From assembly GCF_006491595.2 (NCBI RefSeq), contig NZ_VEVQ02000006.1, positions 1 to 64,000 on the forward strand: 64,000 nucleotides of DNA. The letters run 5' to 3'. Each line of letters starts with the position of its first letter. Position 1 is the stretch's first letter. The notes beneath the pieces are model-generated. The model was not told the DNA's origin and searched no databases. It saw only the letters and a list, made by a program, of their open reading frames with translations. The DNA is from Flavobacterium jejuense (GTDB lineage Bacteria > Bacteroidota > Bacteroidia > Flavobacteriales > Flavobacteriaceae). The position numbers and the translations under genes were made by a program. Shown here piece by piece: positions 1 through 64,000 of the stretch.

Positions 1-1449
1 AGCTGTATTTGATGTAAAACCATTAGCAGCTGTCCATCCGGAATTTGAAGTTGAAACTTGTATTCTAAAAGCACCTGCGTTAACAGGAGAAGTATAGGTA
101 AAGTTGATAGGTAATAATAAGTTAGTTGCTCCATTTGCAGGTGAAACCGGAACAGGTGTGTTTGCAGGAGTTGTGGTATTGTTTGAACGATACCTATTAT
201 CAACACGTGGTTGTCCAATATCTTTAAAACTACCAATTGTAGATGCATTTCCTCCAGCAGCTCTCCATTCGAAATGAATATGGTCTCCAGTAGATCCTCC
301 AGTTGTTCCTTCTCTTGCAATAACCTGACCTTGAGTAACGGATTGTCCTTGACTTACCAGTATAGATGAATTATGAGCATAATACGTTCTTGTACCATCA
401 CTATGAGTAATTATTACTAATCTTCCATAACCAGAAGATAGACTGCCGCTTATTCCAGCAAAAGAAATAGTTCCACTTGCAGCAGCTCTTACATTATCAT
501 TACTGTTTTGTGAAGTCGCAAAATCTATAGCAGCATATCCATGTTGACCTCCAGGTCTAAAGATATTACAAACACCAACATTATTATTTAATCCGCTTGG
601 TGCAGGTGTTCCATGTCTTGAAACACATAATTCTTTATTAAAATCCCAAGGTAAATAATAATCGATTGATGAAGCTCTAGCTTGGTTGTGGTTTGCGGAT
701 TTGTTATTTAAATCGTCTTCCCATCCATTTAAAATAAATGATTCTCCTTTATCTTGAATAAGAATAACTTCTTTTTGGGTTGTTAGGTTATAAGCAAATA
801 GAATGTCTGTATTTCCATGTAAAATATTGAATTCAGTATCTAAAGTGCCTACACCATAAAATACGTTTCTATCATGTGATAAGATAGGTGTTCTCATTAA
901 TTTAAATGGAAGGTTAACAGGTTTTAGAGTGCCATTTTCGATATTTAACAACCAAATGCCTTCGTGCTCTTCAGCGCTGTCTAGGTAAAGTCCTTCAACG
1001 TATATCTCACTTGGATTGTTACTCCAAGCAATTGGTTTATAAGCTAGTTTTTTTCGGTCTTCATTTTTAATGTTTACCAAAGATTTGCTAGTTAAGGAAG
1101 AAATATTTAGTTTGTTAATTATGAAACTTCCGCCAATTTCTTCTCGTTCCATATAAATCCAAATTTTTGAATCAAACGGACTTTGTAATCCTTGAAAGAA
1201 GTCGTATCCTTTTTTTTCTTTTAATTCTGGTGAAATTTGATCAACATGATAGGCTAATTGGTCAACATAAATAACTTTTTGATTGTTGTAGTCTAAATTG
1301 AATTTACGCTCTGTTTTTTTCTTTATTTTTTTTTCTTTAGTGTCATAACTCATTATGCCTTTTTGACTTGAAATCATAAGCTCTTGTGCTTTTAGATTTG
1401 TCAAAAACAACATCAAAATGGATGAAATAAATAATTTTTTTGTGTTCAT
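1..1449 (-). CDS. Secreted M23-family metallopeptidase, C-terminus beyond window
   Basis: The frame runs from an ATG at 1449 to the window edge without a stop (483 codons seen). Residues 1-22 are a signal peptide ending in KAQ. Roughly residues 25-270 are an unrecognised region of strand-like segments. An M23 (LytM-type) domain follows: QHGYAAIDFAT near residue 303, a GYG-to-ITH core, TYYAH, and the terminal zinc-ligand motif GDHIHFEW near residue 389. After about residue 420 comes a PVPVSPANGA segment typical of fibronectin-III-like modules, suggesting a multidomain exported protein; a type IX sorting domain might lie beyond the edge. Family members cleave peptidoglycan cross-links or other glycine-rich peptides. 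The first zinc motif is spaced HxxxxxD instead of the usual HxxxD. The family call is secure; the substrate is not known. Confidence 0.82.
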   Translation of the reverse strand, partial: MNTKKLFISSILMLFLTNLKAQELMISSQKGIMSYDTKEKKIKKKTERKFNLDYNNQKVIYVDQLAYHVDQISPELKEKKGYDFFQGLQSPFDSKIWIYMEREEIGGSFIINKLNISSLTSKSLVNIKNEDRKKLAYKPIAWSNNPSEIYVEGLYLDSAEEHEGIWLLNIENGTLKPVNLPFKLMRTPILSHDRNVFYGVGTLDTEFNILHGNTDILFAYNLTTQKEVILIQDKGESFILNGWEDDLNNKSANHNQARASSIDYYLPWDFNKELCVSRHGTPAPSGLNNNVGVCNIFRPGGQHGYAAIDFATSQNSNDNVRAAASGTISFAGISGSLSSGYGRLVIITHSDGTRTYYAHNSSILVSQGQSVTQGQVIAREGTTGGSTGDHIHFEWRAAGGNASTIGSFKDIGQPRVDNRYRSNNTTTPANTPVPVSPANGATNLLLPINFTYTSPVNAGAFRIQVSTSNSGWTAANGFTSNTA

Positions 1450-1546
1450 AATAATTTGTTTTTTGTTTGTGTTTGAAAGGAATTAAAAAATAATTTGGTT
1501 TCTTAAAACTTTGTTAAAGATATTGACGTGTTGATAGGGATAAAAG

Positions 1547-1606
1547 AAAACACCGAAACAATTTGTAAATTCAAAAAAGAAAATTTACAAATTGTTTCGG
1601 TGTTTT
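1547..1606. terminator. Strong intrinsic terminator, 25-bp perfect stem
   Basis: Two perfect 25-nt inverted arms (1547-1571 and 1582-1606) enclose a 10-nt loop. A-rich and T-rich flanks allow termination in both directions. It lies between the stop of the regulator gene at 1749 and the start of the peptidase gene at 1449, both on the minus strand, so it most likely ends the regulator transcript. The rest of 1450-1748 shows no gene. Confidence 0.8.
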
Positions 1607-1748
1607 TTAAATACGTTAAAGTGTTTAATGTATTTTAAATACAGCTATTTATTCTTTGGTTTTTATAGCTTTTCATATAAAAGTATCATCTACTTTAAAA
1701 ATAAATTGGTGAAAAAAAAGGAAGAGAATATAAAAATAGCACTTCGGA

Positions 1749-3494
1749 TTAATTAAGGTTTTTTAGAAATTCAGTTGGAGGAATACCTGTTTTTTTAATG
1801 AAGGATTTTCTAAAGGAAGTGGTGCTTTTATAACCTACGCTATCCGCTATTTTTTGTAAGCTTAATTTTCTATAGGTTTCATTTGTAATCATTTCGTTCA
1901 ATGCGTAATTTATTTTCAAATCGGTGATGTAGTCATTAAATGATTTTCCAAATCTTTTGTTTACAACAAAAGATAAATAGGTAGTATTTGTTTTTATTTT
2001 TTTTGCAACATATTCCTGAGTAAAGTCATGATTAAGGAACTTATTCTTACTTTCTAGTTTTTCTAATAAATCTACTATTTCGTTTTCCTTTTCATCATCA
2101 ATACTTATTTTTTTAGTCTCTTTATTTGTATTTTCTTTTTCTATTTTTTGATTTAATTTCTTTTTGTTTTCAATATTGATTTTGTATTCTTGAATAAGAT
2201 TAGCGGATTTTATTTTATTTTTTTCCTTTTCTTTTCTTTTCTTTATTAATAAAAACAATAGAATTAGAATAGTACAAATACTGGACAAATAAATTACTTT
2301 TTCAATCAGTGAGTTCGTTCTATATTTTTCGTTTAATTGTAAAATTTCCTTCTTTAAGTTTTTATTTTTTAAATTATTATTTACATCTAAAGTCTCTTCT
2401 AATAGCTTAGATTCAAAGGTTTCAAATTGATCTACGTTTTGTAAATATATTTTGGAGTGTTTTAAAAAGTTGGTATCATCCTTCAAATATTTATAGATTT
2501 TTGTTTGATAATAATTAGAAGATAAATATTCATTAGTTATTTTCTTGTTTTTATTTGCATTCCATATAGAATCAACTTTCTTGAAATAAAGCAATGATTT
2601 TTTATACTGACCAATTTCAAAATTTAGATAGCCTAAATTATACGTTAGTAGTAAGTTTTGTGTTGTTATAGCATTTTTTTTAGAGATTGCTAACGCTTCC
2701 AAATAAGCTTTACTTGCTTTGTCATAATTTTTCTTTAGAAACTGAATATTTCCTAAATTTGATAATGTTTTAACTCTTAAAACACTATTGTTTGCTATCT
2801 TTTCTAATGCTTTTTCAGAATAAATAACAGCTGAGTCAATTAACTTTGCTTCTTTTTCTACTAACTCATATTTAGATTGATAGCAATTACTGATACTTAC
2901 AAAGGTATTCGCTAGTAAAAATTCATATTCTTTTTTTGGGAATAAATCTGGATTTTTGATTAGAAAATTTGCTGATTCTTGATGAATGGAAATAGCAGCA
3001 TTATAGTTGCCAATATCTATATTAATTGAAGCAATATTAGAATTGAACTTTAATACTTGAACTAAATCTCCAATTTCTTCTGCTATTTTTTTACCCTGTT
3101 GAAATTTATCTAATGCTATTTTTAAGTTATATCTATCTGAGTTGGATAGACCTTCACAATTTAATAAATAAGCTTTTAATTGTAGTTTTTCTTTAGATTG
3201 TGAGACTTTGTTTAGATATAAATAAGATTTTTGTAGTGCCTCTTTGGATTTAATACTATCATTTTCTAATTGATATAAATAGCCTTTTGTTCCATTTGCA
3301 AATGCTTTATGGATAGGGTTTTTTGATTGCTCAATTTTGTTTACATAATAGAAACAACTATCCATATTTACATAAATACTCGTTTTTGCTAAAACTTGTA
3401 GTTCTTCATATGCTTCTTTAGATAAATATGTTTCACTTTGTGAAAATCCATAATTGAATACAAATAGTATAGCTAGAAGGTGATAAAATTTCAT
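1749..3494 (-). CDS. Membrane-anchored TPR regulator with AraC-type DNA-binding domain (copy 1)
   Basis: The 581-residue protein has a signal peptide (1-19, ending GFSQ), a helical TPR-like region to about residue 390, one membrane helix (about 399-417) followed by a basic stop-transfer KKRKEKEK, a lysine-rich linker, and a C-terminal AraC-type double helix-turn-helix (about 490-581, with YLSFVVNKRFGKSFNDYI and SVGYKSTTSFRKSF). This arrangement suggests a periplasmic TPR sensor tied to a cytoplasmic DNA-binding domain, a layout common in Flavobacteriia. It sits 27 nt downstream of a clear paralogue in the same direction, with pepT further upstream, so the three genes could share transcripts. 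The ligand and target genes are unknown. Confidence 0.82.
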   Translation of the reverse strand: MKFYHLLAILFVFNYGFSQSETYLSKEAYEELQVLAKTSIYVNMDSCFYYVNKIEQSKNPIHKAFANGTKGYLYQLENDSIKSKEALQKSYLYLNKVSQSKEKLQLKAYLLNCEGLSNSDRYNLKIALDKFQQGKKIAEEIGDLVQVLKFNSNIASINIDIGNYNAAISIHQESANFLIKNPDLFPKKEYEFLLANTFVSISNCYQSKYELVEKEAKLIDSAVIYSEKALEKIANNSVLRVKTLSNLGNIQFLKKNYDKASKAYLEALAISKKNAITTQNLLLTYNLGYLNFEIGQYKKSLLYFKKVDSIWNANKNKKITNEYLSSNYYQTKIYKYLKDDTNFLKHSKIYLQNVDQFETFESKLLEETLDVNNNLKNKNLKKEILQLNEKYRTNSLIEKVIYLSSICTILILLFLLIKKRKEKEKNKIKSANLIQEYKINIENKKKLNQKIEKENTNKETKKISIDDEKENEIVDLLEKLESKNKFLNHDFTQEYVAKKIKTNTTYLSFVVNKRFGKSFNDYITDLKINYALNEMITNETYRKLSLQKIADSVGYKSTTSFRKSFIKKTGIPPTEFLKNLN

Positions 3495-3521
3495 ATAGAT
3501 ATTATTTTGTCATTATGGTTT

Positions 3522-5246
3522 TTATAAATTATTTAAATCTTTTATAAATTCAATAGGTGTTTTTCCAATTTTGTTTTTAAATGATTTTCTAAATGAGATA
3601 GCACTTTTAAAACCAGCACTTTCAGCAATAGCTTGTGTAGTATATTTTCTATAGGTAGCATTGCTTTTCATTTCCTTTACTACATAATCAATTTTTAGAT
3701 CGTTTGTATATTCTCCAAATGTCTTTTGAAAATGTTTGTTAACAATAAAGGATAAATAGGTAGTATTTGTTTTTATTATTTTTGCTGCTAATCGTTGCGT
3801 AAAATCCTTACTTAAGAATAATTGTTCCTTTTCTAATTGTTTGAGTTTTTTTAGTAACGTTTCTTCTTTTTTAGTATCAATTTTTAAAAGTGTTTTAGTC
3901 TTTTCTTTTTTGTTTACGCTAAGTTGTTCCAGTTTTTGAATTTCTTGAATAGTTGTCTTGTTTTCGGAAACTATAGCTTTTATTTCTTGGTTTTGTTGGA
4001 CACTTTCTTTTCTGTTTTTGATGACAAAGAAAACCAATACTAAAAGTAATACTACTAGAGCAATATAAGATACTATTTGTATTCTTTTTTCAAAAACAGT
4101 TTCTTTTTTTAAATTTTCAACCTCATTTTTCAACGTTTCATCATCTGATAAAAACTTGTTTTCTTTATTTTTAGTGAGGTAGTTTTTCAAATAAATTTCA
4201 GAATGTAAAATGACTTTATTTCTATCTCCTAGTTTGTAATATAGTTTAGTTAAATAATAATTTGCTTCTAGATATTCATTAAAATACTCATTTTTAGGGC
4301 GATTTATTTTATATATAGAATCTGCTTTATTGAAAAAGAGGAGTGCTTCTTTAAGTTTTTCTTCAGTATAGAACAGTTTGCCAATTTTATTTGAAATTAA
4401 AATGGAAGTTACCAAAAAATTAGATTCTTTTGCAATGACGTTTGCGCTTAAATATATTTTTTTTGCCTTTTCTAAATCATTTTTTAATACATAGATATCA
4501 CCTAATGTTAATAGGGTATTTAGTTTTAAATAGCTTTTTTCTTCAGCATGATGTATCGCTTTTTTACAAAAAACTATCGCAGAATCTAATACCTTTTTGT
4601 CTTCATTCGTTTCTTTGAATTTTCTGACATAACTATTGCAAATTGTCAAATAGGTGTTGCTAATCATTGGTAAATATTCATTTTGAGGAAATAAATATTC
4701 GTTGTTTTTGATAAAATCTAAAGAAGATTTTAAGGTTTTTATTTCAGAGTTTAGATTTCCCATTTCTCCAATAACTAATGCAATGTTAGAATTGAATTTG
4801 ATTATTTGAGGGACATCATTAATTTTTTTAGCAAGTTTTTTTCCTTGATTGTATTTTTCTAATGCCTTTTTAATTTGAAATCTTTCCCAATAACATAAGC
4901 CTTCAAAGTTCAATAAATAGGCTTTTAATCTAGTTTTTTCTTCAGAGTTTGAAACCTTATTTAAATATTGGTATGAAATTAAAGTGCTTTTTTTAGATTT
5001 TATACTGTCATTTGTTAATTGGTATAAATAACCTCTCATTGCGTTAGCAAAGGCTTTATGTGTGTAATTAGAAGACTTTTCTATTTTGTTTAAATAGAAA
5101 AAGGAGCTATCAATATTTGTGTATTGATAGCTCCTAGCTTTATCTTGAAGAATTAAATAATCGTCTTTTGTAAGATTATGTTTTTCCTCTTGGGAGTAGG
5201 TTAATAGCGTAAAAAAAACAAATAAATAGAATATAACTATTCTCAT
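3522..5246 (-). CDS. Membrane-anchored TPR regulator with AraC-type DNA-binding domain (copy 2)
   Basis: The 574-residue protein is colinear with the downstream copy: signal peptide (1-18), TPR-like helices to about residue 385, a membrane helix (about 389-409), a charged linker and an AraC-type HTH (about 478-574, with YLSFIVNKHFQKTFGEYT and SAGFKSAISFRKSF). Shared segments such as HKAFAN, GYLYQL, DSIKSK and IKTNTTYLSF show the two arose by tandem duplication and then diverged. The sensory half differs more than the HTH, which suggests different signals acting on similar DNA sites. Only 36 nt separate its start from the pepT stop. Architecture is clear; function is inferred. Confidence 0.82.
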   Translation of the reverse strand: MRIVIFYLFVFFTLLTYSQEEKHNLTKDDYLILQDKARSYQYTNIDSSFFYLNKIEKSSNYTHKAFANAMRGYLYQLTNDSIKSKKSTLISYQYLNKVSNSEEKTRLKAYLLNFEGLCYWERFQIKKALEKYNQGKKLAKKINDVPQIIKFNSNIALVIGEMGNLNSEIKTLKSSLDFIKNNEYLFPQNEYLPMISNTYLTICNSYVRKFKETNEDKKVLDSAIVFCKKAIHHAEEKSYLKLNTLLTLGDIYVLKNDLEKAKKIYLSANVIAKESNFLVTSILISNKIGKLFYTEEKLKEALLFFNKADSIYKINRPKNEYFNEYLEANYYLTKLYYKLGDRNKVILHSEIYLKNYLTKNKENKFLSDDETLKNEVENLKKETVFEKRIQIVSYIALVVLLLVLVFFVIKNRKESVQQNQEIKAIVSENKTTIQEIQKLEQLSVNKKEKTKTLLKIDTKKEETLLKKLKQLEKEQLFLSKDFTQRLAAKIIKTNTTYLSFIVNKHFQKTFGEYTNDLKIDYVVKEMKSNATYRKYTTQAIAESAGFKSAISFRKSFKNKIGKTPIEFIKDLNNL

Positions 5247-5282
5247 ATAATTTTGATTACGAATGTTAAAAAAAAGAATGTT

Positions 5283-6521
5283 TTATTGTACTGCTGTTAA
5301 TTCAGCAATTTTTACAATAACTTCAGTGGCTTTCACCATACTTTCTACTGGCACATATTCATATTTTCCATGAAAATTGTGTCCGCCTGCGAAAATATTA
5401 GGGCAAGGCAATCCTTTATACGATAATTGCGAACCATCTGTTCCACCTCTAATTGGTTTTATAATAGGTGTAATGCCTAGTTCTTTCATAGCTTGTTCTG
5501 CAATTTCTACTATGTGGAAAACAGGCTCTACTTTTTCACGCATGTTATAATATTGATCATTGACTTCTGCGATGCAAATGTCTTCACCAAATTGTTTTGC
5601 ATATTGATTGTTCATTTTTAAAGCAATGGTATGAATTAATTCTTTTCTTGCTTCAAAAAGATCTTTGTCATGGTCACGAATGATGAGTTGTAGAACCGTT
5701 TCTTCAATACTTCCATTTAAATGATGTACGTGAAAAAATCCTTCATAATCAGTAGTTCTTTCTGGAACTTCATTTTCAGGTAAAGCCGAAATAAATTCAT
5801 TTGCAAGAAGCATAGAATTAATCATTTTTCCTTTAGCATAACCTGGATGAACGCTTTTTCCTTTGAAAGTAATTTTGGCTCCAGCCGCATTAAAATTTTC
5901 ATATTCTAATTCGCCTATTTGACTACCATCCATTGTATAGGCATATGCACAACCAAACTTTTCTACATCAAATTTATGTGCTCCACGACCGATTTCTTCA
6001 TCAGGTGTAAAACCAACTCTAATTTTTCCATGTTTAATTTCTGGATGTTGTATTAAATACTCCATAGCACTTACAATTTCAGTAATTCCAGCTTTATCAT
6101 CTGCACCTAAAAGCGTTGTTCCATCAGTTGTAATGATAGTTTGTCCTTTATATTGTAGTAAATCTTCAAAATAACTTGGAGATAAAACAATATTTTGGTC
6201 CGCATTTAATACAATGTCTTTTCCATCATAATTTTCTATGATTTGTGGTTTTACATTGGCACCTGTAAAATCTGGAGTTGTATCAAAATGAGAAACAAAT
6301 CCAATAGTTGGAACATCATGTGCTACATTACTTGGTAAAGTTGCCATTATGTAGGCGTTTTCATCAATAGTAACTTCTTGCATCCCTATTGCTTTTAATT
6401 CATCTACTAATTTATTGGCTAAATCCCATTGCTTTTCAGTACTTGGAGTAGTGTTAGAATTTGGATCTGATTCTGTATCGATAGTTACATAGCTTATAAA
6501 ACGATCTATAATGTGTTGCAT
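5283..6521 (-). CDS. pepT: Peptidase T (tripeptide aminopeptidase)
   Basis: The 412-residue protein is a full-length M20B zinc peptidase that removes the N-terminal residue of tripeptides in the cytoplasm. Family motifs are visible in order: SHFDTTPDF (metal-ligand His and catalytic Asp), [11 protein letters not shown] (bridging Asp), [12 protein letters not shown] (catalytic Glu pair), and [27 protein letters not shown] near the end in two adjacent motifs. The C-terminus (VKIAELTA) is typical. It follows the M3 oligopeptidase gene by 39 nt on the same strand, so the pair would act in series on oligopeptides. A promoter-like sequence lies over the end of the upstream gene. Confidence 0.95.
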
Positions 6522-6537
6522 TTTTCTTAATTTTTTG

Positions 6538-6568
6538 TAAATATACTTCTTTACTATTTTTTATTCAA
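6538..6568 (-). promoter_or_regulatory. Probable pepT promoter
   Basis: On the minus strand TTG (6568-6566) is followed after 20 nt by TATATTTA (6545-6538), close to the Bacteroidota consensus TTG-N19-21-TAnnTTTG. The -33 part overlaps the last codons of the M3 peptidase gene. It would let pepT be transcribed apart from the upstream gene. Confidence 0.5.
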
Positions 6569-8588
6569 TAAGTCCTGCTCTTTTTAACAAAGCATCTGGT
6601 TTTGGTTCTTGTCCTCTAAATTTTTTGTACAAAGTCATTGGATGCTCTGTTCCTCCTTTTGATAATACATTTTCTTTAAATTTTGTAGCTACTTCTTTGT
6701 CGAAAATTCCTTTTTCTTGGAAATATGCAAAAGCATCAGCATCTAAAACTTCTGCCCATTTATAACTGTAATAACCTGAAGAATAACCCCCTTGAAAAAT
6801 ATGAGAAAATGAAGTACTCATGCAATTTTCAGATACATCTGGATATAATTTTGTGTTTTCAAATGCATGTTCTTCAAATGATTTTATATCTTTAATAGAT
6901 TGTACTTTTCCATGATAAGCCATATCTAATAGTCCAAAACTTATTTGCCTCATTGTAGCTATACCTTCTAAGAAACTTGCACTTTCTTTTATCTTTTCAA
7001 CATATTCTTGTGGAATGATTTCTCCTGTTTCATAATGTTTAGCAAATAAAGCTAAGGCTTCTGGTTCGTAACACCAGTTTTCCATAACTTGACTTGGTAA
7101 TTCCACAAAATCCCAATAAACAGATGTTCCTGATAAACTAGGGTAAGTAGTGTTTGCTAACATACCGTGTAAACCATGACCAAATTCATGAAAAAGTGTT
7201 GTTACTTCATTAAAAGTAAGTAGAGAAGGTTTTGTTGGAGTAGGAGGTGTGAAGTTACAAACGTTTGAAATGTGTGGTCTTTCATTTATTCCATCTTTTA
7301 TCCATTGTGACTTATAAGAAGTCATCCAAGCTCCATTTCGTTTTCCTTTTCTAGGAAAAAAATCGGTATAAAAAAGAGCAACTAAATTTCCTTCAAAATC
7401 AAGAACTTCAAAAGTTTGCACATCTTCATGGTATTTATCTATATCAAAAACTTCTTTAAAGGTAATTCCATATAATTTTTCAGCAATGGTAAATGCTCCT
7501 TTTAATACATTTTCTAATTTAAAATAAGGTTTTAATTTTTCATCATCTAAATTGAATAATTTTTGTTTCAATTTTTCTGAATAATAGGCTCCGTCCCATT
7601 TTTCTAATTGGTCAATACCATCTAATTCTTTAGCGAAAAAAGTTAATTCTGAAAATTCTTTTTCAGCTGCGGGTTTAGCTTTAGCTAACAAATCATTTAA
7701 AAAGGAAACCACTTTATCAGGGTTTTGAGCCATTCGTTCTTCTAAAACAAAATGAGCATGTGTTGGATATCCAAGAAGATTAGCTCTTTCGTGACGTAAA
7801 CGCACAATTTTTTTTACGTTATTTTGGTTGTCAAATTGATTATTTTGGAAAGCTTTTTTTCCTGCTGCTATACTTATTTCTCTTCTTAAAGCACGGTTTT
7901 CAACATAAGTAACAAAAGGTAAATAGCTTGGATAATCTAGTGTAAAAACCCAACCGTCTATTTTCTTTGATTTTGCTAATGTAGCAGCAGCTTCTTTAGC
8001 TCCTTCTGGTAAGCCTTTTAAGTCATCTTCATTTGTAATGTGAAGTTGGTAATTATTGGTTTCAGCTAACACATTTTCGCCAAAGGTTAGTTTTAATTTG
8101 GCTAACTGAGTGTCAATTTCTCTTACTTTCTTTTTTTGTTCTTCATTTAATAAAGCACCATTTCTTACAAAACTTTTGTATTTCTTGTCTAATAAGGTTT
8201 GTTCTTCAATTGATAAGTTTAGAGTGTCTTTAATGTCATAGACTTTTTTTACTTTCTTAAATAAGTCTTCATTTAAAGTTATATCATTACTAAATTCTGT
8301 TAATAATGGAGAAATTTCTTGTGCTATTTTTTGTATTTCATCTGAAGTTTCAGCTGAATTTAAATTAAAAAAAAGACTTGACACACGATCTAACTGGTTT
8401 CCAGAAAAATCCAAAGCTTCAATAGTATTTTTAAAAGTAGGATTCTCGGTATTAATTATAATTTGATTAATTTCTTCTTTAGAAGATTTAATTAATTGAA
8501 TAAAAGCATCTTTAAAATCTTTATTTTGAATTTTTGAGAATGGAGCTGTTGCGTATTTTGTATTGAATTTTTCTGTTAGAATAGTCAT
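6561..8588 (-). CDS. M3-family zinc oligopeptidase (Dcp / oligopeptidase A type)
   Basis: The 675-residue protein has the size and layout of Dcp/PrlC-type peptidases. The zinc motif HEFGHGLHG is near residue 468, and the third-ligand region WDFVELPSQVMENW follows. No signal peptide is seen, so it acts in the cytoplasm, degrading short peptides from proteolysis or uptake. The C-terminal FRGQEPKPDALLKRAGLI is characteristic of the family. It is the first gene of a peptidase pair with pepT. Whether it behaves as peptidyl-dipeptidase (dcp) or oligopeptidase A (prlC) cannot be decided from motifs, so no symbol is given. Confidence 0.92.
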   Translation of the reverse strand: MTILTEKFNTKYATAPFSKIQNKDFKDAFIQLIKSSKEEINQIIINTENPTFKNTIEALDFSGNQLDRVSSLFFNLNSAETSDEIQKIAQEISPLLTEFSNDITLNEDLFKKVKKVYDIKDTLNLSIEEQTLLDKKYKSFVRNGALLNEEQKKKVREIDTQLAKLKLTFGENVLAETNNYQLHITNEDDLKGLPEGAKEAAATLAKSKKIDGWVFTLDYPSYLPFVTYVENRALRREISIAAGKKAFQNNQFDNQNNVKKIVRLRHERANLLGYPTHAHFVLEERMAQNPDKVVSFLNDLLAKAKPAAEKEFSELTFFAKELDGIDQLEKWDGAYYSEKLKQKLFNLDDEKLKPYFKLENVLKGAFTIAEKLYGITFKEVFDIDKYHEDVQTFEVLDFEGNLVALFYTDFFPRKGKRNGAWMTSYKSQWIKDGINERPHISNVCNFTPPTPTKPSLLTFNEVTTLFHEFGHGLHGMLANTTYPSLSGTSVYWDFVELPSQVMENWCYEPEALALFAKHYETGEIIPQEYVEKIKESASFLEGIATMRQISFGLLDMAYHGKVQSIKDIKSFEEHAFENTKLYPDVSENCMSTSFSHIFQGGYSSGYYSYKWAEVLDADAFAYFQEKGIFDKEVATKFKENVLSKGGTEHPMTLYKKFRGQEPKPDALLKRAGLIE

Positions 8589-8678
8589 TTTTTTATTTTT
8601 ATAAAATTTTTAAAATACTGATTATTAGTGTTTTGTAATTAATCCCCGCGTTTGAATTAGTTTTTCATCGGTAAAACG

Positions 8679-8709
8679 TATGTTTATTGCGATAAAGTGT
8701 ATATATTTG
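8679..8709 (+). promoter_or_regulatory. Promoter of small RNA unit 1
   Basis: TATATTTG at 8702-8709 matches the TAnnTTTG -7 element. The -33 position carries a weak TATG (8679-8682) 19 nt upstream. The surrounding bases align with the promoter of unit 2 (9010-9040), including the shared GTG just before the -7 box, so the promoter was duplicated along with the transcribed part. Confidence 0.6.
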
Positions 8710-8714
8710 TGTTG

Positions 8715-8833
8715 GAAAGTTATCAGAATAGATACTCTTTTTGCCACCAAAACTGAATTTTTTTTATAGTTGTCACTTAATTGTGAAATAGATTTTTGTC
8801 CCGATGTTATTGTTTGCATCGGGATTTTTTTTT
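8715..8833 (+). ncRNA. Candidate small RNA, unit 1 (tandem copy)
   Basis: The predicted transcript of about 118 nt begins a few bases after TATATTTG and ends at a terminator: TCCCGATG (8799-8806), a 10-nt loop, CATCGGGA (8817-8824), then nine T. From 8751 to the T-run the sequence matches 9081-9161 except for one indel and one substitution. Inside are a TCAC-TTAATT-GTGA mini-hairpin and an AACT...AGTT pairing. No plausible protein frame is shared by the two copies. It starts opposite to the M3 peptidase gene. I do not recognise the family; a 6S-like RNA or an Hfq-type regulator are guesses only. Confidence 0.55.
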
Positions 8834-8994
8834 CAAAAATAACGATTTCTACTATAGAATTAAAAAATAGCGTAAACTTTAGACTTCTAATTTATCCCTT
8901 TTTTATAGTTACATGTTAAAAAAAACACCGTCAAATTGTGAGATTTTTACCTCAAGAACAAGGAGTTAATCTTTTTTTTCAAAAATAATTAATA
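8834..8994 (+). repeat. Possible decayed third copy of the small RNA unit
   Basis: This spacer keeps pieces of the flanking units in the same order: TTTTTTATAGTT (about 8899-8910), AATTGTGAGATTTTT (about 8934-8948), then a weak CTC...GAG hairpin and a T-run (about 8972-8979). The T-run is followed by CAAAAATAA, as after unit 1. No TAnnTTTG box precedes it and the CCCGATG stem is gone. Similarity is partial and could be chance in AT-rich DNA. Confidence 0.3.
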
Positions 8995-9009
8995 TTTGCC
9001 GATAAAATG

Positions 9010-9040
9010 TTTGCTTTATTCGATTAAGTGATTATATTTG
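9010..9040 (+). promoter_or_regulatory. Promoter of small RNA unit 2
   Basis: TTTG (9010-9013), 19 nt, TATATTTG (9033-9040) is an exact match to the Bacteroidota housekeeping consensus. It aligns over its length with the promoter-like region of unit 1. Confidence 0.72.
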
Positions 9041-9045
9041 TATCA

Positions 9046-9161
9046 GCAAAAATGTTGAAATAAAACCTTTTTGTCCCTGAAACTGAATTTTTTTTATAGT
9101 TGTCACTTAATTGTGAATAGATTTTTATCCCGATGTTATTGTTTGCATCGGGATTTTTTTT
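9046..9161 (+). ncRNA. Candidate small RNA, unit 2 (tandem copy)
   Basis: The predicted transcript of about 115 nt runs from just after the -7 box to a terminator: ATCCCGATG (9127-9135), a 10-nt loop, CATCGGGAT (9146-9154), then a T-run to 9161. The T-run overlaps the stop codon of purE, which is read from the other strand, so the RNA is convergent with purE. The hairpin is followed by T only in the + direction, which fixes the strand. The 5' 35 nt differ from unit 1 while the 3' 80 nt are almost identical, as expected for paralogous RNAs with a conserved core and variable 5' end. Confidence 0.6.
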
Positions 9162-9642
9162 ATTTCAAATTTTCTGAGGCTTTTAAAACGGCTTGTTTTA
9201 AGCTTTCTTTATAAGAGATAATTGTTTCTAAAACTTTTTTGTCGCTACTACCAATAATCTGTGCGGCTAAAATTCCAGCGTTTTTTGCACCATTTAAAGC
9301 AACAGTTGCAACAGGAACACCACCAGGCATTTGTAAAATGGATAAAACAGAATCCCAACCGTCAATTGAATTACTAGATTTTACAGGAACACCTATTACA
9401 GGTAGAGGAGACATGGAAGCGACCATTCCTGGTAAATGAGCGGCACCACCAGCACCAGCAATAATTACAGAAATTCCACGATTATGCGCATTTTTACTAA
9501 AATCAAATAATTTTTCTGGTGTTCTATGTGCAGAAACAATATCCACTTCGGTTTCAATATTGAATTCTTTTAGAATGTCTATGGCTCCTTGCATAACTGG
9601 CATGTCTGATATGCTCCCCATTACTATGGCTACTTTACTCAT
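9160..9642 (-). CDS. purE: N5-carboxyaminoimidazole ribonucleotide mutase
   Basis: The 160-residue protein is class I PurE, which moves the carboxylate of N5-CAIR to give CAIR in de novo purine synthesis. It works with PurK, encoded about 2.3 kb upstream on the same strand. Motifs are GSISDMPVMQGA, VSAHRTPEKLFDF (active-site His), GAGGAAHLPGMVAS and GVPVKSS. Length is normal. purK and purE usually adjoin in related genomes as I know them; here three unrelated genes lie between. The start is 13 nt after the stop of the small membrane protein gene, so purE is probably transcribed with the inserted cassette unless a hidden promoter exists. Confidence 0.96.
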   Translation of the reverse strand: MSKVAIVMGSISDMPVMQGAIDILKEFNIETEVDIVSAHRTPEKLFDFSKNAHNRGISVIIAGAGGAAHLPGMVASMSPLPVIGVPVKSSNSIDGWDSVLSILQMPGGVPVATVALNGAKNAGILAAQIIGSSDKKVLETIISYKESLKQAVLKASENLK

Positions 9643-9654
9643 TTTGTATTTAGT

Positions 9655-9957
9655 TTAACGTTGTTTAAAATTGTTTAAGAGTTTAAAGTTGTTTTTGAGT
9701 TGGAAATATAAAAATACTACTATCCAAAAGATTAAATAATCAAATAATAAATACTTCCATTCTAAAAATGTTCTATACTTCATTTCTTCATTTGGTGAGA
9801 AAATGTAAAAAACCTTAGGTATTCCAATATTAATTTGTGGTAATTCTTTAATTTGAGAATAAAATAATATTTCCAATAAAATAATTATGAATGAAATTGT
9901 ACATAAAACTACAAGCGCATAAAAACTTATTTTAAAAAAATGTTTTACAGTTTTCAT
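9655..9957 (-). CDS. Small two-helix membrane protein of the ATPase/HNH cassette
   Basis: The 100-residue protein has two predicted membrane helices (about 10-32 and 68-88) separated by a polar loop of about 35 residues containing PNEEMKYRTF, and a basic Asn/Lys-rich tail (KNNFKLLNNFKQR). I do not recognise a family. Its ATG is 6 nt from the stop of the HNH gene and its stop is 13 nt from purE. It is therefore tightly packed within the cassette and likely co-transcribed. It could be an effector or anchor of the system, or a passenger; nothing in the sequence decides. Base composition is as AT-rich as the two genes before it. Confidence 0.6.
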   Translation of the reverse strand: MKTVKHFFKISFYALVVLCTISFIIILLEILFYSQIKELPQINIGIPKVFYIFSPNEEMKYRTFLEWKYLLFDYLIFWIVVFLYFQLKNNFKLLNNFKQR

Positions 9958-9963
9958 CCTGAT

Positions 9964-10557
9964 TTAAAGATTTGGAATCATTTCCCAGATGTTAATATTG
10001 AATTCTGCTTGAATGGCTCTTAAATAAGCTATTTGTTTTAAGTCATCTTGAATTAATATTTCAAAAAAATCAGTTTCTGAAAGACCATATTTTGATATTT
10101 CATCTCTTTTTCTTCTAATATACTTCTTTCTTTCATCTGCAAGAATAATATCATCTAATTTCAGGAGGTTTATTAAATTACAAGCTTCAATGTCATTTGA
10201 ATCGGCTACTCTATAATCTCCATTGTCATATAGAATTCTACCATTGAAGTTTTCATTAGTTGGGTATAAAATAGGTTGAAAATTATCCCATTTTGAAGAT
10301 TTTTCTTTATTCCATTGATGTTTGACTAAGAACCAATTTGAATAATTATCATTCTCTGTCCCTTTTAAATTAGGATTAAAATGTTCAATATCTTTTGCAT
10401 CAGCTCGTCCAATATATTCTTCTGTGTAAGCACAAAATCCTTTTTGTTCATTGAATAGAATTTTTGAAATAGTTTGATTATTATTAGAGTTGCCTTCTGT
10501 GTATTTTAGATTTTGAGCGACAATTTCTGAATTTTCATCTTTGATTATCCTTCTCAT
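9964..10557 (-). CDS. PtuB-like HNH-family protein (Septu-type defence partner)
   Basis: The 197-residue protein resembles the HNH proteins paired with Septu and retron ATPases. The core is visible as GFCAYTEEYIG (C42), DIEHFNPNL (H59), then NYSNWFLVKHQWNKEK (N74, H80, N83) and FQPILYP. Relatives usually have CxxC pairs around the core for zinc; here the partner cysteines are replaced (T45, and K79/W82 in the second pair). The C-terminal half is helical. The start codon is only 2 nt from the stop of the ATPase gene, as expected for a two-gene system. The inferred role is a nuclease, released or activated by the ATPase on phage infection. No reverse transcriptase is nearby, so this is not an evident retron. 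Confidence 0.7.
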   Translation of the reverse strand: MRRIIKDENSEIVAQNLKYTEGNSNNNQTISKILFNEQKGFCAYTEEYIGRADAKDIEHFNPNLKGTENDNYSNWFLVKHQWNKEKSSKWDNFQPILYPTNENFNGRILYDNGDYRVADSNDIEACNLINLLKLDDIILADERKKYIRRKRDEISKYGLSETDFFEILIQDDLKQIAYLRAIQAEFNINIWEMIPNL

Positions 10558-10559
10558 GT

Positions 10560-11876
10560 TTAAAAATTATAAGTATCACCAAGTTTAACGGTTTCTAATA
10601 AAAGTTCTTTTTTCTTCGTTGGGTCTTTTTCATTTGCTAAATCTTCTTTTAGTTTTAGATACTTTTTATAAGCTTCTTCTCCAAATTTATTATAATAATT
10701 AATATCAAAATCATTTTTCAGCATATCATTTGGATCATCACCTATAGGAGAGCTTCCTCTTCTTACAGCTACTTTTCCTTCGTTATCAAAATATAAAATA
10801 AAACGTTCATCTGGTTCAAAAGAAGCAGCCACGAATGGAGAATGTGTGGCAACTATAAATTGTGCTTCTGGAGCTAAATTTTGATAATAGTCCATCAAAT
10901 CCATTTGCATATCTGGATATAAGGAACGCTCGGGTTCGTCAATTAAGATAATCGAATCTTTGGAGTCAAGTTTGAATAAAGGTAAAAAAGAAAGTAATAA
11001 TCCTTTTGTTCCGGTACTAGTGTTTTGGATAGGAATTATTTCTTCATTTCTTTTATTTGCAATAGGAATAACATATTCTGTATTTACTAAATCTACTTCT
11101 AAATTTAATCTTTCTAATATTGGATTAAATTTCTTAGCAAATTTTTCTATTTTATTTGGATTTTCTTTTTGCCATTTTTTAAATTCTATACTTAGTTTAT
11201 CTGGATTTGAAAGTAATCCTTCATGTAGAAGTTCTGCCATCTTTTGAGTGAATTTTTTACGATATATTAAAATCTCATTCAATATTAATAACCACAAATC
11301 AGCACTTACATTTTCGTCAAATATAATTGAATTAGATTTTGAATAAATATGTTTTAATCCACGTAAATTTTCTATTCCAGGATATTTCTCAAATAAATCA
11401 ACAGGGTTTTTAGTAAATATTTCAATGTTTCTATCAGAAATTAGATTAGATTTAAGATAAAATAAAAACTTCTTTTCTTCATCTTTTAGAAAACTATCAA
11501 AATTTCCAGTTTCAATGTAAGAATAATTATATGTGTCAATATCGTTTTTACATGTAAGCTTATCTTTACTAATGAAAATTTGTTTTTTTTCTGAAACAAA
11601 ATTTACATTTCCTTTTATTATATTAAAATCAGAATTGGAAAAGTAGAGATTATTTTCTAAATCTGAAGTAATTATTAAATTATTTAGATTTGAATGATAT
11701 TGCTCTATCAACTCCAACAACCCAGTTTTTCCAGTAGCACTTTGACCAATAAAACATATTTTATCAAGGGCTTTTCCACGTTTTTCAACTATATGAAAGT
11801 CCTCTGGATACGTAAAATCAAATGCTAGGTTTTCTAAATGTCTAAATTGCTCTATATGTAACTTTGAAATTTTCAT
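10560..11876 (-). CDS. PtuA-like ABC/OLD-class ATPase (Septu-type defence)
   Basis: The 438-residue protein begins MKISKLHIEQFRHLENLAFD, typical of RecF/OLD-like ATPases. Walker A is GQSATGKT (44-51), the ABC-like signature is NTSTGTKG (285-292), Walker B is IILIDEPERSLYPD (309-322) and the switch His is in ATHSPF (H345). The C-terminus carries LKNDFDINYYNKFGEEAYKKY and a charged helix, where toxin or nuclease partners bind in related systems. Its own promoter lies just upstream. Paired with the adjoining HNH gene this looks like the PtuA/PtuB layout of Septu. The alternative is another AAA_21/HNH pair such as a retron or Gabija-like variant, but there is no RT and no UvrD helicase. Confidence 0.75.
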   Translation of the reverse strand: MKISKLHIEQFRHLENLAFDFTYPEDFHIVEKRGKALDKICFIGQSATGKTGLLELIEQYHSNLNNLIITSDLENNLYFSNSDFNIIKGNVNFVSEKKQIFISKDKLTCKNDIDTYNYSYIETGNFDSFLKDEEKKFLFYLKSNLISDRNIEIFTKNPVDLFEKYPGIENLRGLKHIYSKSNSIIFDENVSADLWLLILNEILIYRKKFTQKMAELLHEGLLSNPDKLSIEFKKWQKENPNKIEKFAKKFNPILERLNLEVDLVNTEYVIPIANKRNEEIIPIQNTSTGTKGLLLSFLPLFKLDSKDSIILIDEPERSLYPDMQMDLMDYYQNLAPEAQFIVATHSPFVAASFEPDERFILYFDNEGKVAVRRGSSPIGDDPNDMLKNDFDINYYNKFGEEAYKKYLKLKEDLANEKDPTKKKELLLETVKLGDTYNF

Positions 11877-11890
11877 GTACTGAATTTTTA

Positions 11891-11919
11891 CAAATTTAAG
11901 TAAAAAAGTATAACTCCAA
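11891..11919 (-). promoter_or_regulatory. Promoter of the ATPase/HNH cassette
   Basis: On the minus strand TTG (11919-11917), 18 nt, TAAATTTG (11898-11891) matches the consensus. The start codon at 11876 leaves a very short leader. This makes the cassette independent of the purK transcript. Confidence 0.62.
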
Positions 11920-11925
11920 TTAAAG

Positions 11926-11946
11926 ATGCTGAAACAAGTTCAGCAT
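11926..11946. repeat. Short palindrome, possible REP-like element
   Basis: ATGCTGAA (11926-11933), loop ACAAG, TTCAGCAT (11939-11946) is a perfect 8-bp hairpin. It lies between the purK stop and the cassette promoter. Similar tgaaac-aagttca hairpins are, as I recall, dispersed in Bacteroidota genomes. There is no T-run, so it is a poor terminator. It marks the purK-side border of the cassette. Confidence 0.4.
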
Positions 11947-11978
11947 GACAAAAAACAACTCAAACTGACCACTCTCTA

Positions 11979-13145
11979 CTAAACACTAACCACTCTAATA
12001 CTGTTCTTTACTTCTTCAGCAATTCTTCGAGCTTCATTCATGTTTTCATTTACAATAGTAACATGGCCCATTTTTCTGAAAGGTCTAGTTTCTCTTTTTC
12101 CGTAAATATGAGGAGTTACACCATCAATTGCCATTATTTTTTTTATGTTTTCATAAACAACTTGTCCTTCAAAACCTTCTTCACCAACTAAATTTACCAT
12201 GATTCCTGCTACTTTGCTGTCAGTATTTCCTAGTGGAAGGTTTAAAATTGCTCGCAAATGATTTTCAAATTGTGAAGTATAACTGGCTTCAATACTGTAA
12301 TGACCAGAATTATGAGGTCTTGGAGCAACTTCGTTTACCAAAATGATATCGTTTCCTTCCGAGTCTTCGGAATGAAACATTTCAACTGCTAATAAGCCTA
12401 CGTGGTTAAATGTTTCTGATACTTTTAAGGCAACTTCTTGGGCCTTTTGAGTCACTTTTTCATCAATACGAGCTGGACAAATTACATATTCTACTTGATT
12501 GGCTTCTGGATGAAATTCCATTTCAACTACTGGATAGGTTTTTATTTCTCCAGAAAAGCTTCTTGCTACAATAACAGCCAATTCGTTTTTAAACGGAACC
12601 AAATCTTCTGCAATACATTCTACATCTGGTAATTTTACTAAATCTAAAGCAGAACGACATATTTTTACACCATTTCCGTCGTAACCAAATTGGGCACTTT
12701 TCCATACAAAAGGGAACTCTAATTCATCTTTGGCTAGACTGTTTCTTAAATCATCAAGTCCTACAAATCGTAAATGTTTTGATGTTGGTATATCATTTTG
12801 GACATACAAATCTTTTTGTTTGCCTTTGTTTTGAATTAAACGAAGTGTTTTTGGAGAGGGAAATATTGGTAATCCTTCTTCTTCTAATTTATCCAATGCG
12901 TCCAGATTCACATTTTCAATTTCAATAGTTAACAAATCGACTAGTTTTCCAAATTGGTAAACAATATCAAAATCCATTAAACTACCTTTGTAAAAGTTAT
13001 TACAACCAAAACGAGAAGGTGCTTCATCATTTGGGTCTAATACAAAGGTTTGAATGTCAAATTTTCGAGTATCTGCTAGAAGCATTTTGCCCAGTTGGCC
13101 ACCTCCTAATATACCTAGTTTAAAATCAGATGAGAAATAATTCAT
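11979..13145 (-). CDS. purK: N5-carboxyaminoimidazole ribonucleotide synthase
   Basis: The 388-residue ATP-grasp enzyme adds bicarbonate to AIR using ATP; PurE then rearranges the product. Motifs are FKLGILGGGQLGKMLL at the N-terminus, FPFVWKSAQFGYDGNGVK (ATP-grasp loop), VEMFH and NEVAPRPHNSGHY. A longer frame begins at a TTG at 13220, but that codon overlaps the promoter boxes (TATCTTTG at 13211-13204), so it cannot be the translation start. The ATG at 13145 puts the GGGQLGK motif at the expected distance. The next purine gene, purE, is displaced by the inserted cassette downstream. Confidence 0.95.
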   Translation of the reverse strand: MNYFSSDFKLGILGGGQLGKMLLADTRKFDIQTFVLDPNDEAPSRFGCNNFYKGSLMDFDIVYQFGKLVDLLTIEIENVNLDALDKLEEEGLPIFPSPKTLRLIQNKGKQKDLYVQNDIPTSKHLRFVGLDDLRNSLAKDELEFPFVWKSAQFGYDGNGVKICRSALDLVKLPDVECIAEDLVPFKNELAVIVARSFSGEIKTYPVVEMEFHPEANQVEYVICPARIDEKVTQKAQEVALKVSETFNHVGLLAVEMFHSEDSEGNDIILVNEVAPRPHNSGHYSIEASYTSQFENHLRAILNLPLGNTDSKVAGIMVNLVGEEGFEGQVVYENIKKIMAIDGVTPHIYGKRETRPFRKMGHVTIVNENMNEARRIAEEVKNSIRVVSV

Positions 13146-13203
13146 TGCGATATATGAACCCAATTCATTGGATTGCTTTTTTAGTTGTTTGTAGTTAGTG
13201 ATG

Positions 13204-13234
13204 CAAAGATACTTAGACAAATACTAATTAACAA
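13204..13234 (-). promoter_or_regulatory. purK promoter
   Basis: On the minus strand TTG (13234-13232), 20 nt, TATCTTTG (13211-13204) is a near-perfect match to the consensus. It lies inside the 5' extension of the purK frame and fixes the start at 13145, leaving a leader of about 55 nt. Confidence 0.68.
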
Positions 13235-13238
13235 TTGC

Positions 13239-13775
13239 TTATTTATTTAATTTCTTTAAAATTTCTCTAGCAACAGCTTTGTAAGCAGCCGAATGCGAAC
13301 TGTAATCCTGTTCTAAAATAACTTTTAACTCTTCTTTAATCCAAGGTTGTTTTTTACTAAAATTATGTAATGCTCTTATTGCATAAGCTTTAGTGGCAAC
13401 TTTTTCATTTTGGATTAGCCAATCTAAACAAGTTTCTATAAGTTGTTGTTCTTGTTTTTTAGATAAATTGATTGATTTAGATTTAGAAATAAAAAAGCAA
13501 ATTTTAGAAATGGGTCTTACAGCAGAATCATTTTTGTAGACAGAAACAGTATTAGTAAAAACATCTAGATATGGAATTATAAATTCTAAGTTTTTTTCAA
13601 GAACAAGTTCTAATGCCCAACAAGCTTTAAAATGATTTTTATTAGTAAGGTTAAAAGCAAAAGCAAATAATTCTTTTAAATTATCAGAATTTGACATTGC
13701 TAATTCACAAATATTGTCTCTAGATTTTCTATGAGCAGTGCTGTTTTCTATTTGTGTATAAAAAGAAGATTCCAT
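13239..13775 (-). CDS. Helical-repeat (HEAT-like) protein of unknown role
   Basis: The 178-residue protein is almost entirely amphipathic helices (FKACWALELVLEKN, LIETCLDWLIQNEK, TKAYAIRALHNFSKK), the pattern of HEAT/armadillo repeats. There is no signal peptide or catalytic motif. It begins opposite the Hpt-Adk gene and ends about 90 nt before the purK start. In my memory similar proteins beside flavobacterial purine genes are often mislabelled adenylosuccinate lyase; it is far too short and has no lyase signature. It may be a scaffold or binding protein. Confidence 0.6.
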   Translation of the reverse strand: MESSFYTQIENSTAHRKSRDNICELAMSNSDNLKELFAFAFNLTNKNHFKACWALELVLEKNLEFIIPYLDVFTNTVSVYKNDSAVRPISKICFFISKSKSINLSKKQEQQLIETCLDWLIQNEKVATKAYAIRALHNFSKKQPWIKEELKVILEQDYSSHSAAYKAVAREILKKLNK

Positions 13776-13874
13776 TGGATAAAAATAGTAAAAAAAATAA
13801 AAAAAGTCTTGATACTTACTGCTTAATACTTATTACTTTCTTAAATTTGTTGCTTATTTTTAAAATCAAACCTT

Positions 13875-14996
13875 GTGATTCAATTACACGATAAACATTT
13901 TGAACCCTTTATTTCAGCAGATGAAATAGATTTTGCGATTCAAAACATGGCCAAGCAAATGGATGCCGATTTTTTTGATGAAGTTCCAGTTTTTATTGGA
14001 GTTTTGAATGGTTCGTTCAAAGTTATTTCCGACTTAATGAAGTATTATAGAGGAATGTGCGAAGTAAGTTTTGTTAAACTGGCATCTTACGAAGGTACAC
14101 AATCTACAAATCAAGTAAAACAATTAATTGGTCTAAATGAAGATTTAGAAGGGAAAACGGTGGTAATTGTCGAAGATATAGTTGATACTGGAAATACGGT
14201 AGAAGAATTAAAAGCTATTTTTAAAGAAAAGAAGGTAAAACATTTAAAAATAGCTACTTTGTTTTTTAAACCAGAAGCCTATAAAAAAGAGATTAAATTA
14301 GATTACGTGGGAATTCGTATTCCTAATAAATTCATCGTAGGTTTTGGGTTAGACTATGATGGTTTAGGAAGAAATTTACCAGACGTTCATCAATTAGCAA
14401 TAGAAAACACAAACACACAAATGATTAATATAGTTTTATTCGGAAAGCCAGGAGCTGGAAAAGGAACTCAAGCCGATTTTTTAAAAGAAAAATACAATTT
14501 AGTACATCTTTCAACAGGAGATATTTTTAGATTTAATATTAAAAATGAAACAGAATTAGGAACACTTGCTAAATCTTATATGGATAAAGGGGATCTAGTT
14601 CCAGATGAAATTACTATTAAAATGTTGGAAGATGAAGTTAATAAAAATCCACAAGCTAAAGGATTTTTATTTGATGGTTTTCCTAGAACAATTGCACAAG
14701 CAGAGGCTTTAGATGCTTTTCTAAAATCGAAAAACCAAGAAATTACTGCTACTGTTGCTTTAGAAGCTGATGATGAAATTTTAGTGCAACGTTTGTTGGA
14801 AAGAGGAAAAACATCAGGAAGACCAGACGATCAAGATGAAGAAAAAATCAGAAACCGTTATGACGAGTATAACCAAAAAACAGCTCCATTGACGGATTAT
14901 TATAAAGCACAAGGTAAATTTAAACCAGTGGATGGAATAGGGCAAATTGCAGAAGTTACTGAACGATTGTCAAAAGTAATTGATGGTTTGTTGTAG
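13875..14996 (+). CDS. adk: Fused hypoxanthine phosphoribosyltransferase-adenylate kinase
   Basis: The 373-residue protein joins two complete enzymes. Residues 1 to about 178 are a purine salvage phosphoribosyltransferase with the PRPP motif VVIVEDIVDTGNT (about 95-107) and VGFGLDYDGLGRN. From MINIVLFGKPGAGKGTQ (about 183) the rest is adenylate kinase: P-loop, LSTGDIFR, LFDGFPRT, RLLERGKTSGRPDD and NRYDEYNQKTAPL. It would couple IMP/GMP salvage with AMP/ADP exchange. The start is a GTG giving MIQLHDKHFEPF. An internal ATG at the kinase domain could give a free kinase, but no promoter or RBS is evident there. The fusion is known in Flavobacteriaceae. Confidence 0.93.
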   Translation: MIQLHDKHFEPFISADEIDFAIQNMAKQMDADFFDEVPVFIGVLNGSFKVISDLMKYYRGMCEVSFVKLASYEGTQSTNQVKQLIGLNEDLEGKTVVIVEDIVDTGNTVEELKAIFKEKKVKHLKIATLFFKPEAYKKEIKLDYVGIRIPNKFIVGFGLDYDGLGRNLPDVHQLAIENTNTQMINIVLFGKPGAGKGTQADFLKEKYNLVHLSTGDIFRFNIKNETELGTLAKSYMDKGDLVPDEITIKMLEDEVNKNPQAKGFLFDGFPRTIAQAEALDAFLKSKNQEITATVALEADDEILVQRLLERGKTSGRPDDQDEEKIRNRYDEYNQKTAPLTDYYKAQGKFKPVDGIGQIAEVTERLSKVIDGLL

Positions 14997-15040
14997 TAGC
15001 TGATCCAGCTGTTCACTACAAGGTATAACAAAATAAAAAA

Positions 15041-15098
15041 GTGTGCCTAACATAAAAAAAGGAGCTTCTTAATAGTCGCTCTTTTTTTATGGGCATCA
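15041..15098 (+). terminator. Terminator after the Hpt-Adk gene
   Basis: A long hairpin pairs GTGtGCC (15041-15047) with GGGCATCAC and, inside, ATAAAAAAAGGAGC with GCTCTTTTTTTAT. The loop is about 12 nt. It lies 45 nt after the stop. The remainder of 14997-15273 holds the obg promoter region and no gene. Confidence 0.7.
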
Positions 15099-15176
15099 CT
15101 ATTTTTCTTTTGTCATACGCTTTTCATTACCATCTGGGCTATAATTAAAAGAATCGCTAAATTCAATTATAAATTA

Positions 15177-15184
15177 TACCTTTG
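15177..15184 (+). promoter_or_regulatory. Probable obg -7 element
   Basis: TACCTTTG fits TAnnTTTG; no clear -33 box is seen. It would give a leader of about 85 nt that includes a short heptad repeat (15241-15268). Confidence 0.4.
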
Positions 15185-15240
15185 CAAAAATTAAATCATA
15201 AGTTAAAAGTTTTAGGAAAATAGATTTTTAAAATCAACTT

Positions 15241-15268
15241 TCTGACTTCTAACTTCTAACTTCTAACT
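15241..15268. repeat. Short tandem repeat before obg
   Basis: Four copies of a 7-8 nt unit (ACTTCTA) lie in tandem immediately before the obg start codon. A single related copy is at about 34441-34455. Copy-number change here would alter the obg leader. Confidence 0.6.
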
Positions 15269-15273
15269 TTGTT

Positions 15274-16293
15274 ATGACTGAAGGGAATTTTGTAGATTAC
15301 GTAAAAATATATTTAGCTTCTGGAAAAGGAGGTAAAGGTTCTACACATTTACATAGAGAAAAATTTATTGAAAAAGGAGGGCCAGATGGAGGAGATGGAG
15401 GTCGTGGAGGACACGTTATATTAAGAGGAAATAAAGGTCTTTGGACCTTGTATCATCTAAAATTTTTAAGACATGTAAAAGCAGGTCATGGAGGTGATGG
15501 AGGAAGTTCTAGAAGCACAGGTGCAGATGGAGAGGATAAAATTATAGAAGTACCATTAGGTACTGTTGTAAAAGATAAGGAAACCGGAGATGTACTTTTT
15601 GAAATAACTGAAGATGGAGAAACTAAAGTAATCGCAAAAGGAGGAAAAGGAGGATTAGGAAACTGGCATTTTAGAAGTTCTACTAATCAAACACCACGCT
15701 ATTCTCAACCAGGAATGCCTAGTGAAGAATTGGATATTATTTTAGAATTAAAAGTATTGGCAGATGTAGGTCTAGTAGGTTTTCCTAATGCAGGAAAATC
15801 AACACTTTTATCGGTTTTAACTTCTGCAAAACCTAAAATTGCCGATTATGCGTTCACCACTTTAAAGCCTAATTTAGGAATCGTAGCTTACAGAGATTTT
15901 CAATCGTTTGTAATTGCAGATATTCCAGGAATTATTGAAGGAGCTGCTGAAGGTAAAGGTTTAGGTCATTATTTTCTTCGACATATAGAACGCAATTCTA
16001 CTTTGTTATTTCTTGTTCCAGCTGATGCAGAAGATATTAAAAAGGAATATGAAATATTATTAGATGAGTTAAGACGTTACAATCCTGAAATGTTAGACAA
16101 AGATAGACTAATTGTTGTATCTAAATCAGACATGTTAGATGAGGAATTACAAACCGAAATGAAAGCGCAACTAGATAAAGAGTTTAAAGGAATAGACTAT
16201 ATGTTTATTTCTTCTGTTGCGCAACAAGGTTTGCAAGAACTTAAAGATAAGTTGTGGAAAATGTTGAATACAGATGCAGAAGTTAAAAGTTAA
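15274..16293 (+). CDS. obgE: Obg-family GTPase
   Basis: The 339-residue protein has the glycine-rich Obg fold (1 to about 157, with [16 protein letters not shown] and [10 protein letters not shown]) and a GTPase domain: GFPNAGKST (from about 168), [16 protein letters not shown] and SKSDML. It lacks the C-terminal OCT extension, as is normal for many bacteria. Obg proteins act in 50S ribosome assembly and stress signalling. It is transcribed alone, between terminators at 15041-15098 and 16296-16329. The ATG at 15274 is right after the heptad repeat; the [12 protein letters not shown] start agrees with the family. Confidence 0.96.
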
Positions 16294-16295
16294 AT

Positions 16296-16329
16296 ATAAA
16301 AAAGGAACGCATTTGCGTTCCTTTTTTAT
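16296..16329. terminator. Bidirectional terminator between obg and the Roadblock-like gene
   Basis: AAAAAAGGAACGCA pairs with TGCGTTCCTTTTTT around a tiny loop. A and T tracts on either side serve both convergent genes. Confidence 0.85.
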
Positions 16330-16343
16330 GGTAAATAAAATAA

Positions 16344-16724
16344 TTATATTTTACCTACAATATCTTTTTTGTATTTATTCAAAACAGCTTTAGTCATTCC
16401 TAAATTTGCTTTATTTGCATCGACAGCTAAGTAGATAAAATAATCACCATCTTCAGAAATATCAATAATATGTATTTGTGAAGTTAGGTTAATCATAATA
16501 TTTTCAATCTTTTGAGTTAAATTTAAAGCTTTGATAGCGCTTAACTTTGCTTTCACTACTTCTAAGTTATAAGCTGAAGCTAATTCAGGATCAAAAGAGG
16601 GGTCAACAGACAAAGAGTAATAAGAAATACCTGATTTTACTTCTGTTACACTAACAGCAATAAAACCAGAAACGTTAGTTTGTAAATCCTCTCCGAACTT
16701 GTTTAAAAAATCTGACATAATCAA
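16344..16724 (-). CDS. Roadblock/LC7-like small protein (second of pair)
   Basis: The 126-residue protein has no signal peptide. Its pattern of a strand-rich N-terminal half (GFIAVSVTEVKSGISYYS), a long helix (NLEVVKAKLSAIKAL), then strands (IHIIDISEDGDYFIYLAV) and a final helix fits the Roadblock/LC7 (longin-like) fold. No single motif proves it. It starts 14 nt after the stop of a clearer Roadblock-like gene, so the two likely form a hetero- or homodimer unit. Family members bind small Ras-like GTPases such as MglA. ATG at 16724 or 16718 (MIMSDF) may be used. Confidence 0.5.
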   Translation of the reverse strand: MIMSDFLNKFGEDLQTNVSGFIAVSVTEVKSGISYYSLSVDPSFDPELASAYNLEVVKAKLSAIKALNLTQKIENIMINLTSQIHIIDISEDGDYFIYLAVDANKANLGMTKAVLNKYKKDIVGKI

Positions 16725-16738
16725 TTATTTGTATTAAA

Positions 16739-17062
16739 TTATTTTTCTAAGTTATCAATGACTTTAAGTAAAAGTCCTAGTTTTGCAATATCATTACTTA
16801 TTGAAATTAAATATTGGTCTTGTTTCAATTTACTTCCAATTAATAAAAGAGATTCTCCTTTTAGGATAATTTGATTCAATTTTGTTTCATTTAGCTCATC
16901 AACTAGCCCTTCACACATTTCTAAAATAGTACTTGACATTGCACTTATTGTTTGTGGTTTGTCAATATTTATAGAGTCAATAAGATTTCCGTTTTTGTCA
17001 AAGATTAAAGCTGATTCTATTGCTGTTTCTTCAATTAATTTTTGTAACATATTATATTTCAT
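16739..17062 (-). CDS. Roadblock/LC7-family protein
   Basis: The 107-residue protein MKYNMLQKLIEETAIE... matches the compact Roadblock layout: N-terminal helix, ESALIFDKNGNLIDS strand-turn-strand, helix AMSSTILEMCEGLVDEL, strand pair ESLLLIGSKLKQDQYLISIS and final helix LGLLLKVIDNLEK. Such proteins regulate Ras-like GTPases, often of the MglA type tied to motility and polarity. A longer frame reaches 17185, but it crosses a TATCTTTG promoter box (17083-17076) and overlaps the divergent gene, so the ATG at 17062 is chosen. No GTPase gene is adjacent. Confidence 0.65.
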   Translation of the reverse strand: MKYNMLQKLIEETAIESALIFDKNGNLIDSINIDKPQTISAMSSTILEMCEGLVDELNETKLNQIILKGESLLLIGSKLKQDQYLISISNDIAKLGLLLKVIDNLEK

Positions 17063-17075
17063 AGAATTATTACGG

Positions 17076-17083
17076 CAAAGATA
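17076..17083 (-). promoter_or_regulatory. -7 element of the Roadblock pair
   Basis: TATCTTTG on the minus strand, just before the ATG at 17062; a -33 box is not clear. The divergent gene at 17174 has TAGTTTTG at 17148-17155, so the two promoters are back to back. Confidence 0.45.
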
Positions 17084-17173
17084 GATTGTTTTTTTTAAAA
17101 ATGTTAAAAGAATTATAGTTTTTCTGTAATTTATGCTAAAGTTTATGTAGTTTTGTATTAAATTTATTTGTGA

Positions 17174-17485
17174 ATGGAAAATCAAAAAGATATTGAAATT
17201 TTAAAGTCATCTTTAGCTTTAAAATTAGAGTTGTTTAATAAAATTAGATATGGATATGATACTGTAAAAGAAGAATTCAACTTTAAAGATGTTAATAAAG
17301 CCTCTGAAGATTATCCTGTGATTAATGATGAAAAAGAGGTAGTAGATGACTTAGAAAAAGAATTGGTTTTAGTTGATGAAAATGTAGAAGAATTAAAAGT
17401 GGAAAGTAGAAATTCATCAGAACGAAAATCAGCAATGAATATATCTAATTTAGGAACTAGCTACTTTGGTAGAAGAAGAAGATAA
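17174..17485 (+). CDS. Small acidic protein of unknown function with basic tail
   Basis: The 103-residue protein is strongly charged: an acidic middle (EKEVVDDLEKELVLVDENVEEL), predicted coiled or disordered, and a C-terminal SYFGRRRR. There is no signal peptide, membrane helix or known motif. A -7 box TAGTTTTG (17148-17155) and a clean terminator support a real gene. It is divergent from the Roadblock pair with 111 nt between starts, which hints at shared control. It may be a nucleic-acid or partner-binding protein, but that is only inference. Confidence 0.6.
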   Translation: MENQKDIEILKSSLALKLELFNKIRYGYDTVKEEFNFKDVNKASEDYPVINDEKEVVDDLEKELVLVDENVEELKVESRNSSERKSAMNISNLGTSYFGRRRR

Positions 17486-17519
17486 AAAAAAGAACGACTT
17501 ATTAAGTCGTTCTTTTTTA
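17484..17519. terminator. Bidirectional terminator
   Basis: AAAAAAAGAACGACTT pairs with AAGTCGTTCTTTTTT around ATT. It overlaps the stop of the small acidic gene and precedes the stop of the convergent LysM gene. Confidence 0.85.
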
Positions 17520-17528
17520 TTAAGACAC

Positions 17529-17996
17529 TTAGTCAATATTAGGGATTCTTAAAACTTGTCCTGGATAAATTTTATCAGGATGGTCTAGCATAGGCTGATT
17601 GGCTTCAAATATAATATTGAATTTATTAGCATCTCCATAATATTTTTTAGCAATTTTAGATAACCATTCTCCTTTTTCCACCGTATGAAATTGTGCTTCT
17701 GGTTTTGGTTCAGGAGCAATAACAATCATTTGATTATCAACTGTATCAACACCTTCAACATTACCAATTGCTAATACAATTCTTTCTGCATCTTCTTGTT
17801 CGTCCACATCACCTTCCACTACTACATCGTCACCTTTAAGACTAATTTTAATGGTTTTGTATTTTAAACCCAATGCTTTCACATGTTCTAACAGAGCGCT
17901 CGCTTTTAAAACTGCTTTTTCTTCCACTGGAGCTTCTTCTTCTTTTTTGCCAAATAGTTTAGCACCTGCATTTTTTACAAATGAAAATAATCCCAT
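17529..17996 (-). CDS. BON-LysM protein (Kbp/YgaU type)
   Basis: The 155-residue protein starts MGLFSFVKNAGAKLFGKKEE, then has a BON domain (about 28-90, ISLKGDDVVVEGDVDEQEDAE in two strands and a helix) and a LysM domain (about 103-154, HTVEKGEWLSKIAKKYYGDANKFNIIFEANQP as its first part, ending GQVLRIPNI). E. coli Kbp (YgaU), 149 residues, has the same order and binds potassium in the cytoplasm. No signal peptide is present here, which agrees with a Kbp-like cytoplasmic protein and not a cell-wall hydrolase. It is monocistronic. Confidence 0.85.
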   Translation of the reverse strand: MGLFSFVKNAGAKLFGKKEEEAPVEEKAVLKASALLEHVKALGLKYKTIKISLKGDDVVVEGDVDEQEDAERIVLAIGNVEGVDTVDNQMIVIAPEPKPEAQFHTVEKGEWLSKIAKKYYGDANKFNIIFEANQPMLDHPDKIYPGQVLRIPNID

Positions 17997-18066
17997 AATT
18001 CTAGTAGTTTATATGTTAATACTCAAATATAAGAAAATTTAGACTAATTTTTGATTTCTAAAATTA

Positions 18067-21000
18067 TTATTTTGTAACCTTTATAGTACTATTCTTAGAA
18101 TTTGCTGAAAATTCAGGAGCGTACATACTTTGTAAAGTAGAAATACCATCGTTGAAGCTTCCTGAGTTATTGGCGCGAACATCATATTCTAAAATATAGG
18201 TACCTTTATTTATTTTATCAAAGAAAAAATGAGTAGCAATATCTTTTGTACTTTTGTAATAATATAAATTATCCTTTCTTTCATGTTTTGAAATAACATC
18301 AAGTGGTTCAAAACAAGAAGCTCTTAGATCTTTTAAATGAGCAAACTCGATGTCTTCGATTGCTTTTAAAATTAAACGAATAGTTATAATATCACCTATT
18401 TTTAAGTTTTCTTTTTGAATTTCTTTTAAAATAGTTCCATTTCCAGTTTTTTCTTTTTTATATAACTCTTTTTTAATGTTTAAAATGGAGTTTGTACTTT
18501 CTTTTATGTTTTCCAAATTCTCAAAATATTGCCAATAAACTCCTCCATAACTAGGAACATCTGATTTATTTTCAATACTAATAGTTGCCATTTCTTGTGA
18601 AATTTCATCAGTTTTCCAATTGATTTTGATGTAACCTGTTTCTACTTCTTTTTCGTTGGTAGCCAATTTATCACTCAATATTTTTTCATTCCCAATTTTA
18701 AATTTGGTTTTATCTTTTACTGAAGTCCAATCGTTTCCGTGTAATAAAATTGCATAAATAGCTTCAGTAGTTGCTTTTGTAGTTGACCAATTTTTATTTT
18801 GTTTGTTTTTTAGCAACCAAACCTTCATTAAATCAACTGATTTTGTGTCTTGGATAACTTCGTTAAATGCTTCAATCAATACAGCTTGTGTTTCTATCGG
18901 AGATTGGTACCAATACCAACTTTTAGTATTTTCAATCCAATACATGCCTAAATCTTCATTCAAAGAAGCTGTTTCTTTTAAATGGGTTATCATTTTTTTT
19001 GCCATTTCAACTTCACCAAAACGATTGAGAATTAAAGCTAATTGTCCTTTTTGGTACAAAGAATAGTTTAGCCAATTTTTTTTGACTTCTTTTAATTGCA
19101 TTTGAAGAAGTGAATCTAATTTTGTAGCAATTGGGTATTCTTTTACAAAGAAACTTCTCATGTATAAATAGTGGATGTTATTGTAAGAATAGTTTCTGAA
19201 TATTGTTTTGTTATCTTCATATTGCGAAATGAATTTTTGGTCTAAAAATGGAATACCTTTGGTAACTATTTTTTTATATTTAGCTTTATCATTTGGAAAT
19301 AAAACATTTAAATGACCAATTCCTGCTAAAATATGTTGGGTAATAAATGGATTTTCATTGCCACCATCAAACCAAGGAAATCCTCCAGAAGGTAATAATT
19401 TGGCTTCTAGTTTTTCTAAAGTTTGCTCTTCTTTGTTTTTTAACGTTGCCAAATCAAATAAATAAGCCAGTTGCTTGTTCTTTTCAGTTTTGTCTTCAGA
19501 ATCGAAAAACCAGGGTGTTTCTGCTAAAAGAATAGATTTTAATTCTTCATTGATTATAAGTTTACTTTTTGGACTTTTTTTGTTTCTATAGGATTCAAAT
19601 AAACTCGCAATTTTTGGATTTTTGGTAACAATTTCACTAGCAATTGTATTTGCATAATAACGTGCAAAAGTTTGTTCTGCACATTCATGTTCAAATTCCA
19701 TTAAATAAGGTAAAGACTGAATTGCAAACCAAATAGGGTTTGTAGTGTATTCTAACGTGAAATTATGATTTTGTAAAGTAGTTGAAGTGTTGTTTTTTAG
19801 ATTTTCGAATACATATTCTTTCTTACTGTTTTCCCTTACCCAAAGCGGAATGCTTTCAGTTACCAAAATTTTATTACTTAAGACAGGTAAAATATTTTCT
19901 TCACCATCTGAAAAAGTACCCGATTTTGCTACAATTTTATATTGTAATCCTTGTAAGTTTTCAGGAATGGTAATCGTCCATGAAACAGAAATACTTTCTT
20001 TTGGTTTACAAATAAAATCTTTTCTATTGTTTAAATTTAAAGAGATACTATCAATTGCTTTTCCGTTGGTAGCATCAAATAAAAGAAGCATGGCAAGACC
20101 AGCTTTGGTTTCATTAGTCATATTTACCACTTTTGTAGTAATAGTAAGTGTATCTTTTTCTCTTACAAAACGAGGTAAATTTGGCATGACCATAATGTTT
20201 TTTTGCGAAATAATCTCGTTTTGAAAATAACCCGTTTCAAAGTTTTTATTATGACCTAACAAACGCAATTTCCATCTTGTTAAAGATTCAGGAGAAGTGA
20301 AAGAAAGGATTATTTTACCTTCTTTATCTGTTTGTAATTGCGGAAAAAAGAAAGCAGTTTCGTTAAAGTTAGTTCTTGTTTTTACTTGGGTGATTTCTTT
20401 TAAAGCTTGTTTTGTAGTGATAATGATTACTCCATTTGAGGCTCTAGAACCATATAAAGCAACAGCGGAAGCGTCTTTTAAGACGGAAACACTTTCAATA
20501 TTTTCAACTTTTAATTTTGCAAAATATGAAGAGTCTACAGGAATGCCATCTACAATATACAATGGGTTAATTTCTTTATTAACAGAACTTGTGCCTCGTA
20601 TTCTAACAGAACTTGCATTTCCAACTTGTCCGGATCCAGAGGAAACATATACGCCATCAACGGCTCCATTTAATATGCTAAACAAAAGAGTATCATCTGC
20701 AACTGTATCTTTTATTTTAGAAACATTACCGGTCAGATTCCTTTTTGTTTCCATACCATAACCAACAACAACAACTTCTTGTAAAGCATTTGTATCTTCT
20801 TGTAATGTAATATAGATAGTGTTGTTTTTACCTTTTACTGTGTAATAAGTGTCAATCGTTCCTATATAAGAAATTGTCAAAATTTCATTTGCCTCTGCTT
20901 GAATACTAAAATTGCCATCAAAATCACTAGTAGTTCCTCTTTTTGTTCCTTGAACAGTTATATTGGCACCAGCTAAAGGACCAAACTTATCTAAAATTGT

Positions 21001-24000
21001 TCCTGTTATTATTTTTGCGTCTTTCGGAATTTCTGTTAATGATTCAATCGTTTCCAGGTATTTTTCTTGCGCATATTTGCTGTAGGACCCATTAAAGTTG
21101 AATCCAAACCAATTGAGTTGTGGGTTTTTTATGTAATACTGATAATATTTTATGCTTTGGTCAAATTTATTAAAATAAACGTATTTGGATTTATCTTCAT
21201 AAAAACGTGGATAATCTGGACTGGAATAATTCTCGTTAAAATTCAATTTTGTATCCCATTCTTTTTGAGTAAATTGGTCTAGCGAACTATCATACATACT
21301 AGCTAAAACTTCTGTTTCTAATTTTTGATTGAGTATTTTAAAAGACCAATTTTCTTTACTTCCTGGTTCTATTTTGTTGCGAAGACTAATAATTTCAAAT
21401 TCTAATTTTTTGGCTATTTCTTCTTTTGAAACGCTATAAGTTTTATTAAAAGTTTCATTGTCGTAACGAGTTGAAAAATGAAAGAATAAGTTCTCTTTTG
21501 ATGAAGCTTGTTTTTTAATTTTAAGCTTTCCAATTCCATTTGTAAGTTGTACAACAAATTCTTTATCCAGTTCTTTACCAATGTAAAACCTTGAAAAAAT
21601 ATTTAAATCTGGAATAACTGATTGAAATTCGAATTCAAAATAATCACTTTTTGCCTCTGTAACATCTTTGAAAGTAAATAAAACTGATTCGTTAAAAATT
21701 TCTTTTCTTGATTTTAGCTCAAATGAATGTGTACCTTCAATTTGATTGTTTTTACTGTCGAATGCTTTGGCAATTAATTTATAATTTCCCTTTTTTAATT
21801 TTTTTAAAGAATCTAACAGAACTGTTTTTTTGTTTTTTGTGTCGAAAGAAATTGTTTTTATGAGTATTTCATTTATTTTAGTGTCGTTTACATCAAAAGG
21901 CTCATTTGGAAATAACTTTCTAAAATCTTTTTCAACTATGCTTTGAATTTCTGGAATTGAAAATAATCTTGGTTTTAGAAATTGTTTTTTCTCTATATAA
22001 TAAATTTCTATTTTACCTTTTGCATCAATAGGATAATCATTTAATGTAGTAGCTGTGATAGTAAGATGGTTTTCTTCTTCTTTATATAAGGTTGGGTTTG
22101 TAGAAATACTTAATTTTAGAGTTCGATTTTCAACTTTTACATATTTAGAAGCGGTTCTAGTTTCTCCATTTAAATCGATAACTTCTGCTTCAATAGTGTA
22201 ATTAATTTCTCTAATATCTTTATTTTCAACTAAACTATCATTTGCGGTTATACTAATAGTGAAATTTCCTTTTGAATCCGTTTCAATGGTATTTGTTATG
22301 TCTTCTCTTTCTAGGTTTTCGATGTATTTATTGGTATAAATCCTTTTAGAAATTGTATAATTTACTGTAGCATTGGTAAGATTACTTCCAGCTAAAGTTT
22401 TGGTATTTCCAACTATTTTTAAAGTGTCACTTAAAGTGTAATTTTCCTTTATACTTTCAAAAGAGACTTCAAATGTTGGACGTTTATATTCTTCTACTTG
22501 GAAATTGAATTCATTGTCATAATCAAAATCTACATTATCCCAAAATTGATGTTCGTCTTCTTTTTCATCATAATATTTTTTATCATTGTCATAGTTATCG
22601 GGTTCATCAATTGTAACTGAAAATTGACCTGTTAAAATATTTTTTGGAAGATCAAATTCTCCAGCGAAAGAGCCAAAATCGTTGGTTTGTACTTCATATT
22701 CTTTCAAGGTGTTTGAATTGGCATCTTCAATCAGTACTGAGACAGTTAAATGGGGAACAATACTTTTTTCTCCATTTATATTTTGAATGATAATTCCTTT
22801 GTAATAGACTTTTTGACCTGGTCGATATATAGCTCTGTCAAAATAGACTTTGGCTTTAGCTTCAAAATCTTCGTATTTAAAATCTTCTTTATCTTTTTTA
22901 TAAAACCAACCTTTGTTGTAATTGCTAACTAATGTATCTTTTTTATGAATAAAGTAAATATCAGAATTAGGATTTTTAGAGGTTTTTTTTACATATTTCT
23001 TTTTCTTAAAGTCTACTTTTCCTAGAGCATCAGTTAGTTTAGTTTCTTCGTTATTTCTAACGATTATGTTTTGAAGTGGTTTTCCTGTTTTTCTATCCGA
23101 AACATAGAAATAATCGTATTTGTCATCACTGTCTTTTATATAAGCAATATTTGAAACCGTTATAGTTTGGTATTCATAATTGTCTTTAACTAGTTTTTGA
23201 CTGTTAGGTTGGAAGACTAATATATAATCACCTAATGGAATTTGTTCCAAAAGTATTTCGGTAGTATATGTAAAGTAATCTTTTTTATTTGAAAGTATTC
23301 GTGTGTAAGTTTTTACAGCTTTATTTTTATCAACAAAATCTCGAAAAATTGAATCTGGTTTTTTTGTATTCTTGAATGCATTAAAGTTTTTCGGAATTTT
23401 AAAATAATGAATGGTTAATGTGTCTATGTTTTTATATGTAATATGAGCTCTAGTATTTTCATTTTCGTAAAGTGTATTTTTTATTTGAATATTTAATACT
23501 TTTCTTAATATGTTGTTTTTTAAGATTTCGGCTTCAGCCAAAGCATTATTATTTACTCTAGAATTTAAAACGGAATCACAAATTACTAATACTTCATTAT
23601 AGTAATTTTTTTCTGAATTTTTATTGGTAATAGAATTAAAATATTTGGCTTTATCAACTTTTAATTGTTGTTGTAGATGTTTGTTTTTTGTAGTTTCTTC
23701 GAGCGATTTTAATTCTTTTATGTAAAGTGTATTGTTTTTGAAAATAGAATGTATATAATTAAGTCTGTTTGAATAGGCTTTGTCTAATTTGTCTGTATCT
23801 TTTTTACTATAATAAGCTTCGTATTGTTGAAGTAAAGTAATAGTTTTTTTGAAGTTTATATTATAAATGATGTCAGTTGAAGTACTTATGAATGTTGAAG
23901 GATTAGCGTATAGCTTTTCAATAAAAGTATTGTTTTTATTTGTTCTACTTATTTCCCAGTTGTTTTTATTGTTTTTTCTGTAAGTAAATAATTCGTTCCA

Positions 24001-24573
24001 TAAATAGTCATATAAAGTATAATTTTTGGCATTAATGTCTGGAGAAATAGTAAAAATGTCTTTAAATTGTATTATATTTTGTTGTTGTAAAATGATTCTG
24101 TTTTGTAGAGTGTTTTCATAGGCTTTTTCAATTTCGCTTTCAAATTTCGTTGAAGTCCAAAGAAGAAAATTAGTTTCGTTTTCATTTTCTATTTTGGTTC
24201 TGTTTCTAATTTTAGTGTAACTATTTTGCTTATAATAATTCTCCAATATTGAGGCGTAGATACAATTTAAGATAGCCTTTGTGGTTTCATCAGCTTCTCT
24301 AATTTCATTATTTAGATTTACTATTATTTTAGATTGGGCGTCTTCTTCAAGTGCTTGTGTGAATTTTGAAGTATAGAAAAATGTTTTTATAATTTGAATT
24401 TTATCTTTTTTACGTTTTGCTTTTTTATAGATATTTTCCACAACTTCAAATGCAGAACGAGTTTTTCCATCGAGTTCGTGTTGGTAAACTTCTTGCCATT
24501 CTTTATCATAATTTGATTGAGAAAATAATGAAGCACAAATTAGGGAGAATAAGAGGATGGTATAATTTTTCAT
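18067..24573 (-). CDS. Alpha-2-macroglobulin-family protein with nested SusC-like plug
   Basis: The 2168-residue exported protein has a signal peptide ending LFSQ. About 575-660 is an MG2-type domain (YFDRAIYRPGQKVYYKG). About 1185-1265 is a carboxypeptidase-D-like regulatory domain (ITGTILDKFGPLAGANI), followed to about 1390 by a TonB-receptor plug (VRIRGTSSV, LYIVDGIPVD, VLKDASAVALYGSRASNG). Macroglobulin sequence resumes (LQTDKEGKIILSFTSPESLT), and a thioester-type motif HECAEQTF is near residue 1630, then the alpha-helical thioester domain and receptor-like C-terminus. Bacterial macroglobulins trap proteases in the periplasm or at the surface. No barrel follows the plug. The usual partner PBP1C is not next to it. 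The call is firm; the role of the plug is unknown. Confidence 0.85.
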   Translation of the reverse strand: MKNYTILLFSLICASLFSQSNYDKEWQEVYQHELDGKTRSAFEVVENIYKKAKRKKDKIQIIKTFFYTSKFTQALEEDAQSKIIVNLNNEIREADETTKAILNCIYASILENYYKQNSYTKIRNRTKIENENETNFLLWTSTKFESEIEKAYENTLQNRIILQQQNIIQFKDIFTISPDINAKNYTLYDYLWNELFTYRKNNKNNWEISRTNKNNTFIEKLYANPSTFISTSTDIIYNINFKKTITLLQQYEAYYSKKDTDKLDKAYSNRLNYIHSIFKNNTLYIKELKSLEETTKNKHLQQQLKVDKAKYFNSITNKNSEKNYYNEVLVICDSVLNSRVNNNALAEAEILKNNILRKVLNIQIKNTLYENENTRAHITYKNIDTLTIHYFKIPKNFNAFKNTKKPDSIFRDFVDKNKAVKTYTRILSNKKDYFTYTTEILLEQIPLGDYILVFQPNSQKLVKDNYEYQTITVSNIAYIKDSDDKYDYFYVSDRKTGKPLQNIIVRNNEETKLTDALGKVDFKKKKYVKKTSKNPNSDIYFIHKKDTLVSNYNKGWFYKKDKEDFKYEDFEAKAKVYFDRAIYRPGQKVYYKGIIIQNINGEKSIVPHLTVSVLIEDANSNTLKEYEVQTNDFGSFAGEFDLPKNILTGQFSVTIDEPDNYDNDKKYYDEKEDEHQFWDNVDFDYDNEFNFQVEEYKRPTFEVSFESIKENYTLSDTLKIVGNTKTLAGSNLTNATVNYTISKRIYTNKYIENLEREDITNTIETDSKGNFTISITANDSLVENKDIREINYTIEAEVIDLNGETRTASKYVKVENRTLKLSISTNPTLYKEEENHLTITATTLNDYPIDAKGKIEIYYIEKKQFLKPRLFSIPEIQSIVEKDFRKLFPNEPFDVNDTKINEILIKTISFDTKNKKTVLLDSLKKLKKGNYKLIAKAFDSKNNQIEGTHSFELKSRKEIFNESVLFTFKDVTEAKSDYFEFEFQSVIPDLNIFSRFYIGKELDKEFVVQLTNGIGKLKIKKQASSKENLFFHFSTRYDNETFNKTYSVSKEEIAKKLEFEIISLRNKIEPGSKENWSFKILNQKLETEVLASMYDSSLDQFTQKEWDTKLNFNENYSSPDYPRFYEDKSKYVYFNKFDQSIKYYQYYIKNPQLNWFGFNFNGSYSKYAQEKYLETIESLTEIPKDAKIITGTILDKFGPLAGANITVQGTKRGTTSDFDGNFSIQAEANEILTISYIGTIDTYYTVKGKNNTIYITLQEDTNALQEVVVVGYGMETKRNLTGNVSKIKDTVADDTLLFSILNGAVDGVYVSSGSGQVGNASSVRIRGTSSVNKEINPLYIVDGIPVDSSYFAKLKVENIESVSVLKDASAVALYGSRASNGVIIITTKQALKEITQVKTRTNFNETAFFFPQLQTDKEGKIILSFTSPESLTRWKLRLLGHNKNFETGYFQNEIISQKNIMVMPNLPRFVREKDTLTITTKVVNMTNETKAGLAMLLLFDATNGKAIDSISLNLNNRKDFICKPKESISVSWTITIPENLQGLQYKIVAKSGTFSDGEENILPVLSNKILVTESIPLWVRENSKKEYVFENLKNNTSTTLQNHNFTLEYTTNPIWFAIQSLPYLMEFEHECAEQTFARYYANTIASEIVTKNPKIASLFESYRNKKSPKSKLIINEELKSILLAETPWFFDSEDKTEKNKQLAYLFDLATLKNKEEQTLEKLEAKLLPSGGFPWFDGGNENPFITQHILAGIGHLNVLFPNDKAKYKKIVTKGIPFLDQKFISQYEDNKTIFRNYSYNNIHYLYMRSFFVKEYPIATKLDSLLQMQLKEVKKNWLNYSLYQKGQLALILNRFGEVEMAKKMITHLKETASLNEDLGMYWIENTKSWYWYQSPIETQAVLIEAFNEVIQDTKSVDLMKVWLLKNKQNKNWSTTKATTEAIYAILLHGNDWTSVKDKTKFKIGNEKILSDKLATNEKEVETGYIKINWKTDEISQEMATISIENKSDVPSYGGVYWQYFENLENIKESTNSILNIKKELYKKEKTGNGTILKEIQKENLKIGDIITIRLILKAIEDIEFAHLKDLRASCFEPLDVISKHERKDNLYYYKSTKDIATHFFFDKINKGTYILEYDVRANNSGSFNDGISTLQSMYAPEFSANSKNSTIKVTK

Positions 24574-24715
24574 GGAATATGTTTTCTAGTATAGAGTATA
24601 AAAAGAGTGAAAAGGTTGGATTGTTTTGTAAAAAAAATCTTCAACTAAGATAAATGTTTTTTTACTTAAGGATAAATCATTGTATTTTCTTAATTTTGAA
24701 TAAAAATTTGCTGCT

Positions 24716-25402
24716 ATGTACAAATTCATTTTGTTTTTTTTACCATTTTTTGTTTTCTCACAGAATAATTTTGACAAAGGAGAGAAATTGTATAATCAAA
24801 AAAAATATGATGAAGCTAAAGTTTATTTTGAAGCTCATTTGAAAATAAATCCTAATGATTATAAAGCAATAGAATACATTGGTGATATTGCAGGTTACTA
24901 TGAGAAATGGGATGAAGTGATTGAGAAATATAAAATCTTAAAAGATAAATTTCCACAGAATGCAAATTACCATTATAAATATGGTGGTGCTATGGGAATG
25001 AAAGCGAAAGAATGTAATAAATTTAAAGCATTAGGAATGATTGATGAAATTGAAGAATCGTTCAAAACTGCTGCTAAGTTAGATTCTAAACATACAGATA
25101 CCCGCTGGGCTTTGGTGATTTTATATTTAGAATTACCAGCAATAATAGGAGGTAGTGAGAAAAAGTCTCAAAGATATGCTGATGAACTAATGAGTATTTC
25201 TAAAATCGATGGTTTACTAGCAAAAGGTCATATAGATGAATATTTTGAACGTTACAATTCAGCTGAAAAATATTTTATGAAAGGCGTAGCTTTAACACAT
25301 TCAAAAATGGCTTATCAACGTTTGATTAGTTTATATAGAAAAATGAAACTTCCGCAAAAAGCAGAAGTTCTTGTAGATGAATCTGAAAAATACAATAAAT
25401 AA
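24716..25402 (+). CDS. Exported tetratricopeptide-repeat protein
   Basis: The 228-residue protein has a signal peptide (MYKFILFFLPFFVFSQ) and at least three TPR-like helix pairs (GEKLYNQKKYDEAKVYFEAH, AIEYIGDIAGYYEKWDEVIE, YFERYNSAEKYFMKGVAL). TPRs mediate protein contacts, here in the periplasm. It is divergent from the macroglobulin gene with 142 nt between starts and 60 nt upstream of mpl, with which it may be co-transcribed. No catalytic motif is seen. Confidence 0.75.
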   Translation: MYKFILFFLPFFVFSQNNFDKGEKLYNQKKYDEAKVYFEAHLKINPNDYKAIEYIGDIAGYYEKWDEVIEKYKILKDKFPQNANYHYKYGGAMGMKAKECNKFKALGMIDEIEESFKTAAKLDSKHTDTRWALVILYLELPAIIGGSEKKSQRYADELMSISKIDGLLAKGHIDEYFERYNSAEKYFMKGVALTHSKMAYQRLISLYRKMKLPQKAEVLVDESEKYNK

Positions 25403-25462
25403 TTTATGTTAGAAGTTTCAAGGTTTTCCTTAGAATTTCCAACTTCAAATTTCAAATTTTAA

Positions 25463-26818
25463 ATGAATACACATTTTATAGCTATTGGTGGTGCTGCTAT
25501 GCATAATTTGGCACTAGCCCTTCATAATAAAGGATATAAAGTAACAGGTAGTGATGATGCCATTTTTGAGCCTTCAAAATCTAGATTAGATAAGAAAGGA
25601 TTGTTACCAAAAGAGTTAGGTTGGTTTCCTGAAAAAATCACTTCTGATTTAGATGCGATTATTCTTGGTATGCATGCGAAAGGAGATAATCCTGAATTGT
25701 TAAAAGCGAAGGAATTGGGATTGAAGATTTATTCCTATCCAGAATTTCTTTATGAACAATCTAAAAATAAAACGAGAGTTGTAATTGGTGGTTCTCATGG
25801 TAAAACTACTATTACTTCTATGATACTTCATGTAATGCATTTTCATGCTATCGAAGTAGATTATATGGTAGGAGCACAGTTAGAGGGTTTTGATACGATG
25901 GTTCACCTTACTGAAGAAAATGATTTTATTGTATTAGAAGGAGATGAATATTTGTCTTCACCGATAGACTTACGTCCAAAATTCCATTTGTACCAACCTA
26001 ATATAGCTTTACTGTCAGGAATTGCATGGGATCATATTAATGTGTTTCCAACATTTGATAATTACATAGACCAATTTAGGATTTTTACTAATCAAATTAC
26101 TAAAGGTGGTATTTTAGTTTATAATGAAGAAGATAAAACTGTTAAGCAAGTAGCAGAAGAAACGGAAAACCCAATCCGTAAAATTGCCTATTATACACCT
26201 AATCATGTTGTAGAAAACGGAGTAACTTTATTAGATACACCAGAAGGACCAATGCCAATTGAAGTTTTTGGATCTCATAATCTAAATAATTTAGCTGGAG
26301 CTAAATGGGTTTGTCAATGTATGGGTGTGGATGAAGCTGAATTTTACGAAGCGATTGGGAGTTTTAAAGGAGCAAGCAAGCGATTAGAAAAAATTGCAGA
26401 AAGCAGCAATAAAGTTGCCTATAAAGATTTTGCACATTCACCAAGTAAAGTATCTGCCACAACTAAAGCAGTTAAAAATCAATATCCAGATAGAAAATTA
26501 GTAGCTTGTTTAGAATTACATACATACAGTAGTTTAAATGCAGAATTCTTAAAAGAATATGAAGGAGCTTTAGATAGTGCAGATGTAGCAGTAGTTTTTT
26601 ATTCTCCTGATGCTATAAAAATTAAACAACTAGAAGAGGTTACTTATAATCAAATTGCTCAATCTTTTAAAAGGAATGATTTGATTATTTATACAAATCC
26701 TAAAGAATTTAAAGAGTTTATTTTTACTCAAAACTTTACTGATAGCACTTTGTTACTAATGAGTTCAGGTAATTATGGAGGTTTGAATTTTGATGAGGTA
26801 AAGGGCTTGATTAGTTAA
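25463..26818 (+). CDS. mpl: Murein tripeptide ligase (Mpl)
   Basis: The 451-residue protein is a Mur-ligase family member: N-terminal FIAIGGAAMHNLALALHNKG, ATP-binding GGSHGKTTITSM, FIVLEGDEYLSSPIDLRPKF, LSGIAWDHINVFP, GSHNLNNLAGA and FAHSPSKVSATTKAV. Mpl rejoins L-Ala-D-Glu-meso-Dap tripeptide to UDP-MurNAc, recycling cell-wall peptide. The VLEGDEY and DFAHSPSKV motifs separate it from MurC. It sits after a periplasmic TPR gene and ahead of a convergent DUF1287 gene. Confidence 0.93.
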   Translation: MNTHFIAIGGAAMHNLALALHNKGYKVTGSDDAIFEPSKSRLDKKGLLPKELGWFPEKITSDLDAIILGMHAKGDNPELLKAKELGLKIYSYPEFLYEQSKNKTRVVIGGSHGKTTITSMILHVMHFHAIEVDYMVGAQLEGFDTMVHLTEENDFIVLEGDEYLSSPIDLRPKFHLYQPNIALLSGIAWDHINVFPTFDNYIDQFRIFTNQITKGGILVYNEEDKTVKQVAEETENPIRKIAYYTPNHVVENGVTLLDTPEGPMPIEVFGSHNLNNLAGAKWVCQCMGVDEAEFYEAIGSFKGASKRLEKIAESSNKVAYKDFAHSPSKVSATTKAVKNQYPDRKLVACLELHTYSSLNAEFLKEYEGALDSADVAVVFYSPDAIKIKQLEEVTYNQIAQSFKRNDLIIYTNPKEFKEFIFTQNFTDSTLLLMSSGNYGGLNFDEVKGLIS

Positions 26819-26825
26819 TGTGACA

Positions 26826-26846
26826 AATTGTTTAATTAACAAATTA
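26826..26846. terminator. Weak terminator-like palindrome between convergent genes
   Basis: AATTGTT, TAATT, AACAAATT forms a short AT-only stem between the mpl stop and the DUF1287 gene stop. It is weak and may not terminate. Confidence 0.3.
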
Positions 26847-26851
26847 ATACA

Positions 26852-27502
26852 TTATTTTCCATACCTAAAATGTCCCACAATACTATAGTTAAACAAACAA
26901 TCTTGTAAAACTTGTCCACCACCAACATTATGAACAATCATAGGTCGTTTTCCATCTTTTGATTTTAAATGTGTGATAATTCCTATATGTGGTAATTTGT
27001 TGCCAATCATCCAAGTTACTAAATGACCTGTTTTGTAATCATTTGGATTTTGGCTAACAATCAATTTTTCTCCCTTCCTTTCAAAAAAAACTTCCAAATT
27101 AGGTACTCTTCGATGATCAATATTTTTATCGGTAGATTTTAATCCCCAAGTTTTGGGATATTTAGAAAAATTAGACTTCATGTCTTCATGAACTTCTTTT
27201 TGTAAATCAATGTTCAATTTGCGATAAGTACGAATCACAACATCAGTACAAACACCAGTTTTTTTCGGAACGTCTCCATTTGGATATTTTATACCAACAT
27301 AAGTTGGTGTATAAATAACTTCGGGATCAATAATTGAGATGGCAGCATTTGAAAGTTTTTCCGCGAAAGTTTTGGCTTGAATTAGTTCAGGAGTACTATT
27401 TTTCTTTTTTTCTTTAACTGAAACTATAGGTTTTAATGTTTCTTTTTTTTCTTGGCAACCTGATAAATTAATAAATAAAGCCAAAAGTAGAATAAATTTC
27501 AT
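26852..27502 (-). CDS. DUF1287-family lipoprotein
   Basis: The 216-residue protein has a lipoprotein signal (LFINLSGCQEKK, lipobox LSGC at about 13-16). The body carries the family signature: YPNGDVPKKTGVCTDVVIR in one block, then NIDLQKEVHEDM, HLVTWMIGNKLPHIGII and IVHNVGGG. The pattern of one Cys (GVCTDV) and conserved His (LPHIGI) suggests an NlpC/P60-like amidase fold, so a cell-wall or peptide hydrolase is plausible. It is convergent with mpl and divergent from radC. Confidence 0.8.
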   Translation of the reverse strand: MKFILLLALFINLSGCQEKKETLKPIVSVKEKKKNSTPELIQAKTFAEKLSNAAISIIDPEVIYTPTYVGIKYPNGDVPKKTGVCTDVVIRTYRKLNIDLQKEVHEDMKSNFSKYPKTWGLKSTDKNIDHRRVPNLEVFFERKGEKLIVSQNPNDYKTGHLVTWMIGNKLPHIGIITHLKSKDGKRPMIVHNVGGGQVLQDCLFNYSIVGHFRYGK

Positions 27503-27614
27503 TTTCTGTTTTTAAAATAACGCTAAAGTAATCAGTAAATTGTAAATTAAATATTTTGAAAGTAATAAAAAATGAATTTAATTTGTTTCTTATAAATGCC
27601 AAAATAAATATTAT

Positions 27615-28298
27615 ATGTACACGCCAATTAATCAATGGGCAGAAGACGATCGTCCTCGTGAAAAATTTCTTCTTAAAGGGAAATCCACTTTATCAGATTC
27701 AGAACTTTTAGCCATACTCATAGGTTCAGGTTCTAGAAATGAAAGTGCTGTTCAGCTTTGTCAGCGCATTTTAGCTTCAGCCAATAACAACCTCAATTTA
27801 TTAGGTAAGCTATCCGTTCAACAATTAATTCAATTTAAAGGCATAGGTGAGGCTAAAGCTATCTCAATAGTAGCAGCTTTAGAACTTGGTAGAAGAAGAA
27901 GGGCAGAAGAAACAATTGAGCTATCAAAAGTCTCATCAAGTAAAGCTGTTTTTGAAATTATGCAACCTTTAATAGGTGAATTGGCTCATGAGGAATTCTG
28001 GGTGTTATATTTGAATAATGCTAATAAAGTGATTTATAAAACTCAAATAAGTAAAGGAGGAATAACTGGAACAATTGTTGATTCTAGAGTGGTTTTTAAA
28101 TTAGCCTTTGAACATAATGCTACAGCTGTTATTCTATCTCATAATCATCCGTCGGGTAAATTAACAGCTAGTCAAGCAGATATTCAATTAACGAAAAATT
28201 TACAACAAGCTGGAAAAACTTTAGAAATACATGTATTAGATCATATTATTATCACTGAAAAAGGGTATTTTAGTTTTGCAGATGAAGGAATGATGTAG
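27615..28298 (+). CDS. radC: RadC-family JAB-domain protein
   Basis: The 227-residue protein is full length. An N-terminal helix-hairpin-helix part (LSDSELLAILIGSG, LIQFKGIGEAKAISIVAAL) precedes the JAB/MPN metal-binding part (HNATAVILSHNHPSGKLTAS and HVLDHIII, the HxH...D ligands). RadC was named for DNA repair, but its role is unsettled. The following hydrolase gene begins 35 nt after its stop and may be co-transcribed. Confidence 0.95.
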   Translation: MYTPINQWAEDDRPREKFLLKGKSTLSDSELLAILIGSGSRNESAVQLCQRILASANNNLNLLGKLSVQQLIQFKGIGEAKAISIVAALELGRRRRAEETIELSKVSSSKAVFEIMQPLIGELAHEEFWVLYLNNANKVIYKTQISKGGITGTIVDSRVVFKLAFEHNATAVILSHNHPSGKLTASQADIQLTKNLQQAGKTLEIHVLDHIIITEKGYFSFADEGMM

Positions 28299-28333
28299 GG
28301 TAGAGATGAACTTTTAATAAATAAGTGGTAGTT

Positions 28334-29362
28334 ATGATAAAATTATGTAAGGTAAGTTTGAATGTCAAAATGCTGTTTTTAATTTTTTTCTTATTCTTTC
28401 TTAAATCTTTTGGACAAATTAATGAATTAAAAGAGATAGGTTTTGATAAAGTTGAATTAAAAACAAAATCAGATACAATTGTTTTTATAAGGTCAATTAA
28501 TAGAGATAATACAACAAAACCTACAATAATCTTTCTACAGGGTTCGTTGCCTTTGCCAATTGTCTTTAAAGATAAAGAAGAATTTTTTACTTTATTTCCT
28601 TTCAAAACAGCAGAATATTTAGATAAATATAATTTAATATTAATCGCTAGAAAAGGCATACCATTATTAGGTGAATTTCAAAGAGACGCAAATGGTTATA
28701 AAGATGCAAATGGATACGTTCCTTTAGAGTATATTAAATATGATAACCTTACTTATAGAGTGCTACAAACAAGAGAAGTACTGAATTTCTTATATAAACA
28801 AAAATGGGTTGATAAAAAAGCTATTTATGTTGTAGGTCATTCTGAAGGATATCGTGTTGCGGCTAAATTATCGGAAAATAATAAAAAAATCACTAAGCTT
28901 GTTTGTATGTCTGCTGATCCATTTAATAGATCCACAGAAGAAATATTAAAATACAGATTAGATAGTTACACTCAAAGTAATGATTCGATTTCTCAAAACG
29001 CCATCAATGATATTACTAAAAATTTTCTTAGTATTGGAAAAATTGAAGAATATAAAAAAGATGCTGATTTGTATAATTGGTCAAGTTATAATTCTGAGTT
29101 AACTTTTAATAGCTTCAAAAAATTTAATAATCCAATATTGGTGATTTATGGAACTAATGACTTAACTGCTTTTCATAATGATTTGCTTCTGTTTTTATTA
29201 AAAGATAAAAGAGATTTTTTTGTAAAAGCCTATCCTGATTATGACCATAATTTCTTTAAAAAAGAGTTTGATGAAGACGGAAATCTAGTAGAAGATAGTT
29301 ATAATTGGGATACCGTTTTTAGAGATACTGTAAACTGGTTAGAAACAGGTAAACTGGATTAA
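28334..29362 (+). CDS. Exported alpha/beta-hydrolase
   Basis: The 342-residue protein has a hydrophobic N-terminal signal segment (MLFLIFFLFFLKSFGQ). The nucleophile elbow is GHSEG (Ser near residue 169), with likely acid D near 274 (IYGTNDLTAF) and His near 304 (YPDYDHNFF). IIFLQGSLPLP supplies the oxyanion region. It may be an esterase or peptidase; substrate unknown. The frame extends to a GTG at 28325, but the ATG at 28334 is preferred. Confidence 0.78.
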   Translation: MIKLCKVSLNVKMLFLIFFLFFLKSFGQINELKEIGFDKVELKTKSDTIVFIRSINRDNTTKPTIIFLQGSLPLPIVFKDKEEFFTLFPFKTAEYLDKYNLILIARKGIPLLGEFQRDANGYKDANGYVPLEYIKYDNLTYRVLQTREVLNFLYKQKWVDKKAIYVVGHSEGYRVAAKLSENNKKITKLVCMSADPFNRSTEEILKYRLDSYTQSNDSISQNAINDITKNFLSIGKIEEYKKDADLYNWSSYNSELTFNSFKKFNNPILVIYGTNDLTAFHNDLLLFLLKDKRDFFVKAYPDYDHNFFKKEFDEDGNLVEDSYNWDTVFRDTVNWLETGKLD

Positions 29363-29375
29363 ATGATATAAATAA

Positions 29376-29407
29376 TTTGTTTTTAAGAGACAATTGTCGT
29401 AAATTTA
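29376..29407 (+). promoter_or_regulatory. Toxin-antitoxin promoter with embedded palindromic operator
   Basis: TTTG (29376-29379), 20 nt, TAAATTTA (29400-29407) resembles the housekeeping promoter. The perfect palindrome GACAATTGTC (29389-29398) lies between the two boxes, and TTGTC...GACAA arms (29394-29398, 29410-29414) extend past the -7 box. This is where an autorepressing antitoxin would bind. Confidence 0.55.
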
Positions 29408-29425
29408 CAGACAAATGACGCCATT

Positions 29426-29929
29426 ATGACAAAGTTAGTTGCTAATTCAGATCTAAAAATAGATAAAGCTGTTAGAATGTATGTCTCTAAGGTAGGGAAA
29501 GAGTCAGATTTAACAGTGGTTGATAAAAATATTACTTATAAAAAATTCTTGTCAAACCGGATGTTGATTGTGCATTCCATTAGAAGAGGGTTGCCATACG
29601 AGATATATGATTTAATAAAAGAACGTACTCCTTTTAATGAGGAAGACTGGGCGCAATTTTTAGGTGTTTCTTTACGAACATTACAACGTAATAAATCCAA
29701 AAAAGATTTTGTTTTCGATCCTATTCCTACAGAAAAAATCTTAGAATTAGCAGAAGTGACATCGTTAGGGAAAGAAGTGTTTGATTCAAAAGAACAATTT
29801 TATCTTTGGTTAAATACTCCAAATTTTGCTTTGGGAAACCTGCAGCCCTTTGAACTGTTAAAAGATTCTTATGGAAAAGAAATGGTTATGAATGAATTGA
29901 ATAAAATTCAATACGGAATATTTGTGTAA
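29426..29929 (+). CDS. Xre/MbcA/ParS-type antitoxin
   Basis: The 167-residue protein is the antitoxin half of a RES/Xre type II system. The middle carries an Xre-like helix-turn-helix (EEDWAQFLGVSLRTLQRNKS), and the C-terminal domain (SKEQFYLWLNTPNFALGNLQ, then PFELLKDSYGKEMVMNELNK) is the MbcA/ParS toxin-binding fold formerly DUF2384. Its stop TAA shares one base with the toxin ATG, as usual in such operons. It probably represses its own promoter at the palindrome just upstream. Confidence 0.92.
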   Translation: MTKLVANSDLKIDKAVRMYVSKVGKESDLTVVDKNITYKKFLSNRMLIVHSIRRGLPYEIYDLIKERTPFNEEDWAQFLGVSLRTLQRNKSKKDFVFDPIPTEKILELAEVTSLGKEVFDSKEQFYLWLNTPNFALGNLQPFELLKDSYGKEMVMNELNKIQYGIFV

Positions 29930-30387
29930 TGGAAGTATTTCGGTTAGCTAATAAAAAATATCCGATTGAACTTTCTGGTGTTGGTGCATCTATAACTGGT
30001 GCAAGATGGAATTCTAAAGGTATTGAAGTGGTTTATACTGCGCAAAGTAGGGCTTTAGCCATGGCTGAGGTTGTAGTGCATGTTACTTTAGCAACTTTAC
30101 CTAGTGGTTATGTTATGTTAACTATTTTTATACCAGATGATGTGGTTGTAGAAATGCTAGATGTAAAAAAAATACCATTAGGTTGGAATAGTTTTCCAGA
30201 GTTAGTTGATACGCAAAAAATTGGAGATGAGTTTCTTAGAAGTAAGAAAAGTGCTGTGTTAAAAGTGCCTTCTGCTGTGGTTCAAGGAGATTATAATTAT
30301 CTATTAAATCCTTTTCATGACGATTTTAAGAAAATTAAAATTATACAACAAGAAGATTTCCCTTTCGATAAGAGAATTTTTAAATAA
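29929..30387 (+). CDS. RES-domain toxin
   Basis: The 152-residue protein is a full RES domain: GARWNSKG (R26), YTAQSRALAMAE (Y36, E47) and LKVPSAVVQGDYNYLLNP (S115), the Arg-Glu-Ser set for which the family is named. Characterised RES toxins degrade NAD+ in the cytoplasm and stop growth. All three residues are intact, so it should be active and held in check by the antitoxin before it. No mobile element flanks the pair. Confidence 0.92.
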   Translation: MEVFRLANKKYPIELSGVGASITGARWNSKGIEVVYTAQSRALAMAEVVVHVTLATLPSGYVMLTIFIPDDVVVEMLDVKKIPLGWNSFPELVDTQKIGDEFLRSKKSAVLKVPSAVVQGDYNYLLNPFHDDFKKIKIIQQEDFPFDKRIFK

Positions 30388-30452
30388 ACATTAAGATTTT
30401 TTTCTTTTCAATTTGTTATATTGCAGCTCATTAAAAATTAAGCATATCAAAA

Positions 30453-31082
30453 ATGATAAGCACAAAAAACATTACGTTTTCTTATAATAAAGAACAATCT
30501 TTTATTTTACCCGATTTGCATTGCGATGCAGGAAGTACTATTCTTATAACAGGTGATTCTGGGAAAGGGAAAACGACATATTTGCATATATTAGCTGGTT
30601 TACTTCACCCTACAACAGGTGCAATAACAATTGATGATACAGATATTGTTACCTTGTCAGAAAGTAAAAATGATAAATTTAGAGGTCAAAATATTGGAAT
30701 TGTATTTCAAAAATCACATTTTGTTAGTGCCTTAACAGTTTTGGAAAATTTAGAAATGGCAAGTTGGTTAGCAAGTGGTAAGAAAAATTCAAATAGAGCT
30801 AAAAAACTTTTGGAACAATTAAGTATAACTAATCAAAGTGATAAGTTGCCTAATCAATTAAGTATTGGACAGCAACAACGTGTCTCAATCGCTCGTGCTT
30901 TAATGAATGAGCCAAAAGTATTATTAGCAGATGAGCCTACTTCTAGTTTGGATGATAAAAATGCTGAAAAAGTAATTGAGTTACTAACTTCTTTATCTAA
31001 AGAAAATAAAGCCGCTTTAATTATAGTCACTCACGACAGTAGAATAAAAGAAAAATTTAGTAACCGAATAACTTTAGTGTAA
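30453..31082 (+). CDS. ABC transporter ATP-binding protein (LolD/MacB-type)
   Basis: The 209-residue ATPase has Walker A GDSGKGKT, signature LSIGQQQRVSIARAL, Walker B VLLADEPTSSLDD and switch His in VTHDSR. It is the size of LolD/FtsE-type subunits that pair with FtsX-like permeases, and the permease gene starts 1 nt after its stop. The cargo is discussed under the permease. It belongs to a three-gene operon ending at 32863. Confidence 0.92.
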   Translation: MISTKNITFSYNKEQSFILPDLHCDAGSTILITGDSGKGKTTYLHILAGLLHPTTGAITIDDTDIVTLSESKNDKFRGQNIGIVFQKSHFVSALTVLENLEMASWLASGKKNSNRAKKLLEQLSITNQSDKLPNQLSIGQQQRVSIARALMNEPKVLLADEPTSSLDDKNAEKVIELLTSLSKENKAALIIVTHDSRIKEKFSNRITLV

Positions 31083-31083
31083 A

Positions 31084-32385
31084 ATGATAGCAAAACTAGC
31101 TTGGAGAAATATTTGGTTTAAACCTTTAAATACTATTTTAAGTATTATCTTGTTAACGTCAAGTGTTGCTATAATTACGGTTTTAGTATTATTGGAAAAA
31201 CAATTTGAAGAAAAGTTTAATAGTAATATTGATGGAGTAGACTTGGTTCTTGGAGCGCAAGGAAGTCCATTGCAATTAATACTATCTTCTGTTTACCAAG
31301 TAGATGCTCCTACAGGAAATATTAGTTACGATTCAGCAAAAGTTTGGATGCAACATCCTTTTGTTAAAAAAGCTATTCCTTTGGCTTTTGGAGATAATTA
31401 TAGAGGCTATAAAATTTTGGGAACTACAACAGATTATTTGGAAAAATATGAAGCTAAAATTTCAAAAGGAAAAGTATTTGAAAAGAATTTTGAGGTAGTA
31501 ATTGGTGGAGAAATAGCCAAAAAACTAAATTTAAAAATAGGTGACGAGTTTTTTGGTTCTCATGGTGACGCAGCAGAAGGAGAAGTTCATGATCATTTTT
31601 CTTATAAAGTAGTTGGAATTGCAGAAATGACTGGAAGAGTAGTTGATAATCTTATTTTATGTACAATACCAAGTGTTTGGGAGATGCATGGTAGTCATGA
31701 AGAAGAAGAATTGCATAATCCAATACATGGAGAAGAAGGTCATAGACATGAAGAAGGTGATGAACATTTGCAACACGAACATGATCATGACGAACATTCA
31801 CATCATGATGATAAAGAAATGACACTTGATGAAAAAGGAATGGAAATAACGGCTGTTTTATTGCAGTTTAGAAATAAGATGGGCATTGTAACTTGGCCAA
31901 GAATTATAGCTCAAAACACTAAAATGCAAGTAGCTTCTCCAGCAATTGAAGTTAATCGTTTGGTTTCTATGTTTGGAATAGGGATTGATGCATTGCGATA
32001 TTTAGCTTATGGTATCATGTTGATTTCTGGAATTTCAATTTTTATTGCTTTGTTCAATACATTGAAAGAACGTAAAAATGAATTTGCATTATTGAGAGTA
32101 AATGGAGCTAAAAGACACCAACTTTTGATTTTAGTTATGATAGAAAGTCTATTGCTCTGTGTGGTAGGTTTTATTTTTGGTACGATTTTGGGAAGAATAG
32201 CATTAATGCTCATTTCGTCATCAGCAGAAAAAGATTTTAAGTTTAGTTTCAATCCGTATGAATTTATTTGGAAAAAAGAAGGAGTGTTATTTTTATTAAC
32301 GCTCTTTGTAGGTTTTTTTGCAGCCTTACTCCCAGCGATAAAAGCATACCAATTAAATATTTCAAAAACATTAGCCAATGCGTAA
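31084..32385 (+). CDS. FtsX-like ABC permease with histidine-rich insert
   Basis: The 433-residue permease has an N-terminal membrane helix (about 17-37), a large periplasmic domain, and three C-terminal helices (about 300-430, with LLRVNGAKRHQLLILVMIES in the coupling region). Between residues 202 and 241 there are 13 histidines with many Glu/Asp, the pattern of a metal-binding loop. Such LolCDE-like permeases with a DUF3299 neighbour occur in zinc-linked operons of Vibrio (zrg), so a zinc or other divalent metal role is inferred. Its last 8 nt overlap the next gene. Confidence 0.85.
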   Translation: MIAKLAWRNIWFKPLNTILSIILLTSSVAIITVLVLLEKQFEEKFNSNIDGVDLVLGAQGSPLQLILSSVYQVDAPTGNISYDSAKVWMQHPFVKKAIPLAFGDNYRGYKILGTTTDYLEKYEAKISKGKVFEKNFEVVIGGEIAKKLNLKIGDEFFGSHGDAAEGEVHDHFSYKVVGIAEMTGRVVDNLILCTIPSVWEMHGSHEEEELHNPIHGEEGHRHEEGDEHLQHEHDHDEHSHHDDKEMTLDEKGMEITAVLLQFRNKMGIVTWPRIIAQNTKMQVASPAIEVNRLVSMFGIGIDALRYLAYGIMLISGISIFIALFNTLKERKNEFALLRVNGAKRHQLLILVMIESLLLCVVGFIFGTILGRIALMLISSSAEKDFKFSFNPYEFIWKKEGVLFLLTLFVGFFAALLPAIKAYQLNISKTLANA

Positions 32386-32863
32386 TTATATTAAATTTTC
32401 AATAGCACTATTAGTTCTAGTTTCTCTATTTAGTTTTAATAAAAAAGAACAAAATAGTACATTTAAAAAGGATAAAGAAATCATTTTAACAGATACTCTG
32501 ACATGGAGTTTGTTAGGTAAAATAGAATATTTAAAAAAGCCAGATAAAGTTTATGGTGAAATAATGTTTCCTGTTATTAATCCAAAATTAAAGTCTTTAC
32601 AAAGTAAAGAAGTGACTATAAGTGGTTTTATTATTCCTATTGATAATAAAAATTATGCAGTAAGTAAAAATGTATTTGCAGCTTGTTTTTTTTGTGGAAA
32701 ATCAGGGCCAGAAACCTTAATGGGAATTAAATTTAAAGGAGATTTACCTAAATTAAAAACAGATCAATTTGTTACATTAAAAGGGAAATTTAGGTATAAT
32801 GATAATGATGTGGAAGATTGGATTTATCATATAGAAAATGCAGTTATTACAGCAGGAAATTAA
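32378..32863 (+). CDS. DUF3299-like exported protein of the metal ABC operon
   Basis: The 161-residue protein has an N-terminal hydrophobic export segment (FSIALLVLVSLFSF). The body has VTISGFIIPIDNKN, FAACFFCGKSGPETLMGIKF (a CxxC pair) and VTLKGKFRYNDNDVEDWIYHI. The GFIIP then Cys-containing motif resembles DUF3299, whose members sit beside FtsX-like ABC genes. The CFFC pair could hold a metal. It overlaps the permease gene by 8 nt, so translation is probably coupled. Confidence 0.65.
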   Translation: MRNYIKFSIALLVLVSLFSFNKKEQNSTFKKDKEIILTDTLTWSLLGKIEYLKKPDKVYGEIMFPVINPKLKSLQSKEVTISGFIIPIDNKNYAVSKNVFAACFFCGKSGPETLMGIKFKGDLPKLKTDQFVTLKGKFRYNDNDVEDWIYHIENAVITAGN

Positions 32864-32867
32864 TTTG

Positions 32868-32891
32868 AAGCCCATTTTTTGGGCTTTTTTT
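32868..32891 (+). terminator. Terminator of the metal ABC operon
   Basis: AAGCCC (32868-32873), 7-nt loop, GGGCTT (32881-32886) and a T-run, immediately after the stop. Confidence 0.82.
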
Positions 32892-32896
32892 AAATA

Positions 32897-32928
32897 TTGT
32901 TCTGCTTTCAGAACCTTAGATATATTTT
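32897..32928 (+). promoter_or_regulatory. Probable promoter of the YjjG-type phosphatase gene
   Basis: TTG (32897-32899), 21 nt, TATATTTT (32921-32928), close to the consensus, 22 nt before the ATG. Confidence 0.45.
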
Positions 32929-32950
32929 TAAAACTATAGGAATTTTATAA

Positions 32951-33640
32951 ATGATTTTTAAAAACAAAAAGCACCTTTTTTTCGATTTAGATCACACGCT
33001 TTGGGATTTTGATAAGAATTCAGAAGTAGCATTTGGTATTATTTTCAAACAATATGATTTTAACTTTTCTATTGCCGATTTTTTAGAACATTATATTCCT
33101 AAAAACCAATATTATTGGTCGCTTTATCAAGTAAATGAAATTTCGCAGGAAGAGCTACGTTTTAGGCGTTTAAATGATGTTTTTGAGATTTTAGATGTTT
33201 CTGTTTCAAGAGAATTGGTTGATCAAATTTCAGACGATTATATTGAACATTTGCCTAATAGCAATCATTTGTTTGAAGGAACTATAGAAATTTTGGAATA
33301 TTTGCAACCAAAATATAATTTACATATTGTTACAAACGGTTTTAATCAAGTACAAGATAAAAAAATGAAAAATGCGAACATTTTTCATTACTTTAGTACA
33401 ATAACTAATTCAGAATTAGCAGGAGTAAAAAAACCACATCCAAGCATATTTGAATTTGCACTATCTTTGGCGAAAGCTAAGAAAGAAGATAGTATAATGA
33501 TAGGAGATAGCCTTGAAGCAGATATTGAGGGAGCGTTAGGTTTTGGAATTGATGCTATTTTTTTTAATGAGAAGAAAATCAAAATTGAAAAAGAAATAAA
33601 TCAAATTAATCAACTAATAGAACTTAAAAACTTTTTATAA
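32951..33640 (+). CDS. HAD-family nucleotidase, YjjG type
   Basis: The 229-residue protein is a haloacid-dehalogenase hydrolase. Motif I is FFDLDHTLWDF (D12, D14), motif II is HIVTNGFNQVQ, motif III Lys is in VKKPHPSIFEFAL and motif IV is MIGDSLEADIEGALGFG. The DLDHTLWDF form and length fit the YjjG pyrimidine 5'-nucleotidases that remove non-canonical nucleotides. It is followed after 1 nt by a secreted protein gene. Confidence 0.88.
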   Translation: MIFKNKKHLFFDLDHTLWDFDKNSEVAFGIIFKQYDFNFSIADFLEHYIPKNQYYWSLYQVNEISQEELRFRRLNDVFEILDVSVSRELVDQISDDYIEHLPNSNHLFEGTIEILEYLQPKYNLHIVTNGFNQVQDKKMKNANIFHYFSTITNSELAGVKKPHPSIFEFALSLAKAKKEDSIMIGDSLEADIEGALGFGIDAIFFNEKKIKIEKEINQINQLIELKNFL

Positions 33641-33641
33641 T

Positions 33642-34376
33642 ATGAGAAAAATAGTACTTATTTTAATAATTGTATTTTCTTTATTTTCACAAGCACAGGA
33701 GAAATATAAATATGTTGTTGTTCCTGGGCAATTTTCTTTTTTTAAAGAGCCGAATAAATATAATTTAAATAGTTTAACCAAATCTTTTTTCGAGACAGAA
33801 GGTTTTGTTGTTTTTTATGATACTGAAAATTTACCAAATGAGTTGTTGAAAAATAGATGTTTGGCTTTGTACGTTAATGTGTTAGAGAATAACTCAATGT
33901 TCATGACAAAGATAACTGTTAATGTGAAAGATTGTAAGAATGAAGTTTTAGTAATTAGTGAAGAAGGATCAAGTAGAGAGAAAGATTATGATAAGGCTTA
34001 TAATCAAACTTTAAGAACTGCATTAACTTCTCTTAAAGGGAAATTAAATTTTAAAACTTCTGAAAATCTTACAGGATTAGTTGATCAACAGATTGTCCCA
34101 GAAAAAAAAGGAGCGTTAGAAGATTTAATACCTGTTAGTAAAGAGATAGGTAATAAAAGTGCATTATATGCTCTGCCTACTGAGACGGGTTTTAAACTTG
34201 TAAATGCTATTCCAAATGTCATTTTCGAATTGCAAAAAACATCTATTGATAATTTGTTTCTTGGAGAGAGAGGGATGATGGATAATGGTATATTTTATAA
34301 AAAAGATGAGTCTTGGTTTTATGAATATTATAAAAAAGACAAACTAATTATAGAAAAAGTAGATGTTAAGTTTTAA
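33642..34376 (+). CDS. Exported protein of unknown function
   Basis: The 244-residue protein has a signal peptide (IVLILIIVFSLFSQAQ). The body begins with KYKYVVVPGQFSFFKEPNKY and contains a repeated-strand middle (LALYVNVLENNSMFMTKITV) and VSEKG-like turns. I do not recognise a domain. It is translationally close to the YjjG-type gene and has no terminator before the convergent rarA, only a TAACTTCTAACTT tract. It is probably periplasmic. Confidence 0.65.
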   Translation: MRKIVLILIIVFSLFSQAQEKYKYVVVPGQFSFFKEPNKYNLNSLTKSFFETEGFVVFYDTENLPNELLKNRCLALYVNVLENNSMFMTKITVNVKDCKNEVLVISEEGSSREKDYDKAYNQTLRTALTSLKGKLNFKTSENLTGLVDQQIVPEKKGALEDLIPVSKEIGNKSALYALPTETGFKLVNAIPNVIFELQKTSIDNLFLGERGMMDNGIFYKKDESWFYEYYKKDKLIIEKVDVKF

Positions 34377-34452
34377 TAAAAATTAGAATAACTAATAAGA
34401 TGATAGTGAATTATTTAGGTAGTCTACTGTTTTTGTGTTGTAACTTCTAACT

Positions 34453-35730
34453 TTAATACCCATATTTATCTTTCCATCTATTTTTTAAGAAAGTTCTTAA
34501 TTCTCTTTCTCGAGCATTATCTCCAGGATCAAAAAGCTTAGTTTTACTTAGCTCTTTTGGTAAAAATTCTTGTTCTGCAAAATTATTGGGAAAATCATGT
34601 GAATATTTATAGTCTTCACCATAACCTAATTCTTTCATTAGTTTAGTTGGAGCATTTCGTAAGTGAATTGGAACCGATAAATCACCAGTTTGTTTTACCA
34701 ATTGTTGAGCTTTGTTAATTGCCATATAACTAGCATTACTTTTTGCAGACGATGCCAAATAGATTGCACATTGACTTAAAAGGATTCTGCTTTCTGGATA
34801 ACCAATAGTTGTAACGGCTTGAAAAGTATTATTCGCCATTATTAAAGCGGTAGGATTAGCATTTCCAATATCCTCACTAGCTAAAATGAGCATGCGTCTC
34901 GCAATAAATTTCACATCTTCTCCACCTTCAATCATTCGGGCCAACCAATAAACAGCACCATTTGGATCACTACCACGAATTGATTTTATAAAAGCTGAAA
35001 CAATATCGTAATGTTGCTCGCCTGTTTTATCGTAAAGAACTGTGCTTTTTTGGACTAAATGTGTAACTCTATCATTTGTTATTTCAATAAAATCGTCATC
35101 AGATGCATTTACTATAAGTTCAAAAATATTCAATAATTTTCGGCCATCACCTCCAGAAAGTCTTAACAGTGCTTCACTTTCTTTTAAATCAATATTTTTT
35201 GTTTTTAAAATTTCATCTGTAGTAATTGCTCTTTTTAAAAGCGCTTCTAAGTCATCTCTGGTAAACGCATTCAAAACATAAACTTGACATCTAGACAATA
35301 ATGCAGGGATTACTTCAAAACTTGGATTTTCGGTTGTAGCACCAATTAATGTAACCCAACCTTTCTCAACAGCTGCTAGTAAAGAATCTTGTTGTGATTT
35401 GCTAAAACGATGAATTTCATCAATAAATAAAATTGGATTTTTTGCTGTAAATAAACCTCCACTTTGTTTTGCTTTTTCAATTACTTCTCTAATATCTTTA
35501 ACACCTGAATGTATGGCGCTTAATTGATAAAAAGGGCGTTTGCTTTCTTGAGCCATAATTTGCGCAAGAGTTGTTTTACCTGTTCCAGGTGGTCCCCACA
35601 GAATTAGACTTGGAATAATTCCTTTGCTAATTTGATGTGTTAACGAACCTTGTTCTCCTACTAAATGTAATTGACTAATATATTCTGATAAATGTTGCGG
35701 ACGAATACGTTCTGCTAATGGTGCTTCCAT
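34453..35730 (-). CDS. rarA: Replication-associated recombination ATPase RarA
   Basis: The 425-residue clamp-loader-like AAA+ ATPase (MgsA) acts at stalled forks with SSB. It has Walker [12 protein letters not shown], Walker [16 protein letters not shown], sensor 1 [21 protein letters not shown], and a C-terminal tetramer domain ([31 protein letters not shown]). The N-terminus [17 protein letters not shown] at the ATG at 35730 fits the family; a five-residue extension to 35745 is unlikely. Confidence 0.95.
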
Positions 35731-35763
35731 GATGTAAAAGTACATTTTTTTTTATTTTGAACT

Positions 35764-35808
35764 AAAGTAAAAAGGTTTGAAAATTTACGTTTCAAACCTT
35801 TTTACTTT
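35764..35808. terminator. Terminator with 19-bp perfect stem
   Basis: Arms 35764-35782 and 35790-35808 (AAAGTAAAAAGGTTTGAAA and its complement) with a 7-nt loop lie between the YiaA-like gene stop and rarA. It ends the upstream minus-strand gene. Confidence 0.82.
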
Positions 35809-35822
35809 CAAATTAGATGATT

Positions 35823-36305
35823 TTATTCGCTACTTTTTTCTGATTGATTGGATAGTAGTAAATCGCGGGTGTTTTTTTGAACAGTTATGGCTGAAAATAG
35901 ACTTAATAAAAATGCCATACCATAAAATCCTTTTTCACTTAACTGCAAATTAGCATTCCAAAGACCAATTATTAATAGTAGAATTGAGATTAATGTTGTA
36001 AACCAGCTAATTCCATAATACATATCTGTAACTGGTATTCCTTCAAGTCTATCTCTTACTGATTTTTGTACAGAGATTACAGAAAAGAGTCCAAATAATA
36101 AGATGGAAAAATAATACCCTTTTTCATTAAGCTCCATTTCTGCATTCCAAAGACCAATACAATAAGAGACCATGCCAGTTAAAAGAGCAATCCATGATGC
36201 TCCAATGAACGCACTTGTAGGTTTATTTGAAGTGATTGTTTCAAAGTGATTGTTTTTTACTTTGTGACTCATGTTTTCAGAGTTACTAAAATTACTTGCT
36301 TCCAT
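35823..36305 (-). CDS. YiaA/YiaB-type inner-membrane protein
   Basis: The 160-residue protein has two repeats of a two-helix unit: [20 protein letters not shown] with [19 protein letters not shown], and [20 protein letters not shown] with [19 protein letters not shown]. The repeated GLWNA...EKG...QK pattern is the YiaA/YiaB signature. Each unit probably forms a hairpin, giving four helices. The role of the family is unknown. It is next to a Crp-like regulator on the same strand, 84 nt away. Confidence 0.85.
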
Positions 36306-36389
36306 GTTTTTTTGATTTAAATTTCTAAAGCAAAGTAAACGACTTGGAGTATTGGAAACAATGAACTTGGGTTAATAAATTGAGTTTAA

Positions 36390-36953
36390 TTAAATTTTTG
36401 CTCGTATTCTACTTAATGCTTGTGGAGTAATTCCTATATAGGAGGCAAGATATTTTTGTGGAATTTCTTGAATTAATTGTTGCTGTTCTTTTACTAAATT
36501 TAAATAACGATCTGTAGATGAGTCTTTCATAAAGCTCAATTCTCTTTTGGATTTATATAGAAAAAAATCTTCTGCGAATACTCTTCCTATAGACTCACCA
36601 GCATTTGTGTATTTGTAAATTTCATGTAAATCTTCACGAGTAATATAAATTACTTTTGATTTAGTTAAACTTTGAATGCAAGCGACACTAGGTGTTTGAG
36701 TTAAAAAAGAAGAATAACTACTTAAAAATTTACTTGGAAATCCAAAATCAATGGTTACGTCTTTTTCAGGAAGTTCTATGAATAATCTAAAGATTCCTTC
36801 TAAAATGAAGTAAATCTTGTTTTCAACTGTATTTGTAGAGATAAGTAAGTCTTTTTTTTTGTGTTCTTTTACATGTAGTTTAGACAAGATGAACTGCCAA
36901 TCACTATCAGAAATATTGACTTTTTCACTTAATGTTTTTCTTAATCTTTCCAC
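36390..36953 (-). CDS. Crp/Fnr-family transcriptional regulator
   Basis: The 187-residue protein has an N-terminal cyclic-nucleotide-binding-like barrel (KKKDLLISTNTVENKIYFIL, then EGIFRLFIEL, DFGFPSKFLSSYSSFL), the long dimer helix and a short C-terminal HTH (IPQKYLASYIGITPQALSRI). The usual cAMP-binding Arg motif is not evident, as in many Bacteroidota members, so the ligand is unknown. It is divergent from the rhomboid gene across 138 nt that contain a direct repeat (about 37018-37049). Confidence 0.9.
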   Translation of the reverse strand: MERLRKTLSEKVNISDSDWQFILSKLHVKEHKKKDLLISTNTVENKIYFILEGIFRLFIELPEKDVTIDFGFPSKFLSSYSSFLTQTPSVACIQSLTKSKVIYITREDLHEIYKYTNAGESIGRVFAEDFFLYKSKRELSFMKDSSTDRYLNLVKEQQQLIQEIPQKYLASYIGITPQALSRIRAKI

Positions 36954-37017
36954 TCGCTAAATATAATTCTTTTTTGTTTATGGTACAAAAATGTATAATT
37001 AAGGAAATGTTTTTATT

Positions 37018-37049
37018 ATGACAAAATTAGTTAATTCTATGACAAAAAA
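37018..37049. promoter_or_regulatory. Direct repeat in the Crp-like/rhomboid intergenic region
   Basis: ATGACAAAA occurs at about 37018-37026 and again about 37040-37048, 22 nt apart (two helical turns), 20-55 nt upstream of the -7 box of the rhomboid gene. It is a candidate binding site for a regulator such as the neighbouring Crp-like protein. Confidence 0.35.
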
Positions 37050-37070
37050 GCATGTTTGTTTTTTTGGTCT

Positions 37071-37078
37071 TATCTTTG
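37071..37078 (+). promoter_or_regulatory. Rhomboid gene -7 element
   Basis: TATCTTTG is an exact -7 match 13 nt before the ATG at 37092. A -33 box at standard distance is missing, which fits an activated promoter. Confidence 0.5.
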
Positions 37079-37091
37079 ACATTTATATGGA

Positions 37092-37850
37092 ATGAAAAAA
37101 GCTACTTTAGATAATCCTTTTTACTTCAGCTATTCAGTTGTTCTTTTACCTATGCTTTTTATACTGTTTTTATGGATGGTTTTTTGGGTAGAAGTACACT
37201 TTAAAATAAGTTTTTCACATTATGGTATTTATCCAAGAGAGACTTTCGGTTTAAAAGGAATTTTTTTTAGTGCTTTTTTGCATGGAAGTTTACAACATTT
37301 AATTAATAATTCTTTAGCTCTTTTTGTATTATTAGGAATACTTCGTTTTTTTTATAGAGAACAAGCAGGTAGGGTTGTTATATTTGGAATTTTGTTTTCA
37401 GGTTTGGGAACTTGGTTGTTAGGAAGGCCAAGTTATCATATAGGTGCTAGCGGTTTAATATACGTATTAGTGAGTTTTATTTTTTTTAAAGGAATTTTTA
37501 CAAAATACTATAGACTAATGGCTGTTTCTTTTTTGATAATTCTTTTATATGGAGGAATGGTTTGGTATATGTTTCCAGATGTAGAAAAGGGGATTTCATG
37601 GGAAGGCCACTTGAGTGGTTTTCTAACAGGTTTGGCTATGGCTTTAGTTATGAAAACATCACAATTTGCAAAGCCAGCTGTTTACGAATGGGAAAAACCA
37701 GATTTTAATCCTGAAAACGATGTTTTTATAAAGAATTTTGATGAAAAAGGGAATTTTAATCCACCTCCAAAGCCAGAAGAAATAATAAAAGAATATTTTT
37801 CCTCTTCATTGAAAGTAATCTATGATTTTATTGGAATTAAAAAAGAATGA
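37092..37850 (+). CDS. Rhomboid-family intramembrane serine protease
   Basis: The 252-residue membrane protein has about six helices in residues 15-195. The catalytic pair is S120 in GASG and H173 in EGHLSGF. The conserved HGSLQHLINN (H64, H69, N72) lies in the second helix, as in the family. A cytoplasmic C-terminal tail of about 60 residues is Pro/Glu-rich and unrelated to known modules. The substrate is unknown. It is divergent from the Crp-like gene. Confidence 0.93.
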   Translation: MKKATLDNPFYFSYSVVLLPMLFILFLWMVFWVEVHFKISFSHYGIYPRETFGLKGIFFSAFLHGSLQHLINNSLALFVLLGILRFFYREQAGRVVIFGILFSGLGTWLLGRPSYHIGASGLIYVLVSFIFFKGIFTKYYRLMAVSFLIILLYGGMVWYMFPDVEKGISWEGHLSGFLTGLAMALVMKTSQFAKPAVYEWEKPDFNPENDVFIKNFDEKGNFNPPPKPEEIIKEYFSSSLKVIYDFIGIKKE

Positions 37851-37892
37851 ATTGTTCTTAATATATTAAGTAAAAAATTACTTTTTTAAATT

Positions 37893-38627
37893 TTAAAGTC
37901 TTTGTCTTACTACTTCATATAGAAAAGCACCGCATGCTACAGAAACATTTAATGATTCAATAGTTCCAAACATTGGTAGTTTTGCTTTTTGATCTACAAT
38001 TTTTAAAACAGAAGGATTAACACCACGATCTTCACTACCCATTATAATTGCGATCGGTTCAGTAAAGTTAATGTCATAAATAGTGTTTTCTGTTTTTTCT
38101 GTTGCGGCAATGGTTTGTATTCCACTAGCTTGTAAATAGTAAATAGCATCTTTAATATGTTCTACTTTACAAATCGGAACATTGAAAACAGCACCAGCAC
38201 TAGTTTTAACAGTGTCGCCATTTACAGGTGCAGAACCTTGTTTTTGAACTATGATTCCATTTACACCTGTACATTCTGCAGTTCTAATGATTGCTCCAAA
38301 ATTACGAGCATCAGATAGTTGATCGAGTATTAGAAAAAGAGGATTCTTTCCAGATTCTACTACATTTGTAATCATAGTTTCCAAATCATGAAAAGAAACT
38401 GGTGAAATTGTAGCAACGGCTCCTTGATGATTTTTTGAAGTCAATCGATTTAATTTTTCAACAGGTACATATGAAAAATTAATATTGTTTTTTTTCATAG
38501 CTTTCATCAATTCCTGCATTAGCTCTCCTTGATTTTCTTTTTGAATAAAAACTTTATCAATTTCTTTTCCTGCTTGGATGGCCTCAATTATAGCTCTAAT
38601 TCCAAATATTTGATTCTCTTTTTCCAT
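37893..38627 (-). CDS. rlmB: 23S rRNA 2'-O-ribose guanosine methyltransferase
   Basis: The 244-residue SpoU-family enzyme likely methylates G2251 (E. coli numbering) of 23S rRNA. It has an N-terminal substrate-binding domain (IFGIRAIIEAIQAGKEIDKV) and the knot motifs DQLSDARNFGAIIRTAEC, IMGSEDRGVNPSVLK and ESLNVSVACGAFLYE. The frame extends upstream to 38651, but the promoter box TACATTTG (38639-38632) occupies that extension, so the start is the ATG at 38627. Confidence 0.92.
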   Translation of the reverse strand: MEKENQIFGIRAIIEAIQAGKEIDKVFIQKENQGELMQELMKAMKKNNINFSYVPVEKLNRLTSKNHQGAVATISPVSFHDLETMITNVVESGKNPLFLILDQLSDARNFGAIIRTAECTGVNGIIVQKQGSAPVNGDTVKTSAGAVFNVPICKVEHIKDAIYYLQASGIQTIAATEKTENTIYDINFTEPIAIIMGSEDRGVNPSVLKIVDQKAKLPMFGTIESLNVSVACGAFLYEVVRQRL

Positions 38628-38631
38628 GATG

Positions 38632-38639
38632 CAAATGTA
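38632..38639 (-). promoter_or_regulatory. rlmB -7 element
   Basis: TACATTTG on the minus strand ends 5 nt before the ATG at 38627. The upstream terminator stem covers the -33 position. Confidence 0.45.
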
Positions 38640-38643
38640 TAAA

Positions 38644-38669
38644 AAAACCACCTTTAATGAGGTGGTTTT
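38644..38669. terminator. Terminator of SusCD locus 1
   Basis: AAAACCACCT (38644-38653), 6-nt loop, AGGTGGTTTT (38660-38669), with a T-run on the minus strand. It ends the susC-susD-lipoprotein operon. Confidence 0.85.
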
Positions 38670-38687
38670 AATTTAATTATAATTTGC

Positions 38688-39704
38688 TTATTTTTTCAAT
38701 TCTCTTTTCTCATTTAAAGAAATTCTGTAATTTGATTCTCTACCTGTAGCTATTGTTGAATTACTACTGTTTGTTATTAAATATGTAGTTCCAGATTTAA
38801 CAATAGTAAAAGTTGTAATTGCATTTGGATTGCCATCATCCAATCCACCATCATTTAAAGGAAATAATGAGGATAAATCTACAGTCTCATTAAAAACACC
38901 TGGTTTAGCAAAGTTTATAGTTGCAGGAATATTAATGTTATCAGGGTTAGTAACACCATTAGTAGTCCAAAGACTTGCATCAAGAGTGTATGTTCCATCA
39001 GTATCTGAACCTGAAATAGTTAACGATTCAGGACAATTAGAATAACTAAAGTTGGTAAAAACACCGTTTAAATATAGTTCCAAATCTAAATCTAAATCAC
39101 CACAAGCATCATTAACATAGTCACCATCCCAAGAGAAAGTTGTTATTAATTCAGTACCTACATAGTTTTCGATATTCAAAGTAATAACTTCATCTAGAAC
39201 AGCTTCAATTAGTGAAGTTGCTGATAATCTAAACTTAAATGTTTTAGTGTTTTCTGGAAATATATCTCTAATTGTTTCAATATCAATTTGAAAATCCTTT
39301 GTATATGCTGGATAAGTAACTATATAACCAGTTCCTCCTTGATAGCCATAGTTAAAATATCCTCCTTCAAACCAAGTTCCATAAGGGACATTAAAATCTT
39401 CAAAATCTAATCTTATATAACCATTTCCAGAATTTGGGTCACCATCAGGTTCAGTTACGGGTATTGGATTGTCATTTTCATCTAATGGTTCAATTCTAAT
39501 ATCTAGTTTATTCTGTACAGCATAATCTAAGCTTAAATTAAAAGTTGCTGTTTCTCCTTCTATAACAGTAATAGTCTTTTCTGTAATACTAATTCCTGGT
39601 TTTCCTCTTCTAGTTAAACTGTCATCTTCTTGACAAGAGGCAAGAAAAGATAGTACTATAACAGATACTAGGATAGCTTTTATATTTTTAGATAAATATT
39701 TCAT
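38688..39704 (-). CDS. Calx-beta-like lipoprotein of SusCD locus 1
   Basis: The 338-residue protein has a lipoprotein signal (VIVLSFLASCQEDD). It begins ISITEKTITVIEGETATFNL, typical of Calx-beta/immunoglobulin-like strands, and continues with Asp/Gly-rich strands, among them CGDLDLDLELYLNGVFTNF. It occupies the place of SusE/SusF-type surface lipoproteins that bind the substrate before SusD/SusC import. It is the last gene of the operon. The ligand is unknown. Confidence 0.75.
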   Translation of the reverse strand: MKYLSKNIKAILVSVIVLSFLASCQEDDSLTRRGKPGISITEKTITVIEGETATFNLSLDYAVQNKLDIRIEPLDENDNPIPVTEPDGDPNSGNGYIRLDFEDFNVPYGTWFEGGYFNYGYQGGTGYIVTYPAYTKDFQIDIETIRDIFPENTKTFKFRLSATSLIEAVLDEVITLNIENYVGTELITTFSWDGDYVNDACGDLDLDLELYLNGVFTNFSYSNCPESLTISGSDTDGTYTLDASLWTTNGVTNPDNINIPATINFAKPGVFNETVDLSSLFPLNDGGLDDGNPNAITTFTIVKSGTTYLITNSSNSTIATGRESNYRISLNEKRELKK

Positions 39705-39727
39705 TTTTTTTAATATTTCAATTAGAC

Positions 39728-40555
39728 TTAATTAGGTGTAAATGTAGATGGTCCTAAATCGAACCAAATATCATTAGGATCTGCAACATTACCATTATAA
39801 ATTCTTAAGTAGTTAAATGTAATTACTCCAGTAATAGGGTCAATGGTACCATCTCCTTCAGCAAGAGTGTCTCCTTGCCAACTTCCCCATTGAACAACTC
39901 CACAAACTTCAGAGAACTCAATAAAAGCAGGAGATCCACCAGATCCACCAAGAGCTATGTATGGCATTGCATCCATATTATAAACATTAGGTGCAATTTC
40001 AGTTATATTTACTATAGGAGCTGTACTTGATATGTTTTGAGGGCAAGTATATACACCAGCATAATCAGAAGGACATACACCTTGAATTGTGAGGGTAACT
40101 TTTTTGAATTGTTCAGCAACAGAGCCGTTACTACTAGTTAATAAATTGATAACTACAGTTCGAGGGTCATTGACATCTAAATTATTGGTATCAAAACTAA
40201 AATCGATAGTGCCAAAATCTCTATCAGCCGGTATATTCACTGAATTACCACTAGTTATATTATAATGTGTTCCTAAAACAGCAGTACTTGAAGGATCAAC
40301 TTCATATGTAACAGTAATGGAAGGTGTTTGAGTAAATTCTTGACCACTAAGTAGGTCTACAGGAAGACTGTAAGATTCTACGCTTCCAGTACCATCGATT
40401 AAAACATTAGCCGTTTTATTTGTTTGTTGAAACCCTACGGTATAGAGTGTTGTCGCGTTTGTACTTTCTAATAAAGGTATTTCATCGTCAACTAAGCAAG
40501 AAATTGATAATGCTGAAGCTACTAGAGTAATTAATAAAATTTTTATATTTTTCAT
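39728..40555 (-). CDS. DUF1735-like lipoprotein of SusCD locus 1
   Basis: The 275-residue protein has a lipoprotein signal (LITLVASALSISCLVDDE). The first half (LYTVGFQQTNKTANVLIDG, then SITVTYEVDPSSTAVLGTHY) resembles the DUF1735/BT_3987-type Ig domain seen in Sus-like loci; the second half (CPSDYAGVYTCPQN and following) is a separate strand-rich domain. The upstream frame starts at a TTG (40582) inside the end of susD; the ATG at 40555 precedes the signal peptide directly and is chosen. Confidence 0.78.
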   Translation of the reverse strand: MKNIKILLITLVASALSISCLVDDEIPLLESTNATTLYTVGFQQTNKTANVLIDGTGSVESYSLPVDLLSGQEFTQTPSITVTYEVDPSSTAVLGTHYNITSGNSVNIPADRDFGTIDFSFDTNNLDVNDPRTVVINLLTSSNGSVAEQFKKVTLTIQGVCPSDYAGVYTCPQNISSTAPIVNITEIAPNVYNMDAMPYIALGGSGGSPAFIEFSEVCGVVQWGSWQGDTLAEGDGTIDPITGVITFNYLRIYNGNVADPNDIWFDLGPSTFTPN

Positions 40556-40566
40556 ATTTTTTAATT

Positions 40567-42093
40567 TTAGTTTACATCCCAAAAGATTTTTTCAGTAAAC
40601 GCAGTTTGTGTCGTTTGATTATAAGGAGTGACATTTGATGAGTTGCCAACATATTCTGAACTTGGATATAATAATCTATATGGTCTTTGAGTTCTTGAAG
40701 TTGATACGGGTAAAGGCATATTACTTGGGAATCCAGTTCGATTAAATTCAATCCATGTTTCAATTCCATTTGTACCTCCTAATGCAATCCACTTTTGAGT
40801 AATAATAGTTTCTATTTCATTTCCAGTACTTGCATTCCAATCTAGTAGATTTATACCAGAATTAATTATATTATTTGCATTCCCAGAATTAAGCATGTCA
40901 AATGAAGCTTGAACTGCAGCATCATAATATGATTTTGCATTTCCTATTGTTAAATAACCTCTATGATTAGCTTCTGCTTGTAAGAAAAGTGCTTCTGATG
41001 CAGTCATAATATACCCATCTTGAGTTGCGGAATTTAATAAACCTGGTCCAAGTCTTGATGGTAAATTATCGTTTCCGCCTTGAATGTTACCAGTTATTAC
41101 TGATTGTGAACCTCGTAAAGTATACAATTCATCTAATCTAGGATCAATCACTCCTGTTGTTGTTCCATTTAAGAAATCTACTAAAAAAGTAGTTGGTCCT
41201 GTAGCAGTATTACTAGTTGTTTGTTGACTTGTTGTGCCAAAGTTACCAGGTGTGTAACCAAATGTTGCAGCGAAAGGATTCATTCTATTAGCTTCATCAG
41301 AATAGCCAGGATTAATAGTTATATTTTCACCTGATGTTAATAACATCCCCGTTGTATTTATATCTGCTATTTCATTTGTTATAAAAGTATCTAGTGAAGA
41401 ATCAGTTTGGGCTTTATCCATCATTCTAACTAACAAACGAAGCTTTACAGTGTTTCCAAATTTTTTCCACATATCCATATCTCCACCTAACATTGGATCA
41501 CTTGCGCCCATGGAGACAACCGTAGCAACATTTGTGTTGTCAATTAGTAAAATAGCTTTGTTTATGTCAGAAATTAAAGAAAAGTAAACAGTTTCTGCAT
41601 CATCATATGATGGGAATAATTTATTACCTCTCCCATGTGCTTCACTGTAAGGAATATCACCATATAAATCAACTAAGTATTGAAAGTAATAAGCTCTTAA
41701 TATTAAAGAAGAAGCTTTATGATAGTCATAATTTTTTTCATCTTCAAATTCGATTATATGAGTAAAGTTACTAGTTCTTTCATAAAGATTTTCCCAAATA
41801 TTGCCATAAAATTCTGGGGTCACTAAGTATTGAAATTCGTTTGAATATGGAGTTTGAATTTGTTGAGCATTACCAGACCATGTGGAAACCATTGTGTTCC
41901 CTAAAATATTCATTGTAGTTAATAATGTAGCACTCGTTGTTGTTTGAGCACCTGGCATCACAATTTCTGGCACTAATTTTTGCCCACTAGGTCCATTTGG
42001 ACTTTCATTTATATCTAAATAATTATCACATGATACTAAGACAAAAGTTGCTAGTAATGTAAAGCTTATATTTTTTAAATTAATTTTTTTCAT
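40567..42093 (-). CDS. SusD/RagB-type lipoprotein, locus 1
   Basis: The 508-residue protein has a lipoprotein signal (FTLLATFVLVSCDNYLDIN), then the SusD-like helical scaffold (YEEDEKN-like helices, LILRAYYFQYLVDLYGDIPY, FLQAEANHRGYL). It ends in IFWDVN, the same ending as the other SusD copy here. SusD-like proteins cap the SusC barrel and bind nutrients outside the cell. It is 12 nt from the susC stop, so the pair is translated together. Confidence 0.93.
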   Translation of the reverse strand: MKKINLKNISFTLLATFVLVSCDNYLDINESPNGPSGQKLVPEIVMPGAQTTTSATLLTTMNILGNTMVSTWSGNAQQIQTPYSNEFQYLVTPEFYGNIWENLYERTSNFTHIIEFEDEKNYDYHKASSLILRAYYFQYLVDLYGDIPYSEAHGRGNKLFPSYDDAETVYFSLISDINKAILLIDNTNVATVVSMGASDPMLGGDMDMWKKFGNTVKLRLLVRMMDKAQTDSSLDTFITNEIADINTTGMLLTSGENITINPGYSDEANRMNPFAATFGYTPGNFGTTSQQTTSNTATGPTTFLVDFLNGTTTGVIDPRLDELYTLRGSQSVITGNIQGGNDNLPSRLGPGLLNSATQDGYIMTASEALFLQAEANHRGYLTIGNAKSYYDAAVQASFDMLNSGNANNIINSGINLLDWNASTGNEIETIITQKWIALGGTNGIETWIEFNRTGFPSNMPLPVSTSRTQRPYRLLYPSSEYVGNSSNVTPYNQTTQTAFTEKIFWDVN

Positions 42094-42105
42094 TTTACTT
42101 TGCTT

Positions 42106-45100
42106 TTAGAATATTAAATTAATACTCATGGTATAGAATTTTGTAGGTGGTGTTTGTCCATAACCTCCTATTGCTCCAGCTAACTCTGGGTCATTGTATC
42201 CTCTGTTCTCTTTTGGTAATATAACTAATAAGTTTCTACCACTTATGCCAAATGTACAAGCATTAATGAAACCGTCTTTTAGAAATTTAGAAGGTAGAGA
42301 GTAGCTTAATGAAACTTCTCTTACTTTAAATGCAGTTGCGTCTACTATAAAATTTTCGTCAACTGTTGTATAGTTAGATTGGATATAGTCTTGATATTTT
42401 GCATATGGTGAAGGACCTGAGAAGCTTGGACCAGTTAATACAGTAGTATTTGTTACTCCTGACCCTTCAATAGTTGAGTTTGGAAATATAAAGTAACCGC
42501 GTCCATTTTCAGCAGTAACATATGATCTACCTTGTGTAGTTAAATCTTGATATATTCCTGAATAAAATTGATGTCCTGTCCTATAATCAGCAGTAGCCTT
42601 TAGAGTAAAACCTTTGTATCTTATTTGTGTGCCAAAATTCAGTATATAATCAGGAGTAGTTTTGCCTAGAACTTTAATACCTGATCCTAATTTTGGTGCG
42701 CCATTACTATCTAAGACTACTCTCCCTAATTCGTCTCTCTCGTAATATGTTCCTTGAATTACAGGAAATTGATTACCTACAATTGCATAAGTAGCAGGAG
42801 TCCCATTTGATGTTGCCACGCTCGTAGATTCATTTGTTACTTTATCAACATTTGTTTCAAATGTAAAGTAACCAATATTAGCTGACCATTCAAAATTTTC
42901 ATTTTTAATTGGAGTGAATCCTAAATCTAGTTCTAAAGCGGATGATGTTGTTTGACCTACATTAATTGTTGCTGCAGATACTCCTGTTGATGATGATACA
43001 GATGTAGTTAAGATTTGGTTTGAGTTTTTTGTTTCAGAATAAGATGCGTCAAAAGTCAATCTTGGTGTACCTCTAATGTTTAGCAATTCTAAATTAATAT
43101 TTCCTTCTAACGAAGTTACGAATTCAGGCTCAATTTCTTTATCAGTAGTTCTATTAGGTAAAATAAATGAATTTAAACCAGAAGAAGTATATGGGAAGGC
43201 AGCTGGTTGAATACCAGTATCAATAATTGAGTGAGGAGCTAAACCTGTTACATTTCCAACTTTAACATATGAAGCAGAAACTTTTGCTTTATGTAAAATT
43301 TTACCTTTTAATTCAGGAAATGCTTTTGTAGGTATAAAAGAAACACCAGCTGAAGGATAGAAAAAACCTAAATCTTTTACTTTTTTTCCTTCTAAATTTA
43401 AAGCTGAATTATAGTCTTTTCTAGCGGTTAAGTTTAAGAACAAGTAATCTTTATAGCCTAGATCTAAGTTTGCAAATACACCTAGGTTTCTACTAGTGAA
43501 TTTGTCTTCATCAATTGCAATACTGCTAGAAATGTTGCTAAGGTCATAAAAACCAGGTATCGTTAAATCTCTACCAAAAGAATCATGGAAATAAGTATTA
43601 TTTTCCCATGTACTAGCACCAACTATTGCATTTAAATTTATGTCTTCTGTTAAGTCATAAATAAAATTGGCCAATAAATCATTAGTGTAAATTCTTGAAT
43701 TTCCTGTTTGAACCTGTAATGTGGATGAAATATCCCTTGAGTCGCCTGTGATAGTATAAGTTGCGTTAAAATCATTTAAATAGTCAACAAATCTATAAGT
43801 ACGATCATTAATAGATGTTCTATAAGTCAAATTAATATTTTTATTGAATTTGTATTGACCCTCTAGATTTATTTCAAACCTTTTACCTCTAGTTGCAGCT
43901 CGAGAATTATTCATAATCCAATATGGACTATCTCCAAATGCTGTCCAGTGATCTTGATTACTTCCAGAATTAAATTGTGTGACATCAACATCACTTGGCA
44001 CTTGTGTTAGTTGTTGATAAAGATTCCTATCATTGGTGTTGTTAGCATCACTATCATATGATGAAACAACGTTGGATTTGTCAATACTATACCTAGCTAT
44101 ACCACTTAATTTTAATTTTCCAAAAGTTTTACCAGTATTAAGACTAACTACGTCTCTAGTGAATTCATCATTTGGTATAATGCCTTCAGTATTACGTTTG
44201 TTGTAGCCAAGAGTAAAATAACCTTCATTGTCGCCTCCAGAAATAATTAATGAGTTTTGTAAAGTTGTTCCAGTTTGAAAAAAGTCTTTGACATTATCTT
44301 TTCTAAAATCATAAGTATTATATCTAAAGTCGTTAAATGTAGGATAAGGTAAACCAACAGGTTGAATAGATCCATCATATTCTGGCCCCCAAGATCCTTG
44401 ATCAAAGGCATCTATTTCTCCCCAATAACCTTTACCATATCGATCTTGTTTTTGTGGTAAAAAAGCTATTTCTTCGAAAGTTACAGAAGAGGTAATGTCT
44501 ACTGTTACTTTTCCTTTTTGTTTATTTCCTTTTTTTGTAGTAACAATTATAGCTCCATTTCCACCTACGGATCCGTAAAGTGCTGATCCAGAAGCTCCTT
44601 TAAGTACATTGATAGATTCAATTAAATTTGGGTCTAAATTTGATAAAGCGTTAGCATTTGTGATAACGTTGTCAATAACAATTAATGCCTGATTGGACCC
44701 TGTTATTGATTTATTACCTCTTAAAACAATTTCAGTAGCAGGATTAACACCTGTTGAAATTGTATTGATTTGTAAACCTGTTACTTTTCCCGTTAAAGAT
44801 TGAATTGCATTAGGGTTTTTTGCTTGATTAATTTCATCTGATTTTATTACTTGGCTTGAAGTTGTAAGTTCGTCAGGTTTTCTTTGAATACCAAGTGCAC
44901 CAGTTACTACAACTTCTGATAATTCTTCAGCTTTAAGTGTTACATTGTAAGTGTTAGCTTCACCTATAACGATACTAGTATCTTTTGTGCCTACATAAGA
45001 GAAAACTAAAACATCTCCTACGTTAGCTTTAATAGAATATCCACCATCAAAATTTGTAGTGACACCTCTATTAGTACCTTTTATAATTACATTAGCTCCA

Positions 45101-45216
45101 GATAAAGGTCCTATGATATCAGTAACTACACCAGTTATAGTTTTTTCTTGGGCGAATGATAATTGAAATAATAACGCAACAATTAGTGTTAAAATCCATT
45201 TAAATTTACATCTCAT
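42106..45216 (-). CDS. SusC/RagA-type TonB-dependent receptor, locus 1
   Basis: The 1036-residue protein has a signal peptide (about 1-22, LLFQLSFAQ), a carboxypeptidase-D-like domain (about 24-95, ITGVVTDIIGPLSGANVIIK), a plug (SEVVVTGALGIQRKP, INVLKGASGSALYGSVGGNG) and a long beta-barrel ending in NLIF, the aromatic C-terminus of outer-membrane barrels. It would import a nutrient bound by the adjoining SusD. No glycoside hydrolase is near, so the substrate may be a peptide or other polymer. The 5' leader resembles that of the second SusC gene. Confidence 0.95.
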   Translation of the reverse strand: MRCKFKWILTLIVALLFQLSFAQEKTITGVVTDIIGPLSGANVIIKGTNRGVTTNFDGGYSIKANVGDVLVFSYVGTKDTSIVIGEANTYNVTLKAEELSEVVVTGALGIQRKPDELTTSSQVIKSDEINQAKNPNAIQSLTGKVTGLQINTISTGVNPATEIVLRGNKSITGSNQALIVIDNVITNANALSNLDPNLIESINVLKGASGSALYGSVGGNGAIIVTTKKGNKQKGKVTVDITSSVTFEEIAFLPQKQDRYGKGYWGEIDAFDQGSWGPEYDGSIQPVGLPYPTFNDFRYNTYDFRKDNVKDFFQTGTTLQNSLIISGGDNEGYFTLGYNKRNTEGIIPNDEFTRDVVSLNTGKTFGKLKLSGIARYSIDKSNVVSSYDSDANNTNDRNLYQQLTQVPSDVDVTQFNSGSNQDHWTAFGDSPYWIMNNSRAATRGKRFEINLEGQYKFNKNINLTYRTSINDRTYRFVDYLNDFNATYTITGDSRDISSTLQVQTGNSRIYTNDLLANFIYDLTEDINLNAIVGASTWENNTYFHDSFGRDLTIPGFYDLSNISSSIAIDEDKFTSRNLGVFANLDLGYKDYLFLNLTARKDYNSALNLEGKKVKDLGFFYPSAGVSFIPTKAFPELKGKILHKAKVSASYVKVGNVTGLAPHSIIDTGIQPAAFPYTSSGLNSFILPNRTTDKEIEPEFVTSLEGNINLELLNIRGTPRLTFDASYSETKNSNQILTTSVSSSTGVSAATINVGQTTSSALELDLGFTPIKNENFEWSANIGYFTFETNVDKVTNESTSVATSNGTPATYAIVGNQFPVIQGTYYERDELGRVVLDSNGAPKLGSGIKVLGKTTPDYILNFGTQIRYKGFTLKATADYRTGHQFYSGIYQDLTTQGRSYVTAENGRGYFIFPNSTIEGSGVTNTTVLTGPSFSGPSPYAKYQDYIQSNYTTVDENFIVDATAFKVREVSLSYSLPSKFLKDGFINACTFGISGRNLLVILPKENRGYNDPELAGAIGGYGQTPPTKFYTMSINLIF

Positions 45217-45587
45217 ATTTCTTAATTTGAATTAGTTTTTCAAAAATGGTAATAAAAATAGATTTTTCCTAATAAAAAACAATATTTTATGACTTTTGAT
45301 TAGTTTATGTTTATTTATTTATGATAAATAAGGTGATATTTATAAAATAGTTCTTATATTTATGAGGATAATTCCTTTTGTTTTTTTTATAATAATTATT
45401 TAATGTATCTATTTTTGAATTTATTATAATTTTTCAAAAGAAGCTTTTTAATTAAGCTAATAAAGATAGGGAATGTCAGATTTGTTTAATCTCTTTAACT
45501 TAGAATAGATTTAATTAAAAAAGGTTTCTTTTAATATTAATTGTATATTATACTTAAATATATAATTCTATTTAATTTTTTTCTTAA
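45217..45587 (-). other. Intergenic leader region of SusC locus 1
   Basis: This AT-rich stretch has no open frame of note. Next to the start codon is a CTAATTCAAA motif that recurs before the second SusC gene. A clear TAnnTTTG box was not found, so the promoter may use another sigma factor, for example an ECF type. Confidence 0.45.
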
Positions 45588-45626
45588 AAAAATGCCCCAA
45601 ATAGTGTATAACTTTTTGGGGCATTT
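45588..45626. terminator. Terminator after SusCD locus 2
   Basis: AAATGCCCCAA (45590-45600), 13-nt loop, TTTTGGGGCATTT (45614-45626), followed by T on the minus strand. Confidence 0.82.
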
Positions 45627-45665
45627 CCAGTTTGAGATGGTTATATTATAACTTTCAAAAATTAA

Positions 45666-47147
45666 TTAGTTGACATCCCAAAAAAGTTTAGTTGTCAATA
45701 AATCACCACCTATTGCGGCAGAAGCTGCATTATAGTTTGTTGGATTTAAAGTTTGTTCTCTAATAGGGAAAGCCATTCTAACAGGAACTAACCCATTTGC
45801 AGCAGCAGCAGCATTAGCAGGTGCTGTAAGTGTTGGATAATCAAGTCTTCTGTATGAAGTCCATGCTTCAAAGCCTCTATTGTAAAGTCCAATCCATGCT
45901 TGTTCTCCAATTTTTTGTTGCCAAGTTCCAGTTGCAGTTGCATAATCAACTGATGGTTGAGCTAAATACGTTGCTATATCTGCAGAATCAACACCCCAAT
46001 CTTCCATAGAGGCAGTTATGGCGTTTGTATAGTGCACAGATGCTGTACCTGCAGATGCAATTCCACTTTCTGCAGCTTCGGCTAATAAAAATTCAATCTC
46101 AGCATAGTCTAATAACGTACCACTAAAGTCTGGTTCTTGAATAACATCTCCTATATGGGTTTTTGATGAAAAACTATTTGAGTTTCCTACAATACCACCA
46201 TTTACATTGTTATCTGTGTAAATTGGTCTTCTAGGGTCATTCAGGGCTATTAATTTATCCACAAAAGGTTTAGTAACGACAAAATCATGTCTTCCTGAAT
46301 TAATTAAATCAACATATAATTGATTTGTGTTAGGTAGATTAGCTTGATAAGGTAATTTACAGTTTTCAGAATTAGAACTTATAACACCATCAATGATTGC
46401 TGAATCAATTGTTTGTGTAGCTAAAGTATTGTCTAAATTCGAGGCCAATAAGTTGATGCCTATTTTAAGTTTTATACTATTGGCAAATTTTTTCCATAAC
46501 TCTAATTTTGCTGCAGAATCACCATCTGCTTGTGGGAATAATACATCTGCATCACCAAATGATTCGTAATTTGAATCAATATTTGCTATAGCATCATTTA
46601 TTTTTGTAATTAAGCTACGGTAGACCTCTACACCGCTATCATATTTTGGTAAATAATTAGCATCACCTTTTAAAGCTTCTGTGTATGGGATATTTCCATA
46701 AGTATCAACTAATACTTGATAGATATATGACATTAGTATATCTATTTGGGCTAATTTATTTTTTTTAATTGCAGTTTTTTCTGTAAAAGATAAATCTCCA
46801 TTTGCTATAATTTCTGACTCTGTATAAATTTTAGCCTTATTTAAGTCAGCTAAAGCTCCTGCATATAAAGCATTCCAGTGATTGTCTGAAATTTTTCTAG
46901 TTACAAAATCATAGTTAGATTCATCAGTATAGGTTGTTTCTGTCCAATATTGAGTTATCAATCTAAATACATTTCGATTTACATTTGTATTGGTCATTTG
47001 ATCTGTTAAGCTTCTTTCTGCCGTTGTAAAAAGGGAGCTAGCAGGAACTATTGACGGGTTTTTTTCATCTATGTTAAGGGATGATAAATCATCTGAGCAT
47101 GAAAATAAAACCAATGAAATTCCTATTATATAAAATATTTTTTTCAT
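45666..47147 (-). CDS. SusD/RagB-type lipoprotein, locus 2
   Basis: The 493-residue protein has a lipoprotein signal (YIIGISLVLFSCSDDLSS). Family segments include YWTETTYTDESNYDF, TKINDAIANIDSN and LLDYAEIEFLLAEAAESG. It ends TKLFWDVN, as in locus 1. With its SusC, 6 nt upstream, it makes a second uptake complex. The binding residues are not alignable by eye, so the ligand cannot be named. Confidence 0.93.
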   Translation of the reverse strand: MKKIFYIIGISLVLFSCSDDLSSLNIDEKNPSIVPASSLFTTAERSLTDQMTNTNVNRNVFRLITQYWTETTYTDESNYDFVTRKISDNHWNALYAGALADLNKAKIYTESEIIANGDLSFTEKTAIKKNKLAQIDILMSYIYQVLVDTYGNIPYTEALKGDANYLPKYDSGVEVYRSLITKINDAIANIDSNYESFGDADVLFPQADGDSAAKLELWKKFANSIKLKIGINLLASNLDNTLATQTIDSAIIDGVISSNSENCKLPYQANLPNTNQLYVDLINSGRHDFVVTKPFVDKLIALNDPRRPIYTDNNVNGGIVGNSNSFSSKTHIGDVIQEPDFSGTLLDYAEIEFLLAEAAESGIASAGTASVHYTNAITASMEDWGVDSADIATYLAQPSVDYATATGTWQQKIGEQAWIGLYNRGFEAWTSYRRLDYPTLTAPANAAAAANGLVPVRMAFPIREQTLNPTNYNAASAAIGGDLLTTKLFWDVN

Positions 47148-47153
47148 AGTTGA

Positions 47154-50100
47154 TTAGAATTTAAAAGTTATGTTTAGGCCTATATCTCTTGTTGTAGGTA
47201 ATGAACCTACTGAGTAACCTCTTGATAAATTACCAGATGATAAGCCACTTTCTGGATCCGCATACGGTAGGTTTTTGTGAATAATCCATAGATTAGTACC
47301 TACTAAACTACATTTCAAATCTTTAATGAATGTGTTTTCAAAATATTTTTTTGGAAAACTATATGAAATTGAAGCTTCACGTAATTTTACAAATGATGCA
47401 TCATAAATGAATGATTTATTAGGTTCTCTTCTGTATCCATAATTATTCCCATAGAACTCAGGAGAAATTGTAGCAACTGTGTTTGGGCTTCCGTCAGGTG
47501 CAACACCTTGATGAATAACTCCAGTAGTTCTTATGTCTCCTTCAGCTGTTTCTGCATACAATCCTGTAGCTAAACCATATGCCATGTCTAAAGAGAAAAT
47601 ATCTCCACCTTTTTGCATATCAATCAAAAATCCAAGAGAAATGTTTTTATAGGTGATTTTGTTTCTTAATCCACCTATCCAATCTGGAGTTATATTTCCA
47701 ATTGTATTATCAGATGTAGTTGTCGCTAAATACCTTCCTGTACTTTGGTCAATAACTGGTTGTCCATTAACATAAATATAATCTGTACCTTTTATGGTCC
47801 CATATGGTTCACCAGGAGTTGCATTTATTGTAATACCTTGCTGGAAAGAACCTAATTGTAGGTTTTCTAAGCCACCAGGTAAAGAAATAACTTCACTTTT
47901 GTTTTTTGACCAGTTTACAATTATATCCCATTGAAAATCTTCAGTCTTTATAGGTGTTCCGGTTAACTGTAATTCAATACCTTTGTTTTGAATTTCTCCA
48001 CCATTTACAACTGCATTAGTAACGCTAGAAGCAGATGAAACTGCACCAGAAACAATTTGATCAATCGAGTTTGTTACATAATAACTTGCATCAATTCCAA
48101 AACGTCTATTAAACATACTCGCTTCAATACCTATTTCGAAAGATTTTGTTCTTTCGGGTTTTAAGTTAGGGTTTTTGTTAACATTTGGTAGAGTGAATGA
48201 CGGTTGTCCATGAAAGTTTGTGTTTCTTTGGAATGTGTTGATTAAGCTTAATGGAGGTGCATCATTTCCTACTTCAGCATAATTAGCTCTTATCTTTCCA
48301 AAGTTAAGCCATTCTTGGTTTGCTAAATTTGAGAATACTAAAGATCCAGATACAGCAGGGTAATAGTATGAATTGTCACCTTTAGGTAGTGTTGATGAAG
48401 CATCTCTTCTGATTGAGGCATCAACGAAGTAGGTGTCTTTAAATCCTATAGATCCTTGTGCATAAAGGCCATTTACTCCCCATGTATATTTTGTTTGTAC
48501 AGGGAAAGGTAATTCAAATCGTGAATTAGAAAGAGCATAAAGTTCTGGTACAACAAGACCACCAATTGTAGAAGCTAAAACATTGTCTACATATTGTCTT
48601 CTTACATTTGATCCTATAACTCCAGTTAAACTTATTTCTGAATCAAATTTTTTGTTAAAATTTAACATCATGTCATAATTTAACTCTTTGAAACTTCTAT
48701 CGTATCTTTGGTACCCTGAACCTTCGTCTACTGGGGATAAACCAAACGTCGAGGCTATAGAGCCAATAGCTCTTCTTTCTTCTTGTAATTCTTTGTATGT
48801 GTCCATGGAGATTCTACCCATAGCTGATAACCAACTATTAATCTCATAATTCAATGAAGCATATCCTAATAATCTGTTTCTGCTATCAGAAGAGTAGTTT
48901 TTGTATCTTGTAAAGTATGGATTGTCCCAAAAGATTGGTTTTAGACCACTTGGGTCTGATACATCTGACCAATTCCAAGTTATGTTTTGACCACCAGAAT
49001 TGTTATAAACTTGTTCTAGTTCTTTAACGTCAACATTAGTTTGCCACCATTGTCTGAAATTTGTCATGACGTTGTCATTGTAACCTGTAGAGTTTCTACC
49101 AGTAGTGTTTTGTAATGTGACAGCAGCATATGAATTGAAAGTTAGCTTGTCTGTGATTTTTTGACTGAATTTAGTACTTAATTGATTTTTTTTCAACTTA
49201 CTATTAGGTAAAATCCCAGTTTGGTCAAAATTTGTTAATGAAAACAATAAATTTGATTTATCTGTCGAATTTTGAATACTTATACTGTTATTTGTAGTTA
49301 CAGATTTATTAAAAAAAGATACTGGACCATTTTTTGCACTTTGCCATGGAGTAGCTTGGTTGAAATTATCAGAGTATGGAGTGAAAGCATTCCATTGATA
49401 AACTAACTGATTGTCAAATGCAGCTCCATATGAAGCATCTTCATAAGTTGGCACGACTAAATCATCTGTGGAGTCTCCATTTACATCAAAATAATCAAAA
49501 TACCCAGTTGGATCTCCGTAATATGGGCCATACCCAGCTCCATATTTATCCTGGTATGTTGGGAATGTTGATTTGTCAACAGTTCCTACATTTAGACTTG
49601 AAGAAACTGTTACTCCAAATCCTTTTCCTGATTTCCCTTTTTTTGTAGTAACCATTACTACTCCATTTGCAGCTCTAGAACCATATAAAGCAGTCGCGGC
49701 AGCTCCTTTCAATATATTAATGGATTCAATGTCTTCTTGATTAATGTCAGAAGCAGTATTTCCGTAGTCATATCCGCTACCAGCTTGTTGTTGACCAGTT
49801 GTGTTTGAATTAGAATTGTCTACTGGAACACCATCTATAACCCAAAGCGCTTGATTGTTTCCTGTTAGGGATTTGTTTCCACGAATAACAACATTTGTAG
49901 AACCTCCCATGTTGTTGTTTCTCCTGATTTCTACACCTGCGGCTTTTCCAGATAATAGATTGGTTACGTTTCCTGTTGCTGATCCTCCATTTAAATCATC
50001 ACCATTTATTTGTTGAGTTGCATATCCAAGAGATTTTTTTTCTCTTTTAATGCCTTGTGCGGTTACAACTACTCCTTCTAGAGTAGTTACATCTTCTTGC

Positions 50101-50381
50101 ATTGTAACTTTTAAAGTTGTTGAATTAACAATAACTTCTTGAGTCTTCATGCTGACATAACTGAAAACAAGTATTGAGCCTTGTTTTACTTCAATTTTAA
50201 AATTACCATCAAAATCGGTTTGTGTGCCGTTACTTGTGCTTTTCTCTTGAATAGCTACACTTGGTAACGGAAGTCCGTTTTGATCTACAACTGTTCCAGA
50301 AACAGTTTTTACTTGAGCAAAAGTCATTTGCCCTAACATTACCACTAACACCGTTAGTAGTAGGTTAAATTTAGATCTCAT
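47154..50381 (-). CDS. SusC/RagA-type TonB-dependent receptor, locus 2
   Basis: The 1075-residue protein has a signal peptide (LTVLVVMLGQMTFAQ), a carboxypeptidase-D-like domain (VSGTVVDQNGLPLPSVAIQ), a plug (GVVVTAQGIKREKKS, INILKGAAATALYGSRAANG) and a barrel ending NITFKF. It shares layout with locus 1 but the barrel differs, so it probably transports another substrate. The gene starts ATGAGATC like the first copy (ATGAGATG), after the same CTAATTCAAA leader motif. Confidence 0.95.
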   Translation of the reverse strand: MRSKFNLLLTVLVVMLGQMTFAQVKTVSGTVVDQNGLPLPSVAIQEKSTSNGTQTDFDGNFKIEVKQGSILVFSYVSMKTQEVIVNSTTLKVTMQEDVTTLEGVVVTAQGIKREKKSLGYATQQINGDDLNGGSATGNVTNLLSGKAAGVEIRRNNNMGGSTNVVIRGNKSLTGNNQALWVIDGVPVDNSNSNTTGQQQAGSGYDYGNTASDINQEDIESINILKGAAATALYGSRAANGVVMVTTKKGKSGKGFGVTVSSSLNVGTVDKSTFPTYQDKYGAGYGPYYGDPTGYFDYFDVNGDSTDDLVVPTYEDASYGAAFDNQLVYQWNAFTPYSDNFNQATPWQSAKNGPVSFFNKSVTTNNSISIQNSTDKSNLLFSLTNFDQTGILPNSKLKKNQLSTKFSQKITDKLTFNSYAAVTLQNTTGRNSTGYNDNVMTNFRQWWQTNVDVKELEQVYNNSGGQNITWNWSDVSDPSGLKPIFWDNPYFTRYKNYSSDSRNRLLGYASLNYEINSWLSAMGRISMDTYKELQEERRAIGSIASTFGLSPVDEGSGYQRYDRSFKELNYDMMLNFNKKFDSEISLTGVIGSNVRRQYVDNVLASTIGGLVVPELYALSNSRFELPFPVQTKYTWGVNGLYAQGSIGFKDTYFVDASIRRDASSTLPKGDNSYYYPAVSGSLVFSNLANQEWLNFGKIRANYAEVGNDAPPLSLINTFQRNTNFHGQPSFTLPNVNKNPNLKPERTKSFEIGIEASMFNRRFGIDASYYVTNSIDQIVSGAVSSASSVTNAVVNGGEIQNKGIELQLTGTPIKTEDFQWDIIVNWSKNKSEVISLPGGLENLQLGSFQQGITINATPGEPYGTIKGTDYIYVNGQPVIDQSTGRYLATTTSDNTIGNITPDWIGGLRNKITYKNISLGFLIDMQKGGDIFSLDMAYGLATGLYAETAEGDIRTTGVIHQGVAPDGSPNTVATISPEFYGNNYGYRREPNKSFIYDASFVKLREASISYSFPKKYFENTFIKDLKCSLVGTNLWIIHKNLPYADPESGLSSGNLSRGYSVGSLPTTRDIGLNITFKF

Positions 50382-50476
50382 ATTTGTTTGTTTGAATTAG
50401 TTGACCAAAATTCACAAAAAAAAGTTTGTTATCCTAATATTATTTAATATTTTTTTAACATTTAACACTGAAAGTC

Positions 50477-52138
50477 TTAAAACTTTGTTTTAAAACTAAT
50501 TTGTATAATTGAGTTTGATAATTTAATGTTTTGTTTTTCAGTTGATCCATTTGAGTAGACAAAGTGTAAAAGGCCATTGTTGGTTAATAATTCAAACCCT
50601 ATTCCTAAACCTAGTAATTTGTTTTTTGACTCTGTAGTTTTGTCTTCATAATATGCATAATCTAATATAGAGTGTATGGAAAGGTTTGGTGTAATAATAT
50701 ATCGATATTCTGTTATTAATGATGTAAGTAAATTTGTTTGTAGTGAGTTTTCTCTGAAACCTCTTATTGAGTTTATGCCGCCAAATCTATATAATTCGTT
50801 TGTTAGGTAATTTTTACTATTAAGATAAAAAGTTTGATTTTTTAATAAGATGTTGTTTTTGTTGTTTAAAGTAATCAAATGACTTAATTCTAGTTTACTG
50901 AAAAACTGGTTGTTTTTTTTTAGGTTGCTGTTTCTTGTTCCGGCTCCAATAGTGATTTGTAAATTTGTTTTGTCTGGAAATAGGTAGTTTGTGTTGTTGT
51001 TTTTTTTATACTCGTGAGTAATTGTGTAAAATTGATTTTTGAAATTTGTTAGGTTCTGGTTATTTGTGTTTTGGATATCAACTGAGGTTGTGTTTTGAAA
51101 GCCTATGTAAGTTTTTTGGTTAAAAGAAAAATAATAACCTAGATTTAAACTTATTTGTGTGTTTTGAAAAGTGCTGTCTTGTTTGAAAATATTTAATTCA
51201 GATTTTATACCTAACGGTGTTTTGAAGATATAGGGTTGTTCTGTGTTTAAATTGAATAGGGTTTGTTGATTTCCGTCATTCTTCCAGAAGATTTTGAATT
51301 TTTCCCCAGAGTTAAAGATGTTGATTAATAATAAGTCAAGGTATCCATTAAAAACTAGTTTTTGATTTTTATCATTTGAAAAGCCAATGTATCCATCAAA
51401 TTTATTGGGTTTAGACTTGTTTATGTATGCAAAAATATTTGTTTTATTTTCTGTGAATAATATTTCTGGATATTTTAATTGTGTTATAAATGTTAGACTG
51501 TTTAGGTCATTATAGATTTTTGAAACAAAATTTTGATTAAAAACTCTATTTTTAATTTTCTGTTCAAGTTGATGTTTTATGTTTTTTGGAAATTTATCGT
51601 AGCCTAGTAATATAAGGGCATCTGTTTTTCTTTGAGAATTTAATTGTATGTCTAAGTTAGAGTAGAGTGTATTTTTCTTTTTCTCTTGATTTGTTAATTT
51701 TAATTTTGCTAACGAGTAGCCTTTTTTTTCCAGTGTCTGTAATTTGTTTAATATCCATTTTTCAGTTTCTTCAAAAGGAATTGTTAGGGTGTCTGTGTTT
51801 ATGGCTAATATTGTTTTCTTTTCTGCGGTGAGATTATTAGTGATTATTCTGGTCTTTGTTGTTTTATTTCCTATGTTATAGGTGTAGTTAAAAGAGCTGT
51901 CGTTTGTCTTTTTTTGGTCTTTTAGAATTGATTCTAAAAAGCCAGCTTTATTTAAAATGGAGTCAAATTTTTTAATCTGATTTATTATAGAAGCAACATT
52001 CTTATGTTTTTTGATATAAGTAATACTGTCAATTGTTTCTTTGTCTTTTGCTGAAATTCCATCTATAATAAGATTGAATTGTTGGCCTTGTGAGAAAAGA
52101 CAACTTATTAGACATAATATAATGTAGTTTTTTTTCAT
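50477..52138 (-). CDS. Omp85-superfamily outer-membrane protein
   Basis: The 553-residue protein has a signal peptide (about 1-18, SCLFSQGQ), an N-terminal part with POTRA-like segments (ILNKLQTLEKKGYSLAKLKL) and a 16-strand-type C-terminal barrel. The hallmark GGINSIRGF lies near 452-460, and the chain ends QISFKTKF. Family members insert or secrete proteins across the outer membrane. It is 95 nt upstream of SusC locus 2 on the same strand and has no terminator after it, so both might be one transcript. Confidence 0.82.
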   Translation of the reverse strand: MKKNYIILCLISCLFSQGQQFNLIIDGISAKDKETIDSITYIKKHKNVASIINQIKKFDSILNKAGFLESILKDQKKTNDSSFNYTYNIGNKTTKTRIITNNLTAEKKTILAINTDTLTIPFEETEKWILNKLQTLEKKGYSLAKLKLTNQEKKKNTLYSNLDIQLNSQRKTDALILLGYDKFPKNIKHQLEQKIKNRVFNQNFVSKIYNDLNSLTFITQLKYPEILFTENKTNIFAYINKSKPNKFDGYIGFSNDKNQKLVFNGYLDLLLINIFNSGEKFKIFWKNDGNQQTLFNLNTEQPYIFKTPLGIKSELNIFKQDSTFQNTQISLNLGYYFSFNQKTYIGFQNTTSVDIQNTNNQNLTNFKNQFYTITHEYKKNNNTNYLFPDKTNLQITIGAGTRNSNLKKNNQFFSKLELSHLITLNNKNNILLKNQTFYLNSKNYLTNELYRFGGINSIRGFRENSLQTNLLTSLITEYRYIITPNLSIHSILDYAYYEDKTTESKNKLLGLGIGFELLTNNGLLHFVYSNGSTEKQNIKLSNSIIQISFKTKF

Positions 52139-52336
52139 TGTTGTAAAGTAACGTAAAATTGTAAAATAAATTTTAAGTTAGAACGATTCATTAGTTGTTT
52201 TTTTGTGATCTATATTCCAGCTTCCTGCTATACTGAGATGTAGTTCTTATTAGGGGTATAATGTGTTTTGTTGTTTTTTTTGAGTTTGGAGTGGTGTTAA
52301 TAAAATTCTAATCAACTTGAAAATAAATAAATTAGA

Positions 52337-52367
52337 TTTGTTTTGTAAAAAATAATAATTACATTTG
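52337..52367 (+). promoter_or_regulatory. rpsL (str operon) promoter
   Basis: TTTG (52337-52340), 19 nt, TACATTTG (52360-52367), an exact consensus match. The -7 box is followed directly by CACCC and a hairpin. The rest of 52139-52336 shows no gene. Confidence 0.75.
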
Positions 52368-52371
52368 CACC

Positions 52372-52389
52372 CCCTAAATAGTGTTAGGG
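52372..52389 (+). promoter_or_regulatory. 5'-terminal hairpin of the rpsL leader
   Basis: CCCTAA (52372-52377), loop ATAGTG, TTAGGG (52384-52389), beginning about 4 nt after the -7 box. The stem would sit at the very 5' end of the mRNA. Confidence 0.55.
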
Positions 52390-52421
52390 AGTTAATTTAT
52401 AAGTAATTATTATAAACAATT

Positions 52422-52826
52422 ATGCCAACAATTCAACAATTAGTAAGAACTGGAAGAGCCAAAATAACTAAGAAGAGTAAATCGGCTGCTTTAGATTCTT
52501 GTCCTCAAAGAAGAGGGGTTTGTACGCGTGTTTATACTACAACGCCAAAAAAACCAAACTCGGCAATGCGTAAAGTTGCACGTGTTCGTTTAACAAATGG
52601 TAATGAAGTAAATGCTTACATCCCTGGAGAAGGACATAATCTACAAGAGCACTCGATAGTATTAGTTAGAGGTGGGAGAGTAAAAGATTTACCAGGTGTA
52701 CGTTACCACATCGTTCGTGGTGCATTAGATACAGCAGGTGTTGCAGGAAGAACACAACGTAGATCTAAGTATGGTGCAAAACGTCCAAAACCAGGACAAG
52801 CAGCTGCAGCTGGAAAGAAAAAGTAA
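52422..52826 (+). CDS. rpsL: 30S ribosomal protein S12
   Basis: The 134-residue protein is full length ([53 protein letters not shown]). The KKPNSAMRK and [11 protein letters not shown] motifs carry the usual lysines, so no streptomycin-resistance change is seen. It is the first gene of the str operon with rpsG and fusA. Confidence 0.98.
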
Positions 52827-52851
52827 TTTAAAATCTTTTTAAAGTAAAGAC

Positions 52852-53328
52852 ATGAGAAAAAGACAGGCCAAAAAAAGACCTCTTTTACCAGATCCAAAAT
52901 TTAACGATCAGTTAGTAACACGTTTTGTAAACAACTTAATGTGGGATGGTAAAAAATCAACAGCTTTTAAAGTTTTTTATGATGCATTAGACATTGTAGA
53001 AACGAAAAAGCAAGATGCAGAAAAGACTGCTTTAGAAATTTGGAAAGATGCATTGACTAATGTGATGCCTCACGTAGAAGTTCGTTCGCGTAGAGTAGGT
53101 GGAGCTACTTTTCAAATTCCAATGCAAATTCGTCCAGATAGAAAAATTTCTTATTCAATGAAATGGATGATTCTTTATGCAAGAAGAAGAAATGAAAAAT
53201 CAATGGCTAACAAGTTGGCTTCTGAAATTTTAGCTGCTGCTAAAGAAGAAGGTGCTGCTGTTAAGAAAAGAATGGATACTCATAAAATGGCAGAAGCAAA
53301 CAAAGCTTTCTCTCACTTTAGATTTTAA
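52852..53328 (+). CDS. rpsG: 30S ribosomal protein S7
   Basis: The 158-residue protein is full length ([20 protein letters not shown], [18 protein letters not shown] region, [20 protein letters not shown]). S7 nucleates the 30S head by binding 16S rRNA. It starts 25 nt after rpsL and 17 nt before fusA, within the str operon. Confidence 0.98.
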
Positions 53329-53345
53329 TTCATAAAATATTAGAA

Positions 53346-55502
53346 ATGGCTAGAGATTTAAAATATACAAGAAATATAGGAATTGCAGCTCATATTGATG
53401 CTGGTAAAACAACAACTACTGAGCGTGTATTGTTCTACACTGGAAAATCACACAAAATTGGAGAAGTGCATGATGGTGCTGCAACAATGGACTGGATGGC
53501 GCAAGAACAGGAAAGAGGTATTACTATTACTTCTGCTGCTACAACTTGTGAATGGAATTTTCCAACTCAACAAGGAAAAATTTTACCGGAATCTATACCT
53601 TATCATTTTAATATTATCGATACACCAGGTCACGTTGATTTTACAGTAGAGGTGAATCGTTCATTGCGTGTACTTGATGGGTTGGTTTTCTTGTTTAGTG
53701 CTGTTGATGGTGTTGAGCCACAATCAGAAACTAACTGGAGACTTGCTGATCAATATAGAGTGCCACGTATGGGATTTGTTAATAAAATGGATCGTCAAGG
53801 GTCTAATTTTTTAGCAGTATGTCAACAAGTGAAAGATATGTTGAAATCAAATGCAGTAGCTATTACTTTGCCAATTGGAGAAGAGAATGATTTCAGAGGA
53901 GTGGTGGATTTGGTTAAAAATCAAGCTATAGTATGGCATGATGAAACACAAGGTGCTACTTTTGATATTATTGATATTCCTGCTGATATGGTTGATGATG
54001 TAAAAGAATATCGTTCAATTCTTATTGAAGAAATCGCTACTTATGACGAGAATCTTTTAGATAAGTATATGGAAGATGAGAATTCTATTACCGAAGATGA
54101 AATAAATGCAGCTTTACGTGCAGCTACTATTGATATGGCTATTATTCCTATGATTGCAGGTTCTGCATTCAAAAATAAGGGAGTACAGTTTATGTTAGAT
54201 GCGGTTTGTAAGTATTTGCCTTCACCTATGGATAAAGAAGGTATTGAGGGAATTCATCCTGATGATATTGATTTATTAGAAGAAGATCAAAAGAAAATAT
54301 TACGTCGTCCTGATCCAAAAGAGCCATTTGCTGCTCTTGCATTTAAAATTGCTACTGATCCTTATGTGGGTCGTTTAGCTTTCTTTCGTGCTTATTCAGG
54401 GCGTTTAGATGCTGGATCTTATATTTTGAACACTCGTTCAGGAAATAAGGAGCGTATCTCTCGTATTTATCAAATGCATGCTAATAAACAAAATCCAATT
54501 GAATATATTGAAGCAGGAGATATTGGTGCTGCTGTAGGATTTAAAGATATCAAGACAGGAGATACTATGTGTGATGAAAAACATCCTATTATTCTTGAGT
54601 CAATGAAATTCCCTGATCCTGTAATTGGTATAGCTATTGAGCCTAAAACAAAGGCTGATGTTGATAAGATGGGTATGGCTTTGGCTAAATTAGCTGAAGA
54701 AGATCCTACATTTACAGTTAGAACTGATGAGGCTTCTGGTCAAACAATCATATCTGGAATGGGTGAGCTTCACTTAGATATACTTGTGGATCGTATGAAG
54801 CGTGAGTTTAAAGTAGAGGTGAATCAAGGTGAGCCTCAAGTAGAGTATAAAGAAGCGTTTACTAAAACAGCAACTCATAGAGAGGTTTATAAAAAACAAT
54901 CTGGAGGTCGTGGTAAATTTGGAGATATTGTATTTACTTTAGAGCCAGCTGATGATGTAGATGGTAAGCCAGCTTTTGGATTGCAATTTGTTAATGCTGT
55001 AAAAGGAGGAAATGTACCTAAGGAATATATTCCTGCTGTTGAAAAAGGTTTCCGTGAAGCTATGAAAACTGGTCCTTTAGCTGGATATGCAGTAGATAGT
55101 TTGAAAGTTACCCTTACTGATGGGTCTTTTCATCCTGTGGATTCTGATGCTCTTTCTTTTGAATTAGCAGCAAAATTAGGATACAAAGAAGTAGCAAAGG
55201 CTGCTGGAGCTGTTATTCTTGAGCCAATCATGAAAATCGAAGTTATTACTCCTGAGGAAAATATGGGTGATATTGTAGGTGATTTAAATCGTCGTAGAGG
55301 TCAAGTTAATGATATGGGTGATAGAAGTGGTGCTAAAACCATTAAAGCAGATGTTCCATTATCTGAGATGTTTGGTTATGTCACAACATTGAGAACATTA
55401 TCTTCTGGTAGAGCTACCTCTACAATGGAGTTTTCTCATTATGCTGAAACACCATCTAATATTTCGGAAGAGGTAATCAAAAAAGCAAAAGGTAACGCTT
55501 AA
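53346..55502 (+). CDS. fusA: Elongation factor G
   Basis: The 718-residue GTPase drives translocation on the ribosome. G-motifs are [37 protein letters not shown] and GSAFKNKG. Domain IV has [10 protein letters not shown] and the tip [11 protein letters not shown]. Length is that of canonical EF-G. tuf does not follow it, so EF-Tu is encoded elsewhere. Confidence 0.98.
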
Positions 55503-55513
55503 TTTTTAAGAAA

Positions 55514-55819
55514 ATGAGTCAAAAAATCAGAATAAAATTAAAATCATACGATCACAATTTAGTTGATAAATCAGCTGAAAAAATCGTAAAGACTGTAAAA
55601 AGTACAGGTGCTGTAGTTACTGGACCTATTCCATTGCCTACAAATAAAAAAATCTTTACTGTTTTACGTTCACCTCACGTGAATAAAAAGTCAAGAGAGC
55701 AGTTTGAGCTAAGTTCATATAAGAGATTATTGGATATTTATAGTTCGTCTTCTAAAACAATTGATGCTTTAATGAAGTTAGAATTACCTAGTGGAGTTGA
55801 AGTTGAAATAAAAGTTTAG
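55514..55819 (+). CDS. rpsJ: 30S ribosomal protein S10
   Basis: The 101-residue protein is full length ([40 protein letters not shown]). It follows fusA by 11 nt and ends at a terminator, so it belongs to the str operon here and not to the S10-type unit that starts with rplC. Confidence 0.97.
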
Positions 55820-55846
55820 GTAATCACTGCTAAAGCAGTATAAATA

Positions 55847-55880
55847 TAAAACCGTTAGTGTGAAAGCGCTACGGTTTTTT
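55847..55880 (+). terminator. Terminator after rpsJ
   Basis: AAACCGT...AGTG pairs with CGCT...ACGGTTT around a TGAAAG loop, followed by a T-run. It ends the str unit ahead of the rplC promoter. A smaller hairpin (ACTGCT/AGCAGT, about 55826-55839) precedes it. Confidence 0.82.
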
Positions 55881-55933
55881 TAATGAAGTGAAAATAGCCT
55901 TTTTTTAAATAAAAAATGAGGTAACTAATTATT

Positions 55934-55965
55934 TTTGCGAGAATTAAAAAATAATTATATATTTG
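55934..55965 (+). promoter_or_regulatory. rplC (S10/spc) promoter
   Basis: TTTG (55934-55937), 20 nt, TATATTTG (55958-55965), an exact consensus. As at rpsL it is followed by CACCC and a hairpin. Confidence 0.75.
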
Positions 55966-55968
55966 CAC

Positions 55969-55981
55969 CCTCAAAATGAGG
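55969..55981 (+). promoter_or_regulatory. 5'-terminal hairpin of the rplC leader
   Basis: CCTCA, loop AAA, TGAGG, starting 4 nt after the -7 box, in the same place as the rpsL hairpin but with a different sequence. Confidence 0.5.
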
Positions 55982-56041
55982 ATTGTGTACATGTATATAT
56001 GTATAGTATTAAAAATAGTTTAATTAATTAATTAGTTTTAT

Positions 56042-56659
56042 ATGTCTGGGTTAATCGGAAGAAAAATTGGCATGACTAGTATCTTTGACGAGAACGGGAA
56101 AAATATTCCTTGTACTGTTATTGAAGCAGGTCCATGTGTTATTACCCAAGTCAGAACCAAAGAGGTTGACGGGTATAGTGCTCTTCAGCTTGGTTTCGAT
56201 GACAAAACTGAAAAGCATACAGTAAAAGCAGAAGAAGGACACTTCAAGAAGGCTGGAGCAGTTGCTAAGAAGAAAGTTATTGAATTCAAGTATTTTGAAG
56301 AAGAACACAAATTAGGTGAAGTTCTTACAGTGGATTTATTTGCTGAAGGAGAATTTGTAGATGTTCAAGGTGTTTCTAAAGGTAAAGGTTTTCAAGGGGT
56401 TGTTAAGCGTCACGGTTTCGGTGGTGTGGGTCAAGCAACTCATGGTCAGCACAACCGATTAAGAGCTCCTGGTTCTGTTGGTGCGTCTTCATATCCATCA
56501 AGAGTATTCAAAGGTATGAGAATGGCCGGAAGAATGGGTGGAGAGAATGTAACTATTCAAAACCTTAAAGTTTTAAAAGTTGTTGCTGATAAAAATCTTT
56601 TAGTTGTTAAAGGATGTGTTCCAGGACATAAAAACTCTTATGTAATCATTCAGAAATAA
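56042..56659 (+). CDS. rplC: 50S ribosomal protein L3
   Basis: The 205-residue protein is full length ([61 protein letters not shown]). L3 starts assembly of the 50S subunit. Its TAA stop shares a base with the rplD ATG, so translation is coupled. Confidence 0.98.
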
Positions 56660-57288
56660 TGGAAGTAAAAGTATTAGATTTCAACGGAAAAGATACTGGG
56701 AGAAAAGTTCAACTTTCTGATTCAGTATTCGCAATAGAGCCAAATAATCACGCTGTATATCTTGATGTTAAACAATATTTAGCAAATCAAAGACAAGGTA
56801 CCCACAAAGCTAAGGAAAGAGCTGAAGTTGCAGGAAGTACACGTAAGATTAAAAAACAAAAAGGAACAGGTACTGCCCGTGCAGGTAGTGCGAAAAACCC
56901 TTTGTTTAAAGGTGGAGGTACAGTTTTTGGACCTAGACCTAGAAGTTATTCTTTTAAATTAAATAAAAATTTAAAGAGATTGGCTAGAAAATCTGCTCTT
57001 TCTTTAAAAGTAAAAGAGTCAAGTTTGATAGTTTTAGAAGACTTTACATTTGAAACACCAAACACTAAAAATTTCATTAATGTATTGAATGCTTTAGGTT
57101 TAGATAATAAAAAATCTTTATTTGTATTGGGTGATTCAAATAAAAATGTATATTTGTCGTCACGAAATTTAAAGGCGTCTTCAGTGGTAACTTCTTCAGA
57201 ATTAAGTACTTATGGAATATTAAACGCTAATAGTTTAGTGGTTTTGGAAGGTGCTTTAAGCGGAATAGAAGATAATTTAAGTAAATAA
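56659..57288 (+). CDS. rplD: 50S ribosomal protein L4
   Basis: The 209-residue protein is full length (LDVKQYLANQRQGTHKAKER, GTGTARAGSAKNPLFKGGG, GPRPRSYSFKLNKNLKRLAR). L4 lines the exit tunnel. In E. coli it also represses the S10 operon at its leader; the rplC leader here is short and without an obvious E. coli-like structure. Confidence 0.98.
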   Translation: MEVKVLDFNGKDTGRKVQLSDSVFAIEPNNHAVYLDVKQYLANQRQGTHKAKERAEVAGSTRKIKKQKGTGTARAGSAKNPLFKGGGTVFGPRPRSYSFKLNKNLKRLARKSALSLKVKESSLIVLEDFTFETPNTKNFINVLNALGLDNKKSLFVLGDSNKNVYLSSRNLKASSVVTSSELSTYGILNANSLVVLEGALSGIEDNLSK

Positions 57289-57296
57289 ATAAGGTT

Positions 57297-57587
57297 ATGA
57301 GTATCATTATTAAGCCTATTATAACTGAAAAAATAACTAAAGATGGTGAGATTTTTAACCGTTTTGGTTTTGTAGTTGATAAAAAAGCAAATAAAATTCA
57401 AATCAAAAATGCTGTTGAAGCTGTTTATGGTGTGAGTGTTGTTAGTGTAAATACAATGAATTACAGAGCTGATAGATCGGTTAAGTACACTAAAAGTGGT
57501 TTAATCAGTGGGAAAACAAATGCATATAAGAAAGCAATTGTTCAAGTTCAAGAAGGAGAGACAATTGATTTTTATAATAATATCTAA
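57297..57587 (+). CDS. rplW: 50S ribosomal protein L23
   Basis: The 96-residue protein is full length (IIIKPIITEKITKDGE, FVVDKKANKIQIKNAVEAVY). L23 is at the tunnel exit and docks trigger factor and SRP. It lies between rplD and rplB with 8 and 6 nt gaps. Confidence 0.97.
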   Translation: MSIIIKPIITEKITKDGEIFNRFGFVVDKKANKIQIKNAVEAVYGVSVVSVNTMNYRADRSVKYTKSGLISGKTNAYKKAIVQVQEGETIDFYNNI

Positions 57588-57593
57588 TAGAAA

Positions 57594-58418
57594 ATGTCAG
57601 TTAGAAAATTAAAACCTATTACCCCAGGTCAGCGTTTTAGAGTTGTAAATAGCTTTGACACTATTACAACTGATAAGCCGGAGCGTTCTTTGATTGCACC
57701 GAAAAAAAACTCTGGAGGTAGAAATAGTCAAGGAAAAATGACCATGCGTTATATTGGTGGTGGTCATAAACAAAAGTATCGTATTGTAGATTTTAAAAGA
57801 ACTAAAGTGGGTGTTCCTGCTACAGTTAAGACTATCGAATATGATCCAAATCGTTCAGCTTTTATCTCTTTATTAGCTTATGCTGATGGTGAAAAAACGT
57901 ATATCATTGCTCAAAATGGTTTGCAAGTTGGACAAACCGTAGTTTCTGGTGAAGATGCGTCTCCAGAAATTGGAAATACATTGCCTTTAAGTAAAATTCC
58001 TTTAGGTACAGTTATTTCTTGTATCGAATTAAGACCTGGTCAAGGGGCTGTTATTGCTCGTTCTGCAGGTACTTTTGCTCAATTAATGGCAAGAGATGGT
58101 AAGTATGCAACTATTAAAATGCCTTCTGGTGAAACAAGATTGATTTTGTTAACTTGTTCGGCTACTATTGGGGCGGTATCAAACTCTGATCACCAATTAG
58201 TTGTTTCTGGTAAAGCTGGTAGATCAAGATGGTTAGGAAGAAGACCTAGAACAAGACCTGTTGCAATGAATCCTGTTGATCACCCAATGGGTGGTGGAGA
58301 AGGACGTTCTTCTGGAGGTCATCCACGTTCAAGAAAAGGTTTACCTGCTAAGGGTTATAGAACTCGTTCTAAGGTTAACCCAAGTAATAAGTATATTGTA
58401 GAACGTAGAAAGAAATAA
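57594..58418 (+). CDS. rplB: 50S ribosomal protein L2
   Basis: The 274-residue protein is full length ([39 protein letters not shown] with the peptidyl-transferase His, KGYRTR). It bridges the 23S rRNA core. Confidence 0.98.
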
Positions 58419-58428
58419 TTAGATAAAC

Positions 58429-58707
58429 ATGGCACGTTCATTAAAAAAAGGACCTTATGTTCACTATAAATTAGAGAAAAAAGTTCAAGAAAATATAGAG
58501 AAAGATAATAAAGCTGTTATTAAGACTTGGTCAAGAGCTTCTATGATTACTCCAGATTTTGTTGGTCAAACTATTGCAGTGCATAATGGTCGTCAATTTG
58601 TACCAGTTTACGTAACAGAAAACATGGTAGGACATAAATTAGGGGAATTTTCACCAACAAGATCATTTAGAGGTCACGCTGGTGCAAAAAATAAAGGTAA
58701 AAAATAA
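58429..58707 (+). CDS. rpsS: 30S ribosomal protein S19
   Basis: The 92-residue protein is full length ([50 protein letters not shown]). It binds the 30S head with S13. Confidence 0.98.
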
Positions 58708-58716
58708 TAAGAAGCT

Positions 58717-59127
58717 ATGGGAGTTCGTAAAAGAGAAAGAGCAGAGCAAATTAAAGAAGCAAAAACGCAAATTGCTTTTGCTAAACTAAATAATTGCCCT
58801 ACTTCACCTAGAAAAATGCGCTTAGTGGCAGATTTAGTTAGAGGTAAGAAAGTAGAGTTAGCTCTTAATATATTAAGGTTTAATAGTAAAGAAGCTTCTA
58901 GAAAATTAGAAAAATTGTTGCTTTCTGCGATAAATAATTATCAACAGAAAAATGCAGATTCTAGTGTTGAAGAAGCAGGCTTATTTGTAAAAGAGATTAG
59001 AGTAGATGGAGGTATGATGTTGAAAAGACTTCGTCCAGCTCCTCAAGGTCGTGCTCATAGAATTAGAAAACGTTCTAATCACGTTACAATCGTATTAGGA
59101 TCAAATAATAACACACAAAGTAATTAA
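58717..59127 (+). CDS. rplV: 50S ribosomal protein L22
   Basis: The 136-residue protein is full length with the tunnel loop near [20 protein letters not shown]. The N-terminus ([20 protein letters not shown]) is longer than in E. coli, as in other Bacteroidota. Confidence 0.97.
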
Positions 59128-59135
59128 TAAACAGT

Positions 59136-59861
59136 ATGGGACAAAAGACAAATCCAATTGGAAATAGACTTGGTATCATCAGAGGATGGGACTCAAACTG
59201 GTATGGAGGAAATGATTATGGTGATAAAATCGCAGAAGATTTTAAAATCAGAAAGTACATCCATGCGCGTTTATCAAAAGCTAGTGTATCAAAAGTAATT
59301 ATCGAAAGAACTTTAAAGCTTGTAACCGTTACTATCACTACTGCTAGACCTGGTATTATTATCGGTAAAGGTGGTCAAGAGGTAGACAAGTTGAAAGAGG
59401 AACTTAAGAAAATTACCGACAAAGAAATTCAAATCAATATATTTGAAATCAAAAGACCAGAGATTGATGCTTACTTAGTTGCAAATAGTATAGCACGTCA
59501 AATTGAAAGCAGAATTTCATACAGAAGAGCTATTAAAATGGCTATTGCGGCTGCAATGAGAATGAATGCTGAAGGTATTAAGGTTTTGATTTCTGGTCGT
59601 TTAAATGGTGCAGAAATGGCACGATCTGAAGGCTTTAAAGATGGTAGAATTCCTTTGTCAACTTTCAGAGCTGATATTGATTATGCATTAGCTGAAGCTC
59701 ATACTACTTATGGTAGAATGGGGATTAAAGTATGGATAATGAAAGGTGAGGTTTATGGTAAAAGAGATCTTTCTCCGTTAGTTGGTATGGACAAACAAAA
59801 GTCTAAATCATCAGGATCTCAAAAAAGAGATGGTAAGCCAAACAGAAGCAAAAGAAAGTAA
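59136..59861 (+). CDS. rpsC: 30S ribosomal protein S3
   Basis: The 241-residue protein is full length ([22 protein letters not shown] motif [29 protein letters not shown]). It forms part of the mRNA entry site. The C-terminus is a basic tail ([13 protein letters not shown]). Confidence 0.98.
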
Positions 59862-59881
59862 TTTTTTAAACTTAAGAAAAA

Positions 59882-60301
59882 ATGTTACAGCCTAAAAGAA
59901 CAAAATACCGAAAGGTACAGAAAGGTAGAATGAAAGGTGTTTCTCAAAGAGGACACGAGCTTTCTAATGGTATGTTTGGAATAAAATCTTTAGAATCAAC
60001 CTTTATAACTTCTCGTCAAATTGAAGCAGCTCGTATTGCTGCAACTCGTTTTATGAAAAGAGAGGGGCAGTTATGGATTAAGATATTTCCAGACAAGCCT
60101 ATAACAAAGAAGCCTCTTGAAGTACGTATGGGTAAAGGTAAAGGTGCAGTTGAGTATTGGGCTGCAGTCGTGAAACCTGGAAGAATCATGTTTGAAGTTG
60201 GTGGAGTTCCTCTATCAGTAGCGAAAGAAGCTTTGCGTCTTGCTGCACAAAAACTTCCAGTAAAAACTAAGTTTGTCGTTGCTAGAGATTTCGAAGCATA
60301 A
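59882..60301 (+). CDS. rplP: 50S ribosomal protein L16
   Basis: The 139-residue protein is full length ([39 protein letters not shown]). L16 is near the A-site tRNA. Gap to rpsC is 20 nt. Confidence 0.98.
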
Positions 60302-60313
60302 TCAAAAAATATT

Positions 60314-60505
60314 ATGAAACAATCAGAAATAAATAATCTATCTGCAGCTGAGTTACAACAAAAACTTAGTGAGTTAAAGAGAACGTATGCTGAATTAAAA
60401 ACAGCTCATACTATTTCTCCAATAGAGAATCCTCTTCAAATAAGAACTATTAGAAGAGCTGTTGCTAGAGTTGCAACAGAAATAACTAAAAGAGAGTTAC
60501 AATAA
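60314..60505 (+). CDS. rpmC: 50S ribosomal protein L29
   Basis: The 63-residue protein is full length: two helices (LSAAELQQKLSELKRTYAEL and IRTIRRAVARVATEITKREL). Confidence 0.96.
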   Translation: MKQSEINNLSAAELQQKLSELKRTYAELKTAHTISPIENPLQIRTIRRAVARVATEITKRELQ

Positions 60506-60522
60506 TTGTATTCTGCTGAAAG

Positions 60523-60780
60523 ATGGAAAAAAGAAATTTAAGAAAAGAGAGAGTTGGTGTAGTTACTAGCAACAAAATGGAGAAATCTATTGTTGTTTCT
60601 GAAACAAGAAGAGTAAAGCACCCTTTATACGGTAAGTTCGTGTTAAAAACAAAAAAATATGTTGCACACGACGAAACAAATGACTGTAACATTGGTGATA
60701 CTGTAAAGATCATGGAAACAAGACCTTTAAGTAAATCTAAATGTTGGAGATTAGTTGAAATCATTGAAAGAGCTAAGTAA
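60523..60780 (+). CDS. rpsQ: 30S ribosomal protein S17
   Basis: The 85-residue protein is full length ([39 protein letters not shown]). Its stop is 2 nt before rplN. Confidence 0.97.
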
Positions 60781-60782
60781 CC

Positions 60783-61151
60783 ATGGTACAACAAGAATCA
60801 AGATTAAAAGTAGCAGATAACACGGGAGCTAAAGAAGTTTTAACTATTCGTGTTTTAGGAGGAACGAAACGTCGTTATGCCTCTGTTGGAGATAAGATTG
60901 TAGTTTCAATTAAAGATGCAACACCTAACGGAAACGTTAAGAAGGGTGCTGTATCAACTGCAGTTGTTGTACGTACTAAAAAAGAAGTGAGAAGAGCTGA
61001 TGGATCTTATATTCGTTTTGACGATAACGCATGCGTATTGTTAAACGCTGCAGGTGAAATGAGAGGTACTCGTGTTTTTGGTCCAGTTGCAAGAGAACTT
61101 CGTGAAAAACAATTCATGAAAATTGTATCATTAGCACCAGAGGTGCTTTAA
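60783..61151 (+). CDS. rplN: 50S ribosomal protein L14
   Basis: The 122-residue protein is full length ([40 protein letters not shown]). It contacts the 30S subunit. Confidence 0.98.
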
Positions 61152-61159
61152 TTCTAAAA

Positions 61160-61477
61160 ATGATGACAAAGCTAAAAATTAAATCAGGAGACGTAGTAAA
61201 AGTAATTGCTGGTGATCATAAAGGTTCAGAAGGTACTGTTTTGCGAGTTATCCGTGAAAAAAACAAAGCGATAGTTGAAGGTGTGAACATGGTTTCAAAA
61301 CATACAAAACCAAGTGCAAAAAGCCCTCAAGGAGGTATCGTTAAGAAAGAAGCTCCAATACATATTTCTAACTTATCTTTAATTGATCCAAAATCGAAAT
61401 CAATTACTAAAGTAGGTTACAAAGTTGAAGGAGATAAGAAAGTAAGGATTTCAAAAAAATCTAATCAAGTATTATAG
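61160..61477 (+). CDS. rplX: 50S ribosomal protein L24
   Basis: The 105-residue protein has the KOW motif [20 protein letters not shown] and [20 protein letters not shown]. Two ATG codons stand in tandem (61160, 61163); either may be used. Confidence 0.97.
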
Positions 61478-61479
61478 TA

Positions 61480-62031
61480 ATGGCTTATATACCTAGATTA
61501 AAAGAAGAATATAAGAGTAGAGTAATCTCTGCTCTTACTGAAGAGTTCGGTTACAAAAATGTGATGCAAGTTCCAAAATTGGAAAAAATCATTGTAAGCC
61601 GTGGAGTTGGTGCAGCAGTATCTGATAAAAAATTAGTTGATTATGCTGTCGAAGAAATAACAAAAATTACTGGGCAAAAAGCAGTTGCTACCATTTCTAA
61701 GAAAGACGTTGCGTCTTTTAAATTGAGAAAAGGTATGCCAATTGGTGCTAAAGTAACTTTACGTGGAGAAAGAATGTATGAATTCTTAGATAGACTGATT
61801 ACATCTTCTTTACCTCGTGTAAGAGATTTTGGTGGTATTAAATCAACTGGTTTTGACGGAAGAGGTAATTATAACTTAGGGGTTTTGGAACAAATTATTT
61901 TCCCTGAAATTGATATTGATAAAGTAAATAAAATTTCTGGTTTTGATATTACTTTTGTTACTTCTGCTGATACAGACAAAGAAGCAAAATCATTATTGTC
62001 AGAATTAGGTTTACCTTTTAAAAAGAATTAA
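61480..62031 (+). CDS. rplE: 50S ribosomal protein L5
   Basis: The 183-residue protein is full length ([55 protein letters not shown]). It binds 5S rRNA. It starts 2 nt after rplX. Confidence 0.98.
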
Positions 62032-62034
62032 GAC

Positions 62035-62304
62035 ATGGCTAAAGAATCAATGAAAGCCCGTGAGGCGAAAAGAGAAGCATTAGTGGCTAAATATGCTGAT
62101 AAAAGAAAAGCTTTGAAGGAAGCTGGAGATTACGAAGCATTGCAAAAATTGCCTAAAAATGCTTCTCCGGTTCGTTTACATAATCGTTGTAAGTTAACTG
62201 GAAGACCAAGAGGATATATGCGTCAGTTTGGACTTTCTCGTGTAACTTTCCGTGAAATGGCTAATCAAGGTTTAATTCCAGGTGTTAAAAAAGCATCTTG
62301 GTAA
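62035..62304 (+). CDS. rpsN: 30S ribosomal protein S14 (zinc-independent form)
   Basis: The 89-residue protein is the long form without the CxxC zinc ribbon: only one Cys, in [20 protein letters not shown]. The start is 3 nt after rplE. The next gene is 104 nt away, the longest gap in this cluster. Confidence 0.97.
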
Positions 62305-62328
62305 TTACGCAAATTTTTTATATTTTTG
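62298..62328 (+). promoter_or_regulatory. Promoter-like site before rpsH
   Basis: TTG (62298-62300), 20 nt, TATTTTTG (62321-62328), overlapping the end of rpsN. It could start a separate transcript of rpsH onward. Confidence 0.5.
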
Positions 62329-62354
62329 CAAACCAAAAAATAATTTTAATTGAT

Positions 62355-62385
62355 TAAAGGTTCATTTGGTGAGTACCCTTTGAAA
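62355..62385 (+). promoter_or_regulatory. Hairpin in the rpsN-rpsH spacer
   Basis: AAAGGT pairs imperfectly with ACCCTTT around a 13-16 nt loop, within the leader that the promoter at 62298 would produce. There is no T-run, so a terminator is unlikely. Confidence 0.35.
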
Positions 62386-62408
62386 ACCGTAATCGCAAAT
62401 TTATACAT

Positions 62409-62807
62409 ATGTATACAGATCCAATTGCAGATTTTCTTACGAGAGTTAGAAACGCTGTTAGAGCGAATCATAAAATTGTTGAGATTCCTGCTTCTAACTT
62501 GAAAAAAGAAATCACAAAAATTTTATTTGATCAAGGATATATTTTAAGTTACAAATTTGATGACAGTTCTGTACAAGGAACAATCAAAATTGCTCTTAAG
62601 TATGATAAAGAGACTAAAGAGTCTGTTATTAAAGATATCCAAAGAATTAGTAAACCAGGTTTGCGTAAATATGCTGGCTCTACTAAATTACCTAGAATTT
62701 TAAACGGTTTAGGTGTTGCTATTGTGTCAACTTCTAAGGGTGTTATGACTGGTAAACAAGCTAAACAGCTTAATGTTGGTGGGGAAGTAATTTGTTACGT
62801 ATATTAA
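62409..62807 (+). CDS. rpsH: 30S ribosomal protein S8
   Basis: The 132-residue protein is full length (TDPIADFLTRVRNAVRANHK, GLGVAIVSTSKGVMTGKQAK). In E. coli S8 regulates the spc operon by binding its mRNA. Here a 104-nt leader with a promoter-like site precedes it. Confidence 0.98.
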   Translation: MYTDPIADFLTRVRNAVRANHKIVEIPASNLKKEITKILFDQGYILSYKFDDSSVQGTIKIALKYDKETKESVIKDIQRISKPGLRKYAGSTKLPRILNGLGVAIVSTSKGVMTGKQAKQLNVGGEVICYVY

Positions 62808-62823
62808 TAATAAAGACGAAAGA

Positions 62824-63366
62824 ATGTCAAGAATAGGTAAAAATCCAGTTGCAATACCTGCAGGAGTAACCGTAGAGGTGAAAGATGCAGTTATTACAGT
62901 AAAAGGAAAATTAGGCGAGCTTTCTCAGGAATTTTCTGATGTTACAGTGAAAGTTGAAGACAACCAAGTTGTCGTTGAGCGTTCATCAGATCATAAGAAT
63001 GAAAGAGCGAAACATGGACTTTATCGTTCTCTTATAAACAATATGATTATAGGGGTTTCAGAAGGTTTTACAAAACAATTAGAACTAGTTGGAGTTGGAT
63101 ACAGAGCTTCTAATCAAGGTCAAAAACTTGATTTAGCTGTTGGTTTTTCTCATAACATTGTTTTAGAAGTTGTACCAGAAGTTACAGTAGAAACTATTTC
63201 TGAAAAAGGTAAAAATCCAATAGTAAAATTATCATCATTTGACAAACAATTATTAGGTCAAGTATCTGCTAAAATCAGAGCTTTCCGTAAGCCAGAACCT
63301 TATAAAGGAAAAGGAATTAAGTTTGTAGGTGAAGTATTAAGAAGAAAAGCAGGTAAATCAGCTTAA
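62824..63366 (+). CDS. rplF: 50S ribosomal protein L6
   Basis: The 180-residue protein is full length ([58 protein letters not shown]). Confidence 0.98.
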
Positions 63367-63377
63367 AAATTAAGACT

Positions 63378-63728
63378 ATGTCATTAACAAAAACTGAAAG
63401 AAGACAAAGAATAAAATTCAGAATAAGAAAGGTTGTTAGCGGTACTACTGCTCAACCTAGATTAGCTGTTTTTAGATCTAATAAAGAAATCTATGCACAA
63501 GTCATAGATGACGTTAACGGTGTTACAATGGTTGCTGCATCTTCTCGTGATAAAGAAGTAACTAAAGGTACAAATATTGAAACTGCTAATGCAGTTGGAA
63601 AATTAGTGGCTGAAAGAGCTCTTAAAGCAGGTATAACTAATATCACTTTTGATAGAGGTGGGTATTTATATCATGGTCGTGTAAAATCATTAGCTGAAGG
63701 AGCGAGAGAAGCTGGACTTAAATTCTAA
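63378..63728 (+). CDS. rplR: 50S ribosomal protein L18
   Basis: The 116-residue protein is full length ([38 protein letters not shown]). It binds 5S rRNA with L5. Confidence 0.98.
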
Positions 63729-63734
63729 GAAAGT

Positions 63735-64000
63735 ATGTATCAAAAATATAAAAATGTAGAGCTAGTAAAGCCAAGTGGTCTTGAGTTAAAAGATCGTTTG
63801 GTAAGTGTGAACCGTGTAACGAAAGTTACTAAAGGAGGTAGAGCATTCGGATTTTCTGCTATTGTTGTAGTAGGAGACGAGAATGGTGTAGTTGGTCATG
63901 GGTTAGGAAAGTCTAAAGATGTTTCTGAAGCAATTGCAAAAGCAGTTGAAGATGCTAAGAAAAATCTTGTAAGAATTCCTTTGAATAGTGCTACTGTTCC
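63735..64000 (+). CDS. rpsE: 30S ribosomal protein S5, C-terminus beyond window
   Basis: The ATG at 63735 opens [20 protein letters not shown], followed by [20 protein letters not shown] and [20 protein letters not shown], the N-terminal double-stranded-RNA-binding domain of S5. About 88 codons are seen before the window edge. It is 6 nt after rplR. Confidence 0.96.

Follow-up and report, generated by a model that had tools for sequence, protein, structure and literature searches.

Why does a bacterial alpha-2-macroglobulin (A2M) carry parts of a SusC-type receptor inside it? The question was raised by a gene in the window, by which we mean the whole stretch of 64,000 nucleotides of Flavobacterium jejuense DNA that was analysed. 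The gene was an uninterrupted single ORF of 2168 residues (18067-24573, minus strand). A sequence-only reading had described it as an A2M with a carboxypeptidase-D-like domain and a complete TonB plug, without a barrel. This was borne out, as PF01835, PF13715, PF07715 and PF00207 all scored over the Pfam cut-offs. The CAEQ thioester motif, said to be retained, was found at residue 1631. The features were located as follows.

24517..24573, minus strand: cleavable signal peptide, residues 1-19, read by eye with a putative site; no lipobox cysteine
22594..22848, minus strand: MG2 domain, residues 576-660 (PF01835, 60.2 bits, over the Pfam cut-off)
20371..21270, minus strand: bait region, approximately residues 1102-1401, between MYDSSLDQF of MG6 and RTNFNETAFF (profile alignment and fold match)
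20767..21009, minus strand: SusC-type NTE, a carboxypeptidase-D-like domain, residues 1189-1269 (PF13715, CarbopepD_reg_2, 55.1 bits; fold match)
20755..20784, minus strand: TonB box LQEVVVVGYG, residues 1264-1273, in a predicted disordered linker (matrix score 25.6; pLDDT)
20428..20688, minus strand: TonB-receptor plug, residues 1296-1382 (PF07715, 50.2 bits, profile positions 24-107 of 107; fold match)
20410..20499, minus strand: SusC/RagA signature segment, residues 1359-1388 (TIGR04057, 61.7 bits, over the cut-off)
20104..20358, minus strand: A2M (MG7) domain, residues 1406-1490 (PF00207, 57.2 bits, over the Pfam cut-off)
19672..19683, minus strand: thioester motif CAEQ, residues 1631-1634, within the thioester domain (sequence; C-terminal model)
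18112..18483, minus strand: bMG10 domain, residues 2031-2154 (PF17973, 92 bits, over the Pfam cut-off)

The Pfam domain set of a type I bacterial A2M (MG2, A2M/MG7 and bMG10) was complete, and all three N-terminal elements of SusC/RagA proteins (NTE, TonB box and plug) were found in the same protein. The TonB box scored more than the 99.9% null level of 12.3. The NCBIfam model of SusC/RagA, TIGR04056, matched residues 1189-1404 with 246.3 bits and did not reach its cut-off of 368.25. The 22-strand outer-membrane barrel was absent, since the plug was directly followed by MG7 and only positions 3-220 of the 981 in TIGR04056 were covered. The plug region scored over the PF07715 cut-off, which removed one ground for doubting the reading. 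The term complete plug was also fair. Pfam missed the first 23 positions, yet the plug model (316-427) matched the SusC plug 6z9a_B over 105 residues with Z 10.1 and rmsd 3.1. An assembly chimera was ruled out, because the same layout was open and in frame across many independent genomes. The TonB box between NTE and plug and the position in the bait region were not mentioned in that reading.

Profile alignment and fold comparison placed the SusC module in the bait region between MG6 and MG7. The residues just after the insert aligned to VRKYFPETWIW of human A2M (7voo from 705); that domain alone was weak with 13.3 bits, and the whole chain gave E 5.6e-9. In the same profile alignment, the post-insert residues fell on 718-815 of 7s62 (E 2e-4). 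In the predicted model, the folds flanking the insert matched 747-1054 of Salmonella A2M 4u48 with Z 10.6. The C-terminal model matched E. coli A2M 4ziu (Z 22.8, 566 aligned, rmsd 13.6), and the mostly helical thioester domain (model residues 217-556) matched the TE domain of C5, 9y6c (Z 18.9, rmsd 4.2, 281 aligned). The NTE model was close to the NTE of SusCdex, 9hfj (Z 14.0, rmsd 1.3, 79 aligned). The linker with the TonB box had pLDDT below 50 at model positions 302-322, which are residues 1264-1284. The pTM of the bait model was 0.35, so the placement of the domains was not given by the model. The gene thus encodes a bacterial A2M with a thioester motif, and its bait was copied from the soluble N-terminal half of a SusC receptor.

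This position suggested what the copy might do. Which protease springs an A2M is determined by its bait. A periplasmic protease that attacks the exposed NTE, TonB box and plug of SusC would cut the A2M look-alike as well. The cut would release the bait, the A2M would close, and the thioester would bond to the protease. The bait may therefore work as a self-decoy, with the trap set off by proteases that attack the periplasmic half of SusC, a tentative reading to which we give somewhat less than an even chance. In the accessible part of one report, replacing part of a bait retargeted protease capture (PMC9918453), which counts in its favour. On the other side, the classical A2M bait is disordered, and the NTE and plug were predicted to be folded here, with disorder confined to the linkers. 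In addition, we know of no protease that cuts the N-terminal half of SusC.

The same module could instead be a docking module. The NTE, TonB box and plug would then tether the protein to TonB or, plugging in trans, to the SusC barrel. The protein would be held at the receptor, and any allele matching would reflect a binding interface. This comes near the idea of the sequence-only reading, that of a trap docking at or competing with SusC-type receptors. The NTE was suggested to confer TonB specificity (PMC7782687, as far as the accessible text goes). The location of the module, exactly where A2Ms are cut, favours bait mimicry over docking.

The frequency of the fusion was surveyed. All 34 Flavobacterium-clade baits examined resembled SusC, either wholly or partly. 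Baits from other Bacteroidota were often reduced to pieces such as the TonB box. Strong near-duplicate matches (G034, G131, G272) and part of the weak matches were left out of the set. Bait L131 was identical to L033, and the remnants L138 and L139 contained no bait. L114, L116, L124 and L129 were missed by the bait pattern; a later check found full SusC modules in all four, and they were counted only in the 34. A blind scan of 101 baits gave 43 matches to the SusC/RagA model. The frequent Pfam and NCBIfam matches were N-terminal parts of SusC or other TBDTs and NTE-type domains, and the barrel part was matched by none of the 101 baits. BamP was matched in 20 of them, and its match in the window bait overlay the NTE. 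An HMM built from SusCs only, at 1e-3, found 43 of 81 family-A baits; among the controls, it matched 1 of 202 non-bait pieces and none of the 505 shuffles. With these controls and the null level of the TonB box, chance similarity was ruled out.

The TonB box bore on docking in both directions. Between bait and resident SusC it was the best-kept element, with 76% pooled identity compared to 51-61% elsewhere (15 genomes), and it passed the threshold in another 13 family-A baits, in which neither NTE nor plug was seen by eye. Both results are what docking would lead one to expect. However, only 20 of the 30 Flavobacterium-clade baits had a box over threshold, and among the remaining ten, six (L035, L036, L038, L117, L118 and L135) kept the plug part. 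L039, L041, L119, L127 and L134 lacked the plug but kept the NTE together with a TonB box or a stretch resembling one. Such partial modules still fit a decoy, as a cleavable look-alike is all that a bait requires. Weighing these results, we keep docking in play beside the decoy but consider it unlikely. The thioester gave a similar mixture for the decoy reading. CxEQ was present in 28 of 30 Flavobacterium-clade A2Ms; the SAEQ of L034 and L037 counts against a decoy, as does a distinct A2M subfamily whose modules are full (L095, L102, L109, L111) and in which CxEQ was not found by pattern.

The baits were then set beside the SusCs of their own genomes. The copied stretch spanned from just after the SusC signal peptide to approximately where the plug ends. 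For several species, the SusC closest to the bait was the species' own, with 60-74% identity. Whole-genome searches gave 72% for F. saliperosum to its single close SusC (next match 30%), 68% for F. cauense, 69% for F. suaedae, and 60% for F. cerinum (next SusC 40%). Such searches used the own bait in G000, G166, G238, G487, G498, G495 and G496 and a related bait in G491, G493, G494 and G499; for the other genomes, the window bait and partial SusC sets were used. In the tree, which took in 96 of 133 SusC rows, bait and resident SusC were paired in G493, G494, G495, G496 and G166 (support 94-100), and the baits and SusCs of G487 and G498 formed a two-species clade (support 98). In the resident pairs, bait branches were long and SusC branches short. 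Baits were polyphyletic among SusCs, with 12 label changes, at least 9 of them forced by starred branches. A single ancient acquisition with simple decay was therefore ruled out for Flavobacterium by the polyphyletic baits and the resident pairs.

Not every genome showed this trend. Across 20 genomes, the resident genome was top for the bait in 9, with one tie, which counts against a decoy. G487 and G498 were second, each behind the other, and G000, G500, G499 and G238 were second or third by narrow margins. The resident rank was lower in G257, G489, G490, G118 and G492, where only two SusCs each were available for G489, G490 and G118, and the G118 module was shortened. The permutation p was 5e-5, with a statistic that ignores relatedness. 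The window bait was 45.0% identical to its own SusC and 44.9% to the SusC of a sister species, which also speaks against the decoy; this copy is older.

The best donor was nearly always the same locus. Among the SusCs compared, the best resident match was the SusC at the conserved lysS-lipB-rnhB locus in 14 of 15 genomes. The exception was G491, where a second SusC of the same signal-peptide type scored 410 compared to 387 for the lysS-locus SusC. The signal-peptide test held in 12 of 13 genomes with a strict motif and in 15 of 15 (4.2 expected) with a motif that was widened after the misses had been seen. The special signal peptide was absent among the SusCs compared from G166 (20) and G238 (24); G166 nonetheless has a resident pair on the tree (94), and G238 has none. 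In G494, an S8 subtilase with a T9SS tail is encoded next to the SusC. From the order susC-susD-lipoprotein, the lysS-locus SusC is plausibly orthologous to Fjoh_0403. The accessible text of one study describes the latter as part of a most abundant SUS complex in F. johnsoniae (PMC12611786). A donor next to the A2M gene was ruled out where visible, with the two 2 Mb apart on one contig in G500 and on different contigs in the window genome.

Two SusC classes, 4 and 7, alternated at this locus. The comparison of classes excluded each genome's own SusC, and the bait class equalled the resident locus class in 15 of 15 genomes. Class 7 appeared in three places on the A2M tree. The independent class switches may be two, because G491, G487 and G498 grouped together (support 88) on the tree of lysS, the gene linked to the SusC locus. 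G487 and G498 were each other's best class-7 match. The Flavobacterium bait has thus been re-copied several times from a resident SusC, nearly always the lysS-lipB-rnhB one among those compared. The proposed link between A2M and SusC receptors was therefore strongly supported, and in a more specific form than had been suggested. If the bait is a decoy, it must be renewed when the SusC at the locus is replaced by the other class. Such renewal would account for the joint changes of bait and SusC, whose loci are unlinked.

Repeated copying might also have no dedicated function. The bait would then tolerate any flexible insert, and recombination with abundant susC genes would keep overwriting it by ectopic gene conversion. 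TonB-receptor genes were indeed numerous, with 43 Plug matches in the window genome, that of the A2M included. Recombination within the A2M gene was visible in L039/L134, where the C-terminal part was 97.7% and the N-terminal part 71.7% identical. The partial modules of many lineages and the long bait branches agree with this explanation. However, dN/dS of the bait was 0.16-0.24 in the six pairs with dS below 0.7 (12 pairs in the set; dS above 1 in six). The bait is thus under purifying selection, though about as weak as in the N-terminal half of the A2M. The preference for N-terminal parts over any barrel part and for one donor locus would not be expected from such overwriting. In addition, class 4 and class 7 modules are probably too diverged for easy homologous conversion, yet the bait class tracked the locus. 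We regard a functionless bait as doubtful. Bait position, the SusC-only HMM and blind scans, resident pairs, class concordance, dN/dS and CxEQ were all counted for the decoy.

A second envelope family, vWA/YfbK, carried resident-matched SusC modules in 4 of 4 Flavobacterium-type cases. This family is, to our knowledge, not a protease trap, which counts against a decoy, and a matched module in an unrelated family suggests the common partner that docking of both proteins would supply. The copies could also be sensors, where envelope proteins cleaved along with SusC report damage and the A2M is one of them. In G495 and G496, the vWA/YfbK protein had one transmembrane stretch by eye, with the SusC module between this stretch and the vWA domain, and its gene was directly downstream of an ECF sigma-like gene, as a sensor might be. 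However, the vWA proteins of G491, G493 and G166 began with a signal peptide and had no such stretch by eye, and the sensor explanation seems very improbable. Guard and decoy logic is known from plant immunity. A bacterial form of it could be a surveillance layer of the Bacteroidota envelope, in which the periplasmic half of a single major SusC is copied, in renewed and allele-matched form, into unrelated periplasmic proteins. These would be the A2M trap and the vWA/YfbK proteins, some of the latter encoded next to an ECF sigma factor. An agent attacking the receptor would then also strike trap and alarm. We offer this as a speculation that is rather more likely wrong than right.

Among the literature matches listed, from a search that left most subscription papers outside, no paper connected an A2M with SusC or with plug domains. 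A bait copied from a single self-protein, and renewed as the alleles of that protein change, suggests a concrete natural target for a bacterial A2M. It would account for a fusion that looks like an odd mixture of domains in annotation. At least one other envelope family is linked to the same receptor locus as well. If docking were true, a plug domain would act in trans inside a protease trap. Under either mechanism, sequence data are enough to check the co-variation of the two unlinked loci.

Compared with the type I A2Ms of E. coli (YfhM/ECAM) and Salmonella, the MG domains, bait position, CxEQ thioester domain and bMG10 are common. The window protein differs by a bait of approximately 300 residues that copies the N-terminal half of SusC and by a signal peptide without lipobox (by eye). 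In contrast to the E. coli type, no pbpC-like gene was found; a Pfam scan of the ten flanking window ORFs gave 0 transglycosylase or transpeptidase matches, so these neighbours showed no sign of a PbpC partnership. SusC/RagA transporters share the NTE, TonB box and plug with the SusC signature, whereas the window protein lacks the barrel, embeds the module in an A2M and stays below the TIGR04056 family cut-off. The four ragAB alleles of Porphyromonas gingivalis (PMC11817032) are likewise strongly different alleles at a single susCD-type locus. The accessible text describes no bait counterpart there, and the likeness is one of allele pattern. In the engineered A2Mcap proteins, as far as their report is accessible (PMC9918453), the bait was also exchanged for a chosen protease substrate. 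Those were short engineered sites, whereas the bait described here is a natural copy, repeatedly renewed, of an entire half of a self-protein.

The window's A2M (alpha-2-macroglobulin) was characterized from the following features.

18067-24573, minus strand: A2M gene, a single open frame of 2168 aa
A2M residue 1264: TonB box LQEVVVVGYG
A2M residue 1631: thioester motif CAEQ

The sequence-only reading had described a large A2M with a carboxypeptidase-D-like domain and a plug inside it and the CAEQ motif kept, and both descriptions held. In the Pfam search that it proposed, MG2, CarbopepD_reg_2, Plug, A2M/MG7 and bMG10 each scored above the cut-off. NCBIfam gave a SusC/RagA match at residues 1189-1404 and the SusC signature. 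The solved structures closest to the SusC-like stretch were SusC homologues (8aa4, E 2e-36).

Profiles and models were used to locate this module (NTE, TonB box and plug) in the A2M fold. With a profile of the C-terminal half, the residues directly after the module (RTNFNETAFF) aligned with the human A2M stretch VRKYFPETWIW (7voo, from 705), which comes after the bait, the region cut by proteases. The E value was 5.6e-9 for the whole 7voo chain, and the relevant domain alone gave just 13.3 bits. The same segment and profile also aligned with 718-815 of a second A2M (7s62, E 2e-4). The AlphaFold model of residues 963-1504 had a mean pLDDT of 72.7 and a pTM of 0.35. Its NTE was well predicted (pLDDT blocks 82-94), the plug reached 55-83, and the linkers, one of which held the TonB box, were disordered. 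The modelled NTE matched that of SusCdex (9hfj, Z 14.0, rmsd 1.3, 79 residues). The nested plug, whose prediction had been proposed from the sequence, matched SusC (6z9a_B, Z 10.1, rmsd 3.1, 105 residues), and the module's flanks matched Salmonella A2M (4u48, Z 10.6, rmsd 11.7, 240 residues). The C-terminal model (mean pLDDT 83.4) matched E. coli A2M over 566 residues (4ziu, Z 22.8, rmsd 13.6); it also matched thioester domains solved singly (9y6c, Z 18.9, rmsd 4.2). The alignments and the fold matches of NTE, plug, flanks and C-terminal half indicated that the SusC module occupies the bait position.

Twenty A2M modules were compared with 133 SusC modules, all from one set of 20 genomes, and 116 modules were placed in a tree. 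The A2M modules did not form one group; there were 12 label changes, of which starred branches forced at least nine. Bait and resident SusC, that of the bait's own genome, paired in genomes G493 (100), G496 (98), G495 (96), G494 (95) and G166 (94), and the baits and SusCs of the sister species F. saliperosum and F. cauense shared a joint clade (98). Long branches belonged to baits and short ones to SusCs, as expected if SusC was the source. Bait identity was 71.6% to the resident SusC vs 59.1% to the best non-resident one in G494, 69.7% vs 60.7% in G496, 60.4% vs 40.1% in G493 and 60.5% vs 53.2% in G495. The F. saliperosum bait was 72% identical to the sole close SusC in its genome, the next match being 30%. 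The own genome ranked first for the bait in 9 of the 20 genomes. The window bait was 45.0% identical to its own genome's SusC and 44.9% to the sister species' SusC; this copy is older. Across 15 genomes, the copied stretch began at SusC residue 22-29, just past the signal peptide, and stopped at 227-238, about the plug end, in 13 and at 246 and 258 in the remaining two. The TonB box was its best-kept part (76% pooled identity).

The matching SusCs had a common signal peptide, M-R/K-S-K-F-K/T-W-I, outside the copied module. It was present in 12/13 genomes by the initial strict motif and in 15/15 after the motif was widened post hoc (4.2 expected). The gene order was lysS, lipB, rnhB, then susC in 15 of 16 regions examined, with Porin_10 in 13; names were assigned by Pfam on two of the 16. 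In whole-genome searches of G496 and G495, the lysS-locus SusC was the best SusC for the own bait. A 640-aa gene cluster occurred in six lysS regions, immediately before susC in five.

Window 44506-45138, minus strand: N-terminal module of a SusC gene with the special signal peptide, grouping (92) with the donor SusC of F. saliperosum
Window 49812-50303, minus strand: N-terminal module of another SusC gene
Locus L337 (G494) 9226-11136, minus strand: S8 subtilase with T9SS sorting tail, a member of the 640-aa cluster adjoining the lysS-locus susCD

Two SusC barrel classes (BLAST clusters 4 and 7) alternated at the lysS locus, and the bait favoured its genome's own class in 15/15 genomes, each genome's own SusC being excluded. 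Class 7 lay at three spots on the A2M tree (F. saliperosum with F. cauense, G491, G493). When lysS, which is linked to the SusC locus, was used for a tree, G491 grouped with the former two (88), so the independent switches numbered two or three.

Bait dN/dS was 0.08-0.27 across 12 pairs; for the six with dS < 0.7 it was 0.16-0.24. It was 0.05-0.14 for the C-terminal half and 0.12-0.23 for the N-terminal half (11 pairs readable). The bait was thus under purifying selection, weaker than on the C-terminal half and near that on the N-terminal half. Gene conversion free of any function could also have placed the module, but this selection, the preference for one donor locus and the fact that the switched classes are diverged in sequence all weaken that reading, and we consider it unlikely.

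A pattern search found CxEQ in 28/30 Flavobacterium-clade A2Ms and in 64/81 A2Ms of family A, that of the window's protein, and missed at least one (L044, ACNEQ). L034 and L037 had SAEQ instead. The pattern was not found in clade L068-L074, nor CxEQ in four distant A2Ms with full modules. Recombination within the A2M gene was seen in L039/L134 and L119/L127, where one half was near identical and the other more diverged.

A2M-half matches occurred in 86/296 Bacteroidota genomes, some weak, and in 75/199 genomes of the window's genus, a few as fragments. In some Flavobacterium genomes (G404, G467, G433, G452) and at L138, the match was limited to the last A2M part, probably a gene remnant. A Flavobacterium name was on 23 of 27 named loci. 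We read 102 baits, 101 of them distinct. In a blind scan of the 101, 43 matched a SusC/RagA model, 37 CarbopepD_reg_2 and 29 Plug; other TonB receptors, BamP (20), CooC_C (6), an S-layer family (3) and TTR_TEN1-4 (3) also recurred. The baits were also searched with an HMM built solely from SusC proteins (positive at 1e-3). Positives were 43/81 family-A baits, including 23 of the 61 that came from the phylum survey (window counted), and 5/20 baits of other A2M subfamilies; among controls, 1/202 non-bait pieces and 0/505 shuffled baits were positive. All 34 Flavobacterium-clade baits were SusC-like (30/30 in the HMM set and four loci that missed the extraction pattern). One of the 34, L120, was a Flavobacterium-type A2M on a contig labelled Limnohabitans MAG, probably misbinned. 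A matrix derived from SusC boxes (threshold, 99.9% null level) found a TonB box in 38/81 family-A baits, including 20/30 of the Flavobacterium clade, and in 4/20 others; in 13 of these baits neither an NTE nor a plug could be seen by eye. When all baits were aligned, LxEVVV was the longest internal majority motif. In the short baits L080, L074, L071 and L077, a plug-like 'GKVAGVxIRGV'-type bit preceded the TonB box, reversing the SusC order.

After the lysS-locus SusC, the bait matches in G496 and G495 included a vWA/YfbK protein (PF12450, PF00092, PF12034). Its SusC-type part, a plug with or without an NTE, separated a membrane stretch (by eye) from the vWA domain, and an ECF sigma-like gene lay directly upstream in both genomes.

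L349 4349-7222, plus strand: vWA/YfbK protein with SusC module, two plug stretches; ECF sigma-like gene directly upstream
L350 5037-7841, minus strand: vWA/YfbK protein with SusC module; ECF sigma-like gene directly upstream
L324 and L323: vWA/YfbK proteins with SusC module
L352 3049-5046, plus strand: vWA/YfbK protein with SusC module, G166
L157 352-3270, minus strand: DUF2135 protein with vWA-like motif, window's genome, C3 about 313 kb; SusC-type NTE, TonB box, eroded plug remnants

Among all SusC modules compared, the vWA/YfbK module was 84.2% identical to the own lysS-locus SusC in G496 (next 77.0) and 69.2% in G495 (next 57.4). Among 16 SusCs of lysS-locus type, it was 71.2% in G493 (next 45.8), and 56.6 and 59.4% to the own two SusCs in G491 (next 44.0). 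The closest SusC was thus the own genome's in 4/4 Flavobacterium-type copies, those of G496, G495, G493 and G491. The L157 module had no resident preference (42.6% own SusC, 43.1% sister species'). The vWA/YfbK family weakened a purely A2M-specific reading and kept alive docking, in which the module would bind TonB, or the SusC barrel in trans; we regard docking as unlikely.

The bait is a renewed and constrained copy of the SusC periplasmic half at the bait position, and according to PMC9918453 bait-site exchange lets an A2M capture the matching protease. The simplest reading, which we hold tentatively, is therefore a self-decoy directed at any agent that cleaves this part of SusC. A protease would attack SusC, the A2M would capture it, and SusC would be protected as a result. 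The L337 subtilase is a candidate for the cutting.

In a literature search, thin on subscription journals, we found no description of a natural bait that consists of half of a resident receptor and follows the classes of that receptor at a locus unlinked to its own. The individual parts of the system are already known.
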